NCBI GenBank assembly: GCA_963082975.1
Contig: OY720345.1
Span: 34,744,611-34,808,610 of the forward strand
Length of the DNA stretch: 64,000 nt
Direction of reading: 5' to 3'
From: Labia minor
Taxonomy: Eukaryota > Arthropoda > Insecta > Dermaptera > Spongiphoridae
Shown piece after piece: positions 1 to 64,000 of the stretch. The notes beneath the pieces are model-generated. The model was given only the letters and a program-made list of their open reading frames with translations, did no database searches and was not told the origin of the DNA. Made by a program: the position numbers and the translations under genes. Numbering within the stretch: position 1 is the stretch's first letter; each line of letters starts with the position of its first letter.

Positions 1-571
1 ATAAAACGTTTTTTGTAAGTTAAATACGTGGGCAGGTCAATAAGGCTTTGACTTTTTGAATTTCCCGTCTCTTAAATGAAATGGCAACACTTGCCTGTCA
101 GAAGGAAACTATCAGCTGACTCCTGTCGACATTTGAACCAGCTGAGTCTTTTAGTTTTTGTTTGAAATCCATTAATAGGAGACTACCCCGAGATTGGTGA
201 AGAAAATGGAAAAAAGTGAATTTCCATGAAAATCCATGAATTGGGATACGAATTACTCCCTCATTCTCCGAATTAATCCCGAGTGACTATTTCTTATTTC
301 CAAATCTGGAGAAATGGCTAGGCGGAAAGAGATTTGTCTCCAACGATGAAATCATCTTACAAACAAATCTCTTTTGATGTCCTCGACAAATCTTATTTTT
401 CGGAAGAGTTAAAAAAAATTGGAGAAACGTTGGACGAAGTTTATAGAGGTCAAAGGAGACTAATAAAATAATTTTTTATTCAAAACCTGTGTTTCAATCA
501 AAAAGTCACAGATTTTTTTTGACCTACCCTCGTATATTCAAGATATACAAACAATGTATTACCATCTATAT
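1..571. other. AT-rich non-coding DNA
   Basis: No reading frame with a recognisable motif was found on either strand. The last 8 bases (564-571) are the left target-site duplication of the hAT MITE that follows. Confidence 0.5.
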
Positions 572-727
572 CAACGGTGTCCAAACCGTGGCTTGTTGAG
601 TTTATTGCGGCTCAATTAAAAAATTTAGTTATGACAAAAAAAAAGTAAAATTTTTTTGCGATTTGGCTCTTAAACATTTTCGATTTTACTATATGGCTCT
701 AAGTATCACCAAGTGTGACCACCCCTG
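572..727. mobile_element. hAT (Buster-type) MITE, 156 bp
   Basis: The element is bounded by an exact 8-bp direct repeat, ATCTATAT, at 564-571 and 728-735. The ends are imperfect inverted repeats, CAACGGTGTCCAAACC on the left and the complement of AGTGTGACCACCCCTG on the right. The target site fits the NNNTANNN preference known for Buster-type hAT elements. It has no coding capacity, so it would need a transposase supplied in trans, for example one like that at 49527-51386. The terminal repeats are weak; the perfect duplication is the stronger evidence. Confidence 0.6.
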
Positions 728-735
728 ATCTATAT

Positions 736-1700
736 AATATCAATTTATCTATTACTTAAAATAGTGTTAGTAAGAAATAATATTAATCAAATATTACAGT
801 AAAATTTAGAATATTTATAATTATTTAATATTAATAATTAATAATTAATATCAATTATATTACACTAGTTTCCAAGAGTTGTAAAACTTGTCTTTTTAAA
901 ACAATAATAAATAATAATTAAATATAATTTAATTAAAAAAAATAAATAAATGAATTATCCTTTTAAAAATACTTGAAAAAATATGAATATTTATGCTAAT
1001 AAAAAGTAAATTATTTACAAAGATTGTGAATGCTAAAATTTAATTTGAATATTCTCATGACAAAATGGTTTATTCGTTATTATTAACTGAATATACCCAA
1101 TTTGTTGATAAATATTCTCATCCTTTTCTATGTCCCCAACAATTCTAGTTTATATTCATCCACTCTTGACTTGGAAATACAAGAAGAGTGTTGACGCCAT
1201 GTTTATCAAAGGATTCTCTTCTCATTCATGGGCGGTTGAATTGCGTCGCAAAATCCTCTTTTCGACGATTAAATCGAATCACGATATTTTATATGAATCT
1301 CTTAATTGTGAATGGAATATTTTACTATAAACAACCCCTTTCATAGTATATCTTTTACAATGTGCAGACGTGAGGTAATTACTTAATTCATCTTCAGCAA
1401 AGATTAATTAATTAATACATTTTAAAAAAAAAATTTCAGACGAACAAAAATATTTTAAGAATGAATTATTTATATAATTACTTTAAAAGGTAATAATTAA
1501 TCATAAAAAAACTATTATAATTAATTCCTTCTATTGTCATAAATATAAAAACACGTTACTAATACAAATAAATAATGATATTCTTTTTCATTAATTTTTG
1601 GTAGCAAATCGGAGAAATATTCGATATCTAAGAACAAACTTTTCAGATAGCTATAATGAAAGCCTTCTGGACCTCTGATTATATATTTTAGTATTATAAT
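736..1700. other. AT-rich non-coding DNA
   Basis: Simple AT-rich sequence. A 66-codon open frame at 1130-1330 has no recognisable motif and is probably chance. Nothing else could be supported. Confidence 0.45.
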
Positions 1701-1703
1701 AAT

Positions 1704-2090
1704 AAGTACCGGGACCCCGAGCCTCGGCTCGGTACTTAAGTTAAAAAAATGATTCATTATTATTGGGTTTGGCTGATAATATAATACCTGAGATACCGAG
1801 CTGTCGCTCGAAAAAATGTTTAGGCATTATTATAGACATTTTCATTCTGTAAATTAAATAATTTTATTTCATTTAAATAAATATCTATTTTTAAATAATT
1901 TTTCTCTCTACATTATTTATCTAATTCTGACAATATATTAAGATCACACCGGGACCCCGAGCCTCGGCTAGGTAATTAAGTTAAAAAAAATAATTCATTA
2001 TTATATTGGGTTTGGCTGGTAATATTAATACTTGAGACACCGAGCTGATATACAATTCTTTAATTATTTATTACAATTATTAAATGTTGC
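1704..2090 (+). repeat. Repeat family C, two adjacent copies
   Basis: Each copy opens with a strong GC-rich hairpin in AT-rich surroundings. In the first (1704-1737) AAGTACC pairs with GGTACTT outside, and GAGCC pairs with GGCTC across a 2-base loop. Each continues with a conserved TTAAGTTAAAAAAA tract, GGGTTTGGCTG and a second hairpin-like block, ACCGAGCTGTCGCTCG. The second copy begins near 1948. Further copies lie at 13778-13990 and, inverted, at 41680-42140. There is no coding potential. The family is probably a non-autonomous mobile element; its class is not established. Confidence 0.55.
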
Positions 2091-2270
2091 ATCATTGCAT
2101 CAATCTGATTAAAATGTATTATTAGGTATGTTTCTAAGTGCATGAATATTTTTTTTTATTGGAAGAATGATAAATATATATCGTAATTTATAATTATAAA
2201 ATATTATTAAAATATATATTTTTAATTTTATTTCGAAATTAAATAAAAATTTTAAAATATTTTTCCTTTT

Positions 2271-2530
2271 AAAAAAAGGCGGGAGTAATTTCAATATGAA
2301 TGTCATATAAAAAAAATATTAATACAATATCCTTTAAAAAAAGGCGGGAGTAAAATTCCAAATTATATGTTTTTTTGTTTTTGTTTTTTTTGAGAGAGAT
2401 TAATATATATTTTATTAAAAATAAATATTTTTAATTTTATTTCGAAATTTATTTTATTTTAAAATATTTTAAATATAAAAAAAATATTAATACAATATCC
2501 TTTTAAAAAAAGGCGGGAGTAAAATTCCAA
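2271..2530. repeat. Local repeats with AAAAAAAGGCGGGAGTAA
   Basis: The block TTTAAAAAAAGGCGGGAGTA recurs near 2271, 2335 and 2505. The last two copies share the flank AATACAATATCC on the left and AAAATTCCAAAT on the right. This suggests a small local duplication of about 170 bp. No coding content. Confidence 0.5.
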
Positions 2531-2539
2531 ATGACGTCA

Positions 2540-2689
2540 CACCCATATATAATTTTTAATTAAGAAATAAATAATGAAGCTGTATGTTTCAAGAGATATC
2601 ATCAATAAAACTTAATTTTTCTTTATAAATATTATATCTAGTGTGAATTTGAAAAAAATCGTTAGAGCGGTTTTTGAGAACCAATGGCT

Positions 2690-2740
<51 letters not shown>

Positions 2741-2770
2741 TATACAATTTTAGCTAGCATAATAAGATAA
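2540..2770. repeat. Dispersed repeat F with TAGA microsatellite
   Basis: About 230 bp is nearly identical to 15170-15375 and more distantly related to 46170-46290. Shared blocks include GAAGCTGTATGTTTCAAGAG, GAGCGGTTTTTGAGAACCAA and TTTTAGCTAGCATAATAAG. This copy has gained a (TAGA)n array at about 2690-2742 that the others lack. It is non-coding and probably a fragment of a mobile element. Confidence 0.6.
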
Positions 2771-2895
2771 GATAAATAATCTCGATATATTAAAAGTAAA
2801 TTGTAAACATCAATAATCTCTCTGATTATCAAAAGACCTTAAGTAATTTGGGATCTTTTTAAATTTCAAAAATAGAACCCACGCAACAACACATA

Positions 2896-3600
2896 TAAAA
2901 TGATGTTTCAAACAATTATTCATAAATTTCCCAATTTTTCCTTATTCTTCACTGATGGCTCCAAAACAGATGAAAAGATTGGATGTGCATTCCAATTCGA
3001 AAATATAGAGAGAAAATTCAGCCTCCCCGTCATCTCCAACATTTTCATTGCCAAACTGAAAGCAATAGAATTATCTTTCTCCTAAATCAAAATTAGGGGT
3101 TTGAGAAACATAATTATAATAAGAGACTCTCAAAGTAACCTCCTTGCTATTGGAGAATTAAACTCTGCTCATCCCCTGCTACAAAAAATTACAAAATCTC
3201 TATGAGTGTGGGGATTTTATGAATAAAATATAGGAACTCATAAAATAGAGTTTGATTTTTTTGAAATCTATTTAAATGACTTTCTTATGTATATGAAAAG
3301 AAAAATCTATGATATTTGAACTTAAGAGTAGGAGAGGAATGGTGGATTGCTTAAGAGAGTCAAACCAATCATTTGTCCACTCGAAAAACATTCAATAACA
3401 AGAAGAAATAGGGTATTCTGTTCCGTCTCAGATAGTTCACTGCTCTTTTTTGCATGGACATCTGATTCTTAAAGAAAATGCCCCTTGATGCACAATATGA
3501 GATATGAGAGCCACAGTGGATCATTCTTGACGAATGCCCTTCAAATGCATCGGCAAGGAATTCATATTAAATTGAAAATCTAAATATCAGGGAACTATCA
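2896..3600 (+). pseudogene. I-type LINE relic: RNase H domain
   Basis: The frame at 2900-3085 reads LFFTDGSKTDEKIGCAF followed by IFIAKLKAIELSF, the first two conserved blocks of a LINE-encoded RNase H (an AEL-like motif with the catalytic Glu changed to Lys). After a stop and a frame change, about 3105-3190 reads IIIIRDSQSNLLAIGELNSA, the third RNase H block. Near 3530 ILDECPSNASARN resembles the Cys-rich tail that follows RNase H in such LINEs. Stops and shifts show it is dead. RNase H would remove the RNA template during reverse transcription. No reverse transcriptase part was seen beside it. Confidence 0.7.
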
Positions 3601-4028
3601 GGAAAGGCTGAAAATTTTCTGGATACGATTAAATTGTTAAAATTAATTATTTAAATTATTTATTTATTAACTGTTTATTTGTATATATATATATATTTGT
3701 TTTTGTTGTTATTGTTTATTTACTAAACTCTAGTCATGTTCAATTGGGACCCCTTTACAGTCTCTTATTTGAGCTATGATATTTTTTATTTATTCAACAA
3801 TTTATTTATGGTTATTTATTTATATTTATTTGTATATTGTGTTATTTATTTAATGAATATATGGATCTTAGGCTGAAAGAAATATTTCATTCTTTTTAAA
3901 AGTTCCGAGGAACGTTAAGTCTGACACAATGGAATCGGTTAGGATTCAGTAGTTTACTGCTTGCCTGGTTGTGCCTCGGCGGAGAGGACGAAATTCTCCC
4001 TGAAGGGATTGCTTAGAGAAGAATTTGA
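3601..4028. other. AT-rich spacer
   Basis: TTATT-rich simple sequence followed by a less biased stretch near 3900-4020. No motif could be recognised in any frame. Confidence 0.4.
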
Positions 4029-4748
4029 TTAATCATATACGATGGATGATTTCTTTAAAGGACAAATGGCAGTAATTATGAATGATTCAATGGTATTGAT
4101 CAATAATGTCGGCAAATATAATGAAACAAATTTGTTCTTTTTCTTAAATAATTGATTAGTTAAAAAATGTTCATCGAAATCAAATCCTTTAATAGTAAAC
4201 TTTTTTAAATTTGGAAAAAAATAATTAATAGCCTCTAGAATATTATGATCAATTATAAAATCATCACATATAACAATTTCTTCTAGGTTATTGAAAGGAG
4301 GACAAGTTGGCAATTTATCTTCTTTTATAAGAATTGCTAATTTTTCTTTAATATCAAATATTTTATTAGCTGTATATAAGGGGAATGGTCGCATAATGAT
4401 TTTTTTTAATCGTGGCATAGGAAAATGTGTTAAAAACTTCATTAAAAAGTCATAACTATAGTCACATATATTAAGAGTTTCTATTAAAAAATAGAATTGT
4501 TCTAAAAATTGTTGAGCATACAAGGAATCCGGACCGTCGAATATTATTCCAGTTGATGAAGAGATAATTACAGAATTGACAATCACATCGTAATAATATG
4601 GATCTTCACTAAAAACAAGCAATTGTTCTATTGTTGAAAATTTCAGAATATTACCCACTAATTCTAGGGGTAATCTCATCATATGTTCACCTAATTCTAG
4701 ATCACAATGTTTTGTTTTTTCATCTTTTTGGATGGCATGATTATACAA
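4029..4748 (-). pseudogene. Truncated F-box/LRR paralogue
   Basis: This is the N-terminal half of the F-box gene at 6934-8241, with the same order of blocks: CDLELGEHMMRLP, the F-box-like VGNILKFSTIEQLLVFSED, then leucine-rich segments ending at FKKKNKFVSLYLPTLLI. Homology stops near 4062, so the C-terminal 200 or so residues with most leucine-rich repeats are missing and the last 15 codons are unrelated sequence. The A-run after the paralogue's start ATG is one base shorter here. That ATG is therefore out of frame and stops within nine codons, and the extended frame would begin with a non-ATG codon. An internal MM (HMMRLP) could still act as a start. It is most likely a pseudogene from duplication. 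Confidence 0.7.
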
Positions 4749-5613
4749 TGAAAAAAAACAAAATCAAAAACTACACTCACACTTAACGATGGTTAGTTAA
4801 AATCGTTAAAATGTGTGTTGCACTTGGCGAACAGCAATGAATGCAAACTCAAAACAGAGGAACATGCTAAATCGAAAAAATGTGTGTGAAAACAGGCAAC
4901 CAATCAGAAGACCCTTTTTAGAAGTGTTAGGCTCGATCTTATCGGCTACTTTCCATCACTATACATTTTTGCTTTTTTTTCGCTATCAATTGAATTTTGT
5001 TTACAAGAAAAGATGAAAGAAGAAAACAACAAAAGAACAAAAAGGACCTTTCCAACCTTTAAAAATATATAATACAGCTATCAATTGTCCAATGTTCTAA
5101 GAAAACTCATTCAATGGTTCTATCTATTAAATATATTCTTAATTAAAATTAATTCTTTCTGATTTGTATTGATTTATGATACTATACCAACAAACTATGT
5201 TTGTTTTGATATATATATTCTACTTTTTTTTTAAATTATTTTTTGATAAGATGGACAATTCACAAACATAAACAAATTGCTAAAAATACCGAATTGTTCT
5301 TTACCTACCAGCGATATGCAATATATAAAAATTGTTTAATTCTAATGATGATTTAAAAAGATATTTTAATTCTCTAGATATATAACAATAAAACTTTGAA
5401 GTTACAAAATAGTATATAGAGGTATTTGTATGTACAAAATTCTATTGCAATTAAAAACCTTTTATAATAACTGTCCTGCCCATCTGTTTTGAATTAATTA
5501 ATCTAAAAGTGGAGTTTTGCTGTAATTGGTCTCACTTAAATAATAAGAAACGCAATTTATTATTGATTTAAGTATTAAATCCTTATATTAACATAAGATA
5601 TCTATATAGGTAT
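4062..5613. repeat. Segmental duplication, copy A
   Basis: This copy matches 7610-9762 through the F-box 5' half, its upstream region (shared blocks CACTCACACTTAACGATGG and CAACCAATCAGAAGACCC) and further AT-rich sequence to TATCTATATAGGTA. Copy A has no HINE1 element: the stretch CCAACCTTTAAAAATATATA near 5055-5075 is the empty site for the insertion found in copy B. A third, more diverged piece lies near 5880-6025. Confidence 0.75.
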
Positions 5614-6023
5614 CGTTTGAAATTACCTCTCGGCTTTTTGATCATTACCCAAAGAACATCCGCGTCTTATAATTTTTCTTCTGCCACTGTTACTAAAGAA
5701 GGTAAAACGAATTTATCAACCTATTTGGGATTATTACCAACTTAGAATTTAAAATTAATAATATTCAATTACAGATTATAAATTATTTATTGCATAATGT
5801 TCTATAGGGAAAGCAAAATATTCAGATTTTTTAAAAATCTATGAAACTATTTATTTTTAACATGTTTCCTTTTACATTAACAATTGAATTTGGTTTACTT
5901 AAAGATGAATGAAAAAAAGAACAAAACAACTAAAAGGACACTTTCAAAGCTTTGAAAATAGATAATACAGATGTCTCTTGGTTATTGTTCGAGAAAAAAA
6001 CATTTTTGGGTTCTATTTATTAA
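5614..6023. other. Spacer with a diverged duplicate fragment
   Basis: AT-rich sequence. About 5880-6022 resembles the region upstream of both F-box genes (AACAATTGAATTTGGTTTAC, then an ACAAAACAACTAAAAGGACA-like tract), so part of the duplicated unit is present a third time. No coding motif. Confidence 0.45.
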
Positions 6024-6324
6024 TAAGTTGACCTGTGGCCAGGTCCGAACCGACCGACGGTTTGAAGTAAATTAATTTCTAGCTACAGAAACAATTTCAA
6101 ATAATTTTAATATATCTATTAATGTAATAAAAACAGATATGCATACATAAATAATAAATATAAACATTTTTAATTTTATTTTATTTATAATATATATGCA
6201 AGACCAGGATGTGACCTCATGAATGGCTGGATGGCGTCATATAATTTTAAATCAAGAAAAAACTAATAAATATGATTTTTCTCGAGGATAAAACCAATAC
6301 AAAGTGCATGATTCGCGGTGATAT
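6024..6324 (+). mobile_element. HINE1 repeat, partial (hairpin end)
   Basis: The copy begins GTTGACCTGTGGCCAGGTC. GACCT and AGGTC pair as a hairpin, followed by the subterminal repeat ACCGACCGACGG. It stays alignable to the full copies (for example 26886-27524) as far as the conserved ATAAAACCAATACAAAGTGC block and then breaks off, so the other end is missing. Non-coding. Confidence 0.7.
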
Positions 6325-6933
6325 TCTATTTATTAAAAATGTTCTTATTTGTTTAAATTCTTACAAACTTGTATTGATTTAGGAGACTATATTACATAAC
6401 TATTTATTTAAATATACATATTCTTTCTATTATATATATAAAGAATATAGGAAAGGATTGGGATTGAATAAGAAAAACAAAATAAATTCACAAATTTCTT
6501 TTTATAATATTTATTAATATTAAGTAATTATTATTATTAATTAATATATAAACATAAAAAAAAATTAAAAATATCAAATACAAATTAGCTTATCGCCATC
6601 TTTCAATAAACATAATGTAAATACAAATTTAACATTTATATATTTATTTTAATATAGTTATTATGACATTCTTATGAGATTCCATGAGAATTTTGTTAAA
6701 TTGGTATATTAAAGTTGTTTTTATTAACTTACAAAAATTAAACATGGAAGACCATATGATTTAACATTAAGAATTTCCAAACAAATAATGATAATTTATT
6801 TACTTAGTATTAAAAATTATATATAAATATTATTAATATAGGTATTATACAATATATATCTTATATATTAAAAAAGTAACAAACTTTTACAAAAATCATA
6901 AAAAAATATTAATAAAATTATTATAACAAATAT
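6325..6933. other. AT-rich spacer downstream of the F-box gene
   Basis: Very AT-rich with poly-A/T tracts. It probably contains the 3' untranslated region of the minus-strand F-box gene; ATTAAA- and AATAAA-like hexamers occur on that strand but no single poly(A) site could be chosen. Confidence 0.4.
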
Positions 6934-8241
6934 CTATGTAATCTTTAACTTATATGATTCGATATTACTTGCACAAGGTAACAATGTTTTGCAAACCCGA
7001 ACTTCATTTCTATTTGTTACCATTTCATCTAAAGTTGTATTAAGATTCAATGAAAGAAGGCGCAAGTATTTTTTAATTTCTTCAAAACTAACTTGTGTTT
7101 TATTCAATGGAAGAACTAATTGATATAATTTTTTACATTTAAAAATGTATTGAAGTACTTCATTAGATATTTTTCCACATTGAAACAATGATAAAATATT
7201 TAATTTTTTTATTTTATGGATATCTTCTAGATCACTATTTATTAATTCTCCACAGGATTCTAATCGGAGATCCGTTAAATTTTCAAACTGATTAAGCAAT
7301 TTCAAGGCATTTTTATGGATATCATGGCAATATGCTATTTTCAAATTTGTTAAAGGTAAACTTTTTTCAAGAAACACTTTAACTAATTGTTCTGTAAAGG
7401 ATCCCATATCTATTAACGATAGTTTTTTCAATTTACCTAATGGTGCCATTTTAAAATATCTCCTGAGAATTTCTTCAGGGCCATAGTATATAATCTGCAG
7501 GTATTCTAAATGTTCTAATTTAGACAAATAAGATGGCCAGGTTGTATTAGTAGGATCAATCAGGATATTTAATTGTCTTAAATTAGAGAAGTTAACTATT
7601 GTTTCCAATGACTCAATTCTTGTGATCAATAATGTCGGCAAACATAATGAAACAAATTTGTTCTTTTTCTTAAATAATTGATTAGTTAAAAAATGTTCAT
7701 CGATAAATTGATTTTCAATAGTAAACTTTTTTAAATTTGGAAAAAAATAATTAATAGCCTCTAGAAAAACATCATCAATTATTGAATAATCACATATAAC
7801 AATTTCTTCTACATTATTGAATGTAGAACAAGTTGGCAATTTACCATCTTTTATAAGACTTGCAAATTTTTCTTTAATATCATCTATTTGATCTTTATAA
7901 ATGCATAATATTTCAATAATGATTTTTTTTAATCGTGGCATTGAAAAATGCATTATAGACTTCATTAAAAATTCATAATTATACTCACATACATTAAGAG
8001 TTTCTATTAAAAAATAGAATTTTTCAAAAAAGTTTTGATGCCAATCTGTTTCGCCGAATATTATTCCATTTGCTGAAGAGATAATCCCAGGACGGACAAT
8101 CACATCGTAATAATATGCATCTTCACTAAAAACAAGCATTTGTTCCCTTGTTGAATATTTCAGAATATTACCCACTACTTCTGGGGGTAATCTCATCATA
8201 TGTTCGCCTAATTCTAGATCACAATATTTTGTTTTTTTCAT
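6934..8241 (-). CDS. F-box / leucine-rich repeat protein
   Basis: The intact single-exon frame gives 435 aa from the ATG at 8241. The frame stays open upstream to 8298, but only from a non-ATG codon, and the paralogue's conserved CCAAAAAGATGAAAAAA context supports this ATG. Residues about 14-40 (MRLPPEVVGNILKYSTREQM) fit the F-box consensus LP.E....I......, which recruits Skp1 of an SCF ubiquitin ligase. The rest is leucine-rich, with repeats such as LPLTNLKIAYCHDI, LTDLRLESCGEL and LNILSLFQCGKIS (about residues 300-380), the substrate-binding part of FBXL-type proteins. It probably selects a substrate for ubiquitination; the substrate is unknown. The F-box is recognised by pattern only. It sits in a duplicated segment beside a broken copy, which suits the rapid turnover of F-box families. 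Confidence 0.7.
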   Translation of the reverse strand: MKKTKYCDLELGEHMMRLPPEVVGNILKYSTREQMLVFSEDAYYYDVIVRPGIISSANGIIFGETDWHQNFFEKFYFLIETLNVCEYNYEFLMKSIMHFSMPRLKKIIIEILCIYKDQIDDIKEKFASLIKDGKLPTCSTFNNVEEIVICDYSIIDDVFLEAINYFFPNLKKFTIENQFIDEHFLTNQLFKKKNKFVSLCLPTLLITRIESLETIVNFSNLRQLNILIDPTNTTWPSYLSKLEHLEYLQIIYYGPEEILRRYFKMAPLGKLKKLSLIDMGSFTEQLVKVFLEKSLPLTNLKIAYCHDIHKNALKLLNQFENLTDLRLESCGELINSDLEDIHKIKKLNILSLFQCGKISNEVLQYIFKCKKLYQLVLPLNKTQVSFEEIKKYLRLLSLNLNTTLDEMVTNRNEVRVCKTLLPCASNIESYKLKIT

Positions 8242-9762
8242 CTTTTTGGACAGTATGGTTATAAAATGAAAAAAAAAAAACAAAATCAAAAAATACACTC
8301 ACACTTAACGATGGTTAGTTAAAATGTGTGTTGCACTTGGTGAACAGCAATGAATTGCAGACTGAAAACATAGGGAGCATACTAAATCGAAAAAATGTGT
8401 GTGAAAACAGGCAACCAATCAGAAGACCCTTTTTAGAAGTGTTAGGCTCGATCTTATTGGCTACTTTCCATCACTATACATTTTTGCTTTTTTTTCCCTA
8501 TCAATTGAATTTTGTTTACAAGAAAAGATGAAAGAAGAAAACAACAAAAGAACAAAAAGGACTTTCCAACCTTTAATAAGTTGACCTGTGGCCAGGTCCG
8601 AACCGACCGACGGTTTGAAATAAATTAATTTCCAGCTACAGAAACAATTTCAAATAATTTTAATATATCTATTAATGTAAAAACAGATATGGATAGAACA
8701 TAAATATTTTTAATTTTATTTTATTTATAATATATAGCTGAAGTAGCCGGCGTTGTCGGCGTTACCCGAGGCTGTGACGTCATATAATTTTAAATTAAGA
8801 AAAACATAATGAAGATGATTTTTCCCGAGGATAAAACCAATACATTCGTGGTGATATGTAAAAAAATCTCCTTATGTGAAATTTGGTGCGAAAATAACCC
8901 TTCCATTCTTATCGTCGATCGCTAATACTACCACTTCCGGTTTCCGGATTTGCACCAAAAGTTGATCAATTCATTCCACTGATGCATTAAGTAAATATAC
9001 CAAATTTCATCAAAATCCGTTAAGCCGTTCAGGCTGTACACATCTATACGGACGGACAGACGGACGGACAGACATCATGCTAAAAATACTTTTTTCTGTT
9101 AAGAAAATTCATGATTCGTGGAGATATGTAAAAATCTCCACATGTGAAATTTGGTGTGAAAACAATACCTCCCTTACTATCGTCGGTCGGTAAAAATATA
9201 TAATACAGCTATCAATTGTCCAATGTTCTAAGAAAACTCATTCAATGGTCCTATCTATTAAAAATATTCTTAATTAATTAAATTCTTACTAACTGTTCGA
9301 GTTTCTGATTAAGTAAATCTTACTTTAAATTTACTGAACATAGGGCTTACTTATTTGATTAATATTACAAATTCAATGGTTCTATCTATTAAAAATGTTT
9401 TTTTATGATCTCTATATTCAACTTATTTTTAAATTATTTTTTGATAAGATGGACAATTCACAAACAAAAACAAATTGCTAAAAATACCGAATTGTTCTTT
9501 ACCTACCAGCGATATGCAATATATAAAAATTGTTTAATTCTAATACTGATTTAAAAAGATATTTAATTGTCTAGATTTGTATCAATATAACTTTGTAGTT
9601 ACAAAATAGTAATTATAGAGGTAAAAACTATATTGTATCTACAATATTCTATTGCACACTAATTTAATTATCTAATTGGTCACAGTTAAATAATTAGAAA
9701 CACAATTTATTATTTATTCAAGTATTAAATCCTTATATTATCATAAGATATCTATATAGGTA
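7610..9762. repeat. Segmental duplication, copy B
   Basis: Second copy of the segment at 4062-5613, in the same orientation. It is longer because a complete HINE1 element (8578-9191) has been inserted between CCAACCTTTA and AAAATATATA. It ends at TATCTATATAGGTA, exactly where the G-run element at 9763 starts, so the insertion either marks or obscures the duplication boundary. Confidence 0.75.
8578..9191 (+). mobile_element. HINE1 repeat, complete copy
   Basis: About 614 bp. The left end has hairpin GACCT-GTGGCC-AGGTC and then CCGACCGACGG. The right end is ACTATCGTCGGTCGG, so CCGACCGACG and CGTCGGTCGG form a subterminal inverted repeat. Between them are an AT-rich part, the phrase ATCAAAATCCGTTAAGCCGT and a GGAC/AGAC tetranucleotide array. 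Comparison with the empty site in copy A leaves TAA on both sides, a 3-bp (or TA plus A) duplication. This architecture matches Helentron-associated non-autonomous elements; the class is inferred, the ends are observed. Confidence 0.75.
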
Positions 9763-10248
9763 CAGTGGCGCAACCAGGGGGGTTTGGGGGGTTAGGGGGG
9801 TTAACCCCCCCCCAGGAGAGAAAAAAATATAAATTGCTATATATTATGTACTATTTTACAAATAGAAAAGAAAAAAAAATAATACGTAAAGTATAACTTA
9901 GTGTATGTAAGTTGATTTTATTTTAAAAAAATTTTAACAAAAATAAAAATTGCTAATTTTTACCTGCAGAATTAAATATAAGAAATAAAAAATTATTTTA
10001 TTATTTCTCCTAAATCATAAAAAACAAAAGACTTAATATAAGATTACTAGATGATTGTGAAATTTTCCAATTTGACTATTATTTAAATATAAAATAAATA
10101 AAAATATTACTCAAATTCTAAATATTTTTTATTAAAAATACATTAATTGCTAATTTCATAAAAATTATGAAGCGAAGACTAATTTTTTCAAAATGGAAAC
10201 GGGTAAAAATCCCTAAAAGAAAAAATCACTAAAAACAAATTTTTTCAT

Positions 10249-10873
10249 TTTTACTATCTCGCCAGAGATAGTATTGCGATCACGAAAATTTTCGATGTTG
10301 AGATTTTGATGTTTTTATACGTTTTGAAGGTTCCTGAATCATTTTCACTAAGGTTGAGAAAAATGTCTGTGTGTGTGTGTGTGTATGTGTGTATGTGTGT
10401 GTGTATGTATGTAGGCAAGATTACGCAAAAACGGTTTGAGCTAGAATGATGAAATTTGGTACATGGACATTATTCAAAATTCATAGTTTTCTATCAACTT
10501 TTGAGAAATGTAGCTCAACCGGAAGAGGGTCATTACCTACAACGTTTTGATTTTTTTTTCCTCTAAAGTGACCGTAAAAATAAAGATATATGTTTGATAA
10601 TTTTTCACATGATTAATAATTGTATAAAACTGCTATATATAGAATTTCAGCTTGATTGATTCGCTGAAATTACCAGAATTAATTTTTTAACACTGCAAAT
10701 CTCACGCGCCAACACGTGACGTGGTGCCATCAACAAAAAGCCAAACATGCGCTGGTTTAATATTTATTATTTATTATTTATAATTTATAATTAATTAAAT
10801 TTAATTTAAATATAATATATTATGTTATTTAATCCAATTCAAATTGCGAGATAGTCGAGTGGAGACACTCCAG
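10249..10873 (+). mobile_element. HINE2 repeat, complete copy
   Basis: The left end is ACTATCTCGCCAGAGATAGT and the right end GCGAGATAGTCGAG followed by hairpin GAGTG-GAGA-CACTC and CAG. ACTATCTCGC and GCGAGATAGT form a 10-bp subterminal inverted repeat. A (TG)n tract lies at about 10370-10413. About 240 bp upstream (10008-10248) is also shared with 24652-24898, so the two loci share a larger duplicated unit. Non-coding. The architecture matches HINE1 although the sequences are unrelated. Confidence 0.75.
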
Positions 10874-11435
10874 CTAATTGTATTAATTTTAATTGTGACT
10901 AAGAAAATTAAATCACAAGGTGAGCATGACAACCAGTTGCCTGAGACACGACCTCCCAAGGAGGTAATCGAACCTGGACCGAAAGTAGGGAAAAATAGGT
11001 CAAAAAATACATACATAGGGCCCACACACGTGATTTTTCAAAAAAAATAGGGGTGTCAAATTCGTATGTAAAATAAAGGGAATTTAATAGCTTAATGATT
11101 CCAAATACAAAATACACCATTTGCACGGTATATTTCACCAGGGAATATATAACGCAATTTGTGAAATTTACTATTATCAGAGGTTGTCTTTTTAATTTTG
11201 CTCAATGCATTTATAGAAACATCAAATCAATCAATCTCGGAGCAAAAATTTTCAAAATTTTCCGATCATCCTATAAGCTATCCTTATTTCATGAGAAAAG
11301 CTAAAATGATTTACTTATAGCTGGAAAAAATATTTTCTTTCTAAAACTGTAAATACGAGTAAATAAAATACAAAATTAAATTTTTTTGCCAGATTTTGTA
11401 AAATCAGTGTTTCATTTACAACACTTTTTTAAATA
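10874..11435. other. Unassigned sequence between insertions
   Basis: Part of the composite element or older inserts. It has several overlapping short open frames on both strands, none with a recognisable motif. Slightly less AT-rich around 10915-11000. Confidence 0.4.
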
Positions 11436-11589
11436 TCTATATATATAAAGGAGAGTGTTTGTTTGTATGTATGTAATTTGTTTACTTTTTTGCTGTCATA
11501 GAAACAAAAAAATTTAAATGCCTTATGTAACATGGATAGGTAAATGAATTGGACTGGAAGAGGAGTCATGTGATTAGAGAAATTGGGGA

Positions 11590-12560
11590 AAAAACAACCG
11601 TAATGTAATTAATCAAAAAAATTCAAGAATTATGCTACGGATACGACTTAAATATTATAGGAGATTCGGCAACTGTAATCAAAGATAGCGTAGGCGAATT
11701 AATCGAAACAGGGAAAGAGGTGGAGCTAAAATTAATAGTGCTAACATACAAAATGTAGAATTTGAAAAAGTATAAATATTTAAATACTTAAGATCTGTAA
11801 TCACGAAGGATAATAATATTCGAGAAGAATTTAAATTGACGTTGTAATCGAGTAGCATCTGTTATTATGCAGTAAAGGGGTTTCTCATCAAAACTATTAT
11901 CAAAGAGGATCAAAATAGAAATATATAAAACAATTATTTTTCATGTTGACCGATGACTAGGGTGACCATTTTCCGAAAACACCAAACCGGGACAAATGGT
12001 TTACCTGTTTTTTTTAACTAAATTGAAAAAATTTTGAAAAAAAAAATAAGAAATGTCCTAAATATTGAAAAAACGGGACAATTGGCTGTCCAGAAGACAT
12101 TTTTGGGGACACCGGGACAGAGCACCTAAAAACGGGACAATTCCGGAAAAAATGGACGTTTGATCACCCTATCGATGACCCTGGGAGACGAGAGTAGATT
12201 TAGAGTATTTGTGAGATTAATATTGTTCGCAGCATTTATAGGCCAAAGGAAGATGAGGTCACAGGGGGATGGTGGAGATGGCATAACGAGGAATTGCATG
12301 ATCTCCAGATATAGTTAAGGTTGTAAAATCGAGAAGGCTGGGATGGGAAGGAGACGTGGGAGAGGCTAGAAAGATCGGCGAAAAATATATTTGGGAGAAA
12401 CCGATTGGGTAACATCCGGTTGAAGACCAAGGACGCGGTGGTTGGAAAATGAAGGATGGGACATGGGAGAGATGGGACAGGGACGCTTAGAGAAATGTTG
12501 ATGCTTCGGCTAAGAACTTTCGAAAACTGTAGAGACACAAAGTTAGATAAATATAGCATA
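11590..12560 (+). pseudogene. RTE-like LINE, 3' end of ORF2
   Basis: Successive frames give GDSATVIKDSVGELIETGKE, then a FKYLGSVIT-like stretch, LSKRIKIEIYKTIIF and, after the hAT MITE at 11958-12171, IYRPKEDEVTGGWWRWHNEE with LHDLQI. These are the blocks after the YADD motif and the C-terminal tail of RTE-type reverse transcriptases. Stops and frameshifts make it non-functional. Related tails occur at 55345-55400 and 56373-56600 next to Helitron ends, suggesting that the Helitron family captured this LINE tail. Confidence 0.65.
11958..12171. mobile_element. hAT-type MITE, 214 bp
   Basis: Ends TAGGGTGACCA and TGATCACCCTA are inverted repeats. They are flanked by CCGATGAC (11950-11957) and TCGATGAC (12172-12179), an 8-bp duplication with one mismatch. 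It splits the LINE tail described above. Non-coding. Its interior (GGTTTACCTGTTTTTTTTAA) resembles that of the MITE at 13492-13689. Confidence 0.7.
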
Positions 12561-12873
12561 TGCAATAATAATATATAATTAATTTACTGATTAAATTAAA
12601 ATATATTTTACAAGAAAATAAATAAATGTCTTATCTACTTATACTGATTGATACAAAATGGATGAAAACCTTTTACATACACACTTTCAACGAAATACTA
12701 TGTATCACTCGGGGGTACAGGGGGCTCGGAGCAGCTAGTTTAATACCAAAAAAAAAATCTTAATGAAAATATGTCTTTGAGAGAGAGCCCGGGGAGGGGG
12801 GTGGGGCGCCATAGGAAGGTGGAGCGGCTAGTCAAACCCCCCCCCCAGGATCAAATCCTGGTTGCGCCACTGG

Positions 12874-13157
12874 TAATTAATAAGATCCTTCGAGCTTTAA
12901 ATAATCATAGTGATATCGAAGGAGGAAGGATGAAAAATAATTAACACATATTTCTTTTCCTTTTTTCACATAATGATAACGTTTCGGTCACTAGTTACAT
13001 CCTTCTTTAAAATTCTTATAAATTGTATAAAAAATTTGATGTATATAATAAATATACAAAGATCAACTCAATAATTAAAATGACATTCTAAACATTATAA
13101 AAGAGAAAATGAATTTATAGTATTTAGAAAATATGTTTTGATGTTCTATATCTATAC
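12874..13157. other. AT-rich spacer
   Basis: No motif recognised. The last 8 bases are the left target duplication of the next MITE. Confidence 0.4.
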
Positions 13158-13444
13158 CATATGTTCCCAAACTTTTTGTGTCGTAGACCCCTTGCCATAT
13201 TTTTCAGTTTTGGGTAGAACCCCTACTTAACCTGAAATTGATTTTTTATAAAAAAATTTTACTTTTTTTTTTTTAAGAGCCTTATTGAATTGAATAGTAA
13301 AATGTAAGTAAATAGGCTTGAGATCCACTATCGTAGACCTTCATTTTCATTTCATGGACCCCCAAATTTTTTATTCGCTGGTGTAGACCCCTTGCAGGCT
13401 GCCATAGACCCCTGGGTAGATATACACTACTTTGGGAACCACTG
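13158..13444. mobile_element. hAT (Buster-type) MITE, 287 bp
   Basis: Ends CATATGTTCCCAAACTT and the inverse of CAGTGGTTCCCAAAGTA form terminal inverted repeats. Flanks are ATCTATAC (13150-13157) and TTCTATAC (13445-13452), an 8-bp duplication with one mismatch and central TA. Subterminal TAGACCCC motifs recur several times. The ends resemble those of the autonomous hAT at 48402. Confidence 0.7.
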
Positions 13445-13491
13445 TTCTATACTAAGCTAGACTAACGAATTTCTTAAGTATTAAAATATGG

Positions 13492-13689
13492 CAGTGATTC
13501 TCAACCTTTTTTTGTTACCGCGGCACACACAGAAAAAGATAAGTGTAAATGTTTACCATATTGAAAAAAGTGGTCCCAAAAACGGTTTACCTTTTTTTTT
13601 TAGAACCAAATTGAAAATATTAAGAAAAAAAGTCGGAAATGTTTAAGAGCCTCATAATCTCGCGGCAGGTTGGTGGTTGAGAATCACTG
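13492..13689. mobile_element. hAT (Buster-type) MITE, 198 bp
   Basis: Perfect 15-bp terminal inverted repeats, CAGTGATTCTCAACC, lie between exact 8-bp duplications AAATATGG (13484-13491 and 13690-13697) with central TA. The perfect ends and duplication imply a fairly recent insertion. Non-coding. Confidence 0.85.
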
Positions 13690-13777
13690 AAATATGGTAT
13701 GATATCTAAAACAATATATACAAATTCTAAAAATATACAAGTAAATTTTTTTTGCATGCTTGGATTTTAATTAATTG

Positions 13778-13990
13778 AAGTACCGGGACCCCGAGCCTCG
13801 GCTCGGTACTTAAGTTAAAAAAAATGATTCATTATTATTGGATTTGGCTGGTAATATTAATACCTGGGACACCGAGCTCTCGCTCTACCCTTTAAAAAAT
13901 ATTGATACACAATTCTTTAATTATTTATTACAATTATTAAATGTTACACATTTGCATCAATCTGATTAAAATTAATGAACTTGTGCTCCT
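13778..13990 (+). repeat. Repeat family C copy
   Basis: Begins with the same hairpin as 1704 (AAGTACC...GGTACTT enclosing GAGCC-TC-GGCTC), then TTAAGTTAAAAAAAATGATT, GGATTTGGCTGGTAATATTA and the block ACACCGAGCTCTCGCTCTAC. The end is uncertain; similarity to the first copies continues to about 13985. Confidence 0.6.
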
Positions 13991-14049
13991 CAATAATACA
14001 TAAATATATAATATATAGGTACATATATTTTTTTTCTATAGTGTTTTTT

Positions 14050-14670
14050 TGAAAAACTGTTTAGCGCCCCAAGTGGTTATAAAACAAACTAAAGACAAAA
14101 AAACGTGCTTTGCAGCTTTTCGGAATTAAAAAAGCAAAATTGGCAGTCGTGGGACTGGCCGACAGAAGTGAAAACTTCTGCGTAAGAAATTTTAAAACAG
14201 ACGAAATTCGCGCTATTTCACGAGAAAGATGAATTTCATATGCATGTATATATATATAACTTATATATTATTTTAAACATATATTTTAAACAAATTTGTA
14301 ACTTATATTTATATATATATATAAATACACAACTTTGTTTAAAATATTGCAATACGAACTGTTTTATAATTCTTATCTCTAACATAAAATATATATTTAT
14401 TATGTGAAGTTCATTTCGTATAATTTTGATTATATATGTATATATGAAATGAACTTTACATAATAAATATATATTTATATGTTAGAGATAATTTATAAAA
14501 CAGTTCTAATGACAATTCAAATTTCGCGCTCTGTTATAAGAAATTTGAAAGCAGATGGTTTCATGGTGTTGGTCACGATCACGCGAGTTCTATACTTTTT
14601 CCCCATCCCGCAAAAGTGCTCAACGCCGCTAAAGAAGTTTTCACTTCAAAAATTATTTAATATTTGGAAA
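14050..14670 (+). repeat. Repeat family D with long palindrome
   Basis: Matches 37682-38300 in the opposite orientation. Each copy has an AT-rich palindrome at its centre (here 14357-14505) between two outer blocks containing GAAGTGAAAACTTC or its inverse. Outer frames read LADRSENFCVRN and related peptides, so the outer parts may derive from coding sequence, but no family was recognised. It is probably a foldback or MITE-like element. Confidence 0.6.
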
Positions 14671-15044
14671 TATATCTGACTTATAGAAAAAATGAATATT
14701 AATTAAAGAAAGAAATAGTTTTTAAAATATCCTGAATAATATGTAACAATTTTCAAGATAGAAATTTATTACAATATTACAATTATTAACTGTTGCATCA
14801 TTGCATCAATCTGATTAAAATGAATGGAACTTCGGGTACTCAATAATAATAAATAAAATAATATTAATAAATATATTGAATAATATTTTATTGAAAAAAT
14901 ATTAAAACTTATAAAACTATCTAAAACTTTATTAATAAAAGAACAATGAATAAATAAATATAGAATAGTAATTTATTAAAAAGTAAACAATAGATAAAAA
15001 GAAAAAAAAATAACAAAATCATTATTTTCATTTTTAAATAACGA
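14671..15044. other. AT-rich spacer
   Basis: A short piece (about 14770-14850) repeats the tail of family C (CATTGCATCAATCTGATTAA). Nothing else recognised. Confidence 0.4.
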
Positions 15045-15120
15045 TTCACCCGGCGAGTTTCGAACCGACGAAATCCACTCGTTAAAACATCAGTCCAACC
15101 GCTGGACTATATGTATTTAG
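15045..15120 (-). repeat. tRNA-like sequence (SINE-like relic)
   Basis: On the minus strand TAGTCCAGCGGTTGGACT resembles a tRNA D-arm (GTCC pairs with GGAC) and GGTTCGAAACTC, about 35 bases on, fits a pol III B box. The anticodon and T stems do not close properly, so it is not called a functional tRNA. A tRNA-derived SINE head or pseudo-tRNA is most likely. Confidence 0.4.
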
Positions 15121-15169
15121 ATAAAAAATTGTCATTTTTTTACTGTCTTAGCAGGCAGTATTAAAAATT

Positions 15170-15375
15170 TTGACGTTTTCCATATATAATTTTCAATTAA
15201 GAAATTAATAATGAAGCTGTATGTTTCAAGAGATATCATCAATAAAACTTAATTTTTCTTTATAAATACTATATCTAGTGTGAATTTGAAAAAAATCGTT
15301 AGAGCGGTTTTTGAGAACCAATATATATAGATAAATACATATATACAATTTTAGCTAGCATAATAAGATAAGATT
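15170..15375. repeat. Dispersed repeat F, second copy
   Basis: Nearly identical to 2540-2770 but without the TAGA array. It ends at the same TTTTAGCTAGCATAATAAG block. Confidence 0.65.
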
Positions 15376-16979
15376 TGATTTATCTTAGGATTATATTTTA
15401 TCTATTAATAAAATACCAATTATAAGAATCTTTCAAGAATACTCAAGAGATAAAGGATAAAAAGGATATCATTATCTTGTCAACTTAAATGAATAATCTT
15501 TCAATCAATTTAATCCTGAATATAATGTGATTAATTTAGATTATCCATTAAATTCAAATATAAAACAAAGTGTATATAAAACCGGCTCTCTTGCGGAAAT
15601 AAAAAAAAAATAATTATGCGTGAATATAGATAAAATAATATTATAAAGAGATAAGTTTAATTATAAACATATTTTAATAGAAATTTAAAGAGAAAGTTCA
15701 TTTAATCGAGTATTGTGTTAAGTATATAATTAAAAGTATCGAGACATATTTGTTTGATAATTTAAAACACAATTTAATGATCACAAAAAAAAAACAAGGT
15801 TGAAAAAGAAAAAGGGAAATAAAAAAATAAAACGTTTATTAAAATATATTCTATTTAGATTTGTATTGTTTTCTTTAGAGAGGATGAAATGAAAATTTAA
15901 GAATTTATTTAATGATTCTCAAAGTGAAAGGAGTGCAAATATTAATGGTCTTCTTTGTTATAAATGAAAGAGAAAAGATAGGGGAGCTAAAATGGTGTGT
16001 ATTCTAATTTATCAATGAAATCCCAAAGGAATATGGTTGGCCAAGTGAAAACTGACATCATTTTGGTTATGGATAGATGAAATATTTACCTCTAATGATG
16101 ATAAAGTATTTTGCTTCTAGTCATCTACAATTCTGGTTCCAAAAATTAGAATTGTTGATTTTATTAAAAGAATGAATATATCTTCTGGTCATACTAATTA
16201 AAAGACTTTTTTATTAATAAAGAAAAATTATCTATTAACTTTACTATGGTATTTTAATAATATATTTCCTTTAGGGAATTATAAGTAGAAAATTATATCT
16301 GCATTTTTTTTAATTTATTGAATCATTCAAATAATTAAAAAATCTCTTTCTTTCGATTATTTTTATTTATCTATTTTTAACTCTATTATTTCCCGGTTAT
16401 TTTCACGTTTTATTGTGAGATTTCCCCGCGTTTGGTACAACTTTGACCTGATGTATTTTTATGTTAGTGCTAGTGCCAAGGATTCTCCTCAGAACGTAAG
16501 TCAAAGTATACCCATTCAACCCAAAATTCCAACATTTCCTCTGGCTCACACAGACTAAGACTCAGAATCTCAAAAAAAATACCATTTAGGAACACCCTCT
16601 TGTAAATGACGCCAAAATGGACACCGAAACATCGAGACTCAATAACCTGAAAGTAACTTCTAATAATAATAACAAATTTTCCTGGAAACCTAGACGACCA
16701 TATATGAGCCACTCACAACAGAAGCCAAACCGATTAACACCAATTATTAAAATTTTGCTAGTTATGTAATGTAATGTAATCTGCAATATATGAAGTGAAT
16801 ATTGAACTTGATAATCTTAATATTGCAATTCAATATACATTTTTCTATAATCAATAACACTGAATTTAATATAAATTTTGAACTTTGGGCTTCATTTTCT
16901 CAGTTTGTTTATATATGGAGTTATTCCCTTTGGCTTCTGTGAGTGGCTCATATATTTATACCTCTTCATTCTATATAGC
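15376..16979. other. Long AT-rich non-coding stretch
   Basis: No coding motif in any frame. Open frames near 16470-16786 have no recognisable domain. This could be intergenic or intronic. Confidence 0.4.
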
Positions 16980-18055
16980 GTGATAAACGGACATCAGAGA
17001 ATCAGAGGGCAACTTCTTCTCTTCCTAGTCGATAACGTGGCCCTAATACTTCCATGTCCCCTCCGCTCGAATTTCGCGAGTCAAGTCGATGCCGAGCACT
17101 CGCTGCCGCCGTCTGAAGGTCAGTACCCAAGCCAACCTGTCCATCTGGCCGGTGTTCTGCCCCGTCTCCGTGATCCTTCCATCCTTCCCTGAATCACGGT
17201 CTTTTCAAGGCCCGAACTGGAGAGAGTGAGGTGACCAAAATAACTAACCACCCTTCCAAGTCCCTCGCTAGAGAGGCGGTGTTTCGCGCGGACCTCTCTG
17301 AGTATATAGTTATTGGTCCTATGCGCCGTCCTCCAACACCACAGTTCAAAAGCGTCGATCTTCCTTCGGATGTTCTGCTTCAGGGTCCAGGTCTCTGACG
17401 CGTAAAGCACAATAGGAAAGATCATCGTGGTGACAATTAGTTTTTTTGTTTCAATGGTTAAGTTTTTGGTTTTCCATTTTTTTTTTCAGTTTTTCCATCG
17501 ATGTTCTTCCCATTTGGATACGCCGAACGACCTCAACATCACAGCCACCCCCGTTTTCAGCCATGGACCCCAGATAAACAAAACGGCTCATCACCTGATA
17601 GCCCGCAACATAATTAGTTTTTTTTGTTTCAATGGTTAAGTTGTTGGTTTTCCATTTTTTTTTTCAGTTTTTCCATCGATGTTCTTCTCATTTGGATACG
17701 CCGAATGACCTCAACATCACAGCCACCCCCGTTTTCAGCCATGGATCCCAGATAAACAAAACGGCTCATCACCTGATAGCCCGCAACATACAAGGACTCC
17801 GGTTTGTTGCCGCAATTACGGTCCTCAATAATTATCTTTGTTTTAGACTTATTAACGAGGGGGTCGTATTCTTCACTCACCTTCTCAAGCTTGCAGAGAA
17901 GGCGAGTCATTTCCTCCTCCGATCCCGCCAAGAGAGTTGTATCATCTGCGTATCTCAGATCAGAGATCCTTACGCCCCTCCGAGATGCCACCATCCTCCA
18001 AGACCTTTCTCATGACATACTTCCAGTAGATATTAAAAAGGATGGGGGACAAAAT
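16980..18055 (-). pseudogene. RTE-like LINE, reverse transcriptase 3' half
   Basis: Read on the minus strand: ILSPILFNIYWKYVMRK (about 18040-17990), then ISDLRYADDTTLLAGSEEEM with the YADD catalytic motif (17960 region), VAGYQVMSRFVYLGS, MEKLKKK, then LYASETWTLKQNIRRKIDAF, ELWCWRTAHRT and VVSYFGHLTLSSSGLEKTVI (17425-17120). This is the usual order in the C-terminal half of RTE-type LINE proteins. An in-frame TGA interrupts RQG*ILSP, a frameshift follows, and about 178 bp is tandemly duplicated between 17440 and 17796. It is dead. The upstream part is replaced by a mariner remnant. Confidence 0.8.
17440..17796. repeat. 178-bp tandem duplication inside the LINE
   Basis: The stretch starting TTTCAATGGTTAAG at 17450 recurs at 17628 with only a few differences. 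Each copy includes CCCGTTTTCAGCCATGGA and CATCACCTGATAGCCCGCAA. The duplication spans the YLGS to KLKKK part of the relic. Confidence 0.75.
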
Positions 18056-18330
18056 TCATCCCTGACGGACGCCCTTCCCCACATCAGATATAAGGTACTT
18101 GCAATCGTCGAAGCACTTCTGAAATGCGCTTTTCGGTATGGCCATCAGCTCGTTCTTCGATTCCGACTTTATCTCATCAGTGGCAAAACGCTTTCCTTTC
18201 ATTGGTCTCTTCAGTTTTGGGAATAGGAAAAAGTCACAGGGAGCCAAATCTGGTTACGGTTTTGTTTTTGGCCAAAAATTCATGAACTAGCAATGATGTG
18301 TGCAATGATTTGTTTTTCCACAATCCCGAT
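18040..18330 (-). pseudogene. Mariner transposase C-terminal remnant
   Basis: The frame at 18056-18247 reads APCDFFLFPKLKRPMKGKRF and AIPKSAFQKCFDD, typical of the C-terminus of D34D mariner transposases, including the third catalytic Asp in APCD. Beyond it, IAHTSLLV.EFLAKNKTV matches the segment after the second Asp, but the intervening PPYS block is deleted with a frameshift. The frame then runs without a stop into LINE sequence (VGKGVRQG), so the two remnants are fused. Confidence 0.75.
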
Positions 18331-18967
18331 CGCGTTTGAGATCGTATTCCTTTTTTTTTAAATAAAAAATCGAAGAACACACAAAAACGTGACTAACTTT
18401 TTCAGTTGTTAAAAACAAACTACTAATCCTAAATGGCTGATAATGTCACCATATGAGGAAACATATTTGTACCAACATAACAAAAAAAAATATTTCGATA
18501 ATCAATTGTATACAGCCCGAGAAAATTCAAAATTCCCCTTTTTAAAGATCTCTATTGTGTGTATTATACAAAAATATTCCTCCAATTAACTGGATTAAAA
18601 TAAGAATAATTTAGACTGTTTAGATTTTATATTCGTTAAACATATATCAGATTCAATAATCTATTCAAAATGAAACATCTTCTTAAGGTCGTTTATTGAT
18701 TTTCATATATAAATTAAAAATTTAATTCAATTTGGACTAAAAATAACAGAGTTCTAATCATTTAATTAAGAATGGGAACACGGAACTGGGCCCCACTGGG
18801 CAATGCGTGTAAGCGATATAAGCCGAACTGTCGGTCATCAAACTTCTGGGGATAAAAAGAAAACTTAATAAAATTATTTTAGTCCTAATTTCTAAATAAA
18901 AATATAAGTAAATTGCTTAATAAAACAATTTGCTGTAAATACAATCATTAAAAAATATAAATATAAA
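18331..18967. other. AT-rich spacer left of the LTR element
   Basis: No motif recognised. The last four bases, TAAA (18964-18967), match the four bases after the right LTR. Confidence 0.4.
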
Positions 18968-19503
18968 TGTGGGAATGGAGCCTTTTGGCTCATCACCGTC
19001 CGAATCATCAAAAGCCTGGCACATCTTACTGCCTCAGGGTCGGCCATTCTCAACCACAATATCATCGGAGTTGGTGCTTCCTCTCAACGCCGCTCCAAGC
19101 AGCGAGCGCCCCAGACGCCGTCGCCGCCTCCCCACCATGAGCTACCATCACCGTCGCCGCCATTCTCCCACTCCACGCCACCGACCAATAGCAACCGAGT
19201 TCCAGCTGTTTGGACTTCCTTTTAAAAGGGACACCGGCACGATTCGAGTTTAGTTTATAGTTGTACAGTTTCAGTTTAAGTTTAAGTTTATCAGTTTTAC
19301 AGTCGACAGTTTACAGTCAAGAGTTTATTCAGTCTTTTGTACATCGCCAGAAGTATTCAAGAAACGAAGAAGTTACGATTTCATTTATTTTTACACTATT
19401 TTTATCTTGTTCATCTTTATTCAATAAAACGATATTTTTGCAACCATTTAAACAAAACAGATATTTTTTGCTAAACAACCCCTAGACAACGAAATTCCCT
19501 ACA
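18968..19503 (+). repeat. 5' LTR, 536 bp
   Basis: Starts TGTGGGAATGG and ends CCCTACA. The first half is GC-rich against an AT-rich genome. A TATA-like TTTTAAAA lies at 19220-19227 and a poly(A) signal AATAAA at 19423-19428, giving a plausible U3-R-U5 order with transcription starting after about 19250. Confidence 0.85.
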
Positions 19504-19506
19504 AAT

Positions 19507-19523
19507 TGGAGGCTCAGTCCGTG
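19507..19523 (+). promoter_or_regulatory. Candidate primer-binding site
   Basis: TGGAGGCTCAGTCCGTG begins 3 bases after the 5' LTR. It starts with TGG, the complement of the CCA end of a tRNA, as expected for tRNA-primed LTR elements. The matching tRNA was not identified. Confidence 0.5.
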
Positions 19524-19567
19524 ATTGAAAACAACTCGTTTATCGTTCGGGCAAAAGAAGATTCCTA

Positions 19568-19830
19568 GACTTATTCACTCTCAAGATTTTATGTGAATAA
19601 TCTTCAAGAAAAGATACACGATTCAAGATTCAAGTTTTATTCACTTTCAAGATTTTTGTGAATAATTCTTACGAAAAAGATACAAGATTCAAGATTGAAG
19701 ATTTATTTACTCTCAAGATTTTTGTGAATAATTGTCAAGGAAAAGATACAAGATTTAAGATTGAAAACTTATTCACTTTCAAGATTTTTTTGTGAATAAT
19801 CAGCAAGAAAGAAAATACAAGATTTAATAC
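19568..19830 (+). repeat. Four ~68-bp tandem repeats in the leader
   Basis: Imperfect units built on TTATTCACTTTCAAGATTTT, GTGAATAAT and GATACAAGATTCAAGATT repeat four times between the LTR and the start codon. Within a unit, TTATTCAC and GTGAATAA can pair, so each unit may form a hairpin in RNA. Possible roles, such as packaging or translation control, are speculation. Confidence 0.7.
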
Positions 19831-19862
19831 AGTAAAGATTAAAGAAATAAAAATATATTAAG

Positions 19863-21560
19863 ATGATGAATTTGGTTTTTTTTCCAAAAATCGCAAAAAA
19901 CATCAATGAGGCCAAACCATATGAATTGAAAGGATTAAAAACGATAATAACGGGTGACGCAACATGCCGCCTCAGTAGAAAAACCCTACTCAACTTTGAA
20001 GGGTTCAACTTTGTTGAAGGTTCTGAGGAATACGAAAAGAAAAATGAAGAATTAAAGGAAAAACTTACCAGTAAGCAACTACGTCGAACATCTAATATAC
20101 TCAATCTTCCTGAGCAAGACAGCGACGAACTAATCAGAGGTAACATTCTATCTTGGTTATGTACACTGGACGAAGATGATGAAGAAGAAGAAAAAGAAGA
20201 GACTGATAAGAAAGAAGAGACTGAAAAGAAAGAATCTAATAAAAAAGAAGAGACTGATAAGAAAGAATCTGATAAAAAAGAAGAGACTGAAAAGAAAGAA
20301 TCTGATAAAAAAGAAGAGACTGAAAAGAAAGAATCTAAGAAAAAAGAAGAGACTGAAAAGAAAGAATCTAAGAAAAAAGAAGAGACTGAAAAGAAAGAAT
20401 CTAATAAAAAAGAAAAAACTCAAAAGAAAGAATCGGAGAAAATTAAAGAGACTGATAAGAAAGAATCTGATAAAAAAGAAGAGACTGAAAAGAAAGAATC
20501 TAATAAAAAAGAAAAAACTCAAAAGAAAGAATCGGAGAAAATAGAAGGGACTGATAAGAAAGAATCTGATAAAAAAGAAGAGACTGAAAAGAAAGAATCT
20601 AATAAAAAAGGAGAGACTGAAAAACAGGAAGTCAAAGAAGAAAAGAATGAAGATAAAGAATCTCTAACGACTGATAATGAAAAAAAGACCGAAAGTGAAG
20701 TTAATGAAGAGGATAAAGTAAATGACGATGAATCAATGGAAGTTGATAAGGATGAAAGCACTTCAGAAGATCGAAATAAAACAATTCGTGAAGAAGAGAT
20801 TGATCCCAATGATAAAATTTTTTATCTTGATGAAACAATGCCTGAAAGTGAAGATGGTGAGAAAGACAGTGAAGAAGATGACGTTACTAATTTAAAATTC
20901 GCCTGGAAAGTTTTAAAATTGGCAAAAGTGATTTATGAAAAACAAGCAAATGAAGGAAATAAAGAAACAAAATTAAATTTAGAAAATGTTTTTTTAAAAT
21001 TAGACGAAATTAAAGAAGAAAGTTCTAACGATAATGATAAAACACAAACTGCAAGTAAAGTTGAAACTGAAGATAGTGTTTTAAATAAAGAAAATGAAGA
21101 TTTTAATGTGGATTTAAATTTAGAAACAGGCATAAATGATTTATCCAAATCACAAGATATACTATTTTACGTGAAGAAAAAAATCGATAAATATCGAAAA
21201 ACGAAGGCGAAGTGGAGAGATAAGGAAAAGAAGATTAACGTATTCGAGGCCGAATACATCGCAGGACGGCCGAATGTGGGAATGGAGCCTTTTGGCTCAT
21301 CACCGTCCGAATCATCAAAAGCCTGGCACATCTTACTGCCTCAGGGTCGGCCATTCTCAACCACAATATCATCGGAGTTGGTGCTTCCTCTCAACGCCGC
21401 TCCAAGCAGCGAGCGCCCCAGACGCCGTCGCCGCCTCCCCACCATGAGCTACCATCACCGTCGCCGCCATTCTCCCACTCCACGCCACCGACCAATAGCA
21501 ACCGAGTTCCAGCTGTTTGGACTTCCTTTTAAAAGGGACACCGGCACGATTCGAGTTTAG
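19863..21560 (+). CDS. DEK-like / possible NASP-like chimeric protein in LTR element
   Basis: The ORF is 565 aa and starts at ATGATG. Residues 20-105 resemble the SAP-like domain of the chromatin protein DEK: NFEGFNFVEGSEEYEKKNEE, then LTSKQLRRTSNILNLPE and DELIRGNILSWL. Residues about 110-265 are 11-residue repeats (ETEKKESKKKE type), then acidic. Residues about 340-390 (NLKFAWKVLKLAKVIYEKQ, then NVFLKLDEIKEES) resemble the first TPR of the histone chaperone NASP; this match is weaker. Residues 471-565 are read from the 3' LTR and are rich in Arg, Ser and Pro. No gag zinc knuckle or pol motif is seen. A nuclear, chromatin-binding product is inferred. The frame is intact throughout. Confidence 0.7.
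   Translation: MMNLVFFPKIAKNINEAKPYELKGLKTIITGDATCRLSRKTLLNFEGFNFVEGSEEYEKKNEELKEKLTSKQLRRTSNILNLPEQDSDELIRGNILSWLCTLDEDDEEEEKEETDKKEETEKKESNKKEETDKKESDKKEETEKKESDKKEETEKKESKKKEETEKKESKKKEETEKKESNKKEKTQKKESEKIKETDKKESDKKEETEKKESNKKEKTQKKESEKIEGTDKKESDKKEETEKKESNKKGETEKQEVKEEKNEDKESLTTDNEKKTESEVNEEDKVNDDESMEVDKDESTSEDRNKTIREEEIDPNDKIFYLDETMPESEDGEKDSEEDDVTNLKFAWKVLKLAKVIYEKQANEGNKETKLNLENVFLKLDEIKEESSNDNDKTQTASKVETEDSVLNKENEDFNVDLNLETGINDLSKSQDILFYVKKKIDKYRKTKAKWRDKEKKINVFEAEYIAGRPNVGMEPFGSSPSESSKAWHILLPQGRPFSTTISSELVLPLNAAPSSERPRRRRRLPTMSYHHRRRHSPTPRHRPIATEFQLFGLPFKRDTGTIRV
20190..20660 (+). repeat. 33-bp coding minisatellite
   Basis: Units such as GAGACTGAAAAGAAAGAATC followed by TAATAAAAAAGAA repeat about 13 times in frame, giving the Lys/Glu-rich repeat of the DEK-like ORF. 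Because 33 is divisible by 3, copy-number change keeps the frame. The complementary frames also stay open, which is a by-product of the repeat. Confidence 0.85.
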
Positions 21561-21810
21561 TTTATAGTTGTACAGTTTCAGTTTAAGTTTAAGTTTATCA
21601 GTTTTACAGTCGACAGTTTACAGTCAAGAGTTTATTCAGTCTTTTGTACATCGCCAGAAGTATTCAAGAAACGAAGAAGTTACGATTTCATTTATTTTTA
21701 CACTATTTTTATCTTGTTCATCTTTATTCAATAAAACGATATTTTTGCAACCATTTAAACAAAACAGATATTTTTTGCTAAACAACCCCTAGACAACGAA
21801 ATTCCCTACA
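21275..21810 (+). repeat. 3' LTR, 536 bp
   Basis: Same length and, wherever compared, same sequence as 18968-19503. No clear polypurine tract precedes it; the bases before it are GCAGGACGGCCGAA. Followed by TAAA. Confidence 0.85.
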
Positions 21811-22727
21811 TAAATATAATATAGAAATTAAATAATTTGTTAGATCCACTGACGACTAACATATAACATTATATTTGTATTTAACACCTTTTTTAACTAA
21901 CCGACCATTTAGGATTTGTCGCCCACTAACATATGGCGACCATGGTTAACGTGGTTATTTTTTAGAAAATTATTTCAATGAATCTTCTTTATTAAAAAAT
22001 GTTTATTAATGCAATTCTTTAAATTATTAGGTCTTTAATAAAGAAGAAAAATAAAAAAAAAGGATTTTTATTATGAAAGGATTTAGTGAAATGCATTTAT
22101 ACGCGTAAATTTAATATTGTTTAAAACTTCTCTCTTAACTTTTTTTTTATCTTTTTGTCAGTTCTTCATTTCAACCTTTGGTTAAGGCGTGAAAAGGTCA
22201 GGATCAATCAATACTTTATTTAAAAATGTATGTTTCAAATCCCAAAAGACAAACTCACAAAAGCAAATCTTGATTTCACATCAAATATTTTTTTAATCAT
22301 TGAAATTATGCAACGAATTTATAATTTGTTTTTTTTAATATATTCATATTCAATTATTTTATAAAGTGAAATCGATTTTTTAAAATAATTTTCAGATGAG
22401 CTAGTTTAAAATTTAAGTAGTTTGTATTTTATAAAAAGAAATTATATAACTACGAAATTTAGAAATTGTTCCTTCCTCCTATTTACTAAATAATAAATTA
22501 AAAATTTATAAGAATGGCCAAAGTTTATTCACACAATTTACTTTCATTAAAATTGAAACTAAAGTATATTTAAAATTACTTAATGTGTAAAATCTAATCT
22601 AAAAACAAATTAATGTACTTTAAACTTAAATTAAACTAAAAAATATATGATAATAAGAAAATTTTTTCTATTGTACCCGCGGTGAAGTTTTAAATTGATT
22701 TATATATTATTTATTATTATTATTATT

Positions 22728-22760
<33 letters not shown>

Positions 22761-22838
22761 GTATTATTATTATTATTCATATTAACTTTTTATTAACTTT
22801 TATATTTAATTTTAGTTTAGATAAGATATTAAAATGTA
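21811..22838. other. AT-rich spacer with ATT microsatellite
   Basis: No coding motif. An interrupted (ATT)n array lies at about 22709-22785. The TA at 22837-22838 is the left target of the mariner-like element. Confidence 0.45.
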
Positions 22839-23707
22839 AAGGGTGTTTCTTTTAGAGGTATAGAACTTTAAATTGCAATAAAACAACGATGGATTATTCG
22901 ATTGACATGAATTTTATTTATACGAAAGATAATCTTGTGGCATTACATTTTATATATGATTTGTGGCATATGATCGCCACGGCTGGCTCGGATGTAGTCC
23001 AATCTGGACGTCCAATTTTCGATAACTTTTTCCAACATTTGTGGCCGTATATCGGCAATAACACGGCGAATGTTGTCTTCCAAATGGTCAAGCGTTTGTG
23101 GCTTATCCGCATAGACCAATGACTTTACATAGCCCCACAGAAAGTAGTATAGCGGTGTTAAATCACAAGATCTTGGAGGCCAATTCACAGGTCCAAAACG
23201 TGAAATTAGGCGATCACCAAACGTGTCTTTCAATAAATCGATTGTGGCACGAGCTGTGTGACATGTTGCGCCGTCTTGTTGGAACCACAGCTCCTGGACA
23301 TCATGGTTGTTCAATTCAGGAATAAAAAAGTTAGTAATCATGGCGAATGGACTCATTCGGGCCTTCCTCGATGCTACGCTCTACAGTAGCAATAGCTTCT
23401 TCTGTATGCACCGTACGGCGTCTCTGGGGATGCGAGTTATCAATAAGAGTAAACTTGATGCGAAAACGTTCCATGGTTAATCGAATTAACTGCTCTGATA
23501 GACGATTTTGTCGACGATAAAATGGACGTAGTGCACGATACGTATTAGGCACAGAACCATTATTTTCGAAATAAAATTGCACTATTTGCAAGCGTTGTTC
23601 ATGATGAATTGCCAAACCAAACTGAGAATAAATCACTTGACAGCTGTTAATTCGGTCGTCAACTTGAACAGTAATGCCAACTTCTATACCTCGAAAAAAA
23701 CGCCCTT
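22839..23707 (-). mobile_element. Defective D41D mariner-like element, 869 bp
   Basis: Terminal inverted repeats of about 33 bp (AAGGGTGTTTCTTTTAGAGG on the left; AAGGGCGTTTTTTTCGAGG inward from the right) lie between TA dinucleotides at 22837 and 23708. The minus strand carries a transposase with a large internal deletion. It is too short to be autonomous but keeps both ends, so it could still be mobilised. Confidence 0.8.
22943..23636 (-). pseudogene. D41D (rosa-like) transposase, deleted
   Basis: The upstream frame (23636-23331) gives the N-terminal helix-turn-helix region (EQRLQIVQFYFENNGSVPNT) and stops at SIRHDY. A second frame (23356-22943) gives the catalytic C-terminus: ELWFQQDGATCHTARATIDL, WPPRSCDLTPLYYFLWGYVK and IENWTSRLDYIRASRGDHMP. 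The first catalytic Asp region is lost in the deletion at the junction near 23340, which also shifts the frame. The second Asp is in FQQDG; 41 residues later the expected Asp is Tyr (LTPLYY where relatives have LTPLDY). The spacing fits the rosa-type DD41D group. It is non-functional. Confidence 0.8.
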
Positions 23708-24305
23708 TACATACTCTAAAACTAGTGATAAAAAAATACTTGTGTGTGTGTGTGTGTGTGTGACAAAATAATAAATTTTCTATTAAACAATAATTATTTT
23801 AAATTTCTCAAAATCAGATTAACTATTTATGTACGTCCCTAATAATACTTTAATATGAATTGTTATCAAGTGGCAATTTCTATGTATCAAATTTTAGATA
23901 TATGAAATATTTAAGAATATAATCTTAGAGGTGGAGGAAAACAAACAAGAGTTTAAACATTTATCCGAAACCAATTTCAAGGATTTGTTTTATCTTAACA
24001 ACTTCTACTATAACTACTAACGTAAATGTTTACTTTGTTATAAAATTGTTAAAAATTTACTCGATTAAATGCTCTTACAATGCTGTAAGTTATATGTTGA
24101 ACTTTATTTATATATTAAAAAATAAGAAAACGAGAAGATAGTTTAAGAGGGGTCAACGTAGTAATGACGTCAAATGTTGTAACGTATTTCTGGTTAGAAG
24201 ATAAAATATTAGAATTTCTTATATTTTTATTAATTTTATTAAAAAAAACTTTTCTAATGAATAAATAAAAATATGATAAAAAAATATTTTTAAAATTTGA
24301 ATTAA
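23708..24305. other. AT-rich spacer with GT microsatellite
   Basis: A (TG)n tract lies at about 23742-23762. No coding motif was recognised. Confidence 0.4.
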
Positions 24306-24493
24306 AATTAAAATTAAAATCCGTTGGGTCGTTCAAGCTGGACACATCTGTACGGACGGACGGAAGGACAGACATTATGCTAAAAATACTTTTTTCTGTT
24401 AAGAAAATGCATGATTCGTGGACATATGTAAAAATCTTCTCATGTGAAATTTGTTGTGAAAACAATACCTCCCTTACTATCGTCGGTCGGTAA
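24306..24493 (+). mobile_element. HINE1 partial (plain end)
   Basis: Holds the last third of HINE1: AAATCCGTTGGGTCGTTCAA, a GGAC array, CATGATTCGTGG and the end ACTATCGTCGGTCGG. The hairpin end is missing. HINE2 sequence begins 25 bases later. Confidence 0.65.
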
Positions 24494-24517
24494 AAATTTA
24501 AAATTTTTTCTTTTTTT

Positions 24518-24650
24518 ACTATCTCGCCAGAGATAGTATTGCGATCACGAAAATTTTCGATGTTGAGATTTTGATGTTTTTATATGTTTTGAAGGTTCCT
24601 GAATCATTTTCACTAAGGTTGAGAAAAATGTCTGTGTGTGTGTGTATGTA
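24518..24650 (+). mobile_element. HINE2 fragment
   Basis: Starts ACTATCTCGCCAGAGATAGT and runs to the (TG)n tract, then is cut off where the larger repeat unit 24652-25512 begins. Confidence 0.65.
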
Positions 24651-24651
24651 A

Positions 24652-25512
24652 AAAAATCATAAAAAACAAAAGACTTAATATAAGATTACTAGATGATTGT
24701 GAAATTTTCCAATTTGACTATTATTTAAATATAAAATAAATAAAAATATTACTCAAATTCTAAATATTTTTTATTAAAAATACATTAATACATTAATTGC
24801 TAATTTCATAAAAATTATGAAGCGAAGACTAATTTTTTCAAAATGGAAACGGGTAAAAATCCCTAAAAGAAAAAATCACTAAAAACAAATTTTTTCATTT
24901 TTACTATCTCGCCAGAGATAGTATTGCGATCACGAAAATTTTCGATGTTGAGATTTTGATGTTTTTATATGTTTTGAAGGTTCCTGAATCATTTTCACTA
25001 AGGTTGAGAAAAATGTCTGTGTGTGTGTGTATGTGTGTGTGTGTATGTATGTAGGCAAGATTACGCAAAAACGGTTTGAGCTAGAATGATGAAATTTGGT
25101 ACATGGACATTATTCAAAATTCATAGTTTTCTATCAACTTTTGAGAAATGTAGCTCAACCGGAAGAGGGTCATTACCTACAACGTTTTGATTTTTTTTTC
25201 CTCTAAAGTGACCGTAAAAATAAAGATATATGTTTGATAATTTTTCACATGATTAATAATTGTATAAAACTGCTATATATAGAATTTCAGCTTGATTGAT
25301 TCGCTGAAATTACCAGAATTAATTTTTTAACACTGCAAATCTCACGCGCCAACACGTGACGTGGTGCCATCAACAAAAAGCCAAACATGCGCTGGTTTAT
25401 ATTTATTATTTATTATTTATAATTTATAATTAATTAAATTTAATTTAAATATAATATATTATGTTATTTAATCCAATTCAAATTGCGAGATAGTCGAGTG
25501 GAGACACTCCAG
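24652..25512 (+). mobile_element. HINE2 complete copy with shared upstream block
   Basis: 24652-24898 matches 10008-10248; 24899-25512 is a full HINE2 (ACTATCTCGC at the left, GCGAGATAGT plus hairpin GAGTG-GAGA-CACTC at the right). The whole 860-bp unit is nearly identical to 10008-10873, so the two loci are related by a duplication or by a longer mobile unit. Differences are small indels, for example in the TG tract. Confidence 0.75.
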
Positions 25513-26885
25513 CTAATTACATAAACTATCGAAAAAAAATCATAATGTATTTTTTTAATGTTGACACAACAATTGAGATCACATTTTTCTTTTTTAATGA
25601 AACTTTTTCAATAACTAACTAATTGAAAGTTAATTAATTGTTTTGGATAAAGGAAGAAGGGTAGAATGGGAAACTTAAGGAAGCGGAAGAGCCGAGGATT
25701 TCTCCAAGTTGTTGAAGTTGATAATGAAGTGTCCAACTCTTCGATGTGAAAACACTTAAACAATAATTGTGTCAAGTGGCTATTAGAACTAGGAGAGTCA
25801 GTTAAAGGATGAACGTACCGTTTCTAAGAGAAGGCAAATTGACTGTGTATTAATCAACATTGGAAAATATGATTTGTAATCTTAATATTAAATACTTCAA
25901 AAATTTAATGAATAATTATAAAAATACAAGTTGAAATTCAAATTAGTTTATATTAATAATTGTAGAAATTAATAGAACAAAAAAATGATTAATTAATTTT
26001 AAATCAATTATTATTCAACCCCAATTCGTTAGTGTTTAAATATTTTCATTGATATAACATTATTTATTTTTTTATTATATCATTTTCAAAAAATAATTAA
26101 ATTAATTTTTCTAGCCCCGAGATCACCCAGGGGTTTGTTTAATAAAAGCGGGGGTCGATCTGAGCCAGGAATCGAATAAATATTAAAAAATTTAAATTTC
26201 AACATTAATATATTTTTCATTAAACTAAACTATTGTTACACAATGTACTATTACTTTATTAAATGTTTAAAATTATAAATGAAATGTACAAAGACAGTAT
26301 CTAATATAGTTTTATTTTAATTAATAGAAAATTACTTTTATGGGGTGGATGGAAATTTCGAAAAATTATATAGAGATCGATGATAAAAAAAGTTTGACGA
26401 CCTATGTTCTAGTCCAAGACCAGAGACTTAATATTTATTTGGAAGGCCCATTTCTCTGGTTAAGATTGATTATAATGATTATTCATTTTCAGAAAAAAAT
26501 CAAAATCGTGAAACAATAATCATATTAATAGACATTAGTTAATAAATTGAAGAAATTAAAATTCGGGGCATGGAATGTAATAAAATTAAATAATTTTAGA
26601 GAATTGGGAAAATATAAAAATGATATATATATATAGTATAGTTGGTTGTTCAGTATAGTGACAGTTGGAAGAATTGCTGAAGAGATCAGTAACATCACAG
26701 TTAAATAGATTACTTAGACATATGTTATGTTTCAATTTGAATTTTCACTTTCCAATTTCTTCAAATTGAGATTGAATTTAAGACGTCGAATTTTAACGAC
26801 TATTCTCAGATAAAGCCATAAATCGATCCAAGTAGTATTGTACTACTACAAATAAATATTAATATGGGGATATAATTATTTTAAA
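25513..26885. other. AT-rich spacer
   Basis: No coding motif or repeat boundary could be supported. A short TA run lies near 26625-26640. Confidence 0.4.
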
Positions 26886-27524
26886 TAAGTTGACCTGTGG
26901 CCAGGTCCGAACCGACCGACGGTTTGAAGTAAATTAATTTTCAGCTACAGAAACAATTTCAAATAATTTTAATATATCTATTAATGTAATAAAAACAGAT
27001 ATGGATACATAAATAATAAATATAAACATTTTTAATTTAATTTTATTTATAATATGCAAGACCAGGATGTGACGTCATGAATGGCTGGATGGCGTCATAT
27101 AATTTTAAATCAAGAAAAAACTAATAAATATGATTTTTCTCGAGGATAAAACCAATACAAAGTGCATGATTCGTGGTGATATGTAAAAAATCTCCTCATG
27201 TGAAATTTGGTGTGAAAATAACCCTTTCCTTCCTATCGTCGATCGCTAATACTACCACTTCCGGTTTCGGGATTTGCACCAAAAATTGATCAATTCATCC
27301 CACTGATGCATTAAGTAAATATACCAAATTTCATCAAAATCCGTTCAGCCGTTCAGGCTGTACACATCTATACGGACAGACGGACGGATGGACAGACATC
27401 ATGCTAAAAATACTTTTTTCTGTTTAGAAAATGCATGATTCGTGGAGATATTTAAAAATTTCGACATGTGAAATTTGGTGTGAAAACAATACCTCCCTTA
27501 CTATCGCGCGCGCGCGTCGGTCGG
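26886..27524 (+). mobile_element. HINE1 complete copy
   Basis: Left: GTTGACCTGTGGCCAGGTC hairpin then CCGACCGACGG. Right: CTATCGCGCGCGCGCGTCGG then TCGG, where the usual ATCGTCGG has gained a run of CG dinucleotides. TAA precedes and follows. Non-coding. Confidence 0.75.
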
Positions 27525-27901
27525 TAAAAATAAAAAATATCCTAATTAATAGTGTAAAATTGATATCTATCTAAAAAATTTAATCTGAATACCTTAATTT
27601 TAACCTTAAACCTATAAAACGCAGCGTAATCTTATCCTTCTTAAATCAATTTCCCTGTATATAGACCGTAAAATGTTAATTTTATCTCTATAATGATCTA
27701 CACTTTGATATCGGGGCTATAACAAATTTGGTGTTGAATTTCGTTCTTCACAACCGAATTAACCTCTTAATTGCTATAATTTACATCTTATCCTTGTTTT
27801 AACGCTTAAATATATTTATTAACTTTTTATTATATTTTAAATAAATAAAAATTATTTTATTTATATATTTCCTTTGATTGTGTGTGTGCTAAATAATATT
27901 T
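27525..27901. other. AT-rich spacer
   Basis: No recognisable feature. Confidence 0.35.
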
Positions 27902-28918
27902 ATTGGGTAATTCAATCGAGTTTTTAAGACATGGATTTGGATAAAACATTACCAGTGGGTTGCTTTTTAACGACCGACGATAGTAAGGGAGGTATTGTTT
28001 TCACACCAAATTTCACATGTGGAGATTTTTACATATCTCCACGAATCATGCATTTTCTTAACAGAAAAAAGTATTTTTAGCATGATGTCTGTCCGTCCGT
28101 CTGTCCGTCCGTATAGATGTGTACAGCCTGAACGGCTTAACGGATTTTGATGAAATTTGGTATATTTACTTAATGCATCAGTAGCATGAATTCATCAACT
28201 TTTGGTGTACATCCGGAAACCGAAAGTGGTAGTTTACAAAGTATTAATTTTATATTCACTGCCCCAAAATATATAATAGCAATTAATTATTTAGTAATTA
28301 AACTAAAAATAAAAACCAAGATAATATAATTTAGTCATTTTGATTCAAATTTTAAAAATATTTTTTTTGATACTTTTTATATATAATGTTGTTTGGAAAT
28401 TAATTTATTTCAATTTGTCGGTCGGTTCTGTGCCTGGCCACAGCTCATATTTTAATTCCAAATAAACTTTTCTTATGGAATTTTTCCGGGTCGCTTCTAG
28501 TTTATGAGATCAAAAGGATTAAAGTTTGCATATAAACCCATTGATATTCTATTTAGCTACCGTGTTTTATTATTTGACTACCAGAGGTCACCACTAATTT
28601 TCGGTTTGGATATAAGAAAATTAAAAAATTAATTAATTAAATATTTTTTCTATATCCAAACCGAACCGACAAAACTGTAAATTAGGAATAAGTGAATAAT
28701 TAGTGAATTAGTCAATAAAACATTAATTAATGACATCATATTTCGAGGTTAATACTAAGCTAATCTGGCAAACTTTAATCCTTTTTATCTCGTAAACTAG
28801 AAGCTACCCGCAAAAATTGCATAAGAAAAGTTTATTTGGAATTAAAAAAGGAACCCACTGGTAAATTTTTACCCAAATCCATGTCATAATAACTCGATTG
28901 AATAATTACCTAATTATT
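27902..28918. mobile_element. Element E with ~65-bp terminal inverted repeats
   Basis: The left arm (27902-27967), with CAATCGAG, GACATGGATTTGG and TTACCAGTGGGTT, reappears inverted at 28851-28918. The interior has a self-complementary stretch (TTCTATATCCAAACCGAACC against GGTTTGGATATAAG). A HINE1 copy (27968-28452) sits inside the left arm boundary. Without it the element is about 530 bp. A partial relative lies at 38510-38960. No transposase. Confidence 0.6.
27968..28452 (-). mobile_element. HINE1 variant, inverted, inside element E
   Basis: Begins CGACCGACGATAGTAAGGG and ends GTCGGTCGGTTCTGTGCCTG followed by GCCACAG. Here the terminal hairpin is CTGTG-CCTGGC-CACAG, a different stem from the GACCT/AGGTC of other copies. 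Ends inside a T/A-rich site. Confidence 0.7.
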
Positions 28919-29657
28919 GAAATTATTTTCAGTCTATCTTATTGTTTATGGAAAATATTAATATTTCATAAAAGTGGTAACAATATGCCTACGTGACTAT
29001 CCATGACCTTTTTGACTCTATCTTGTAACTTGTAACTGAAGTTGATAATTAATTTAATCATAATATATATATTAACAAACATACTTTGGATATATTTGTT
29101 AAATGTAAACAAATAAACATTTTAACATGTGGTTATTTTAGCTTTTGAGTTTCATTCGTTAGAGAGGATTATTAGTATTAAATATAACAATGTCAAAATG
29201 TTTATATACTTGAAAGTTTGTTTAAAACCATACCAATAATTATTTTTTTCAAACATATAAAAGGAAATGCTTTGTTGAACAGATGAATTAAATTGAAGAT
29301 TCATTCATTTATTTATTTTATTATTATGTTGGTATATACATACGGGTCTGGATATTGAAGGGCTTATTAGGTCTAAACTCATCTCTTATCATTTTTAATG
29401 GAAAACAAATATATATTTATGTACTCCTATCATAAAATTATTCCTAAAAAATAAATGAAAACATCTATATATAATTACATACATTTTAAATTGATAAATA
29501 AATATAATATTACATTTTTAGTATAAATACCTAAGTTATTTGGGGGAAAAATTTGGGAATAAATTTCGTAGAAAAATATGGACACCTAAGAAATACATAT
29601 AACTAATTATTATTTCTTTTTTTTAATGAAGGACCTTATTTGATTCCACTTTCTATG
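28919..29657. other. AT-rich spacer
   Basis: No recognisable feature. Confidence 0.35.
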
Positions 29658-29920
29658 TATTGATAAAGGCGCCACAGGGTAGAAGACAGCGTAGTTGACT
29701 CACATTCGTGGTTCCGGGTTCAAGTCCCGGGCCTGGCAAGGGATTTTCTCTAGCTGGGGTCTATGGAACGGAGTTAACCCAGCCTCTGGATTCAAAATTG
29801 TGAAGCTATTTGATAAAAAATAGTGCCTCCGATCGAGAAAATCAAGGTAAAGGTTGATAGGACCCGTTCTACTAATTAAGAGACACCTAATCGATATAAC
29901 CAACTTGATACGCCTTGTCT
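29658..29920 (+). repeat. tRNA-derived SINE-like sequence
   Basis: CCGGGTTCAAGTCCCGG (29715-29731) forms a perfect T-arm, with CCGGG/CCCGG around TTCAAGT, and contains a pol III B box. About 45 bases upstream, GGGTAGAAGACAGCGTAG is a loose A-box region. The following ~190 bases are less AT-rich and could be the SINE body. A second copy was not found in the window, so this may also be a lone pseudo-tRNA. Confidence 0.45.
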
Positions 29921-30799
29921 TTGTGTAGGATGTTCAAAAGTCAGAGATTTGTTTTTATGTATTGTTTCTTAATGGAACAAACTAACCATTAACTTTTATT
30001 TTCAAAATTTTTAGAATTAAAAAAGTAATAAAGATAAAAAACTTTCTTGTATCCCTTTTAGCAAGTTAAATGACCATAAAATAATTTTGTTTATTCACAT
30101 ATGATGTTTAAAAAGATGAATATGATTATTAAAAATCTTTCGATGTGAAAATGAATAAAATATTATTTACTTTCAATTGTTAGTACTCTTTTTCATGCAT
30201 ATATTCGCCTGAATTCGTTCACTGATTAAATTTCTCTTTTTTTTGTTTTACTAATTTGATTTCGTCGTACGTTTATGCTCTTCAATTTGAAAATTGATAT
30301 CTATCTACATCTGTTTGAATAGGATGAAAGTTAAAAATATTAATTTAAATTAAATCAAAATTCGAATTATTTTAGTCGAGTTGTTACGATTCATGAATTG
30401 AGCTTCATTTTATAATATTTATGAAATCATGGTAAATCACAAAATCATAAAATCAAGTCCTGGGATGATCAAAATTAAAGAGTATTAGAGTAGCAAGCTT
30501 AATTCGCGCCCTGGGCACAATTCCTTTTTACCCTCCCCCTTCCCCTTCCCCCATTCGAAATTTATTTTATATGTAAAATATACTCGCAAATTAATAAATA
30601 AATAAAGTAGTTATAGGTTAAAGAGCTAGGCTTTGAATTAGAGTCAAAAAGAAAACAAGACTAGATTTTGAAATGCATATATAATCTAGAATTAGTTCAA
30701 AAGACACCTTTATTTATTTTACATATTTATAAAGAAATATTTTAAAAACACTGACACTAAATTTAAAATCTATTTTTCAGAAATAACTTATAATAAAAG
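29921..30799. other. AT-rich spacer
   Basis: Contains a pyrimidine tract (CCCTCCCCCTTCCCCTTCCC, about 30530-30550) that could be a remnant of a transposon end. Nothing else recognised. Confidence 0.4.
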
Positions 30800-31860
30800 A
30801 AAAATTATCCAACACTTTTTTGTTTTGCGGCCAATTTGAGGCTCCTTTGTGAGCAGCACCCATTGTCTAATTACATATTCCAGAACTAAATTATAAAATT
30901 GGTGATAATGCGTCTCCTTGTTTTAACCCATTCCGAATTTCGAAAGTTTCTGATAGTTGATTCTCGCATCTTACTCTTCCTACTACCTACAAGACAAATT
31001 TGAATCATACGTACTAGTTTTTTACTATCTCGCCAGAGATAGTATTGCGATCACGAAAATTTTCGATGTTGAGATTTTGATGTTTTTATACGTTTTGAAA
31101 GTTCCTGAATCATTTTCACTAAGGTTGAGAAAAATGTGTGTGTGTGTGTGTATGTATGTAGGCAAGATTACGCAAAAACGGTTTGAGCTAGGATGATGAA
31201 ATTTGGTACATGGACATTATTCAAAATTCATAGTTTTCTATCAACTTTTGAGAAATGTAGCTCAACCGGAAGAGGGTCATTACCTACAACGTTTTGATTT
31301 TTTTTCCTCTAAAGTGACCGTAAAAATAAAGATATATGTTTGATAATTTTTCACATGAATAATAATTGTATAAAACTGCTATATATAGAATTTCAGCTTG
31401 ATTGATTCGCTGAAATTACCAGAATTAATTTTTTAACACTGCAAATCTCACGCGCCAACACGTGACGTGGTGCCATCAACAAAAAGCCAAACATGCGCTG
31501 GTTTAATATTTATTATTTATTATTTATAATTTATAATTAATTAAATTTAATTTAAATATAATATATTATGTTATTTAATCCAATTCAAATTGCGAGATAG
31601 TCGAGTGGAGACACTCCAGCTAATTTGAAATTCCCATTAAGATCAAGATTTGAAAATGTTTTTCCCGATCTATTGAGTCATATGCTTTTGTAAAATCTAC
31701 AAAAATTTGGTGAGCAGAAATATTGAATTTGCGTTTTTTTTCTAATATCTGCCTTAATGAGAATATCTGGTCTACAGTTGATCGGTTTGGCCTGAACCCG
31801 CACTGATATTCTTCTAATATTTCCTCTGCATATGGTCGTAATTTCATTGAGAATAATATT
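30800..31860 (-). pseudogene. RTE-like LINE reverse transcriptase split by HINE2
   Basis: Minus strand, right part (31860-31622): EEILEEYQCGFRPNRSTVDQ, HQIFVDFTKAYDSIDREK (catalytic FTKAYD) and LILMGISN. The frame resumes after the insertion (31018-30800) as a degraded LVRMIQICLV, then QLSETFEIRNGLKQGDALSP, ILFNLVLEYVIRQ. Joining the two restores the family's normal order, so HINE2 landed in an existing LINE copy. Stops show the copy is dead. Confidence 0.8.
31019..31619 (+). mobile_element. HINE2 copy inserted in LINE
   Basis: ACTATCTCGCCAGAGATAGT at the left, GCGAGATAGT plus GAGTG-GAGA-CACTCCAG at the right, with T-rich left and CTAATT right flanks. The LINE codons on either side fix the ends to within about ten bases. 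Confidence 0.8.
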
Positions 31861-32584
31861 CGAGAGAATCTTATACGATGTATAATTTTCTTATAATTAA
31901 TTAATTATTGATAAATAATCTCAATTTCATAAACTGTCATATAGAAAATATTTATAATAAAAAGTGTATTAGAAAACAATAACGATTAATGTATATATTT
32001 TTTTAGATTAGATTTCTCTTATCTATAATATGAAAAAATTAGATTAATAATGCATGAAATCAAATAATCAATAAGATTTAATATAACATTTCAAAATTCC
32101 CAAAGAAAATATAAATAAACTTAATATTTAATTTTAATAATTTAAATGAAATATACTATTTATTCCATAGTTTATATAGGGATGGCGAACCTTTTTCAAA
32201 CCAAGTTATAAAAAATTATTATGAAGTAACAAAAATTTTCATTTATTTTTCTTTTTTATTTGGTAGTTTTTGTTAGGGAGCACCACACGTTATTTTCAAA
32301 CTATTAGTCGTGAGTTCAGCTCCAAAATTTGAGATTGATATCTTTTTGTACGTTTAATAAAAGGAATTGTAAAAATTAAAAATGACAGATAAATATTATT
32401 GATACATATAACAAAAATGTTTAGAATGTTTACTTTAAAAATATTTTGGATTTTAATATCCATAAAATATTGTAAATGTATAATATTTTTTTTGTAGATT
32501 TTTTCTTAAATATTATTTAATAACATTTTGTTTTAACATATTATGTGTTCCTTGACTCCAAAAATTTTGAAACTATCTCATATA
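31861..32584. other. AT-rich spacer
   Basis: Near 32180, AGGGATGGCGAACCTTTTTC resembles a hAT terminal repeat, but no matching inverted end or duplication was found. Confidence 0.4.
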
Positions 32585-32945
32585 CAGTGACGGAAAAAGA
32601 AAAGAAAACTTCAGTCTAGCTGGTGGACAGTAACTATGCCTGGAGATGCATAGAGCTCATGCAATTCCTGGTTATGCAATGTTCATTCCTCCGTGATCTT
32701 ATTTTGTGTAATAGTTCTATTCTTCTCTGATACTAAATATTTTGTATTAGCGCTATTAATGTACAGCCCCACCACTTTTCCAGCGTCTATTAATTTTCTA
32801 TTGCATCCTTAATTAAATTTGTATAATCTTATATTTATATCGTCCGCGTCAAGTAATAATAAAACTTTTTTTCCTAATTGAATTTCGTTCGATTTCACCA
32901 TCATTTGTTTAATCACTTATTCTAATCCTAAATTAAATAATTATT
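32585..32945 (-). pseudogene. RTE-like LINE relic (RT motif and C-terminal tail)
   Basis: Minus strand reads KVLLLLDADDINI (YADD position, Tyr changed to Asp), KLIDAGKVVGLYINSANTKY, then after a deletion HNQELHELYASPGIVTVHQL, the C-terminal block also seen in the LINE at 11590-12560. Stops present. It is a separate copy from the LINE at 30800-31860. Confidence 0.7.
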
Positions 32946-32949
32946 ATAT

Positions 32950-33221
32950 TAAAATAAATTTAAGTAAAAAGAAATCTTTTTAAAAAATACACTTTACTTA
33001 AAATTGCACTAAAAAGTAAAAAATAAAATCACTTTAAAGTGTGTGCGCTCAAATTATAATAACACCAAATGGAAGCAAATGTTTTACGGTGTTAAATGTT
33101 TTACGGTCTTATTATAATTTGAGCGCACACACTTTAAAGTGATTTTATTTTTTACTTTTTAGTGCAATTTTAAGTAAAGTGTATTTTTTAAAAAGATTTC
33201 TTTTTACTTAAATTTATTTTA
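32950..33221. repeat. Perfect 113-bp inverted repeat
   Basis: Arms 32950-33062 and 33109-33221 are exact reverse complements (checked base by base), separated by 46 bases. The inner arm ends contain GAGCGCACACACTTTAAAGT and its complement. The loop holds a direct repeat, AAATGTTTTACGG. Transcription would give a long perfect hairpin RNA. No flanking duplication was identified. Confidence 0.9.
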
Positions 33222-33451
33222 TACTTTTTAGTCGTATTCAGCGCCTCTAGAACTGCTATCGCCATCTATGATTGAAATAGTGAACTATTCCATATTCTGC
33301 ATATGAAAGTTTAGTTAATTAATTAATAGATAAATAATTCAGTGGATTTTTCAATTGATTCGTGTATTATTAGCAGGAGCAAGCGCGTACGCAAAATTTC
33401 AAGTTGATTGAATGACGGGAAGTTGTTGAAATATCGATTATAAAATGCCGC

Positions 33452-33512
33452 GGACAACCCGGGTACAAACGGACAACCCGCGTAGAAACGGACAACCCGC
33501 GTACAACCGGAC
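33452..33512 (+). repeat. GC-rich 18-bp minisatellite
   Basis: CGGACAACCCGCGTA-type units repeat about four times, unusually GC-rich against a flanking AT background. Confidence 0.7.
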
Positions 33513-34782
33513 AGAGTGAGTTAAGTAAAAGTGTATAATAATATATAATAGATATAGATTTTAATTATTTTTAATTATATAAAATAGAGAAACAATTAGG
33601 AATTTTTAATTTTTTTAATTATTTTTTTTTTATATTAAAATTATATATTTTCGGATATACTTTTTCAATAATTTACTTTTTAAAATAAATCCAACAATAT
33701 TTTATTTTTATTCTTCTACATTTATCAAGACTGGTAATTATACCACAGGGTATTTTATTTATTAGTATGTCAGGCACACAAGTGAAAAATAACCTTTGCC
33801 TTTTCACTTTCAAGGAAAATGTGAGCTACACAGAAGGAATTTCTAGATTATAAATCAACTACGACTACAAATCAATAAATTGTAATTCATATAGATTATT
33901 AGAAAATAACTCTTATCTTTTCGTTTCGGAACTATTCCACTGCTCTTCTCCTCCTGGTTATTAATCTTGGTGGGAGATTTTTCTTGTATGTCATATTGAT
34001 TGAAGTTGATTGAGTTAGTTTGAAAGATAAGTTCTAAAATAGAGAGCCGGCAAGATAAAAAAAAGATCAATTTCGCAACGTTATTATTATATCTTTTGGG
34101 ACAGGTGAGAGAAAATTTAATCAGCGAAAAAAAAGAGAGCGAATGATAATTTAATCAACAATAATTCAATTCTTTTTGAATTGTAACTTTTCTAATTTTA
34201 ATTATTATAACTTTTTCTTTAGTTTTATTTTTAGTTTTAATGTTATTTTATATAATGAAGATCAAATTTTGATAAATCAAGAAGCCAATAAAAAAAATTA
34301 TAGGTAATTTACTCTATTCACTTTTGTTAGCTCTCTCGATCCGTTAACAGATCGTAAAAGTTTTTATAGATACTTCTATGGTTGATGTTCAAATGAAATC
34401 AAGACAATATAGTTAAATAGATTAATTTCTGGTACACCTTGTTAAATACGGAAGGTAGTATTCAGAATTTTGTTTCAGGAACCAACAGACTAGAAATCAT
34501 TTCTGATTTTTACAGACATTTTAATGTTATGTTTTTAAGAAATATCTACAATAGATTCTGAGGTTTAAAGCAGACGTTGGTAACTTTTTTGTCTGTAGAT
34601 CAAAATTAACTAAATCTATCTAATTTTATTATATTAGAATAAATTATAAGTATTTTTGATCTTAATAATTATGCATAGGTGTTTCATCAAATTCAGGTTT
34701 TAGAGAAATTTTGGAGTGAAGAATCGAAGTAAATAAATTTTATTTAAAATAAATATAATTTGAATTGTTTTTACAGACAGGA
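33513..34782. other. AT-rich spacer
   Basis: No coding motif or repeat assigned; a 71-codon open frame at 33855-34070 has no recognisable domain. Confidence 0.35.
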
Positions 34783-35238
34783 AATTTCACATGTGGAGAT
34801 TCTTACATCTCCACGAATCATGCATTTTGTTAACAGAAAAAAGTATTTTTAGCATGATGTCTGTCCGTCTGTCCGTCCGATGTGTGTGTGACGTGTTCAA
34901 CTTGAAAGGCTCAACAGATTTTGATAAAATTTTTATATCTACTTAATGCATCAGTAGCATGAATTCCTCCACTTTTGGTGAATATCCGGAAACCGGAAGT
35001 GGTAGTTTCCAAAGAAATTAATTAATTTTATATTCATTGTCGGAAATTTTTTACTTAAAATATTGTAGTAATTAATAATTGAGTAATTAAACTAAAAATA
35101 AAAATCAAGGTAATATAATTTAGTCATTTTGATTCAAGTTTTAAAAATATTGTTTTTTATTGTTTATATATATAATGTTTGGAAATTAATTTATTTCAAA
35201 TCGTCGGACGATTATGTGCCTGGCCACAGCTCATATTT
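34783..35238 (-). mobile_element. HINE1 variant, inverted
   Basis: Holds GGAAATTTCACATGTGGAGA, the inverted TCTGTCCGTC array and the end TCGTCGGACGATTATGTGCC followed by TGGCCACAGCTC. The plain end is degraded (no CCGACCGACG). A variant like 27968-28452. Confidence 0.65.
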
Positions 35239-36159
35239 TTTATGTAGGGTAAACCCGATGAATAGGAGGCACTACTAAATTTTAACCGCAAATTCCAATT
35301 ATGACATGATTATTGGTATTAATAATCCATTAGGTATTCATAGCAAAAATTACAACTTTATTCTTATAATAACTACAAAAATTTACAGAGATTGTGATAT
35401 TGCTTGTGGGAAATTACATGTAAAATGAAAATAAAAGCTCATAATGTTGTAATGTTTAAATATTTTCATTTAATAGTATGAATTTTTATTAAAAATGAAT
35501 ATCATGCAACCTCTAATCGAAAAATATGTACACGAATTGAATTCATATTAATAAAAAATACTATTTATATATATAAAACACTATTGACTTAAAAAATTTC
35601 CCAATATTATGTACTTGATCGAATATCATTTATTTAAGTGATATTTCAACATCCCATTCAAAATTTGTATTATAAAAAAAATAGTTGAAATTTTTTATAT
35701 GAACTTTATAGATCCTTTGAAAATAAAAAAAATACATTCAAAAGATATTTCAATAGCAAAATAATTAATGAAACGAATTCAATTTTTTTTTTTTTTTGAA
35801 TTGAAAGTTAATTTAGAAAAAACTTAATAAAATAAATTAATACCTTTATAAAATAAAAGAAATGTAAAATTATTTATTCGTTGTGTGAATTTACACACAA
35901 ATGATATTAATGATTAGGAACAGTAATTGGTGATGGATAGCCAGAAACACATCTCCGATTTATTCCATTCATAGAATTCCCTTTGAGCTTAATTATCGAT
36001 AAGGGTCAAACGCATACCGCAACTCAAACATCCGACTTCAACTCCAATAATTTAATTAAATCACATTGTCCGCTTAGTAAATTTAATCTAACTTTAAAAT
36101 TTGCATACATGATCCAATGAGACACTTCCAGTTGGGTATAATAGGTTTTAACTTTAAAA
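35239..36159. other. AT-rich spacer
   Basis: Nothing recognised. Confidence 0.35.
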
Positions 36160-36905
36160 AATTAATTTCATACAAAGGGATAATGTAATAAATTTTATAA
36201 AATAAATTATAATGGGAAAATAAGTAAATAATATTAATATATGTAAATAAATATAATAAAATAAATAATAAATTATTACTTAAAAATTTTTTGTAAAAAA
36301 AAATTATATAGGTATTTCTTTGAAATTTGTTTATATGTTTAAACATTTTAACATCAATTGATTATTTGACTTTAAAAAAATCTCCTCAGTGAAATTTGGT
36401 GTGAAAATAACCCTTCCCTTCTTATCGTCGATCGGTAATACTACTACTTCCGGTTTCTCGATATACACCAAAAGTTGATCAATTCATCCTACTGATGCAT
36501 TAAGTAAATATTCGAAATTTTATAAAAATCCGTTGAGCCGTTCAAGCTGTACACATCTATAAGGACGGACGGACAGAAATGCTCAAAAAAATTTTTCTGT
36601 TAACAAAATGCAGGATTCGTTGAGATATGTAAAAATCTTCCCATGTGAAATTTGGTGTGAAAAAAATTAATTTCATACATCGGGATAATCTAATCAATTT
36701 TATAAAATAAATTATAATGGGAAAATAGGTAAATAAATTAATTATAATGGGAAAATAGGCAAAAAAATAAATAGATAAATCAATATATGTAAATAAATAT
36801 AATAAAATAAATAATAAATTATTACTTAAAATTTTTTTGTATTTCTTTGAATTTTTTCTTATATTTTTAAACATTTTAACATCAATTGATTATTTGACTT
36901 TATAT
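36160..36905. repeat. Direct duplication flanking a HINE1 fragment
   Basis: 36160-36375 and 36661-36905 are close direct copies (ATTAATTTCATACA... to TCAATTGATTATTTGACTTT). Between them, 36376-36660 is HINE1 sequence (CACTTCCGGTTT-like, CCGTTGAGCCGTTCAAGCTG, GGACGGACGGACAG). The small open frames here are by-products of AT-rich sequence. Confidence 0.7.
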
Positions 36906-37681
36906 ATTTCCAATTTCATATTTTTTTATAAATGATTTTCATATTTTATAAGATTTCCACATAATTGAATTTATTTTTCTTTTATCCAATATTCATGAAA
37001 AAAGAAGTCTAAGTGGGTGAATTAGAAAGTAATACAAAGAAAGCCGATCTTTATTGAAAATAATGTTTCTAGTTAATATTATATTTTGGTATGTAATGAG
37101 CTTAAGAAGCCGAACAAAAAATCCTTTCATTTTCTTTCTTCTTTTCCCCAAAACTTAATAAAAAGCTGTTTGTATCTTGGCTTTATCCAAATCCCAATGG
37201 AGGTGTTTTTCAGAAAGAAATAAAAATCTTTAAAGCCAACATGAAATATTTATTTTTAAGCCCATTAAGGACAATTCGAATTCATTTCCTGTTGTCAAGG
37301 GTTACGCTAGACAATTTACTCTCGATTTGAAATACTTTAGGGAATCAATAATAATTGGATTTTGCATAAATTTATACGATTGTTAAATTTAATACCTAAA
37401 TCTAATGAAACCAGTTATTTTAGAATTATGAGAATTAAGGGGTTAAATTTTCAACTTAGAATATGACTTTTTTAAAATAAGTAAGTACTATATTATAAAT
37501 TCATGTAGGGACAATGAGACCGTAAAGAAATCAAAAGTTATAATCAAAAAATAATTGGTTATAGGAATTTGCGAAACTACAAGAATTGAAAAGGACGTTT
37601 TATATTTTCTTAAATAAATCAAATATATAATATAAATAAAAAATTCTATATCCTCTAACAAAAATAATTTAACAAAATTAT
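36906..37681. other. AT-rich spacer
   Basis: Nothing recognised. Confidence 0.35.
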
Positions 37682-38300
37682 TACATTTTTGAAGTGAAAA
37701 CTTCTTTAGCGACGTTGAGCACTTTTGCGAGATGGGGAAAAGTCAGGAAAAGTATAGAACTCGCGCACAGAGCATCCGTATCTCGCGTGAGTGTGACCAA
37801 CACCATGAAGCTAGCGCACATTCCGTCTGCTTTCAAATTTTTTATAACAGAGCGCGAAATTTGAATTGTCATTAGAACTGTTTTATAAATTGTTATCTCT
37901 GACATATAAATATATATTTATTATGTGAAGTTCATTTCGTATAATTTTGATTATATATGTATATATGAAATGAACTTTACATAATAAATATATATTTATA
38001 TGTTAGAGATAACAATTTATAAAACAGTTCGTATTGCAATATTTTAAACAAAGTTGTATATATATATATATATATTCATACACATCGTATTTTTAATATT
38101 TTTGTAATAATAATCAGTTTGCTGAAAAAAATAATTATGAATTTTATATATATATATATATATATACAGTTATACATGTATATAAAATTCATTTTTCTCG
38201 TGAAGCTGGTGCGCATTCCGTCTGCTTTCAAATTTCTTACGCAGAAGTTTTCACTTCTGTCGGCCAGTCCCTCGACTGCCAATTTCGACTTTTTTTGTAT
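37682..38300 (-). repeat. Repeat family D, inverted copy
   Basis: Reverse-orientation relative of 14050-14670. The central palindrome, 37876-38029, has 63-bp arms with two mismatches and a 28-base spacer. The outer blocks carry TTTTTGAAGTGAAAACTTCT at one end and GCAGAAGTTTTCACTTCTGT at the other, forming outer inverted repeats. Direct repeats CCGTCTGCTTTCAAATTT occur at 37827 and 38217. Minus-strand frames read RNLKADGM and IKNLKADGM, showing that the two halves derive from one sequence. Confidence 0.65.
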
Positions 38301-38509
38301 ATATTATATTTTATCATAAACCTTGATTAATTAGAAAAGTTGTAATTTTATACTATGTAAAAACTGACGGATATGACGAACAATTCGGGTTTTCCTACCA
38401 GAGGTGGTGATATTGTTGAGTCGATGTGAGGGGTATTGCTTGTGGAAAAGTATATGTAAAACAAAAATAAAAACTCACAAAATTCACATTTTTAAATATT
38501 TAAATTAGG
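38301..38509. other. AT-rich spacer
   Basis: Nothing recognised. Confidence 0.3.
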
Positions 38510-38960
38510 TAAGTTGGTAATTATTTACAACCGGGAAGCTTCAGGGATCTGGACGAAACTTTGTCAGTGGTTCCTTTTTTAATTCCAAAGAAACTTTCCT
38601 TATGCAACATTTCTCGGTCTCTTCTAGTTTTCGAAATAAAAACTATTAAAATTTGCATATAAATCCATTGACATTGTAATTAGCTACCATGTTTTATTCA
38701 TTTGGCCAGAAGAGGGCTTCAACAATTTTCTGGGTATTTTTTTCAGTTCGATTTGGATATATGAAAATTTAAAAACTAATTAATTAAATAATGTTCCTAT
38801 ATTCAAACCGAAACGAAAAAAACCGAAAATTAGTGAATAAGTGAATAATTAGTGAATTAGTCAATAAAACATTACTAAATAGCTCCTTATTCATAACTAG
38901 TTGATTGAGTCCGAGAAATATTGCATAAGGAAAGTTTTTTTGGAATTAAATAATATATTT
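38510..38960. repeat. Element E relative, partial
   Basis: Shares with 28430-28850 the blocks TTTAATTCCAA, TTGCATATAAA, AATTAGTGAATTAGTCAATA and the mirrored TTTCGATTTGGATA/TTCAAACCGAAAC pair. The terminal arms are not preserved. Confidence 0.55.
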
Positions 38961-40129
38961 CCTAAGTCGAGGACTATGAATATTTCCCTCTATCTTACTA
39001 AATTGTTTGGGTGGGTTCCATTTTTCACTGATAAGTCGAGGTAAAACACTTCACTCCTTCGACACAATTTAAAAAAAATCTTGCAAATAGTAAACAATGA
39101 GAGATATGTGAATAAATTAGTCTTAAAATAAATATTAAAGAATTAAGTTATTCATTTTTAAAATAAGGTTGTCGCATCCTATATAAAAAAGTTATTCAAT
39201 AAGTAATCATTCAAAAATTGATTTTTTTCAAAAGATACTGTTTATTCAATTATACATACTTTAGAACCAGTTAAAGTAAGTCAGATGGTCAGTGGACATA
39301 TTCTTCCCTTATCATTCATCATTAAATAATAATTATATTTCCTCTTTGTATTGAATATTATCTTTAACAGATCTAACAACATTTTATATCATCGATTGAG
39401 GGGCGAGACTATCCAAGAGAAAATATTATTTAAAAAAAATGATTAAAGGAAAGCACACATACACGTAGAAAAAACTCTTGTTTGCCAGTTAGTTAAAAAT
39501 AATTCAAAACCAGAATCCAAAATAATCAAAATATATACATTTTATTGTTGTGAAGGGAATGGGGGGGGGGATGAAAAATATGATTGAAAATTGAAAAGTT
39601 AAGTAATGCAATTTTATATGATTTTTTTAATTTAAACATTTCTGTTATATTTCATATAAATTAATAAAAGAGATACATTTTAATTATTCTAGTTTGAAAA
39701 ATTCAATTGAGGCTTTTCGTTGAAATGTTACAATGATCTAATATAGTTTAGAGTTGTATTCAATATTCTTTTGTGATTATTTGATAACATGTAGGTACTT
39801 GATAATTTAATGAATTGTCTTTGTTGAAATATTTAGGTTTACTAAAAGGTCAATTTCCAAAGGCTTTTAGAAATTTTCTTATGTTTTTATAAAATGAAAA
39901 ACAAAAGAATGTAAATTATAAAGAGGGAGAGAAGATCGAGTTTATACAATTAAATTTAATTTTTAATGTATTGGAATATATTGAATATACATATATTTAT
40001 ATACAATCTATTACATTTATTAATAACGATTACTTTATTATTTGGGAAAGAGGAAATATTTTGACCATATACATGAATTGAGAATGAAACAAGCAACGAT
40101 AACGGGGTTGGGGTTCAAGCCCGCAGAAG
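38961..40129. other. AT-rich spacer
   Basis: A G10 run near 39564 and simple AT repeats. No coding motif. Confidence 0.35.
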
Positions 40130-41090
40130 ATTTAGTAATTAAAAGCTGTTCTGGTAGACAGAAGACGCCAGTCTAATATTCTGGATGTCAGAGTTTATAG
40201 AGGGGCAGATTGAAATTCGGATCATTATTTGCTTGTAATAAAATTGAGAGAACTACTCTCAACGAGTAACACGAAATTAGGAATAATTAACCAAAAACGA
40301 TACAGCTTAGGTAGGTTTAAAAACAAGGAATATACAAATCCAAATCCAAAAAAGATTTAATAGTTCGAATCTTAAAGAAAATGATGAGAAGAGAGCCTCG
40401 GAAGAAATATGGGACAAAATAAAGATAAATATTAAAACGGCAGCATTAAAAAAATAAAAATAACAAAAAGTATAAACCATTTTTCGATGAGGAATGTTTA
40501 GAATTAATCGAAATTAAAAAAGCTAAATTAGAATGGATTTGTAATAAAAGCGAAGAGGATAGGAATTAATGTTAAGAAAATAGTAACGAAAGCCATCAAA
40601 ATCAAGATAAGGGAAATCTTAAAAAAATAAAATATTAGAGATAAAAAAGTGACTGCTACAAGAATAGCAGAGATTTATATTTAGGAATTAAAAATATCAA
40701 AAAGAGTTATCAGGTACTTAATAGAGATGATAATAATAATTTTTTTAATAATAGAACAGTAAAATATTAAAAATAGATGGAGGGACTATTTTGAAAAATT
40801 ATTAAACTCAAATGGAAGTAAAAGAAAAGAATACTCAACAGAAATTAATAATGTATGTTTCATAAGGTAGAAATGATCTGAGAAAATTTAAAAATAACAA
40901 AGTTCCGAGAATAGAAAGGAGAATTAATGAAATATAATGGAAAACCTTTAGTAGAGAGTATATACAAGTTATTTCTTTCAATTTGGCATAAGAAAAAGAT
41001 CCCATTAGAATGGTAGGAGGTATTCATCATTCCACTTTTTAAAAAAAGGGAAATTTCTCTTTTGACGACATCGTACAAAATACAAAATAT
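40130..41090 (+). pseudogene. RTE-like LINE relic: endonuclease end and RT start
   Basis: NILDVRVYRGAD*NSDHYLL (about 40180-40240) is the SDHYLL endonuclease motif with one stop. Later SEEIWDKIKINIKTAALKK, NRWRDYFEKLLNSNGS (40765) and IWHKKKIPLEW.EVFIIPL (about 40985-41040) give the linker and first RT block. Many stops and shifts are present. It runs directly into an inverted Helitron-like end. Confidence 0.75.
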
Positions 41091-41094
41091 TATA

Positions 41095-41290
41095 CTATAT
41101 ACTAGCTGTCAATCAGTATATTAGATAAAACATTTATTTGTTTTTCTGTTCTTACTTTTAATATATTCTAATTTATTCAGTAAATTAATTATAGATTATT
41201 ATTGTAAATGTTATATCTATCTATCTCTGTGCTCAACGGTAGTCTCTTGGCCGCAACATCCACATTTCTCAAAGTGTCCCTTCATACATT
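41095..41290 (-). mobile_element. Helitron-like 3' end, inverted
   Basis: CTAGCTGTCAATCAGTATAT is the inverse of a CAGCTAG end. It is followed by ATATTCTAATTTATTCAGTA and GTTATATCTATCTATCTCTG, the inverse of the tail at 56500-56580. The hairpin is absent. Confidence 0.45.
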
Positions 41291-41679
41291 GTGAATCCAC
41301 CCATAATAATATCTTACTTGAAAATGAAAATCTAATTATGAGATCAAAATTAAAATTCTTTATTCATATAATCTTAAAAATTAAAAGAGGTAATAATATT
41401 CGCAATGTGAATGTTTTCAGTGTTTTATAATTAATTTAAAATTATAGAAAAATAAAATTAAAAATATAATAAAATATAAATATAAATATAACATAAAAAA
41501 TAAAAACAAACATTCTTTCAATGAGATGTAGATATCAAATTTTAAAAAATTAATTTCTGAGATATGCAAGAATATTGTGATGTAATTTCAGCCAATTTTG
41601 AGCCTATAACGTCAAAGTTTCCCGACAGATATTGAATATATATTAATAAAAATGGGGTATAGTATGTTCTTTTAAATTA

Positions 41680-42140
41680 TTTGAATGGCCATTCGGTGAA
41701 TCAGGTATTAATATTACCAGCCAAACCCAATTGTAATAAATAATTAAAAAATTGTAAAATTTTTAAGGTATATAATAATAAATTGTATAAATTTGTTAAA
41801 GGGTCGAGCGATAGCTTGGTATTGAAATGAAAATCAATTTATTTTAATTAATTTGAAACATTTTAGGAAACAAATTTTTAATGGGTCATTTTTAGAAATC
41901 CCATTTAACAATTGTAATAAATAATTAAAAAATTGTAAAATTTTAAAAGTATATAAAATAAATTGTATAAATTTGTTAAAGGGTCGGACGATAGCTCGTT
42001 GTCCCAGGTATATATTTTATATCAACAGGCCTACTTTTCTGTTTGTATGTTATTATTTGAATGGCGATTCGGTGAACCCAATAATAATGAATCATTTTTT
42101 TTAACTTAATTACCGAGCCGAGGCTCGGGGTCCCGGTACT
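41680..42140 (-). repeat. Repeat family C, inverted copies
   Basis: Ends ACCGAGCCGAGGCTCGGGGT then CCCGGTAC (42109-42138), the family C hairpin inverted. The internal block TTTGTTAAAGGGTCG(A/G)(G/A)CGATAGCT occurs twice, so part is duplicated. Confidence 0.6.
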
Positions 42141-43032
42141 ACATATTTAATTAATCTCTTTTCATATTTATCACTTTTTAAAATCACATCAGCAAATTTC
42201 ATTATTAGTATGTAGTATGTATATTATATATAATATTTTATAAATATTTTTAATTAATTTAAAATAAAATATATTTATATATTAGAAATAAAATAGACAT
42301 ATAAATTATTTTTACAAAAGAAAAGATTATTAAAAAAACTATTTTGTTTCAAAATAATATTCTCAATAATTAAAGAATATTTATAGGAGTAATTCGGATA
42401 GAAAATATTCTTTCAAATGATAGTAATTCAATTTAAAAGCATGAAAAACACATTCCTTCTGTTAGAATATTCTCCATTTGAAATGGGATCGTATTGAAAT
42501 AAGGTAAATCAATTTCATATCCGGTATCCAATATGTAAGGAAAAAAAGGGCTCTTTCACATCAGAGGATATAAATATTCCCGATATTTGCTAAAAGATTC
42601 ATATTGGGTGAATACCTTGATTTCTTATATCATACATATTTTTGTATCTTATTAATATAAAATTAATTAAAATTCAAAGAAGAAGAGAAAATAAAAGATT
42701 AAAATTTATAATAATTTTAAACGTTAATTTCATCATGATTAAATATGAGGAATTTTGAAAAATACTATTCTTATTAGAAATTTCTTTTTATCTTTTTTTT
42801 TCAAAGGGTATATCGTGCAAAGATGCTTAAAACACATTTCTTGTATCCCTTTCTCGAGCAGAAAGAAACTAATTAACTATTGAAATGTTAAAAATGGGGA
42901 AAAAATTATTCTTGTCGAGATTAATGCTTTGAACGTACTTGTATTTGTTTTAATACCACAACCAATACGATAAAAACCGGTATTCTCTCTTCTAAAAGCT
43001 GGTTTCTGTAAAAATATTAGTCAAATATTTTT
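42141..43032. other. AT-rich spacer
   Basis: Nothing recognised. Confidence 0.35.
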
Positions 43033-43716
43033 ATCTATATAGTATTGCGATCACGAAAATTTTCGATGAAGAGATTTTGATGTTTTTTTACGTTTTGAAG
43101 GTCCCTGAGTCATTTTCACTAAGGTTGAGAAAAAATGCATGCGTGTGTGTATGTGTAGACAAGATTACGCAAAAACGGTTTGAGCTAGAATCATGAGATT
43201 TGGTACACGGGCATTATTCAAAATTCGTAGTTTTCTATCAAATTTTGAGAAATATAGCTCAAGGGTCATTAATTACCATCTTACCTTTATTTCAGAGTTG
43301 AAAATGATTTCGCCCCCAAAAAATAACTTATCGCCCCCAAATGCTTATAGACTAAATAATCGCCCTCCAGGGGGCGATACCGCTCAGGTTGAAAATCACC
43401 ACTCTAAACTAACTGTAAAAATAAAGATATATGTTTGATAGTTTTTCACATGATTAAAAATTGTATAAAACTTCTATATATAGAATTTCAGCTAGATTGA
43501 ATCGCTGAAAGTGCCGGAATTAATTTTTTAAATTTTTTACATGTTGACTACCAATCACGCGCCAGCACGTGACGTAGTGCCATCAACAAAGAGCCAAACA
43601 CGCGCTGGTTTAATAAATATTATTTATAAATTTTAATTTATAATTTAATTTAAATATAATATATGTTAATTAATACAATTCAAAATTTGCGAGATAGTCG
43701 AGTGGAGACACTCCAG
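43033..43716 (+). mobile_element. HINE2, diverged copy with internal insertion
   Basis: The left subterminal repeat is degraded (CTATATAGTATTGCGATCAC) but the right end GCGAGATAGTCGAG plus GAGTG-GAGA-CACTCCAG is intact. About 130 bases with TCGCCCCCAAA repeats and GCCCTCCAGGGGGC (about 43275-43405) are not in other copies and are probably another insertion or its remnant. Confidence 0.65.
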
Positions 43717-44767
43717 ATTTTTTGACTGGAAATCTTTGTCCTTAGGCTACACACTTAAATAAATACTTATTTATAATATTGGTCTTTTGAATTTAGGGGA
43801 ATTTCCCATACACTTTCAAATAAATACCGAGGTACAGTTTAATAATTGAATTATTGACTTAATTCTAATTGGATTTTCAAATCAAGATAATTAAATTCTA
43901 ATACATGATCTGATCAATAAAATTTTACAATGAATCTTTAATCCTCCAAAAACAACAATCTATAATGGACAACACAATGCGAAACGTTTTAATCTCTAAT
44001 TCTAATTTTTATGAAGCAAAAAATAAAAAGATATTAAATTTTAATACAATCATATATTATGTCACTCTGTTTGCATTCTTATTATTATTTATTTTTAAAT
44101 AAATTAATAAAGAATTGTAGTATCCCTCTTCTTATAAATTCTACTTAATGTATTAATCAATAAATAGCCGGATTAGATATTTTAATTGTAACTAATCAAA
44201 TAAACACTAATGAATTGACAGTTTGAAATGAGTAAACAACGAAGAAGTTAATAAATAAATACTATATATATGTTTACAGAAACGACAACCTTTCAGTAAA
44301 TACATTTACAAGATCCAATTATAAAATGAATAATAAAATTTATAGTAATCACTTTTAATTAATTTCAATACAAAAGAAAAAAAAATTATAATAAATAATA
44401 TAAATTAAAATTTAATTATTATAATTTTAAATATAAAAATACAAAACAATAAAGTTCATATAATTAAATTTATTAACGATTGTATAAATGAATAAATTAA
44501 ATTAAAATTAAAAATCATTATAAAATGGAAGCTATAAATTGTTATTAACTTCAAAGACAATAATAAATAAAAAAAATGAGTAAAGGATTAATATTTAATT
44601 TAGATTTGATTTTTGTTTTTTATACATATACATTAGTATATTAATTTGATATTTAGTCCATGTAATAATTTATATTTCAACAAAGACAACCCCTATCCCA
44701 CATAAAAGATAAAATTTAATAAAAATAACAGGAAAACCATTTTCATGGTAAGTATTATAATTTTACC
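43717..44767. other. AT-rich spacer
   Basis: Nothing recognised. Confidence 0.35.
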
Positions 44768-45337
44768 TTTTTAATATCTCGCCAGAGATAGTATTGCGAT
44801 CATGAAAATTTTCGAAAATTGTCGAGATTTTGATGTTTTTTTACGTTTTGAAGGTCCTTGACTTATTTTTGCTAAGGTTGAGAAAAATGTCTGTATGTGT
44901 GTGTAGACAAGATTACGAAAAAACGATTTGAGCTAGAATAATTAAATTTGGTATATGGGCATTATTCGAAATTCGTAGTTTTCTATCAACTTTTGAGAAA
45001 TGTAGCTCATCCGGAAGAGGGTCATTATCTACCACGAATTCATTTTTTTTTCCTTTAAACTAACCGTAAAAATAAAGAAATATGTTTGATAGTTTTTCAC
45101 ATGATTAAAAATTGTATAAAACTGCTATATATAGACTTTCAGCTTGATTAAATCGATGATTAATTTCTTAACATTGCAAATCACGGACCAGCAGGTGGCG
45201 AGGTGCCAAACACGCGCTGGTTTAATAAATATTATTTATTAATTTAATTTATAATTTAATTAATTAAATTTATTTAAATATAATATATGTTATTTAATCC
45301 AATTCAAATTGCAAGATGTCGAGTGGAGACACTCCAG
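44768..45337 (+). mobile_element. HINE2, older copy
   Basis: Left TATCTCGCCAGAGATAGTAT, right GCAAGATGTCGAG and hairpin GAGTG-GAGA-CACTCCAG. More substitutions than 10249-10873, but the hairpin is unchanged. Confidence 0.7.
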
Positions 45338-45745
45338 CTTATTTAGTTTAAAGAGCAAGTCCTTTCTGGATTAATGTAAACATCCTCTGACAATCCTAAC
45401 TTTCTAGATTTTAAAATTTCTACTATATGCGAAGATGCATAGAAGCATTTTTATATCTTAATAAATATACAAATATGATGTTCTATACAAATATTTATTG
45501 ATATTTTTCTATAAAAATATTTATTGATAGATCAAAGGAAGTGTATTATCATTTGAATATTCTAATACTCCTTCCATGTATTATTCATATAATGAATAAA
45601 AAAAGGATTTGTCTCAGAAATTATAAAATTTTTGCATATCTATACATTTCATATGCATTTTCAAATATCTTTGCGAATTCTCGCTAAATATAAAAATATT
45701 AATTCTAGCAAATCCCAGCCAGAATAATTAAATAGAACCTGGTTC

Positions 45746-46290
45746 ACCGAGTCTCCGCTCGGTAATTTAAAAAAATTATTCCTTATGAACTATTAATATT
45801 TAAGTTTAAAATTATTATTTAAAATGAATAAACGACAAAATATATGAAACAATTTCAAATAATTTAAAAAAATATAAATTAAAAAAAAAAATTAGTCAAT
45901 AAACATACAATAACATACAGCCCTTAAACGTACGTATTAATGCACCGAAAGCCAGAAAAGTATGGCTTGTGGATATAACATAATATATATATTTTGTAAT
46001 TTGATTATAAAATATTATTAAAATAAATATTTTTAATTTTATTTTATTTATAATAATTTGATTTTATGGAGCGTTGTAAGGCGCTATTTTTATTATTATT
46101 ATTAATATTAAGAAAAAACTAACAAAGATAATTTTTCCCGAGGCTGAAACCAATACAGATCGATTTTTCTTTATAAATATTATCTAGGGTGTGAATTTCA
46201 AAAAAATCCTAACAGCGGTTTAACATCTCAAAAATTTAAATATATACTGTATATATACAATTTTTGCTAGTATAAGATAAAATATACATA
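45746..46290 (+). repeat. Hairpin-ended repeat related to C and F
   Basis: Starts with a perfect hairpin ACCGAG-TCTCCG-CTCGGT (45746-45763). Later parts resemble HINE1's middle (TTTAATTTTATTTTATTTAT; GAGGCTGAAACCAATACAG) and repeat F (CTTTATAAATATTATCTAGG). It may be a longer relative linking families C and F. The end is uncertain. Confidence 0.45.
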
Positions 46291-46379
46291 TGTATAAAAG
46301 AAATCAATATATTTGGCTAGAATGAGTGATTAATGACTAACGAACAATTTAAATTTGATGAGACTATTTAAATTTGTGA

Positions 46380-46580
46380 AGCGAGGTAAGTCAGACTCAG
46401 TGTACAGAAATTGAACGGAAGGAGTTGGGAGTGAATAGGAGTTGGATGGAGATGGCTATGGATTAGCTATTAAATAAAGACTTCAACAAAGTAATTGATA
46501 ACTCTATATCCCTTTGTAGTTACAGGAAGCAGGGTCCCCGTCTTGATGCGAAGAACGCTAAAGGCGGTCTCGGCAGCTAG
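46380..46580 (+). mobile_element. Helitron-like 3' end
   Basis: Ends CGGTCTCGGCAGCTAG|T after GCAGGGTCCCCGTCTTGATG, a degraded form of the end at 55411-55470. Upstream ATAGGAGTTGGATGGAGATG resembles the captured LINE tail. Confidence 0.55.
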
Positions 46581-47012
46581 TCCAAAAATAAATTTTTATA
46601 AGAAAGAAAATTTGAAATGAAAACCAATTATCTAGATGGTAGTGATTTCAAATCAAGGTGGTTGATTCATCCTAAAATATCAAGTTAGATTGAATGTAAT
46701 TGCTAACAACAAATCTTGTTTGTAAAGGAGTCATTTTAAAGATGAATTAAAGAGGATGTAATGTGTACGATACTTGACTTTTATATACTAGTATAAAAAC
46801 TACTTAAGATTAATTCAACTTTTAATTATTCTATGAAACAAATTTAGAAAGAATTATAAAAAATATAAAATTTAATTAATATGAAATCTATTTTTTTTTT
46901 TATTTTCCAACTATAATATATATTTTGTTAATGATTAGTAATTCAATATTTCTATGCCATGCTAAGAATAAATTTATAATTTTGTTGATAACCTAGAAGA
47001 GGAGAATAAAAA
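46581..47012. other. AT-rich spacer
   Basis: Nothing recognised. Confidence 0.3.
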
Positions 47013-47512
47013 ATATGAGCTATGGCCAGACACACAATCGACCGGCGATTTGAAATAAATTAATTTCCAAACATTATATATATATATAAAGTATAAAAAA
47101 AATTTTTTTAAACTTGAATTAAAATGACTAAATTATATTATCTTGGTTTGTGTTTTTAGTTTAATTGCTTAATTATTAATTATTACTATATTTTAAGTGA
47201 AATATTTTCCGACAATGAATATAAAATTAATACGTTGTAAACTACCACTTCCGCTTTCCGGATATACACCAATAGTTGATGAATTCATGCTACTGATGCT
47301 TTAAGTAAATATATCAAATTTTATCAAAATCCGTTGAGCCGTTCAAGCTATACATGTCTATACGGACGCACAATGAACTGACGGACGGACAGACATAATG
47401 CTAAAAATACTTTTTTCTGTTAACAAAGTGCATAATTCGTGGAGATATTTAAAAATCTTCACATATGAAATTTGGTGTGAAAACAATACCTTCCCATCCT
47501 ATCGTCGGACGG
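47013..47512 (+). mobile_element. HINE1 variant
   Basis: Left GAGCTATGGCCAGACACACA then ATCGACCGGCGAT; right ATCGTCGGACGGT. Diverged, with the GGAC array interrupted. Confidence 0.65.
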
Positions 47513-48393
47513 TAAAAATTAATTTTATAGCTATCATAGTTTACATCAATCATTTATTGAATTTCATACTTAAATTTAACATTTAATTCAATTAGAATCA
47601 ACATTTACATTTTAATTTAATAAAAGTTGCAATACCAATTCAATGAATGCAGAACATCTAGTTACCAAACTTTCAGAGTTTAGAAATTGACAATTTAGTG
47701 AGTCAAAAATAATTAGAATTCTAATTTAAAATTATTTGTATTTTACTTCAACATATTATACTATATAATATTAAATAATAAGAGAGACTTTTATTATATT
47801 CTAGTGTAAAAGAAATAAACAAAAATGTTTAGTTAAATTATTCTATAATAATAATAATAATAATAATAATGTGTAAATAATAAATAATTAATTTCTTTTA
47901 TAAGCTTTCTTTCGATCAATCATTCGAAAACATAGAAAATAGGCAAATATTAGTTCATATTATCTAATCAATCATTTGTTTCAATTCTTGGTTCTCTCTT
48001 AAAAATCACCTATAAAAGAGTTATAGAAGGATAATAAAGGTATTACTTTTATATAAATATGTAAATTTATAAAGTTTATCTAAAGTTAATTTATACATTA
48101 TTTGTACATATTCTCTTTTCCTTCTTTTTACTCTTTTAATAGTTTTAATTGATATTATTGAGAAAGTAAAAGTTCACAGAGTTATTACATGAGAACATAT
48201 ACACATTAGAAAAAATATCGATATACTAATCAATATAGAAGATATTGAAATAGCTCTAGAAAAAAGTTAGGAATGATTAATATTAAAAGTGGGTTTCTGA
48301 GAAAAAAATACGCAGACTACTCTGGACAGCACATTGACAAAGGATTTAATGGAGATAGTTAAGGAAATTAGATACTCTAAAAAAGAATAAATA
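47513..48393. other. AT-rich spacer, last part possibly LINE
   Basis: An (AAT)n run lies near 47848-47870. The final ~150 bases may belong to the LINE relic that continues at 51781, which would mean that the hAT element landed in it. Confidence 0.4.
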
Positions 48394-48869
48394 TTGTAAG
48401 GCAGTGGTTCTTAAACTGTGGTCCGCGGACCCCTGGGGGTCCGCGAAGCCTTTACTGGGGGTCCGCGGTCCTCGGAAAAAAATCATCGTAAAAATATATA
48501 CATATATAAATATTTAAAGTTCATTGTTTAACTATATCCTCCTAGAGAATTACGGCTATAATTTAATACTATTAATAATACTATTTTATTTTATTAAATT
48601 GATAATTATGTCAATTAATTTTTTGTGAATAAATAAACATATATAAAAAACTATATATAAAATTTGAATTTTCATCCATTCATTCATTTAAAATCATTTT
48701 TCGATTGTTCCTTTAAAATAACCCCTCTTAGGGGCTCGGAAGGGGAGGCATATAAGGGAATTTTCTTTCACTTTGTTATTGGGGAAAACCAGGGGAGGGG
48801 ACAGTCTTACCCGGAAAAACCCAAATTGTCAGCGTCCACTCTGGGGTTTTAAACAGTTTTAAAGCAAAT

Positions 48870-49034
48870 GTTAATTATAAGTTCATTTCTCAACGAGTTG
48901 TATCTTTAAATTATTTTTATTAATGTTAATTATAAGTTCATTTCTCAACGAGTTGTATCTTTAAATTATTTTTATTAATGTTAATTATAAGTTCATTTCT
49001 CAACGAGTTGTATCTTTAAATTATTTTTATTAAT
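48870..49034 (+). repeat. Three exact 55-bp tandem repeats
   Basis: The unit containing GTTCATTTCTCAACGAGTTG and TATCTTTAAATTATTTTTAT occurs three times without differences, in the non-coding leader of the hAT. Confidence 0.9.
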
Positions 49035-49219
49035 TTAATTAATTATAATTAAATTATAGCTAATAATAGTTTATTATAGCTAATAATTTTTTTTAATTTT
49101 TAGTGTAATTTGCATGATCATTATTTTATAAAAACACTAAACACATTTTGCAATTTCCCAGAAAGGCTGTTTTTGAGAGTAAGTATAAGTTAGTTTTATG
49201 AATAAAAAATATTTATTTT

Positions 49220-49309
49220 AATAATATTTTAGAATCAAATTACGAAATTAATAATATTTTAGAATCAAATTACGAAATTAATAATATTTTAGAATCAAAT
49301 TACGAAATA
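49220..49309 (+). repeat. Three 30-bp tandem repeats
   Basis: AATAATATTTTAGAATCAAA plus TTACGAAATT, repeated three times, about 220 bp before the transposase start. Followed by related AAAACATTCATTTAAAAT repeats. Confidence 0.85.
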
Positions 49310-49526
49310 TATTTATTATATAAATTAATATTCATTTAAAATGATATTAAATCATTTATTTAAAATTATTTAAAACATTTATTAAAATGATTTAAAACAT
49401 TCATTTAAAATGATATTAAAACATTCATTTAAAATCATATTAAAACATAGCTAGTAAATAATAATTCGTTATATTTATATTATATTTATATTATTGTAGT
49501 TCAATGTTAATAAATTACTCCATAAA

Positions 49527-51386
49527 ATGGATCGTTGGCTACAAACTGGTTCAACACAGAAACGGAAAGAATCAGATGATGAGGCATCAACAGCAAACTC
49601 TACCAAGAAACGCAAAACTAGAAAATATTCGGATGATTATTTATCATTTGGATTTACTTATATTTGCAACAATGATGTGGAAAGACCAGTCTGCGTTCTA
49701 TGTCAGGAAAGTTTATCCAATGAAAGTATGAAACCTGCTAATCTCAGACGTCATTTACAAACAAAGCACAGCGAGCATGTTAGTAAGTCTATCGAATTTT
49801 TTAAAATGAAAAAAGAAGAACTTAATTCAAGTCAGAAATTGATGGTAAAGACGGGATCTGGTGGTATGAGTAAGAAAGCAGTAATGGCATCATATGAAGT
49901 AGCTCTACTTATTGCTAAAGCAGGAAAGCCGCATAATATAGCAGAGCAATTAATTCTTCCTGCTACAAAAGTAATTACAAATATAATGTTAGGAACTAAA
50001 GCAGCAAACGATATAAATTTGATTTCATTATCAAATGATACGGTTAAGAATAGGATTGAAGACATGTCATGTAATATAAAAGAAGAATTAATATCGAGAG
50101 TGCGCAAAAGTCACTATTACTCATTACAATTGGATGAAAGTACTGATGTCACTAATAATGCCAATTTGTTAGCTTTCATTAGATATGAGTTTGAAAATCA
50201 AATACAAGAAGATGTATTGTTTTGTGATTCACTACCTTCACGAACGACAGCTAATGACATATTTAACAGTTTGAATAATTTTATAACCGAAAATGAAATA
50301 GAGTGGCCAAAATGTGTTGGAATTTGCACTGATGGTGCTCGTGCAATGTCAGGTACAAGAACTGGATTGATTGCTCTTATTAAAAATGTTGCGCCTCAGG
50401 TTGTTTGGAATCATTGCTGCATTCACAGAGAATCATTAGCAGCCAAAAATATGTCACCAGATTTGAAAAGAACATTAGACGAAGTAGTTAAAATTGTCAA
50501 TTTCATTAAGGCTCGTCCACTTAATTCCAGAGTTTTTAAAATTTTGTGTGAGGAAATGGGTAGTCAACATACACATTTATTATTACATACAGATGTACGT
50601 TGGTTGTCCCGCGGGAAAGTACTCATTCGCCTTTTTGAGCTTCGAGATGAAATACGATTGTTTTTAATAGATGCGCATTTTGAACTGACCGAATGTTTCA
50701 ATGATTTTATCTGGTTAGCTAAGGTGGCTTACTTGACTGATATTTTTACAAAATTGAACGAACTTAATTTGAGCCTGCAAGGTACTGTTGTAAATATATT
50801 TAAAGTTGAAGATAAAATAGAAGCAATGATTAAAAAAATCGACTTGTGGTCGAAACGCATCCAGAACGGTGTATATGAGTCTTTTCCAACTCTCAATGAT
50901 TTCATAGAAAGCTCCAGTGAAAAATTGCTTAATCAAACGCGTCAATTATTTGTTGAACATTTAATTACTTTGAAAAGCAACTTCAGGAAGTATTTTTCTA
51001 CTCCTGATCCTTGCAATAACTGGATCAGAGATCCATTTAATATGGAAATTACAAATGCTAAACATTTATCTGCACCTGAACAAGATATTCTCGTGGAATT
51101 ATCATGTGATACAACTTATAAACTAAAATTTAACAAAACTGAATTGAGCAACTTTTGGTTACTTCTCAGGTCAGATTATCCTGCGCTTGCAAATAAAGCA
51201 CTTCAACACTTGATTCCATTCTGCACAACATATTTATGCGAACAAGCTTTTTCGGTACTATTTTATATTAAGTCTAAATATAGAAACAAATTAAATGTAG
51301 AGCCGGATCTTAGATTAAAAGTTTCCAATATTAAGCCAGATATTGAGATTCTTGTTTCAAGAAAACAACTGCATACATCTCATTAA
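49527..51386 (+). CDS. hAT transposase, ZBED5/FAM200-like
   Basis: Intact 619-aa frame. Residues 56-81 form a BED zinc finger (C56, C59, H76, H81 in VCVLCQ...LRRHLQTKH) for DNA binding; K/R-rich residues 26-34 could be a nuclear signal. The RNase H-like core shows QLDESTDVTN (Asp203), GICTDGARAMSG (Asp269), the hAT-specific insert with HCCIHRESLAAK, DVRWLSRGKV, and the C-terminal CEQAFSVLFYIKSKYRNKL, where Glu572 would be the third catalytic residue, within the hAT dimerisation region. Length and order fit the Buster/ZBED5 group. Starts at ATG 49527 (AAAATGG). The product would cut and paste elements with CAGTGGTTC-type ends and could mobilise the MITEs here. No disabling change was seen. Confidence 0.9.
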   Translation: MDRWLQTGSTQKRKESDDEASTANSTKKRKTRKYSDDYLSFGFTYICNNDVERPVCVLCQESLSNESMKPANLRRHLQTKHSEHVSKSIEFFKMKKEELNSSQKLMVKTGSGGMSKKAVMASYEVALLIAKAGKPHNIAEQLILPATKVITNIMLGTKAANDINLISLSNDTVKNRIEDMSCNIKEELISRVRKSHYYSLQLDESTDVTNNANLLAFIRYEFENQIQEDVLFCDSLPSRTTANDIFNSLNNFITENEIEWPKCVGICTDGARAMSGTRTGLIALIKNVAPQVVWNHCCIHRESLAAKNMSPDLKRTLDEVVKIVNFIKARPLNSRVFKILCEEMGSQHTHLLLHTDVRWLSRGKVLIRLFELRDEIRLFLIDAHFELTECFNDFIWLAKVAYLTDIFTKLNELNLSLQGTVVNIFKVEDKIEAMIKKIDLWSKRIQNGVYESFPTLNDFIESSSEKLLNQTRQLFVEHLITLKSNFRKYFSTPDPCNNWIRDPFNMEITNAKHLSAPEQDILVELSCDTTYKLKFNKTELSNFWLLLRSDYPALANKALQHLIPFCTTYLCEQAFSVLFYIKSKYRNKLNVEPDLRLKVSNIKPDIEILVSRKQLHTSH

Positions 51387-51780
51387 ATATGTAAGTTATA
51401 TTTAATGAGATAGATGCAGTTATTTTTTAAAATATTTCTTATTTAATATTTTCTGAAAAAAATTATAAAATATTTATATGAATTTAATGTAAGTACCCAT
51501 TATAATTTGTGAGATTTGTTGCTATGACAATGTTTGTATTTTCTTTCTTCAATATTATAATTTCTAATAAAATGTGTTCTACAATATGCAAAAAAATCGT
51601 TATTCACCAATCACTGTTAGAAATATTCATCATATATCCTTGTCCTTATGAGATCGTAAGCCAGAAATTAATTAATAAAATGACGTAAAGTACCTAAAGT
51701 TGTGATGGGGGTCCGTCAAAAAAAATTTTTTCAAGTGGGGGTCCGTGGAGTACATAAGTTTAAGAACCTATGTTGTAAGG

Positions 51781-51980
51781 TGTTATAGGTTATGGTACTT
51801 TAATCATGTTACTACACACAAGGAAAAAAGGAAAAAAGAAACTCTTTAAACCCTCACGACATATAAAAATACCAAGGCGCCAGGTCCTCTTGGTATATTA
51901 ATTAAAGTGATGAAATTAACTATTTTAAATAAAAATAATAAAAGGTCTAAATATCAAAGGAAATCCAAATATTGAATATT
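51781..51980 (+). pseudogene. LINE RT fragment
   Basis: TKAPGPLGILIKVMKLT near 51870-51920 resembles the KAPGPDGI block at the start of LINE reverse transcriptases (Asp changed to Leu). No other RT block follows. Confidence 0.5.
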
Positions 51981-51984
51981 TGGC

Positions 51985-52242
51985 GGTTTCCTCAAAGAAA
52001 AAATTGATCATATATTTTCTGCAGAACTGTGGCGGAGGATACGATACTTCAACAGACTTCAAAATCATGTTAAGGACAAAGCGAGACAACTTACTGACAC
52101 ACAAGGACTAACCAGAAGACTAAGAAGACTTAAACCTAACGACTTGATATACGATAGACGGTTGATTCAAGGCAATCGCTCCATCTTCTCTACTTGTCCC
52201 TCACGATATCCCCAACACCTATCTTTCTATCTAAATCCTCTC
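51985..52242 (+). other. C-terminal ORF fragment of unknown family
   Basis: An open frame of about 85 codons includes AELWRRIRYFNRLQNHVKDK and RLRRLKPNDLIYDRRLIQGN and ends at a TAG near 52242. The ORF begins just after a stop. TTTTCTGCAG near 52012-52021 would make a good splice acceptor, and AATAAA followed by an A-run lies at 52388-52400. It could be a last exon or, given the LINE fragment just upstream, the tail of a retrotransposon. Not recognised. Confidence 0.35.
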
Positions 52243-52400
52243 TAGTATTATCCCTCTCCCATTAATTTCTTACTTTATCCCCCTTTCATAATTTCTTTAT
52301 TGTATATATTTTGTACATAATACCTTTACATGTTCTTGTGTTGCCTCAAATAAGGCAGAGGTTGAATTTATGTATTTCTTGGAAGTTTAATAAAAAAAAA

Positions 52401-54004
52401 ATATAATTTCGGCTGTTATCAAAACAGAATGGGTAGTAATGGAGTTAGATCAATAGATACAGGATATCTGACCCATCTCATCTATAGAAGAATATGATGT
52501 AAAATGGCTTATTATACAATTATATATCTGACCAGTGTGAGTAGGTCTGTCATTTTTGAGATACAGAGAAATGATAATAAAAATTTATAGAATAATTCTC
52601 ATTATAATATTTGTCTTCAAAAAATAACTGTAGTGGCTCTAGAATAGAGCCTTATTCTGGAAAAACTAGAGGATCAATTGTCCACAAATAAGACACTAAG
52701 AGATAATTATGATAGTGTTTCGAAAAATAATGGTACCAAAGAGACCTTAGAAACACGTAGGCTATAGATCACATTTAAATAAATCCATAAGGAACTGTTC
52801 TGAATGCATTTCTGATTTCTTAAAGAGGAGGGTAGCCGGTTTAAATTTGGTACTACTCGGAGCGTATTATATACTACTAATTATTATTATAATTAATATG
52901 GTTTTTCACATCCATAAAAAAAGTTTAATACAGATCATTGATACTGAATTTTCCAATTTTTTAACATTATTCCATGGACATGGTATATCGACTTATCTAC
53001 TTTTTCACAGTGAAGTGACAATTTAATTAAAGTTTTTTGAGTTTTTAATTATTAATTTTGTTTATTTACGTTTTTTTACCAAATTATAATTAAAATTGAA
53101 TTGAATAATTGAATTAAAATCAAAATATTAAGAAATATAAAAAGAAAATACTAAGTATATAAAAGATATATAAAATTATATAATTAAGCTTCAAAATGTA
53201 GGGGCGTTCATTTGGAATCTTTATAGTCTAGTCATGTCAGTCACATCCATCGAATTTGAATAGAGTCGAAATTGGAATTGGCAATCCTTTCTTTTGATTA
53301 AATAGCTGTCAAGGTATTGTCCATACATATCATTCAATAAAAGAAATATCATATTTGCTTATTATTTAATTTGTACTGTAATTTTTTTGAAAAATAATTT
53401 GGTAATTATATTAAATAATAAATAATGGCTCATGAACTGGGGTAGGAGCATCCTATGCTTTTTGTTTGTTGCAATCATTTTTATTTGATAGAATTGTTTT
53501 TATGAATCATTCATATAACTTGATTTAATAGTCAGTTTTGATTGGTATAATACTAACAAACCGAATCTATGAGCAATATAGGGTGTTTCATATATGTAAA
53601 TTTGGATAAGAGTAAAAATAAATTAAAATTGCTTTTGTAGTCAATACAAGTAAATAAATAAAATCATAAATCCCATAGGGGTAAAATGTAGGTATATTTA
53701 CACTTGGGAGTGAATTGAATCAAAATTTTTGAATTTATTATTCCATTTAATAATAAATTTATCTATGATTTTTTTATCGCTTTTCAGTTTTGATATAGTC
53801 TTTCGAATTTAATGACTGAAATTTAACTTAATTGAAATAAAATATAATCAATCTCTTTTTTAAATAGATATAAGTATTATTTTATTATATAATTTATATA
53901 TTAACGCTAAATACTAAAGATTTGACCATTCGAATTTGTGTTACACATGGTACAAGTTTATTTTATTCAGATAATGATTCATAAAACTATCCATCAAATA
54001 TAAA
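52401..54004. other. AT-rich spacer
   Basis: No coding motif or repeat boundary seen on either strand. Confidence 0.35.
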
Positions 54005-54462
54005 TATGAGCTGTGGACAGGCACAGAACCTACCGACGATTTGAAATAAATTAATTTCCAAACAACATTATATTTATATAAAGTATTAAAAAAAAATATT
54101 TTTAAAACTCGAATTAAAATGATTAAATTATATTATCTTGGTTTTTATTTTTAGTTTAATTACTCAATTATTAATTACTACTATATTTTAAGTGGAATAT
54201 TTTGAGACAATGAATATAAAATTAATACTTTGTAAAATAACACTTCTGGTTTCCGGATATACACCAAAAGTTGATGAATTCATCATACTGATGCATTAAG
54301 TAAATATATCAAATTTTATCAAAATCCGTTGAGTCGTTCAAGCTATACACGTTTATACGGGCAGATATCATACTAAAAATTCGTGAAGATATGTAAAAAA
54401 TCTCCTTATGTGAAGTTTGGTGTGAAAACAATACCTCCCTTACTATCGCGCGCGCCGGTCGG
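54005..54462 (+). mobile_element. HINE1 variant
   Basis: Left GAGCTGTGGACAGGCACAGA then ACCTACCGACGAT; right TATCGCGCGCGCCGGTCGG. A CG run replaces ATCGT as in 26886-27524. Part of the GGAC array is deleted. Confidence 0.7.
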
Positions 54463-54840
54463 TAAAAAAACAATTCCCTATAAAATCTGAAGCTTAATAA
54501 CAAACGTTCTATTCAACAAAACATAATTAAATTAAGATTTTGAGAATTGTACAAATCCTAATAAGATATTAGATAATATGACATGATAAACAAAATAAAT
54601 AAACAAAAGATCTATTTTTGGTTTGATAAAATTACTTTTTAAACAAAAAGAAAATCATTATATTAGACTTATTTTAGTATAAATTGAAGTAACTACTTGA
54701 AGACATCACTTCCAATCAGCTTCGCATCCCTCAAAAGTGAAAGTAGCATATCTGTAAATGACAAGGGATATATCTTGTCAGCACTTGTCAGTTAGATGTC
54801 TACTTCAGGAATGAAAGTCACGTGGCCCAGGATATATTTA
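54463..54840. other. AT-rich spacer
   Basis: Nothing recognised; ends in A, the left insertion base of the Helitron. Confidence 0.35.
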
Positions 54841-55470
54841 TCTTATATATAAAATTCTCGTGTCACAAAACTTTGAAATGATACTCCTCCGAAACGGCTG
54901 GACTGATTCTTATGAAATTTTTTATGCATATTCAGTAGGTCTCAGGGCATGTCAGACTTCTTTTATTAAACCACTAATTGCTAAGGTGTGTCCAGGGGGT
55001 GCTAATTAATTAAAAATAGTTTAGTTACCATACTAGATCATAGAGGCGCTGGTGGCGAAAATTTGACATCTTATATATATCCTGATAGGAGACTTGCAAA
55101 CAAGGATTGTTCGTAGGTAGGCGAGCTAGCGCATCATCTTATGACTTGGCACCCACAGTTCGAAACTCGCAAAGGCACATTTTTTTTTAAAGTATTATAT
55201 ATTTTTTTTACAAATTTATTAATTTTTATTATTATTATTTTAATATTTTCTTAAATTATTTTATTTTATTAAATTAATTTTATTAAATTAATAATTATGT
55301 CAATTAATTTTTTCTGCATAAATAAACATATATAAAAAACTATAGCGATGGGACAGGGTAGGAGTTAGATGGTTATAGCTCAGAATAGGGACACTCGGGG
55401 GGGGGGGGGGTACAGGGGGCGGAGCCCCCGTCTAGGTGTGGAGAGCGCCGAAGGCGCTCGGAGCAGCTAG
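54841..55470 (+). mobile_element. Non-autonomous Helitron, 630 bp
   Basis: Has every diagnostic feature: 5' A|TCTTATATATAAAATTCTC; the conserved GAAACGGCTGGACTGATTCT block near the 5' end; 3' hairpin GAGCGCC-GAA-GGCGCTC (55443-55459), then GGAGCAGCTAG|T; insertion between A and T without target duplication. It has no Rep/helicase, so it would move in trans by rolling-circle transposition. Inside are a tRNA-like piece (about 55100-55185), a LINE-tail piece (GATGGGACAGGGTAGGAGTT) and a run of about 14 G at 55397-55410. Confidence 0.85.
55100..55185 (+). repeat. tRNA-like sequence inside the Helitron
   Basis: GTAGGTAGGCGAGCTAGCGC resembles an A-box region and CAGTTCGAAACTC, ~45 bases later, fits a B box. 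The stems are poor. It is probably a SINE head or pseudo-tRNA picked up by the Helitron. Confidence 0.4.
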
Positions 55471-56061
55471 TATATATATATTTTTCCAATTTGAGATTTA
55501 TACCGAAAGGGATTAATTTACTAAATACTATTTTTAATATTAAATTCAATTTTATAAAAATATTAAATGTTTAATTAAATATTAATTTAAATATTCATTT
55601 TTAAATGAATTTAAAAAATTGAGTATCTTAAGAACGAAATAATTAAAGAAAAGATAATAATGGATTATCAATTATAATAATTTAATATAATTATTCTATT
55701 GAAATAAACCATTCATATTTAATTAGAATACTTGATCAATTAGATTATCAAGTTTAACAATGTTGCTTAAGTATTCTATATGATATGGTGAACTTTTCCT
55801 CCCTTTTAACATCTAAAATATAATCATATTTAACAAGTTACTATTTAGTTTACAAAAGACTTAGTAAAATTAGTTCCTTACACGCTTGAAGAGAATTTCA
55901 ATTCATTAAAATAACAATCGTTGTTTCGTGTTAATTAGATAATTTCTAAGAAATAAGATTCAAAATTTAAAAATAAACCAAAAAGAGAAATTTATAGGTA
56001 AACTAGGTAGACTATACATAATCATCGAAACCTAAGCTCTGCTTAACTTCAATATAAAAAT
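55471..56061. other. AT-rich spacer
   Basis: Nothing recognised. Confidence 0.35.
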
Positions 56062-56372
56062 CTGGAGTGTCTCCACTCGACTATCTCACAAATTTGAATT
56101 GGAATAATTAATATATATTATATTTAAATTAAATTTAATTAATTAAACTAAAAATTAAAATTAATAAATAATATTTATTATGTTTGGCTCTTTGTTGATG
56201 GCATCACGTCTCGCGCTGGCGCGTGATTGCCAGTCAACGTGTTAAATAATTAATTCCGGTACTTTCAGCGATTCAATCAAGCTTAAATTATATGAAAACG
56301 TGGTAACTAATGACCCTGTTCTGAAAGTGCAAGATTTCTCAAAAGTTGATACAAAACTACGAATTTTGTCCG
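56062..56372 (-). mobile_element. HINE2, inverted and truncated
   Basis: Begins CTGGAGTGTCTCCACTCGAC then TATCTC, the inverted hairpin end. It continues through CGCGTGATTGCCAGTCAACG to ACAAAACTACGAATTTTGTC and stops there. Confidence 0.7.
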
Positions 56373-56600
56373 GTGGGATTGAGAAGACCAAGGACGCGGT
56401 GAGTGGACAATGTAGGAAGGGACGTGGGACAGATGGGACAGGGTAGGAGTTAGATGGTTATAGCTCAGGATTGGAATACTTGGAGAAATGGGGTTACTTT
56501 CGAAATCCGTAGAGGCACAGAGATAGATAGATATAACAAATACAATAGTAATATATAATTAATTTACTAATTAAATTAAATTATCTTTTAAATAAAAACA
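56373..56600 (+). pseudogene. LINE C-terminal tail fragment
   Basis: GAGAAGACCAAGGACGCGGT and GGGACAGATGGGACAGGGTA match the tail of the LINE at 11590-12560 and the piece in the Helitron at 55345. It starts exactly where HINE2 is cut, so it is an insertion or a recombination joint. Confidence 0.55.
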
Positions 56601-56619
56601 CAAAAATAAATGATAATCT

Positions 56620-57340
56620 ATGCGCACGGCAGTGCGCCGGCCAAGTTCCAGCAAGCCGCGCGCATGCCGTAAGTATATTTACACGAATGGTTTGGAGTCA
56701 CTTTTGACCCCCCTGTATCTCAGTGCCTATTGCAAGTACAAAGATAAAATTTTATCTACGTAGTCATATACTAGAACTAAAGCAGGATGCCAAATTTCAT
56801 AGTTATAGCTTCAGTAGATCCTGAAATATGACCCTGTGAAAATAGCTTATTTTGGAACTGATTCACTGATTGGTCAACAAAATTCTTAGGTTATTTCCAA
56901 TTGTCCTAGCGCTATGAAATTTGACATACAGGTCGTGTGTTATAAGTAGGTTAACAAAAAATTATGAAATTTAAGAAATCGGTCAAGCTTGAGTTGTTAT
57001 AATCGAATATCAATGCGATTTTAACGAATTCAAACGAATTCATTGATTTTGTCAGAAACTAATCAAGCTAGGACTTCGAAATTTGGTACACCGATATTAT
57101 TCACAGTTAGTAGATTTCTTTTAAAATTTCGTCAAAATCGGTTAACCGGAAGTGGTACTTTACCTACACTGGTTGCGTTTACCTTTCAAGTAAAGTACCA
57201 GTTTGCTTCGAGATATTTGCTTCATATTTTGTATATAGATTTAAAAATATGAAAAAAATTCAGATACCAAATTTCATTATGATCTGACTACCGGAAGTGA
57301 CATTTTACCAATACAAGTAGCGTTAGGTGTAAATTATAAA
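56620..57340. repeat. Unclassified repeat with terminal-type hairpin
   Basis: Starts with hairpin GCGCAC-GGCA-GTGCGC (56622-56637) then CCGGCCAAG, GC-rich in AT surroundings. The interior repeats phrases such as TTCGAAATTTGGTACACC and AACCGGAAGTGGTACTTTAC that also occur in HINE1 and HINE2. It may be a third Helentron-like family interrupted by the mariner at 57350. No second copy is present to prove it. Confidence 0.4.
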
Positions 57341-57349
57341 TATATATTA

Positions 57350-58630
57350 GGTTGGGGAAGAAGAAATCCATTATTTTTTCGGTAGATGACTGTAGTGATC
57401 GATATCTCGTAAATTATCGATCAAACAATTTCAAATTTATGCTCGTTGTCAAGGTAACAGTTCGCACTAAAAGAATTCGTTTGCAGTTTTTTGTTTTGTC
57501 CATTCAGTTCTGAGTTACACGCCGTTAAAGATGGAAGTCAACAAAGAGAAAATTCGGTACATTTTACAGTTTTTCTTTGATAAGGGCGAAAATGCAAGTC
57601 AGGCGGCTGAAAATGTGAATAGTGTTTATGGTCCCGATACTGTAACAGCTAATTACGCGCAATTTTGGTTTCGTCGATTCCGTTCGGGTATTTTTGACGT
57701 TAAGGATGCCCCTCGCACAGGCAGGCCCGTCGTCGAAAATGTCGACAAAGTCACTGAAATCATCGAAGTGGACCGGCATGTTAGTAGTCGTAGCGTCGCC
57801 CAGGAGTTAAAGATCGACCACAAAACAGTTTTAAACCATTTGCACAAAGCTGGGTTTAAAAAAAAGCTTGATGTTTGGGTGCCACACCAATTAACACCAA
57901 AAAACATGATGGATCGAATTTCCATCTGCGAAGCCTTGGCCAAACGTAATGAAATCAACCCATTTCTTAAACGGATGGTGACTGGGGATGAGAAATGGGT
58001 CACATACGAAAACATTATGCGAAAGCGATCGTGGTCAAAGCGCGGTGAAGCAGCTCAGACGGTGGCCAAACCGAGACTAACGGCCAGGAAGGTTCTCCTT
58101 TGCGTTTGGTGGGATTGGAAAGGAATCATTTATTATGAGTTGCTTCCATATGGCCAAACATTAAATTCAGACATCTATTGTCAACAACTGGACCGTCTGA
58201 AGCGAGCAATTGACCAGAAACGGCCAGAATTGGCCAACAGAAGAGGTGTCGTGTTCCATCAGGACAACGCCAGGCCACACACTTCTATAGTGACTCGTCA
58301 GAAACTCCGGGAGCTTGGTTGGGAAGTTTTGATGCATCCACCATACAGTCCGGACCTCGCACCAAGCGATTACCATCTTTTTCTTGCATTGCAAAACTTT
58401 TTTAGTGATAAGAAATTGGCATCAAGGGAAGAGTGTGAAAATCAATTGCTGGAGTTTTTCGCTAATAAGGACCAAGACTTTTATGAGAGAGGCATAATGA
58501 AGCTACCATTAAAATGGCAACAAATTATAGAACAAAATGGTGCATATTTGACCTAAATCGGACAATGCAAAACATGTTAAATAAAGTCTTGAAGTTCACG
58601 TAAAAATAATGGATTTCTTTTCCCCCAACC
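57350..58630 (+). mobile_element. Complete mariner element, 1281 bp
   Basis: Terminal inverted repeats (GGTTGGGGAAGAAGAAATCC on the left, GGTTGGGGGAAAAGAAATCC inward from the right; ~30 bp, few mismatches) lie between duplicated TA (57348-57349, 58631-58632). The interior holds one intact transposase and little else. Length is normal for mariner. Confidence 0.93.
57531..58556 (+). CDS. Mariner D34D transposase, intact
   Basis: The 341-aa frame is full length. Residues 1-110 carry two helix-turn-helix units (IRYILQFFFDKGENASQAAE; SRSVAQELKIDHKTVLNHLH) that bind the inverted repeats; WVPHQLT (116-122) is the mariner linker motif. The catalytic triad is Asp153 (VTGDEKW), Asp245 (VFHQDNARPH) and Asp280 (PPYSPDLAPSDYH), with exactly 34 residues between the last two. 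It resembles the cecropia/mellifera-type mariners by these motifs. Start at ATG 57531, 181 bp inside the left end. The enzyme would excise and reinsert the element at TA. No stop, shift or missing catalytic residue was found, so it may be active. Confidence 0.93.
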   Translation: MEVNKEKIRYILQFFFDKGENASQAAENVNSVYGPDTVTANYAQFWFRRFRSGIFDVKDAPRTGRPVVENVDKVTEIIEVDRHVSSRSVAQELKIDHKTVLNHLHKAGFKKKLDVWVPHQLTPKNMMDRISICEALAKRNEINPFLKRMVTGDEKWVTYENIMRKRSWSKRGEAAQTVAKPRLTARKVLLCVWWDWKGIIYYELLPYGQTLNSDIYCQQLDRLKRAIDQKRPELANRRGVVFHQDNARPHTSIVTRQKLRELGWEVLMHPPYSPDLAPSDYHLFLALQNFFSDKKLASREECENQLLEFFANKDQDFYERGIMKLPLKWQQIIEQNGAYLT

Positions 58631-58632
58631 TA

Positions 58633-58799
58633 TTATAATAGTGTTAAACCATTTTACTTTATAATTTAAATTAATGTTTGTTTATTTTTATTGTTATAAC
58701 TTAACAGTTTCTATATAATTTTCAATTAATATTAATAGTTATTATTATTTATAATTTTAGATATTTTAAACCATGTACCTACGTATTTTAACAACTATA
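58633..58799. other. Short AT-rich spacer
   Basis: Nothing recognised. Confidence 0.3.
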
Positions 58800-59214
58800 C
58801 CATATTTTAAGTTGGGTATATGGTAAAGTGAATTTCGGCCAGATGGACCGTTGACGTGAATAAAGTGGCGCGCCTGGATGCAGGAGGCGGAGGACTGGGT
58901 GTGGTGGCGATTCTTTGGAATGCCAAATGTTTACCAGTGGATCAGGCTGTTGATAAAAATGATTATGAATGATTTTGAAGTGCATCTAAACTTGGCATTG
59001 GGATGGATTTGAACCCTTTTTTAGGCAAACAAATAGCCGATAGGAACTTGGCCCCCTTTTTAACAGGTATGTTTTTGATTAGATATAATCTAAAATACTG
59101 ATTGAAACAAAATGGATGAAAACCTTTTACATACAGACTTTCAACGAAATACTATGTAATACTTCGGGGCGGAGTCTAGGTGAGAAGAGCGCCGAAGGCG
59201 GTCTGATCAGCTAG
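58800..59214 (+). mobile_element. Helitron-like 3' end with LINE-like piece
   Basis: 59099-59214 matches 12645-12738 (ACAAAATGGATGAAAACC; ACGAAATACTATGTA) and ends GAGCGCCGAAGGCGGTCTGA then TCAGCTAG|T. About 58860-58985 is less AT-rich and reads AWMQEAEDWVWWRFFG, faintly like the end of a LINE protein. The 5' end of the Helitron was not located. Confidence 0.5.
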
Positions 59215-59448
59215 TATTATTATAATTGTGTATATGTGCGTGTTTAATATTATTTTATAAAAGGTTGTTTTTGTAAATAAAATAAATAAAAAACAATTAT
59301 TAAATTTAAAGGAGCTGATTTGATTAGAAAATTACAAAGATAACTTCATTTTTTTTTAGAAAATTTATATTTCGCCCCCCAAATTAATTAAGAAATTATA
59401 TTAATTATATTAAATATTAAAAATTATATTCTACAAAAAGATATAGAT
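59215..59448. other. AT-rich spacer
   Basis: Nothing recognised. Confidence 0.3.
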
Positions 59449-59755
59449 CAGTGACGTGATTTCAAATTTTACTTGGGAGGAGGGAGGGGTAAAATTTTTT
59501 CTTAAAATTACCAAAAAATTAATTTGTAAAAAAATATCTTTGTAGTAACAAACTAGAATCTATTTATAATCTATTGTAATACATTAATTAGAAAATAATA
59601 AGAATTAATAAGAAAAAATTTAAAAAAAAAATCAGAAGAATTGAGGACGTTTTTTATTTTTTATTCATTTTATTCTTTATAAAATTTAAAAAGGATCAGA
59701 GTCCTTGGGGGGAGGGGAGAGTTAAACACCCCCTGACCCTCAAATGAGGCCACTG
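59449..59755. mobile_element. Possible MITE with CAGTG ends
   Basis: CAGTGACGTGATTTCA at the left and the inverse of CAGTGGCCTCATTTGA at the right are imperfect inverted repeats, with G-rich and C-rich tracts just inside. No clear target duplication was found, so the class is open. Confidence 0.4.
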
Positions 59756-60654
59756 TTAAAGATTAGGATGAAAGAGAATCAAATCCAATTATTTATTTAA
59801 TGGTTAAAATAGTTAACGGTGTTAAGTCGGCAATCTTTTATTAATGAAATTCAAGCCACATCACTAATTTAAATGGCGTCTCACCAGGCCAAGTTAAAGA
59901 TACCGATGGGGAAACAAAAGCAATTGAAAAGGAACAAAAAGCTTAATTTAATCGAATAATGGGTCCATTTTTGTCAACTGTCACATTAATTTTTTTTTAT
60001 TGATATAAGTAATTAAAGAGATTTTGGAATTTAACAACCTAAGCATCTTCTTGACTCAATATTGAGTATTTTTTCTTTGTCATTCGGACCCTTAAAAGGA
60101 GAGATTGTTTTACATAAAACAAAATACAATGAATTGTTTTAAAAGAGAGAGAGAGAACCACAATCTTTCTTTTTATTCCCTTTAAAAGAATTGTTCTACT
60201 AAAACATAATTATATCCCTTTTATTTGATATTTGAATATATATATATATATATATATTTATATAGCTAGTTTAAATCCATTATACCATACAAGGAAATGG
60301 CTCAAAATGTTATAGTAAAATTATTTATTCATAAAATGAAATGTAAATAATCTAAGAATTTAGAAGATATAACTAATTAAAAAAATATATTGTAAGAAAA
60401 ACCATTAAAAAAATAATTATTGGACTGTAGATTGATTGAAACTGATTTAAATTATCCAATTAAATCAATTTTCTATTGAATCTGTTAAAAAAACAACTAA
60501 AATCACATAATAAGAAGAAATACAATTTCAATGCTTAATAACGAGATTTTATAAATCATTTTGAAAAATAAGAATAATATAATACAAAAACAATTGTTTC
60601 ATCTCACTTTTCATAATCAAGAAAATAATTTTTAGGAATTATTTTTAATAAAAA
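59756..60654. other. AT-rich spacer
   Basis: A (TA)n run lies at about 60236-60256. Nothing coding recognised. Confidence 0.35.
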
Positions 60655-61268
60655 TAAGTTGACCTGTGGCCAGGTCCGAACCGACCGACGGTTTGAAGTA
60701 AATTAATTTCCAGCTACAGAAACAATTTCAAATAATTTTCATATATCTATTAATGTAATAAAAAACAGATAGGCATAGAACATAAATATTTTTAATTTTA
60801 TTTTATTTATAATATATATATGTAAGACCAGGCTGTGACGTCATGAATGGCTGGATGACGTCATATAATTTTAAATTAAGAAAAACATAATGAAGATGAT
60901 TTTTCTCGAGGATAAAACCAATACAAGGTGCATATATAAAAAAGTCTCCTCATGGGAAATTTGGTGTGAAAATAACCCTTCCCTTCCTATCGTCGATCGC
61001 TAATACTACCACTTCCGGTTTCCGGAATTGCACCAAAAGTTGATCAATTCATCCCACTGATGCATTAAGTAAATATACCAAATTTCATCAAAATCGGTTG
61101 AGCCGTTCAGGCTGTACACATCTATATGGACGGACGGACAGACGGACAGACATCATGCTAAAAATACTTTTTTCTGTTAAGAAAATGCATGATTCGTGGA
61201 GATATGTAAAAATCTCCACATGTGAAATTTGGTGTGAAAACAATACCTCCCTTACTATCGTCGGTCGG
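60655..61268 (+). mobile_element. HINE1 complete copy
   Basis: TAA|GTTGACCTGTGGCCAGGTC at the left and ATCGTCGGTCGG|TAA at the right; same order and nearly the same length (about 614 bp) as 8578-9191, and close to it in sequence. Likely one of the younger copies. Confidence 0.8.
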
Positions 61269-61737
61269 TAAAAAATATCCAATTCATTTTCGTTTAAATA
61301 TTTCTTTAGAGATAAATATACTCAAAGAATTAGTTAATAATTAATTAATTCACACTTTTTTTAATAAAATTTCTAATACTTTGTTGATGATATATTTTCC
61401 GAACGTGTAAAATGTAAATCCGATTCAATTACTTTACGTTTTAAGTTATTAGAAATACCTTGCTTTGAATATATTTACTATATAAAAAAAATATTAGAAT
61501 TATTTAATAAGTAATTACTTAATTAAATTTTAGATAGAAGAGGATTTTACTCTTAGTGAAAAGTTTATATATGGAAAAATCAAATGAAAACAACCAAAAT
61601 TACGGCGAGAAAATCATATAAAATTAGATAAGAGGGTATTAGAAGATAAAAGTGTGGTATTTAGAGAATGTTGTAATAAACGTTATATTTTTCTCGAATA
61701 TATTTATTAAAACTTTTGTAGTTTTTATAATAATTAA
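61269..61737. other. AT-rich spacer
   Basis: Ends in TTAA (61734-61737), a possible target of the next element. Confidence 0.35.
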
Positions 61738-62213
61738 AGGGATTATTATTAAAACACAACAAATTTGTATAATTTATTTATTTAGTTAAATAAATGTACA
61801 ACGTTTCGATTGCGAACTGTCATATCCAGTGATGTATTGGTAAAATAAAAAGTAAGGGAACGCATAGTGGGAGCAAAAAAAGTTCTATTTTCAGCAAACT
61901 ATTTTTTTCCATATAAGTTGTTATTTTTTCATATACAAAATATTTACTAACACAAAAAAATAAATTCTAACAGTAGATTTAAGTGGGAGTTGTCGGGACA
62001 TGAAAAAGAACTGGAACGCGTTCCGTTATTGAAAAAAGGTAAGGGAACGTCGTTCCACCGCGTTCCCAATACACCACTGGTCATGCCCACATGGAGTCGG
62101 AGCAAGCGTACCGTACTTGATAATGATTACAGAATAAGCAGTCGAAACGTTGTATATTTATTTAACTAAATATATAAATTATACAAATATGTGGGGTTTT
62201 AATAAAAATCTCT
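61738..62213. mobile_element. MITE with ~75-bp inverted repeats and TTAA flanks
   Basis: The left arm (AGGGATTATTATTAAAAC ... ATTTGTATAATTTA ... ACAACGTTTCGA, to about 61810) recurs inverted at about 62136-62213. TTAA stands on both sides (61734-61737, 62214-62217), as in piggyBac- or Kolobok-type insertions. Its middle is occupied by a hAT-like MITE. Confidence 0.6.
61827..62080. mobile_element. hAT-like MITE nested in the TTAA MITE
   Basis: Ends CAGTGATGTATTGG and the inverse of CAGTGGTGTATTGG differ at one base. Flanks GTCATATC and GTCATGCC agree at six of eight positions. It has internal GGGAACGC/GCGTTCCC motifs. Non-coding. Confidence 0.7.
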
Positions 62214-62217
62214 TTAA

Positions 62218-63843
62218 TAATGTTAGAATAAAGTTTTAGAGTTCGCTAGCTTTAAAATCACACATATTTGATGAATTTATCAATAAAATCAAAGAAAAAA
62301 TTAATTTTATTTTTTTTTAAATAAAACAAAATATTAATTTTATTTTATTTTTTTAAAATAGAAGAAAATATACATTTCTTAATATATGTGAAATAAAAAT
62401 TTATTAACAATCAAAGAAACATATTTTTTCAAAAAATATGTTATTTAAACTTTTTGTTTTAATTATATATTTTATTTTTAAAAGTAATAAATCTAAATAT
62501 GCTCTTATTTATTGGAATAATATAGATTTTATAATTGCCCATTGAAGGTTCACTCAATATATGCCCGTATTTAATTTTATTTATTTATATATTTATATTA
62601 AGATGTATAAGAATATAAAGTTTTCAATATTGAGCTTGATTATCATATAACAAAAGTTTTAAAAGAAAATATTCTAAAATAAAAAGTTAAGAAAGAAGAT
62701 CATCCCACTTCGATCGGTTTCCATTTTTTGAAACGTTGTAATATAGAATAGAAAAAAAATCATACCAAGCAGAAAAGCTTTTGTAAATTGGGTTTAAAAT
62801 TGCTTTCTTTTCATTCTTTTTTTTTTAAATATTTGAGAGGAAAATAAACAATATTAAAACTAAATTTCCCATTAAAGCTCAACTAATCAGAAATGTCAAT
62901 AATTGCGATTTAGCTAATCTATTTCCTTCCCATATGGATAAAGTAAACTTTCGGTTTATGGATTTGTTTCTAATTATTTATTTAAAAAAAAAATATCTCA
63001 TTATATATATATTATATATATAATATATATAATTCTTTAAAAAAAAAATAATTTATTTATTTCCCATAACGAATTTTGAAAATATTAATTCTCTAGATTT
63101 ATCCATATAATATATATATATATATATATATAAAATAAACCAAAATTATTATATTTTCCCAAATCTCGCTAATATATTTTATTAAAATAATTTTCTTATC
63201 TATTTGATTTATTCATATAATAAAATTCATATTTTGTTCAAATTATAAAATAAATTATAAAATAATACTTGATTTTTTTGGTTTATTTGAAAATTAAGTG
63301 AAATTATAATCCTTTTTTATGTATTCATATGCGTTCTCTTTTATTATATTATTAAAATTGTTACAATTCCATTAATAAATATTGATTTATTGGCAGTATA
63401 AATTAGTTCTATGATTGAATTGGAATGTGATTTGATGATTTATATAATTACTCGACTTTAGGAATACAAAGCGGAAGGAATCATATGTTTCATGATTGAA
63501 AATACACAGAAAAATATTTTAAAAGTTTTTTATTTATTTTATTAATTAAAAAACTGAAATTGAATTAAAAAATTGATGAAATATTTTAGAATATATTTCT
63601 ATCTTTAAAAAATAGAAAATTTTTTTCTTTGTTTTTTTTTTTTTTTTTTTTTGTAAATAGATTTATAATTTAAATTTTTTTTTTGGAAACTTTACAATTG
63701 AAAGAATGTTAATATTAGGTAGTTATATATTATTTTTTTTTTTGAATTTATTTTGAATTTATTGAAAAATATACGTGAAATGATTTTTCTAATAAGCGAT
63801 TCATGAAAAAAAGAGGAAAATAATCAATATATAATTAGATAAG
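62218..63843. other. Extremely AT-rich non-coding stretch
   Basis: Long T and TA runs, for example (TA)n near 63001-63030 and 63112-63132 and T-rich near 63630-63652. No coding motif. Confidence 0.4.
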
Positions 63844-64000
63844 ATGTTTATCGTTGGTACTGTCATTGTTGTAATAGCTCGTACTTACTTCTTGGTTTCA
63901 AGTGCGGGGGCGTTCGTCACCGAAGGTGGTTGTGTTGGTCGTGCAGCGTCGGATCAGCGACTGAATGGGCGCCAGTGGTGGCTTCGACAAAGACCCAGGG
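63844..64000 (+). other. GC-rich open frame running off the window
   Basis: From ATG 63844 the frame stays open for 52 codons to the window end, starting MFIVGTVIVVIARTYFLVSS, which is hydrophobic and could be a signal peptide or membrane segment. GC content rises sharply here. The minus strand of the same stretch is also open in part (TTGAHSVADPTLHD), so strand and identity are undecided. It could be an exon or the edge of a retrotransposon. Confidence 0.3.

Follow-up and report, generated by a model that had tools for sequence, protein, structure and literature searches.

The window examined here is a 64,000-nt stretch of the Labia minor genome (GCA_963082975.1, contig OY720345.1, positions 34,744,611-34,808,610), and it contains an LTR retrotransposon whose single protein is a DEK-like domain joined to a piece of host NASP. 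No second copy of the element was found inside the 64 kb. Its features are given below in window coordinates; L039 is an autonomous relative elsewhere in the genome, and L044 is a related element that retains gag and protease.

18964..18967, no strand: left copy of the target-site duplication TAAA (matching flanks; family copies elsewhere have their own 4-bp duplications)
18968..19503, + strand: 5' LTR, 536 bp, identical to the 3' LTR
19220, + strand: TATA-like TTTTAAAAGG in the 5' LTR
19423, + strand: AATAAA in the 5' LTR
19504..19862, + strand: leader with tandem repeats of about 66 bp, its sole ATG being an immediate ATG-TGA; common to L039
19507..19526, + strand: primer binding site, nearest to tRNA-Pro, imperfect; same letters in L039 and L044
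19863..21560, + strand: open frame of 565 aa, ATG at 19863, stop at 21560
19863..20180, + strand: DEK SAP-like domain, the N-terminus of the clade's Gag-Pol (by phmmer, shuffles, profile, and comparison with L039)
20190..21011, + strand: host NASP-derived cassette, acidic/KE tract plus the TPR2 half that follows the acidic tract; left bound approximate
20226..20621, + strand: acidic/KE tract, 33-bp repeats
21012..21222, + strand: tail; related sequence in other elements of the same genome
21223..21274, + strand: pol end and 3' untranslated stretch common to L039, in another reading frame here; contains CAGGACGGCCGAA
21275..21810, + strand: 3' LTR, identical to the 5' LTR
21811..21814, no strand: right copy of the target-site duplication TAAA

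The two LTRs (18968-19503 and 21275-21810) agree at 536 of 536 bp, begin with TG, end with CA, and carry TAAA on both flanks, as an earlier sequence-only reading had recorded, and the identity of the pair accords with its view of a young, recently moved element. Three other genomic copies have different flanks, each with its own 4-bp duplication (ATAT, TATA, and ATAA), and the ends of the element are therefore correctly placed. Terminal direct repeats bounded by TG and CA, a target-site duplication, and a primer binding site beside the 5' LTR together characterize an LTR retrotransposon. It is scarcely conceivable that the locus is instead a segmental duplication or an assembly artefact: four copies on C5, standing in tandem exactly 2121 bp apart, would fit such an origin, but copies occur on many contigs, with a primer binding site and with their own 4-bp duplications at differing flanks, and comparison of four window-type copies revealed no flanks in common. 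With the joined flanks as query, no empty site was found, only short weak matches. An LTR word has no exact match in the viral or prokaryote collection, and neither Rfam (gathering threshold) nor PHROGs gave a match.

The primer binding site starts with the TGG noticed before, at 19507, and its best match among 18 tRNA strings is tRNA-Pro, imperfect but at a score reached by none of 5000 shuffles. At the other end, no classical polypurine tract adjoins the 3' LTR; a CAGGA..GGCCGA-like motif stands there instead, present in the window as well as in L039, L040, L041, L042, and L044, and CAGGACGGCCGAA (21262-21274) is the probable plus-strand primer site.

The single intact open reading frame reported earlier does run open from 19863 to 21560, with its final ~95 codons inside the 3' LTR; 470 codons are open as far as that LTR, where the longest run in 1000 base shuffles is 139. 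Pfam gives no match at all with the whole frame and no gag or pol match in its pieces, which bears out the reported lack of pol motifs. Protein database searches with the frame returned no match, although large database size may mask weak ones, and in the viral collection no relative was confirmed for either half of the protein. AlphaFold single-sequence models of the two halves are poor (mean pLDDT 44 and 42).

The resemblance of the N-terminal part to the DEK SAP-like domain, previously proposed by eye, is upheld by phmmer (E=1.9e-4, the top three PDB matches all being DEK) and by an alignment score that none of 5000 shuffles reached. In HMM comparisons no Pfam model matches the DEK-like domain of the frame, and DEK_C is found in neither the frame nor its pieces; a profile of nine such domains (A1) finds DEK in the PDB at E=6.3e-16, the best non-DEK match being at 0.56. 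The homology spans the whole SAP-like domain.

The source of this domain becomes clear from related elements. L039 combines the DEK domain with gag, CCHC, protease, RT, RNase H, and integrase in a single 1398-aa frame between identical LTRs, and in both L039 and L040 the Pfam order is gag, protease, RT, RNase H, integrase, as in Ty3/gypsy (Metaviridae). The clade can thus be assigned to Ty3/gypsy by the domain order of the autonomous relatives, the window element itself being without these domains, and, judged from sequence comparison, a DEK-like domain normally opens gag-pol of autonomous Ty3/gypsy elements in this genome. The window domain matches that of L039 at 95 of 106 residues and that of L040 at 36 of 105. 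Further elements carry it in gag at only 29-44% identity within the domain, with synonymous sites saturated in five of seven comparisons. If the domain derives from host DEK, that event must be very old. The earlier proposal, that an LTR element otherwise unrelated to DEK transduced a host DEK gene in a single event, had been suggested by the DEK match in the N-terminal part and is accordingly very improbable, since the same domain opens gag-pol of L039 and L040 and recurs in these divergent gags. The objection foreseen at the time, that the frame might be the normal gag of an autonomous family, is half true, as it applies to the DEK-like domain.

What was captured lies in the second half of the frame, which matches NASP at E=3.1e-5, the top four PDB matches all being NASP. 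In NASP an acidic tract interrupts TPR2 (PMC4082323), and this hallmark is recognizable in the element as an acidic tract followed by the downstream half of TPR2. The cassette lacks TPR3, TPR4, and the capping helix, its homology to host NASP ending with TPR2. The host NASP gene (L085, contig C1; 1801 bp read; SHNi-TPR E=3.5e-15) is identical to the element cassette at 317 of 342 bases, with dS 0.109 and dN 0.070. The captured host gene in this lineage is NASP, and the donor is located outside the element, as for a Bs1-type gene-capturing LTR element. Captured host chromatin sequence is thus present as had been claimed, with NASP in place of the DEK part. In the donor the matching region sits within one 707-aa open frame, and intron absence therefore cannot show an RNA template. 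The sequence-only reading had missed the NASP match.

Beyond the cassette, searches gave no identity for the tail at 21012-21222. The end of the frame was considered as pol protein and rejected; it is the 3' end of pol in another reading frame.

Placing the window element beside its relatives suggests how it may have arisen. It is 91% identical to L039 over 18968-20218 and 87% over 21223-21810, and the leader, primer site, and 3' motif are common to both. L043, L044, and L053 retain DEK, gag, and protease and carry the NASP piece, in frame, in place of RT to integrase, whereas the window type has lost the gag core and protease too. We consider it likely that the window element is a satellite (helper-dependent) Ty3/gypsy retrotransposon descended from an autonomous DEK-gag-pol element via NASP capture, and we infer the following order of steps. 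The ancestor would have been an autonomous element with a single gag-pol frame opening with the DEK SAP-like domain. A template switch to NASP sequence, probably an mRNA of that gene carried in the same particle, could then have exchanged RT, RNase H, and integrase for the acidic tract of NASP and one half of its TPR2 with the frame preserved; L043, L044, and L053 retain this state. The DEK-NASP frame may have resulted from a subsequent internal deletion, between tracts that are both acidic and GA-rich, in which the gag core and protease were lost. L039-like elements would supply the proteins that package RNA from the LTR promoter, reverse transcribe it, and integrate the product. The lack of gag and pol in the frame agrees with the non-autonomous nature claimed before, and the claimed movement in trans is probable. 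An autonomous relative with the same primer-site letters is found in L039, the probable helper type; its LTRs are only ~86% identical to those of the window element, however, so the actual helper may be a different element, and none of the 40 LTR matches listed forms a pair at full-length autonomous spacing.

The element is not a one-off. Among 260 candidates for the DEK domain, 150 were scored, and 58 of these 150 places hold it with an identity of at least 95%; a stop interrupts the domain in two of the 58. The NASP cassette is nearly full length at no fewer than 74 places, and at 71 of the 74 it lies within a frame of 450 aa or longer.

Whether this openness reflects selection is answered by mixed evidence. 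The DEK domain looks constrained in most comparisons (dN/dS ~0.26 against both L039 and L043) but not in those with L044 (~0.4) and L051 (~1.1). Its pN/pS within the subfamily is 0.22, a value based on few changes, from five distinct sequences at 30 loci that differ per pair by a mean of 1.4 synonymous and 1.2 other changes. The NASP piece is nearly relaxed (dN/dS 0.65-0.91 against the host, 0.78 within the subfamily), and the KE repeat units, with 21 synonymous against 163 other substitutions, show no constraint. It could be argued that the frame is open merely through the youth of the copies, its translation being under no selection. Identical LTR pairs in eight of nine elements examined (the exception, L042, is at 87.6%), the near-neutral NASP part, and the DEK rate of about 1 against L051 all agree with this, yet we regard it as doubtful, as dS of ~0.1 to host NASP implies several stop gains in the frame under neutrality (5.4 at 5% divergence or 2.2 at 2%, assuming a mutation model and one lineage) and the DEK domain is mostly constrained. 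The leader is also ATG-poor (dinucleotide shuffles are as low in 31 of 2000 cases), but so is the antisense strand (7 of 2000).

The protein itself might also be active, as a histone-binding fusion that tethers cDNA to chromatin or interferes with the supply of histones and with silencing where the element has newly inserted. DEK is described as a histone chaperone, as is NASP (PMC9122598), and the pair is striking; the 71 open frames, the conservation of the DEK domain across divergent families, and retention of the tryptophan (W) in the H3 alphaN site, where plant NASP also has lysine at one changed position, speak for such a role. We nevertheless think it somewhat unlikely, because the pairing is more simply explained by the DEK domain having been in gag beforehand, the missing TPR3, TPR4, and capping helix form the H3 alpha3 site, the element has lysines in place of two glutamates of the host helix at the H3 alphaN site, and the NASP part evolves almost neutrally. 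Under the satellite interpretation, the product most likely retains a contact of the Gag N-terminus with chromatin or DNA. The NASP part most likely acts for the most part as a filler, open and highly charged, through which the entire RNA stays translatable, and not as a working H3 chaperone. A DEK domain within Gag suggests a testable route by which a retrotransposon could hold chromatin.

To our knowledge, host-gene capture by LTR elements is mostly encountered as a finished relic. Here the autonomous relative, intermediate, end product, and host donor coexist in one genome, most with identical LTR pairs, and the steps of capture are therefore readable and testable. Acute transforming retroviruses have lost pol, carry a host gene joined in frame downstream of gag sequence, and require a helper. 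The window element resembles these gag-onc fusions in all three respects; unlike them, it is a high-copy genomic retrotransposon with a chromatin gene rather than an oncogene, and in the window type the gag core is also gone. Maize Bs1 is similar in that it is an LTR element holding segments of three host genes (PMC13317346, PMC5408686), but it is a plant element with different genes, whereas here the autonomous relative, intermediate, and donor share one genome and several related families have different inserts replacing pol. In the model of mRNA retroposition by LTR elements, template switching joins host mRNA to element RNA (PMC5408686); here, in contrast, the chimera is a multiplying family, and two element families that have diverged from each other carry the cassette. 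Small LTR elements such as the ant element PbTRIM (PMC3532108) and Helenus/Ajax (PMC10886601) are non-autonomous too, but the window element differs from them in retaining a long coding frame.

The exchange of enzyme genes for pieces of host genes, with the frame kept, appears to be more widespread among related elements. L048, of a distant family, has the same NASP cassette, and L046, of another family, has CIR1-like sequence; searches gave no identity for the inserts of L041, L042, and L049. On balance it seems plausible that a Ty3/gypsy clade that has long had DEK at the front of Gag repeatedly spawns helper-dependent families, with pol replaced in frame by host pieces (NASP, CIR1, coiled coils, and an acidic protein). 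Cassettes would cross divergent element families by template switching, and the clade would therefore act as a lasting gene-capture platform in the animal germ line, in which different insertions into the same slot are open to comparison. Shortened copies are present as well, at 457 aa (L021) and 370 aa (L026).

The element at 18968..21810 of the window has the anatomy of a young LTR element, as the sequence-only reading had claimed. Its two LTRs are identical over 536/536 bp, end in TG...CA, hold a TATA-like box and AATAAA, and are flanked by a TAAA duplication. The primer site adjoining the 5' LTR is matched best by tRNA-Pro among 18 tRNA strings (tRNA-Pro as printed in PMC1769482), with two mismatches and one extra base over the first 20 positions and a score equalled in 0/5000 shuffles. 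The leader contains 66-bp repeats, and a single frame follows that opens with the ATG at 19863 and whose stop, at 21560, falls within the 3' LTR. The putative 613-nt 5' untranslated region holds one ATG, as few as in 31/2000 dinucleotide shuffles; as the antisense strand is ATG-poor too (equally few in 7/2000), this is weak evidence for translation. Nearby, at 17441-17790, lies a direct duplication of 172 bp with a spacing of 178 bp and 98% identity.

Two parts of the frame resemble different chromatin proteins. Similarity to human DEK covers residues 14-99 (E=1.9e-4; the best three PDB matches are all DEK) and upholds the DEK likeness first noticed by eye, and 20814-21274 matches human and plant NASP (E=3.1e-5 to 7.9e-5; the best four matches are all NASP). 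The alignment scores of the N part to DEK and of the C part to NASP were each reached by none of 5000 shuffles, and the swapped comparisons stayed at noise level. A Pfam search of the frame and its pieces matched neither DEK nor NASP.

The DEK-like domain belongs to gag, as in L039, an autonomous Ty3/gypsy relative in which a 1398-aa frame carries the DEK-like domain, gag, CCHC, protease, RT, RNase H and integrase between LTRs identical at 479/479 positions. A second complete family, L040 (identical 217-bp LTRs), has a DEK-like domain identical to that of the window element at 36/105 positions. A profile built from nine N-termini of this kind recovers the three DEK entries of PDB (E=6.3e-16 to 1.2e-14); its next match has E=0.56. 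For this domain, comparison of the window element with L039 gives dS 0.19 and dN 0.05, and with the intermediate L044 dS 0.17 and dN 0.07; the values against the element locus L051 (dS 0.07, dN 0.08) show no constraint. Of seven more remote elements compared, five are saturated at synonymous sites, and dN is 0.56-0.87 across the seven. By these sequence comparisons and the profile match, the domain is an old one, and for the most part it looks constrained. The earlier proposal of captured host chromatin-gene sequence thus stands for the NASP part, by comparison with the host locus L085, but, within this lineage, not for the DEK part, which is the gag N-terminus in L039 and L040.

The sequence captured from the host, judged by that comparison, is NASP. 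A frame at L085 (C1:91119500-91121300) shares the acidic repeats and has TPR motifs (SHNi-TPR E=3.5e-15, TPR_12 and TPR_2; TPR3 and TPR4 named by eye), and its C-terminus is basic. On the 1.8 kb read there, we regard this locus as the NASP gene of the host. Two further partial relatives lie at C2:14953233 (72%) and C9:40525126 (70%, residues 17-137). The window element and L085 differ at 25/342 bases across the 114 codons compared (dS 0.109, dN 0.070, ratio 0.65); the ratio is 0.80 for L044, 0.80 for L043 and 0.91 for L053, and the longer acidic stretch gives dS 0.061 and dN 0.053 for L048, and dS 0.063 and dN 0.065 for L044. Within the window subfamily the NASP part has pN/pS 0.78 over 13 distinct sequences (from 30 loci, after dropping one of differing length and two that lacked a clean segment).

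The NASP homology of the element ends where TPR2 ends. The element lacks the parts that make up the H3 alpha3 site according to PMC9122598 (TPR3, TPR4 and the capping helix), and a working H3 chaperone would therefore be unlikely. That source assigns H3 alphaN binding in human NASP to E177, W180 and D181. Relative to L085, two TPR2-helix glutamates are lysine in the element (human positions 181 and 184 by our count). Loss of the alphaN site is not proved by this, because lysine occupies the E177 position in host L085 itself and the D181 position in plant NASP.

The steps of the capture can be placed along related elements. L043, L044 and L053 retain DEK, gag, CCHC and protease, the stretch from RT to integrase being replaced by the NASP cassette (L044 called by alignment to the Pfam domains of L039, L053 by alignment to L044, L043 by translation). 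The L044 LTR is of the window type at 95% identity, its own pair being identical at 530/530 positions. In the window type the DEK domain is joined directly to the KE tract, the joint likely lying in GA-rich acidic tracts. The NASP acidic tract is also present in L048 (gag, CCHC and protease by Pfam) and L052, whose DEK domains are only ~30% identical. As L044 and L048 have in common two internal deletions and an AKE to AKV change against L085, and L048 and the window have parts of the tail (21012-21222) in common, we read the pattern as probably a single NASP capture with later transfer among element families. The tail matches without the TPR2 half at some 30 other places among the matches listed, each weak singly (E from 6e-4 up); the NASP acidic tract was seen at such places for L048 and L052. 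Other inserts occur as well: a CIR1-like (corepressor) piece (E=4.9e-12) in another DEK-gag family (L046:128-2221), placed by eye between the protease and the integrase end; long coiled-coil-like inserts, by eye, between gag/protease and the pol end (L041:1389-3887, L049:80-2335); and an acidic insert in L042.

The window maps to contig C2 of a 604-Mb genome in 71 contigs; judging by transposon types and base composition, the host may be an arthropod, which is a guess. An LTR search gave 295 candidates, and among the best 40 scored, six (three elements) were 100% identical to the query. The DEK-part search gave 260 candidates; the 150 scored include at least 58 loci at 95% identity or more (two with a stop inside the DEK part), frames of 1398-1399 aa at six loci or more, and many remoter loci with frames mostly of several hundred aa. 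The NASP part gave at least 114 matches, among 120 scored; at least 74 span 133/142 residues or more, and no stop interrupts any of these among the matches listed. Of the 74 near-full places listed, 71 lie in a frame 450 aa or longer, and such a frame can still be a shortened one, as in L021. A simple mutation model expects 5.4 stops at 5% divergence (P of none 0.4%) and 2.2 at 2% (11%), a rough argument because the copies have a common history. The kept frame, the mostly constrained DEK part and the nearly relaxed NASP part together suggest that the Gag N-terminus still has some task, perhaps contact with chromatin, and that for the NASP part it mainly matters that the frame remain open. At C5:65615637-65623211, four element copies follow one another at an exact spacing of 2121 bp, which may be an array made by LTR recombination.

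Of the 9 LTR pairs examined, 8 are identical: those of the three copies at 100% (the window element among them), of the copy on C9 (L007/L008), and of L039, L040, L041 and L044. The exception is L042, whose LTRs are 87.6% identical, show gaps and sit within tandem repeats. The window element, L039 and L044 have primer-site letters in common, and these three and L042 carry CAGGACGGCCGAA before the 3' LTR (window 21262-21274), with near versions in L040 and L041, so that a CAGGA..GGCCGA-like motif is kept across divergent families. As a classical polypurine tract before the 3' LTR is absent from all six of these elements, the motif is a probable plus-strand primer site. We infer that the window element would be moved in trans by L039-like proteins.

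Literature on LTR gene capture, on DEK together with NASP in retrotransposons, on DEK/SAP in gag and on NASP with LTR elements, subscription papers mostly outside, yielded no such element; precedents include maize Bs1 and mRNA retroposition by LTR elements (parts of PMC13317346 and PMC5408686). The window also holds an open mariner-type transposase frame of 341 aa at 57531-58556 (Transposase_1 E=4.4e-27, HTH_48), a hAT/BED-type transposase-like frame of 619 aa at 49527-51386 (Dimer_Tnp_hAT E=8.5e-4, under the curated cut-off) and, by eye, two related F-box/LRR-like frames on the minus strand at 4029-4748 and 6934-8298.
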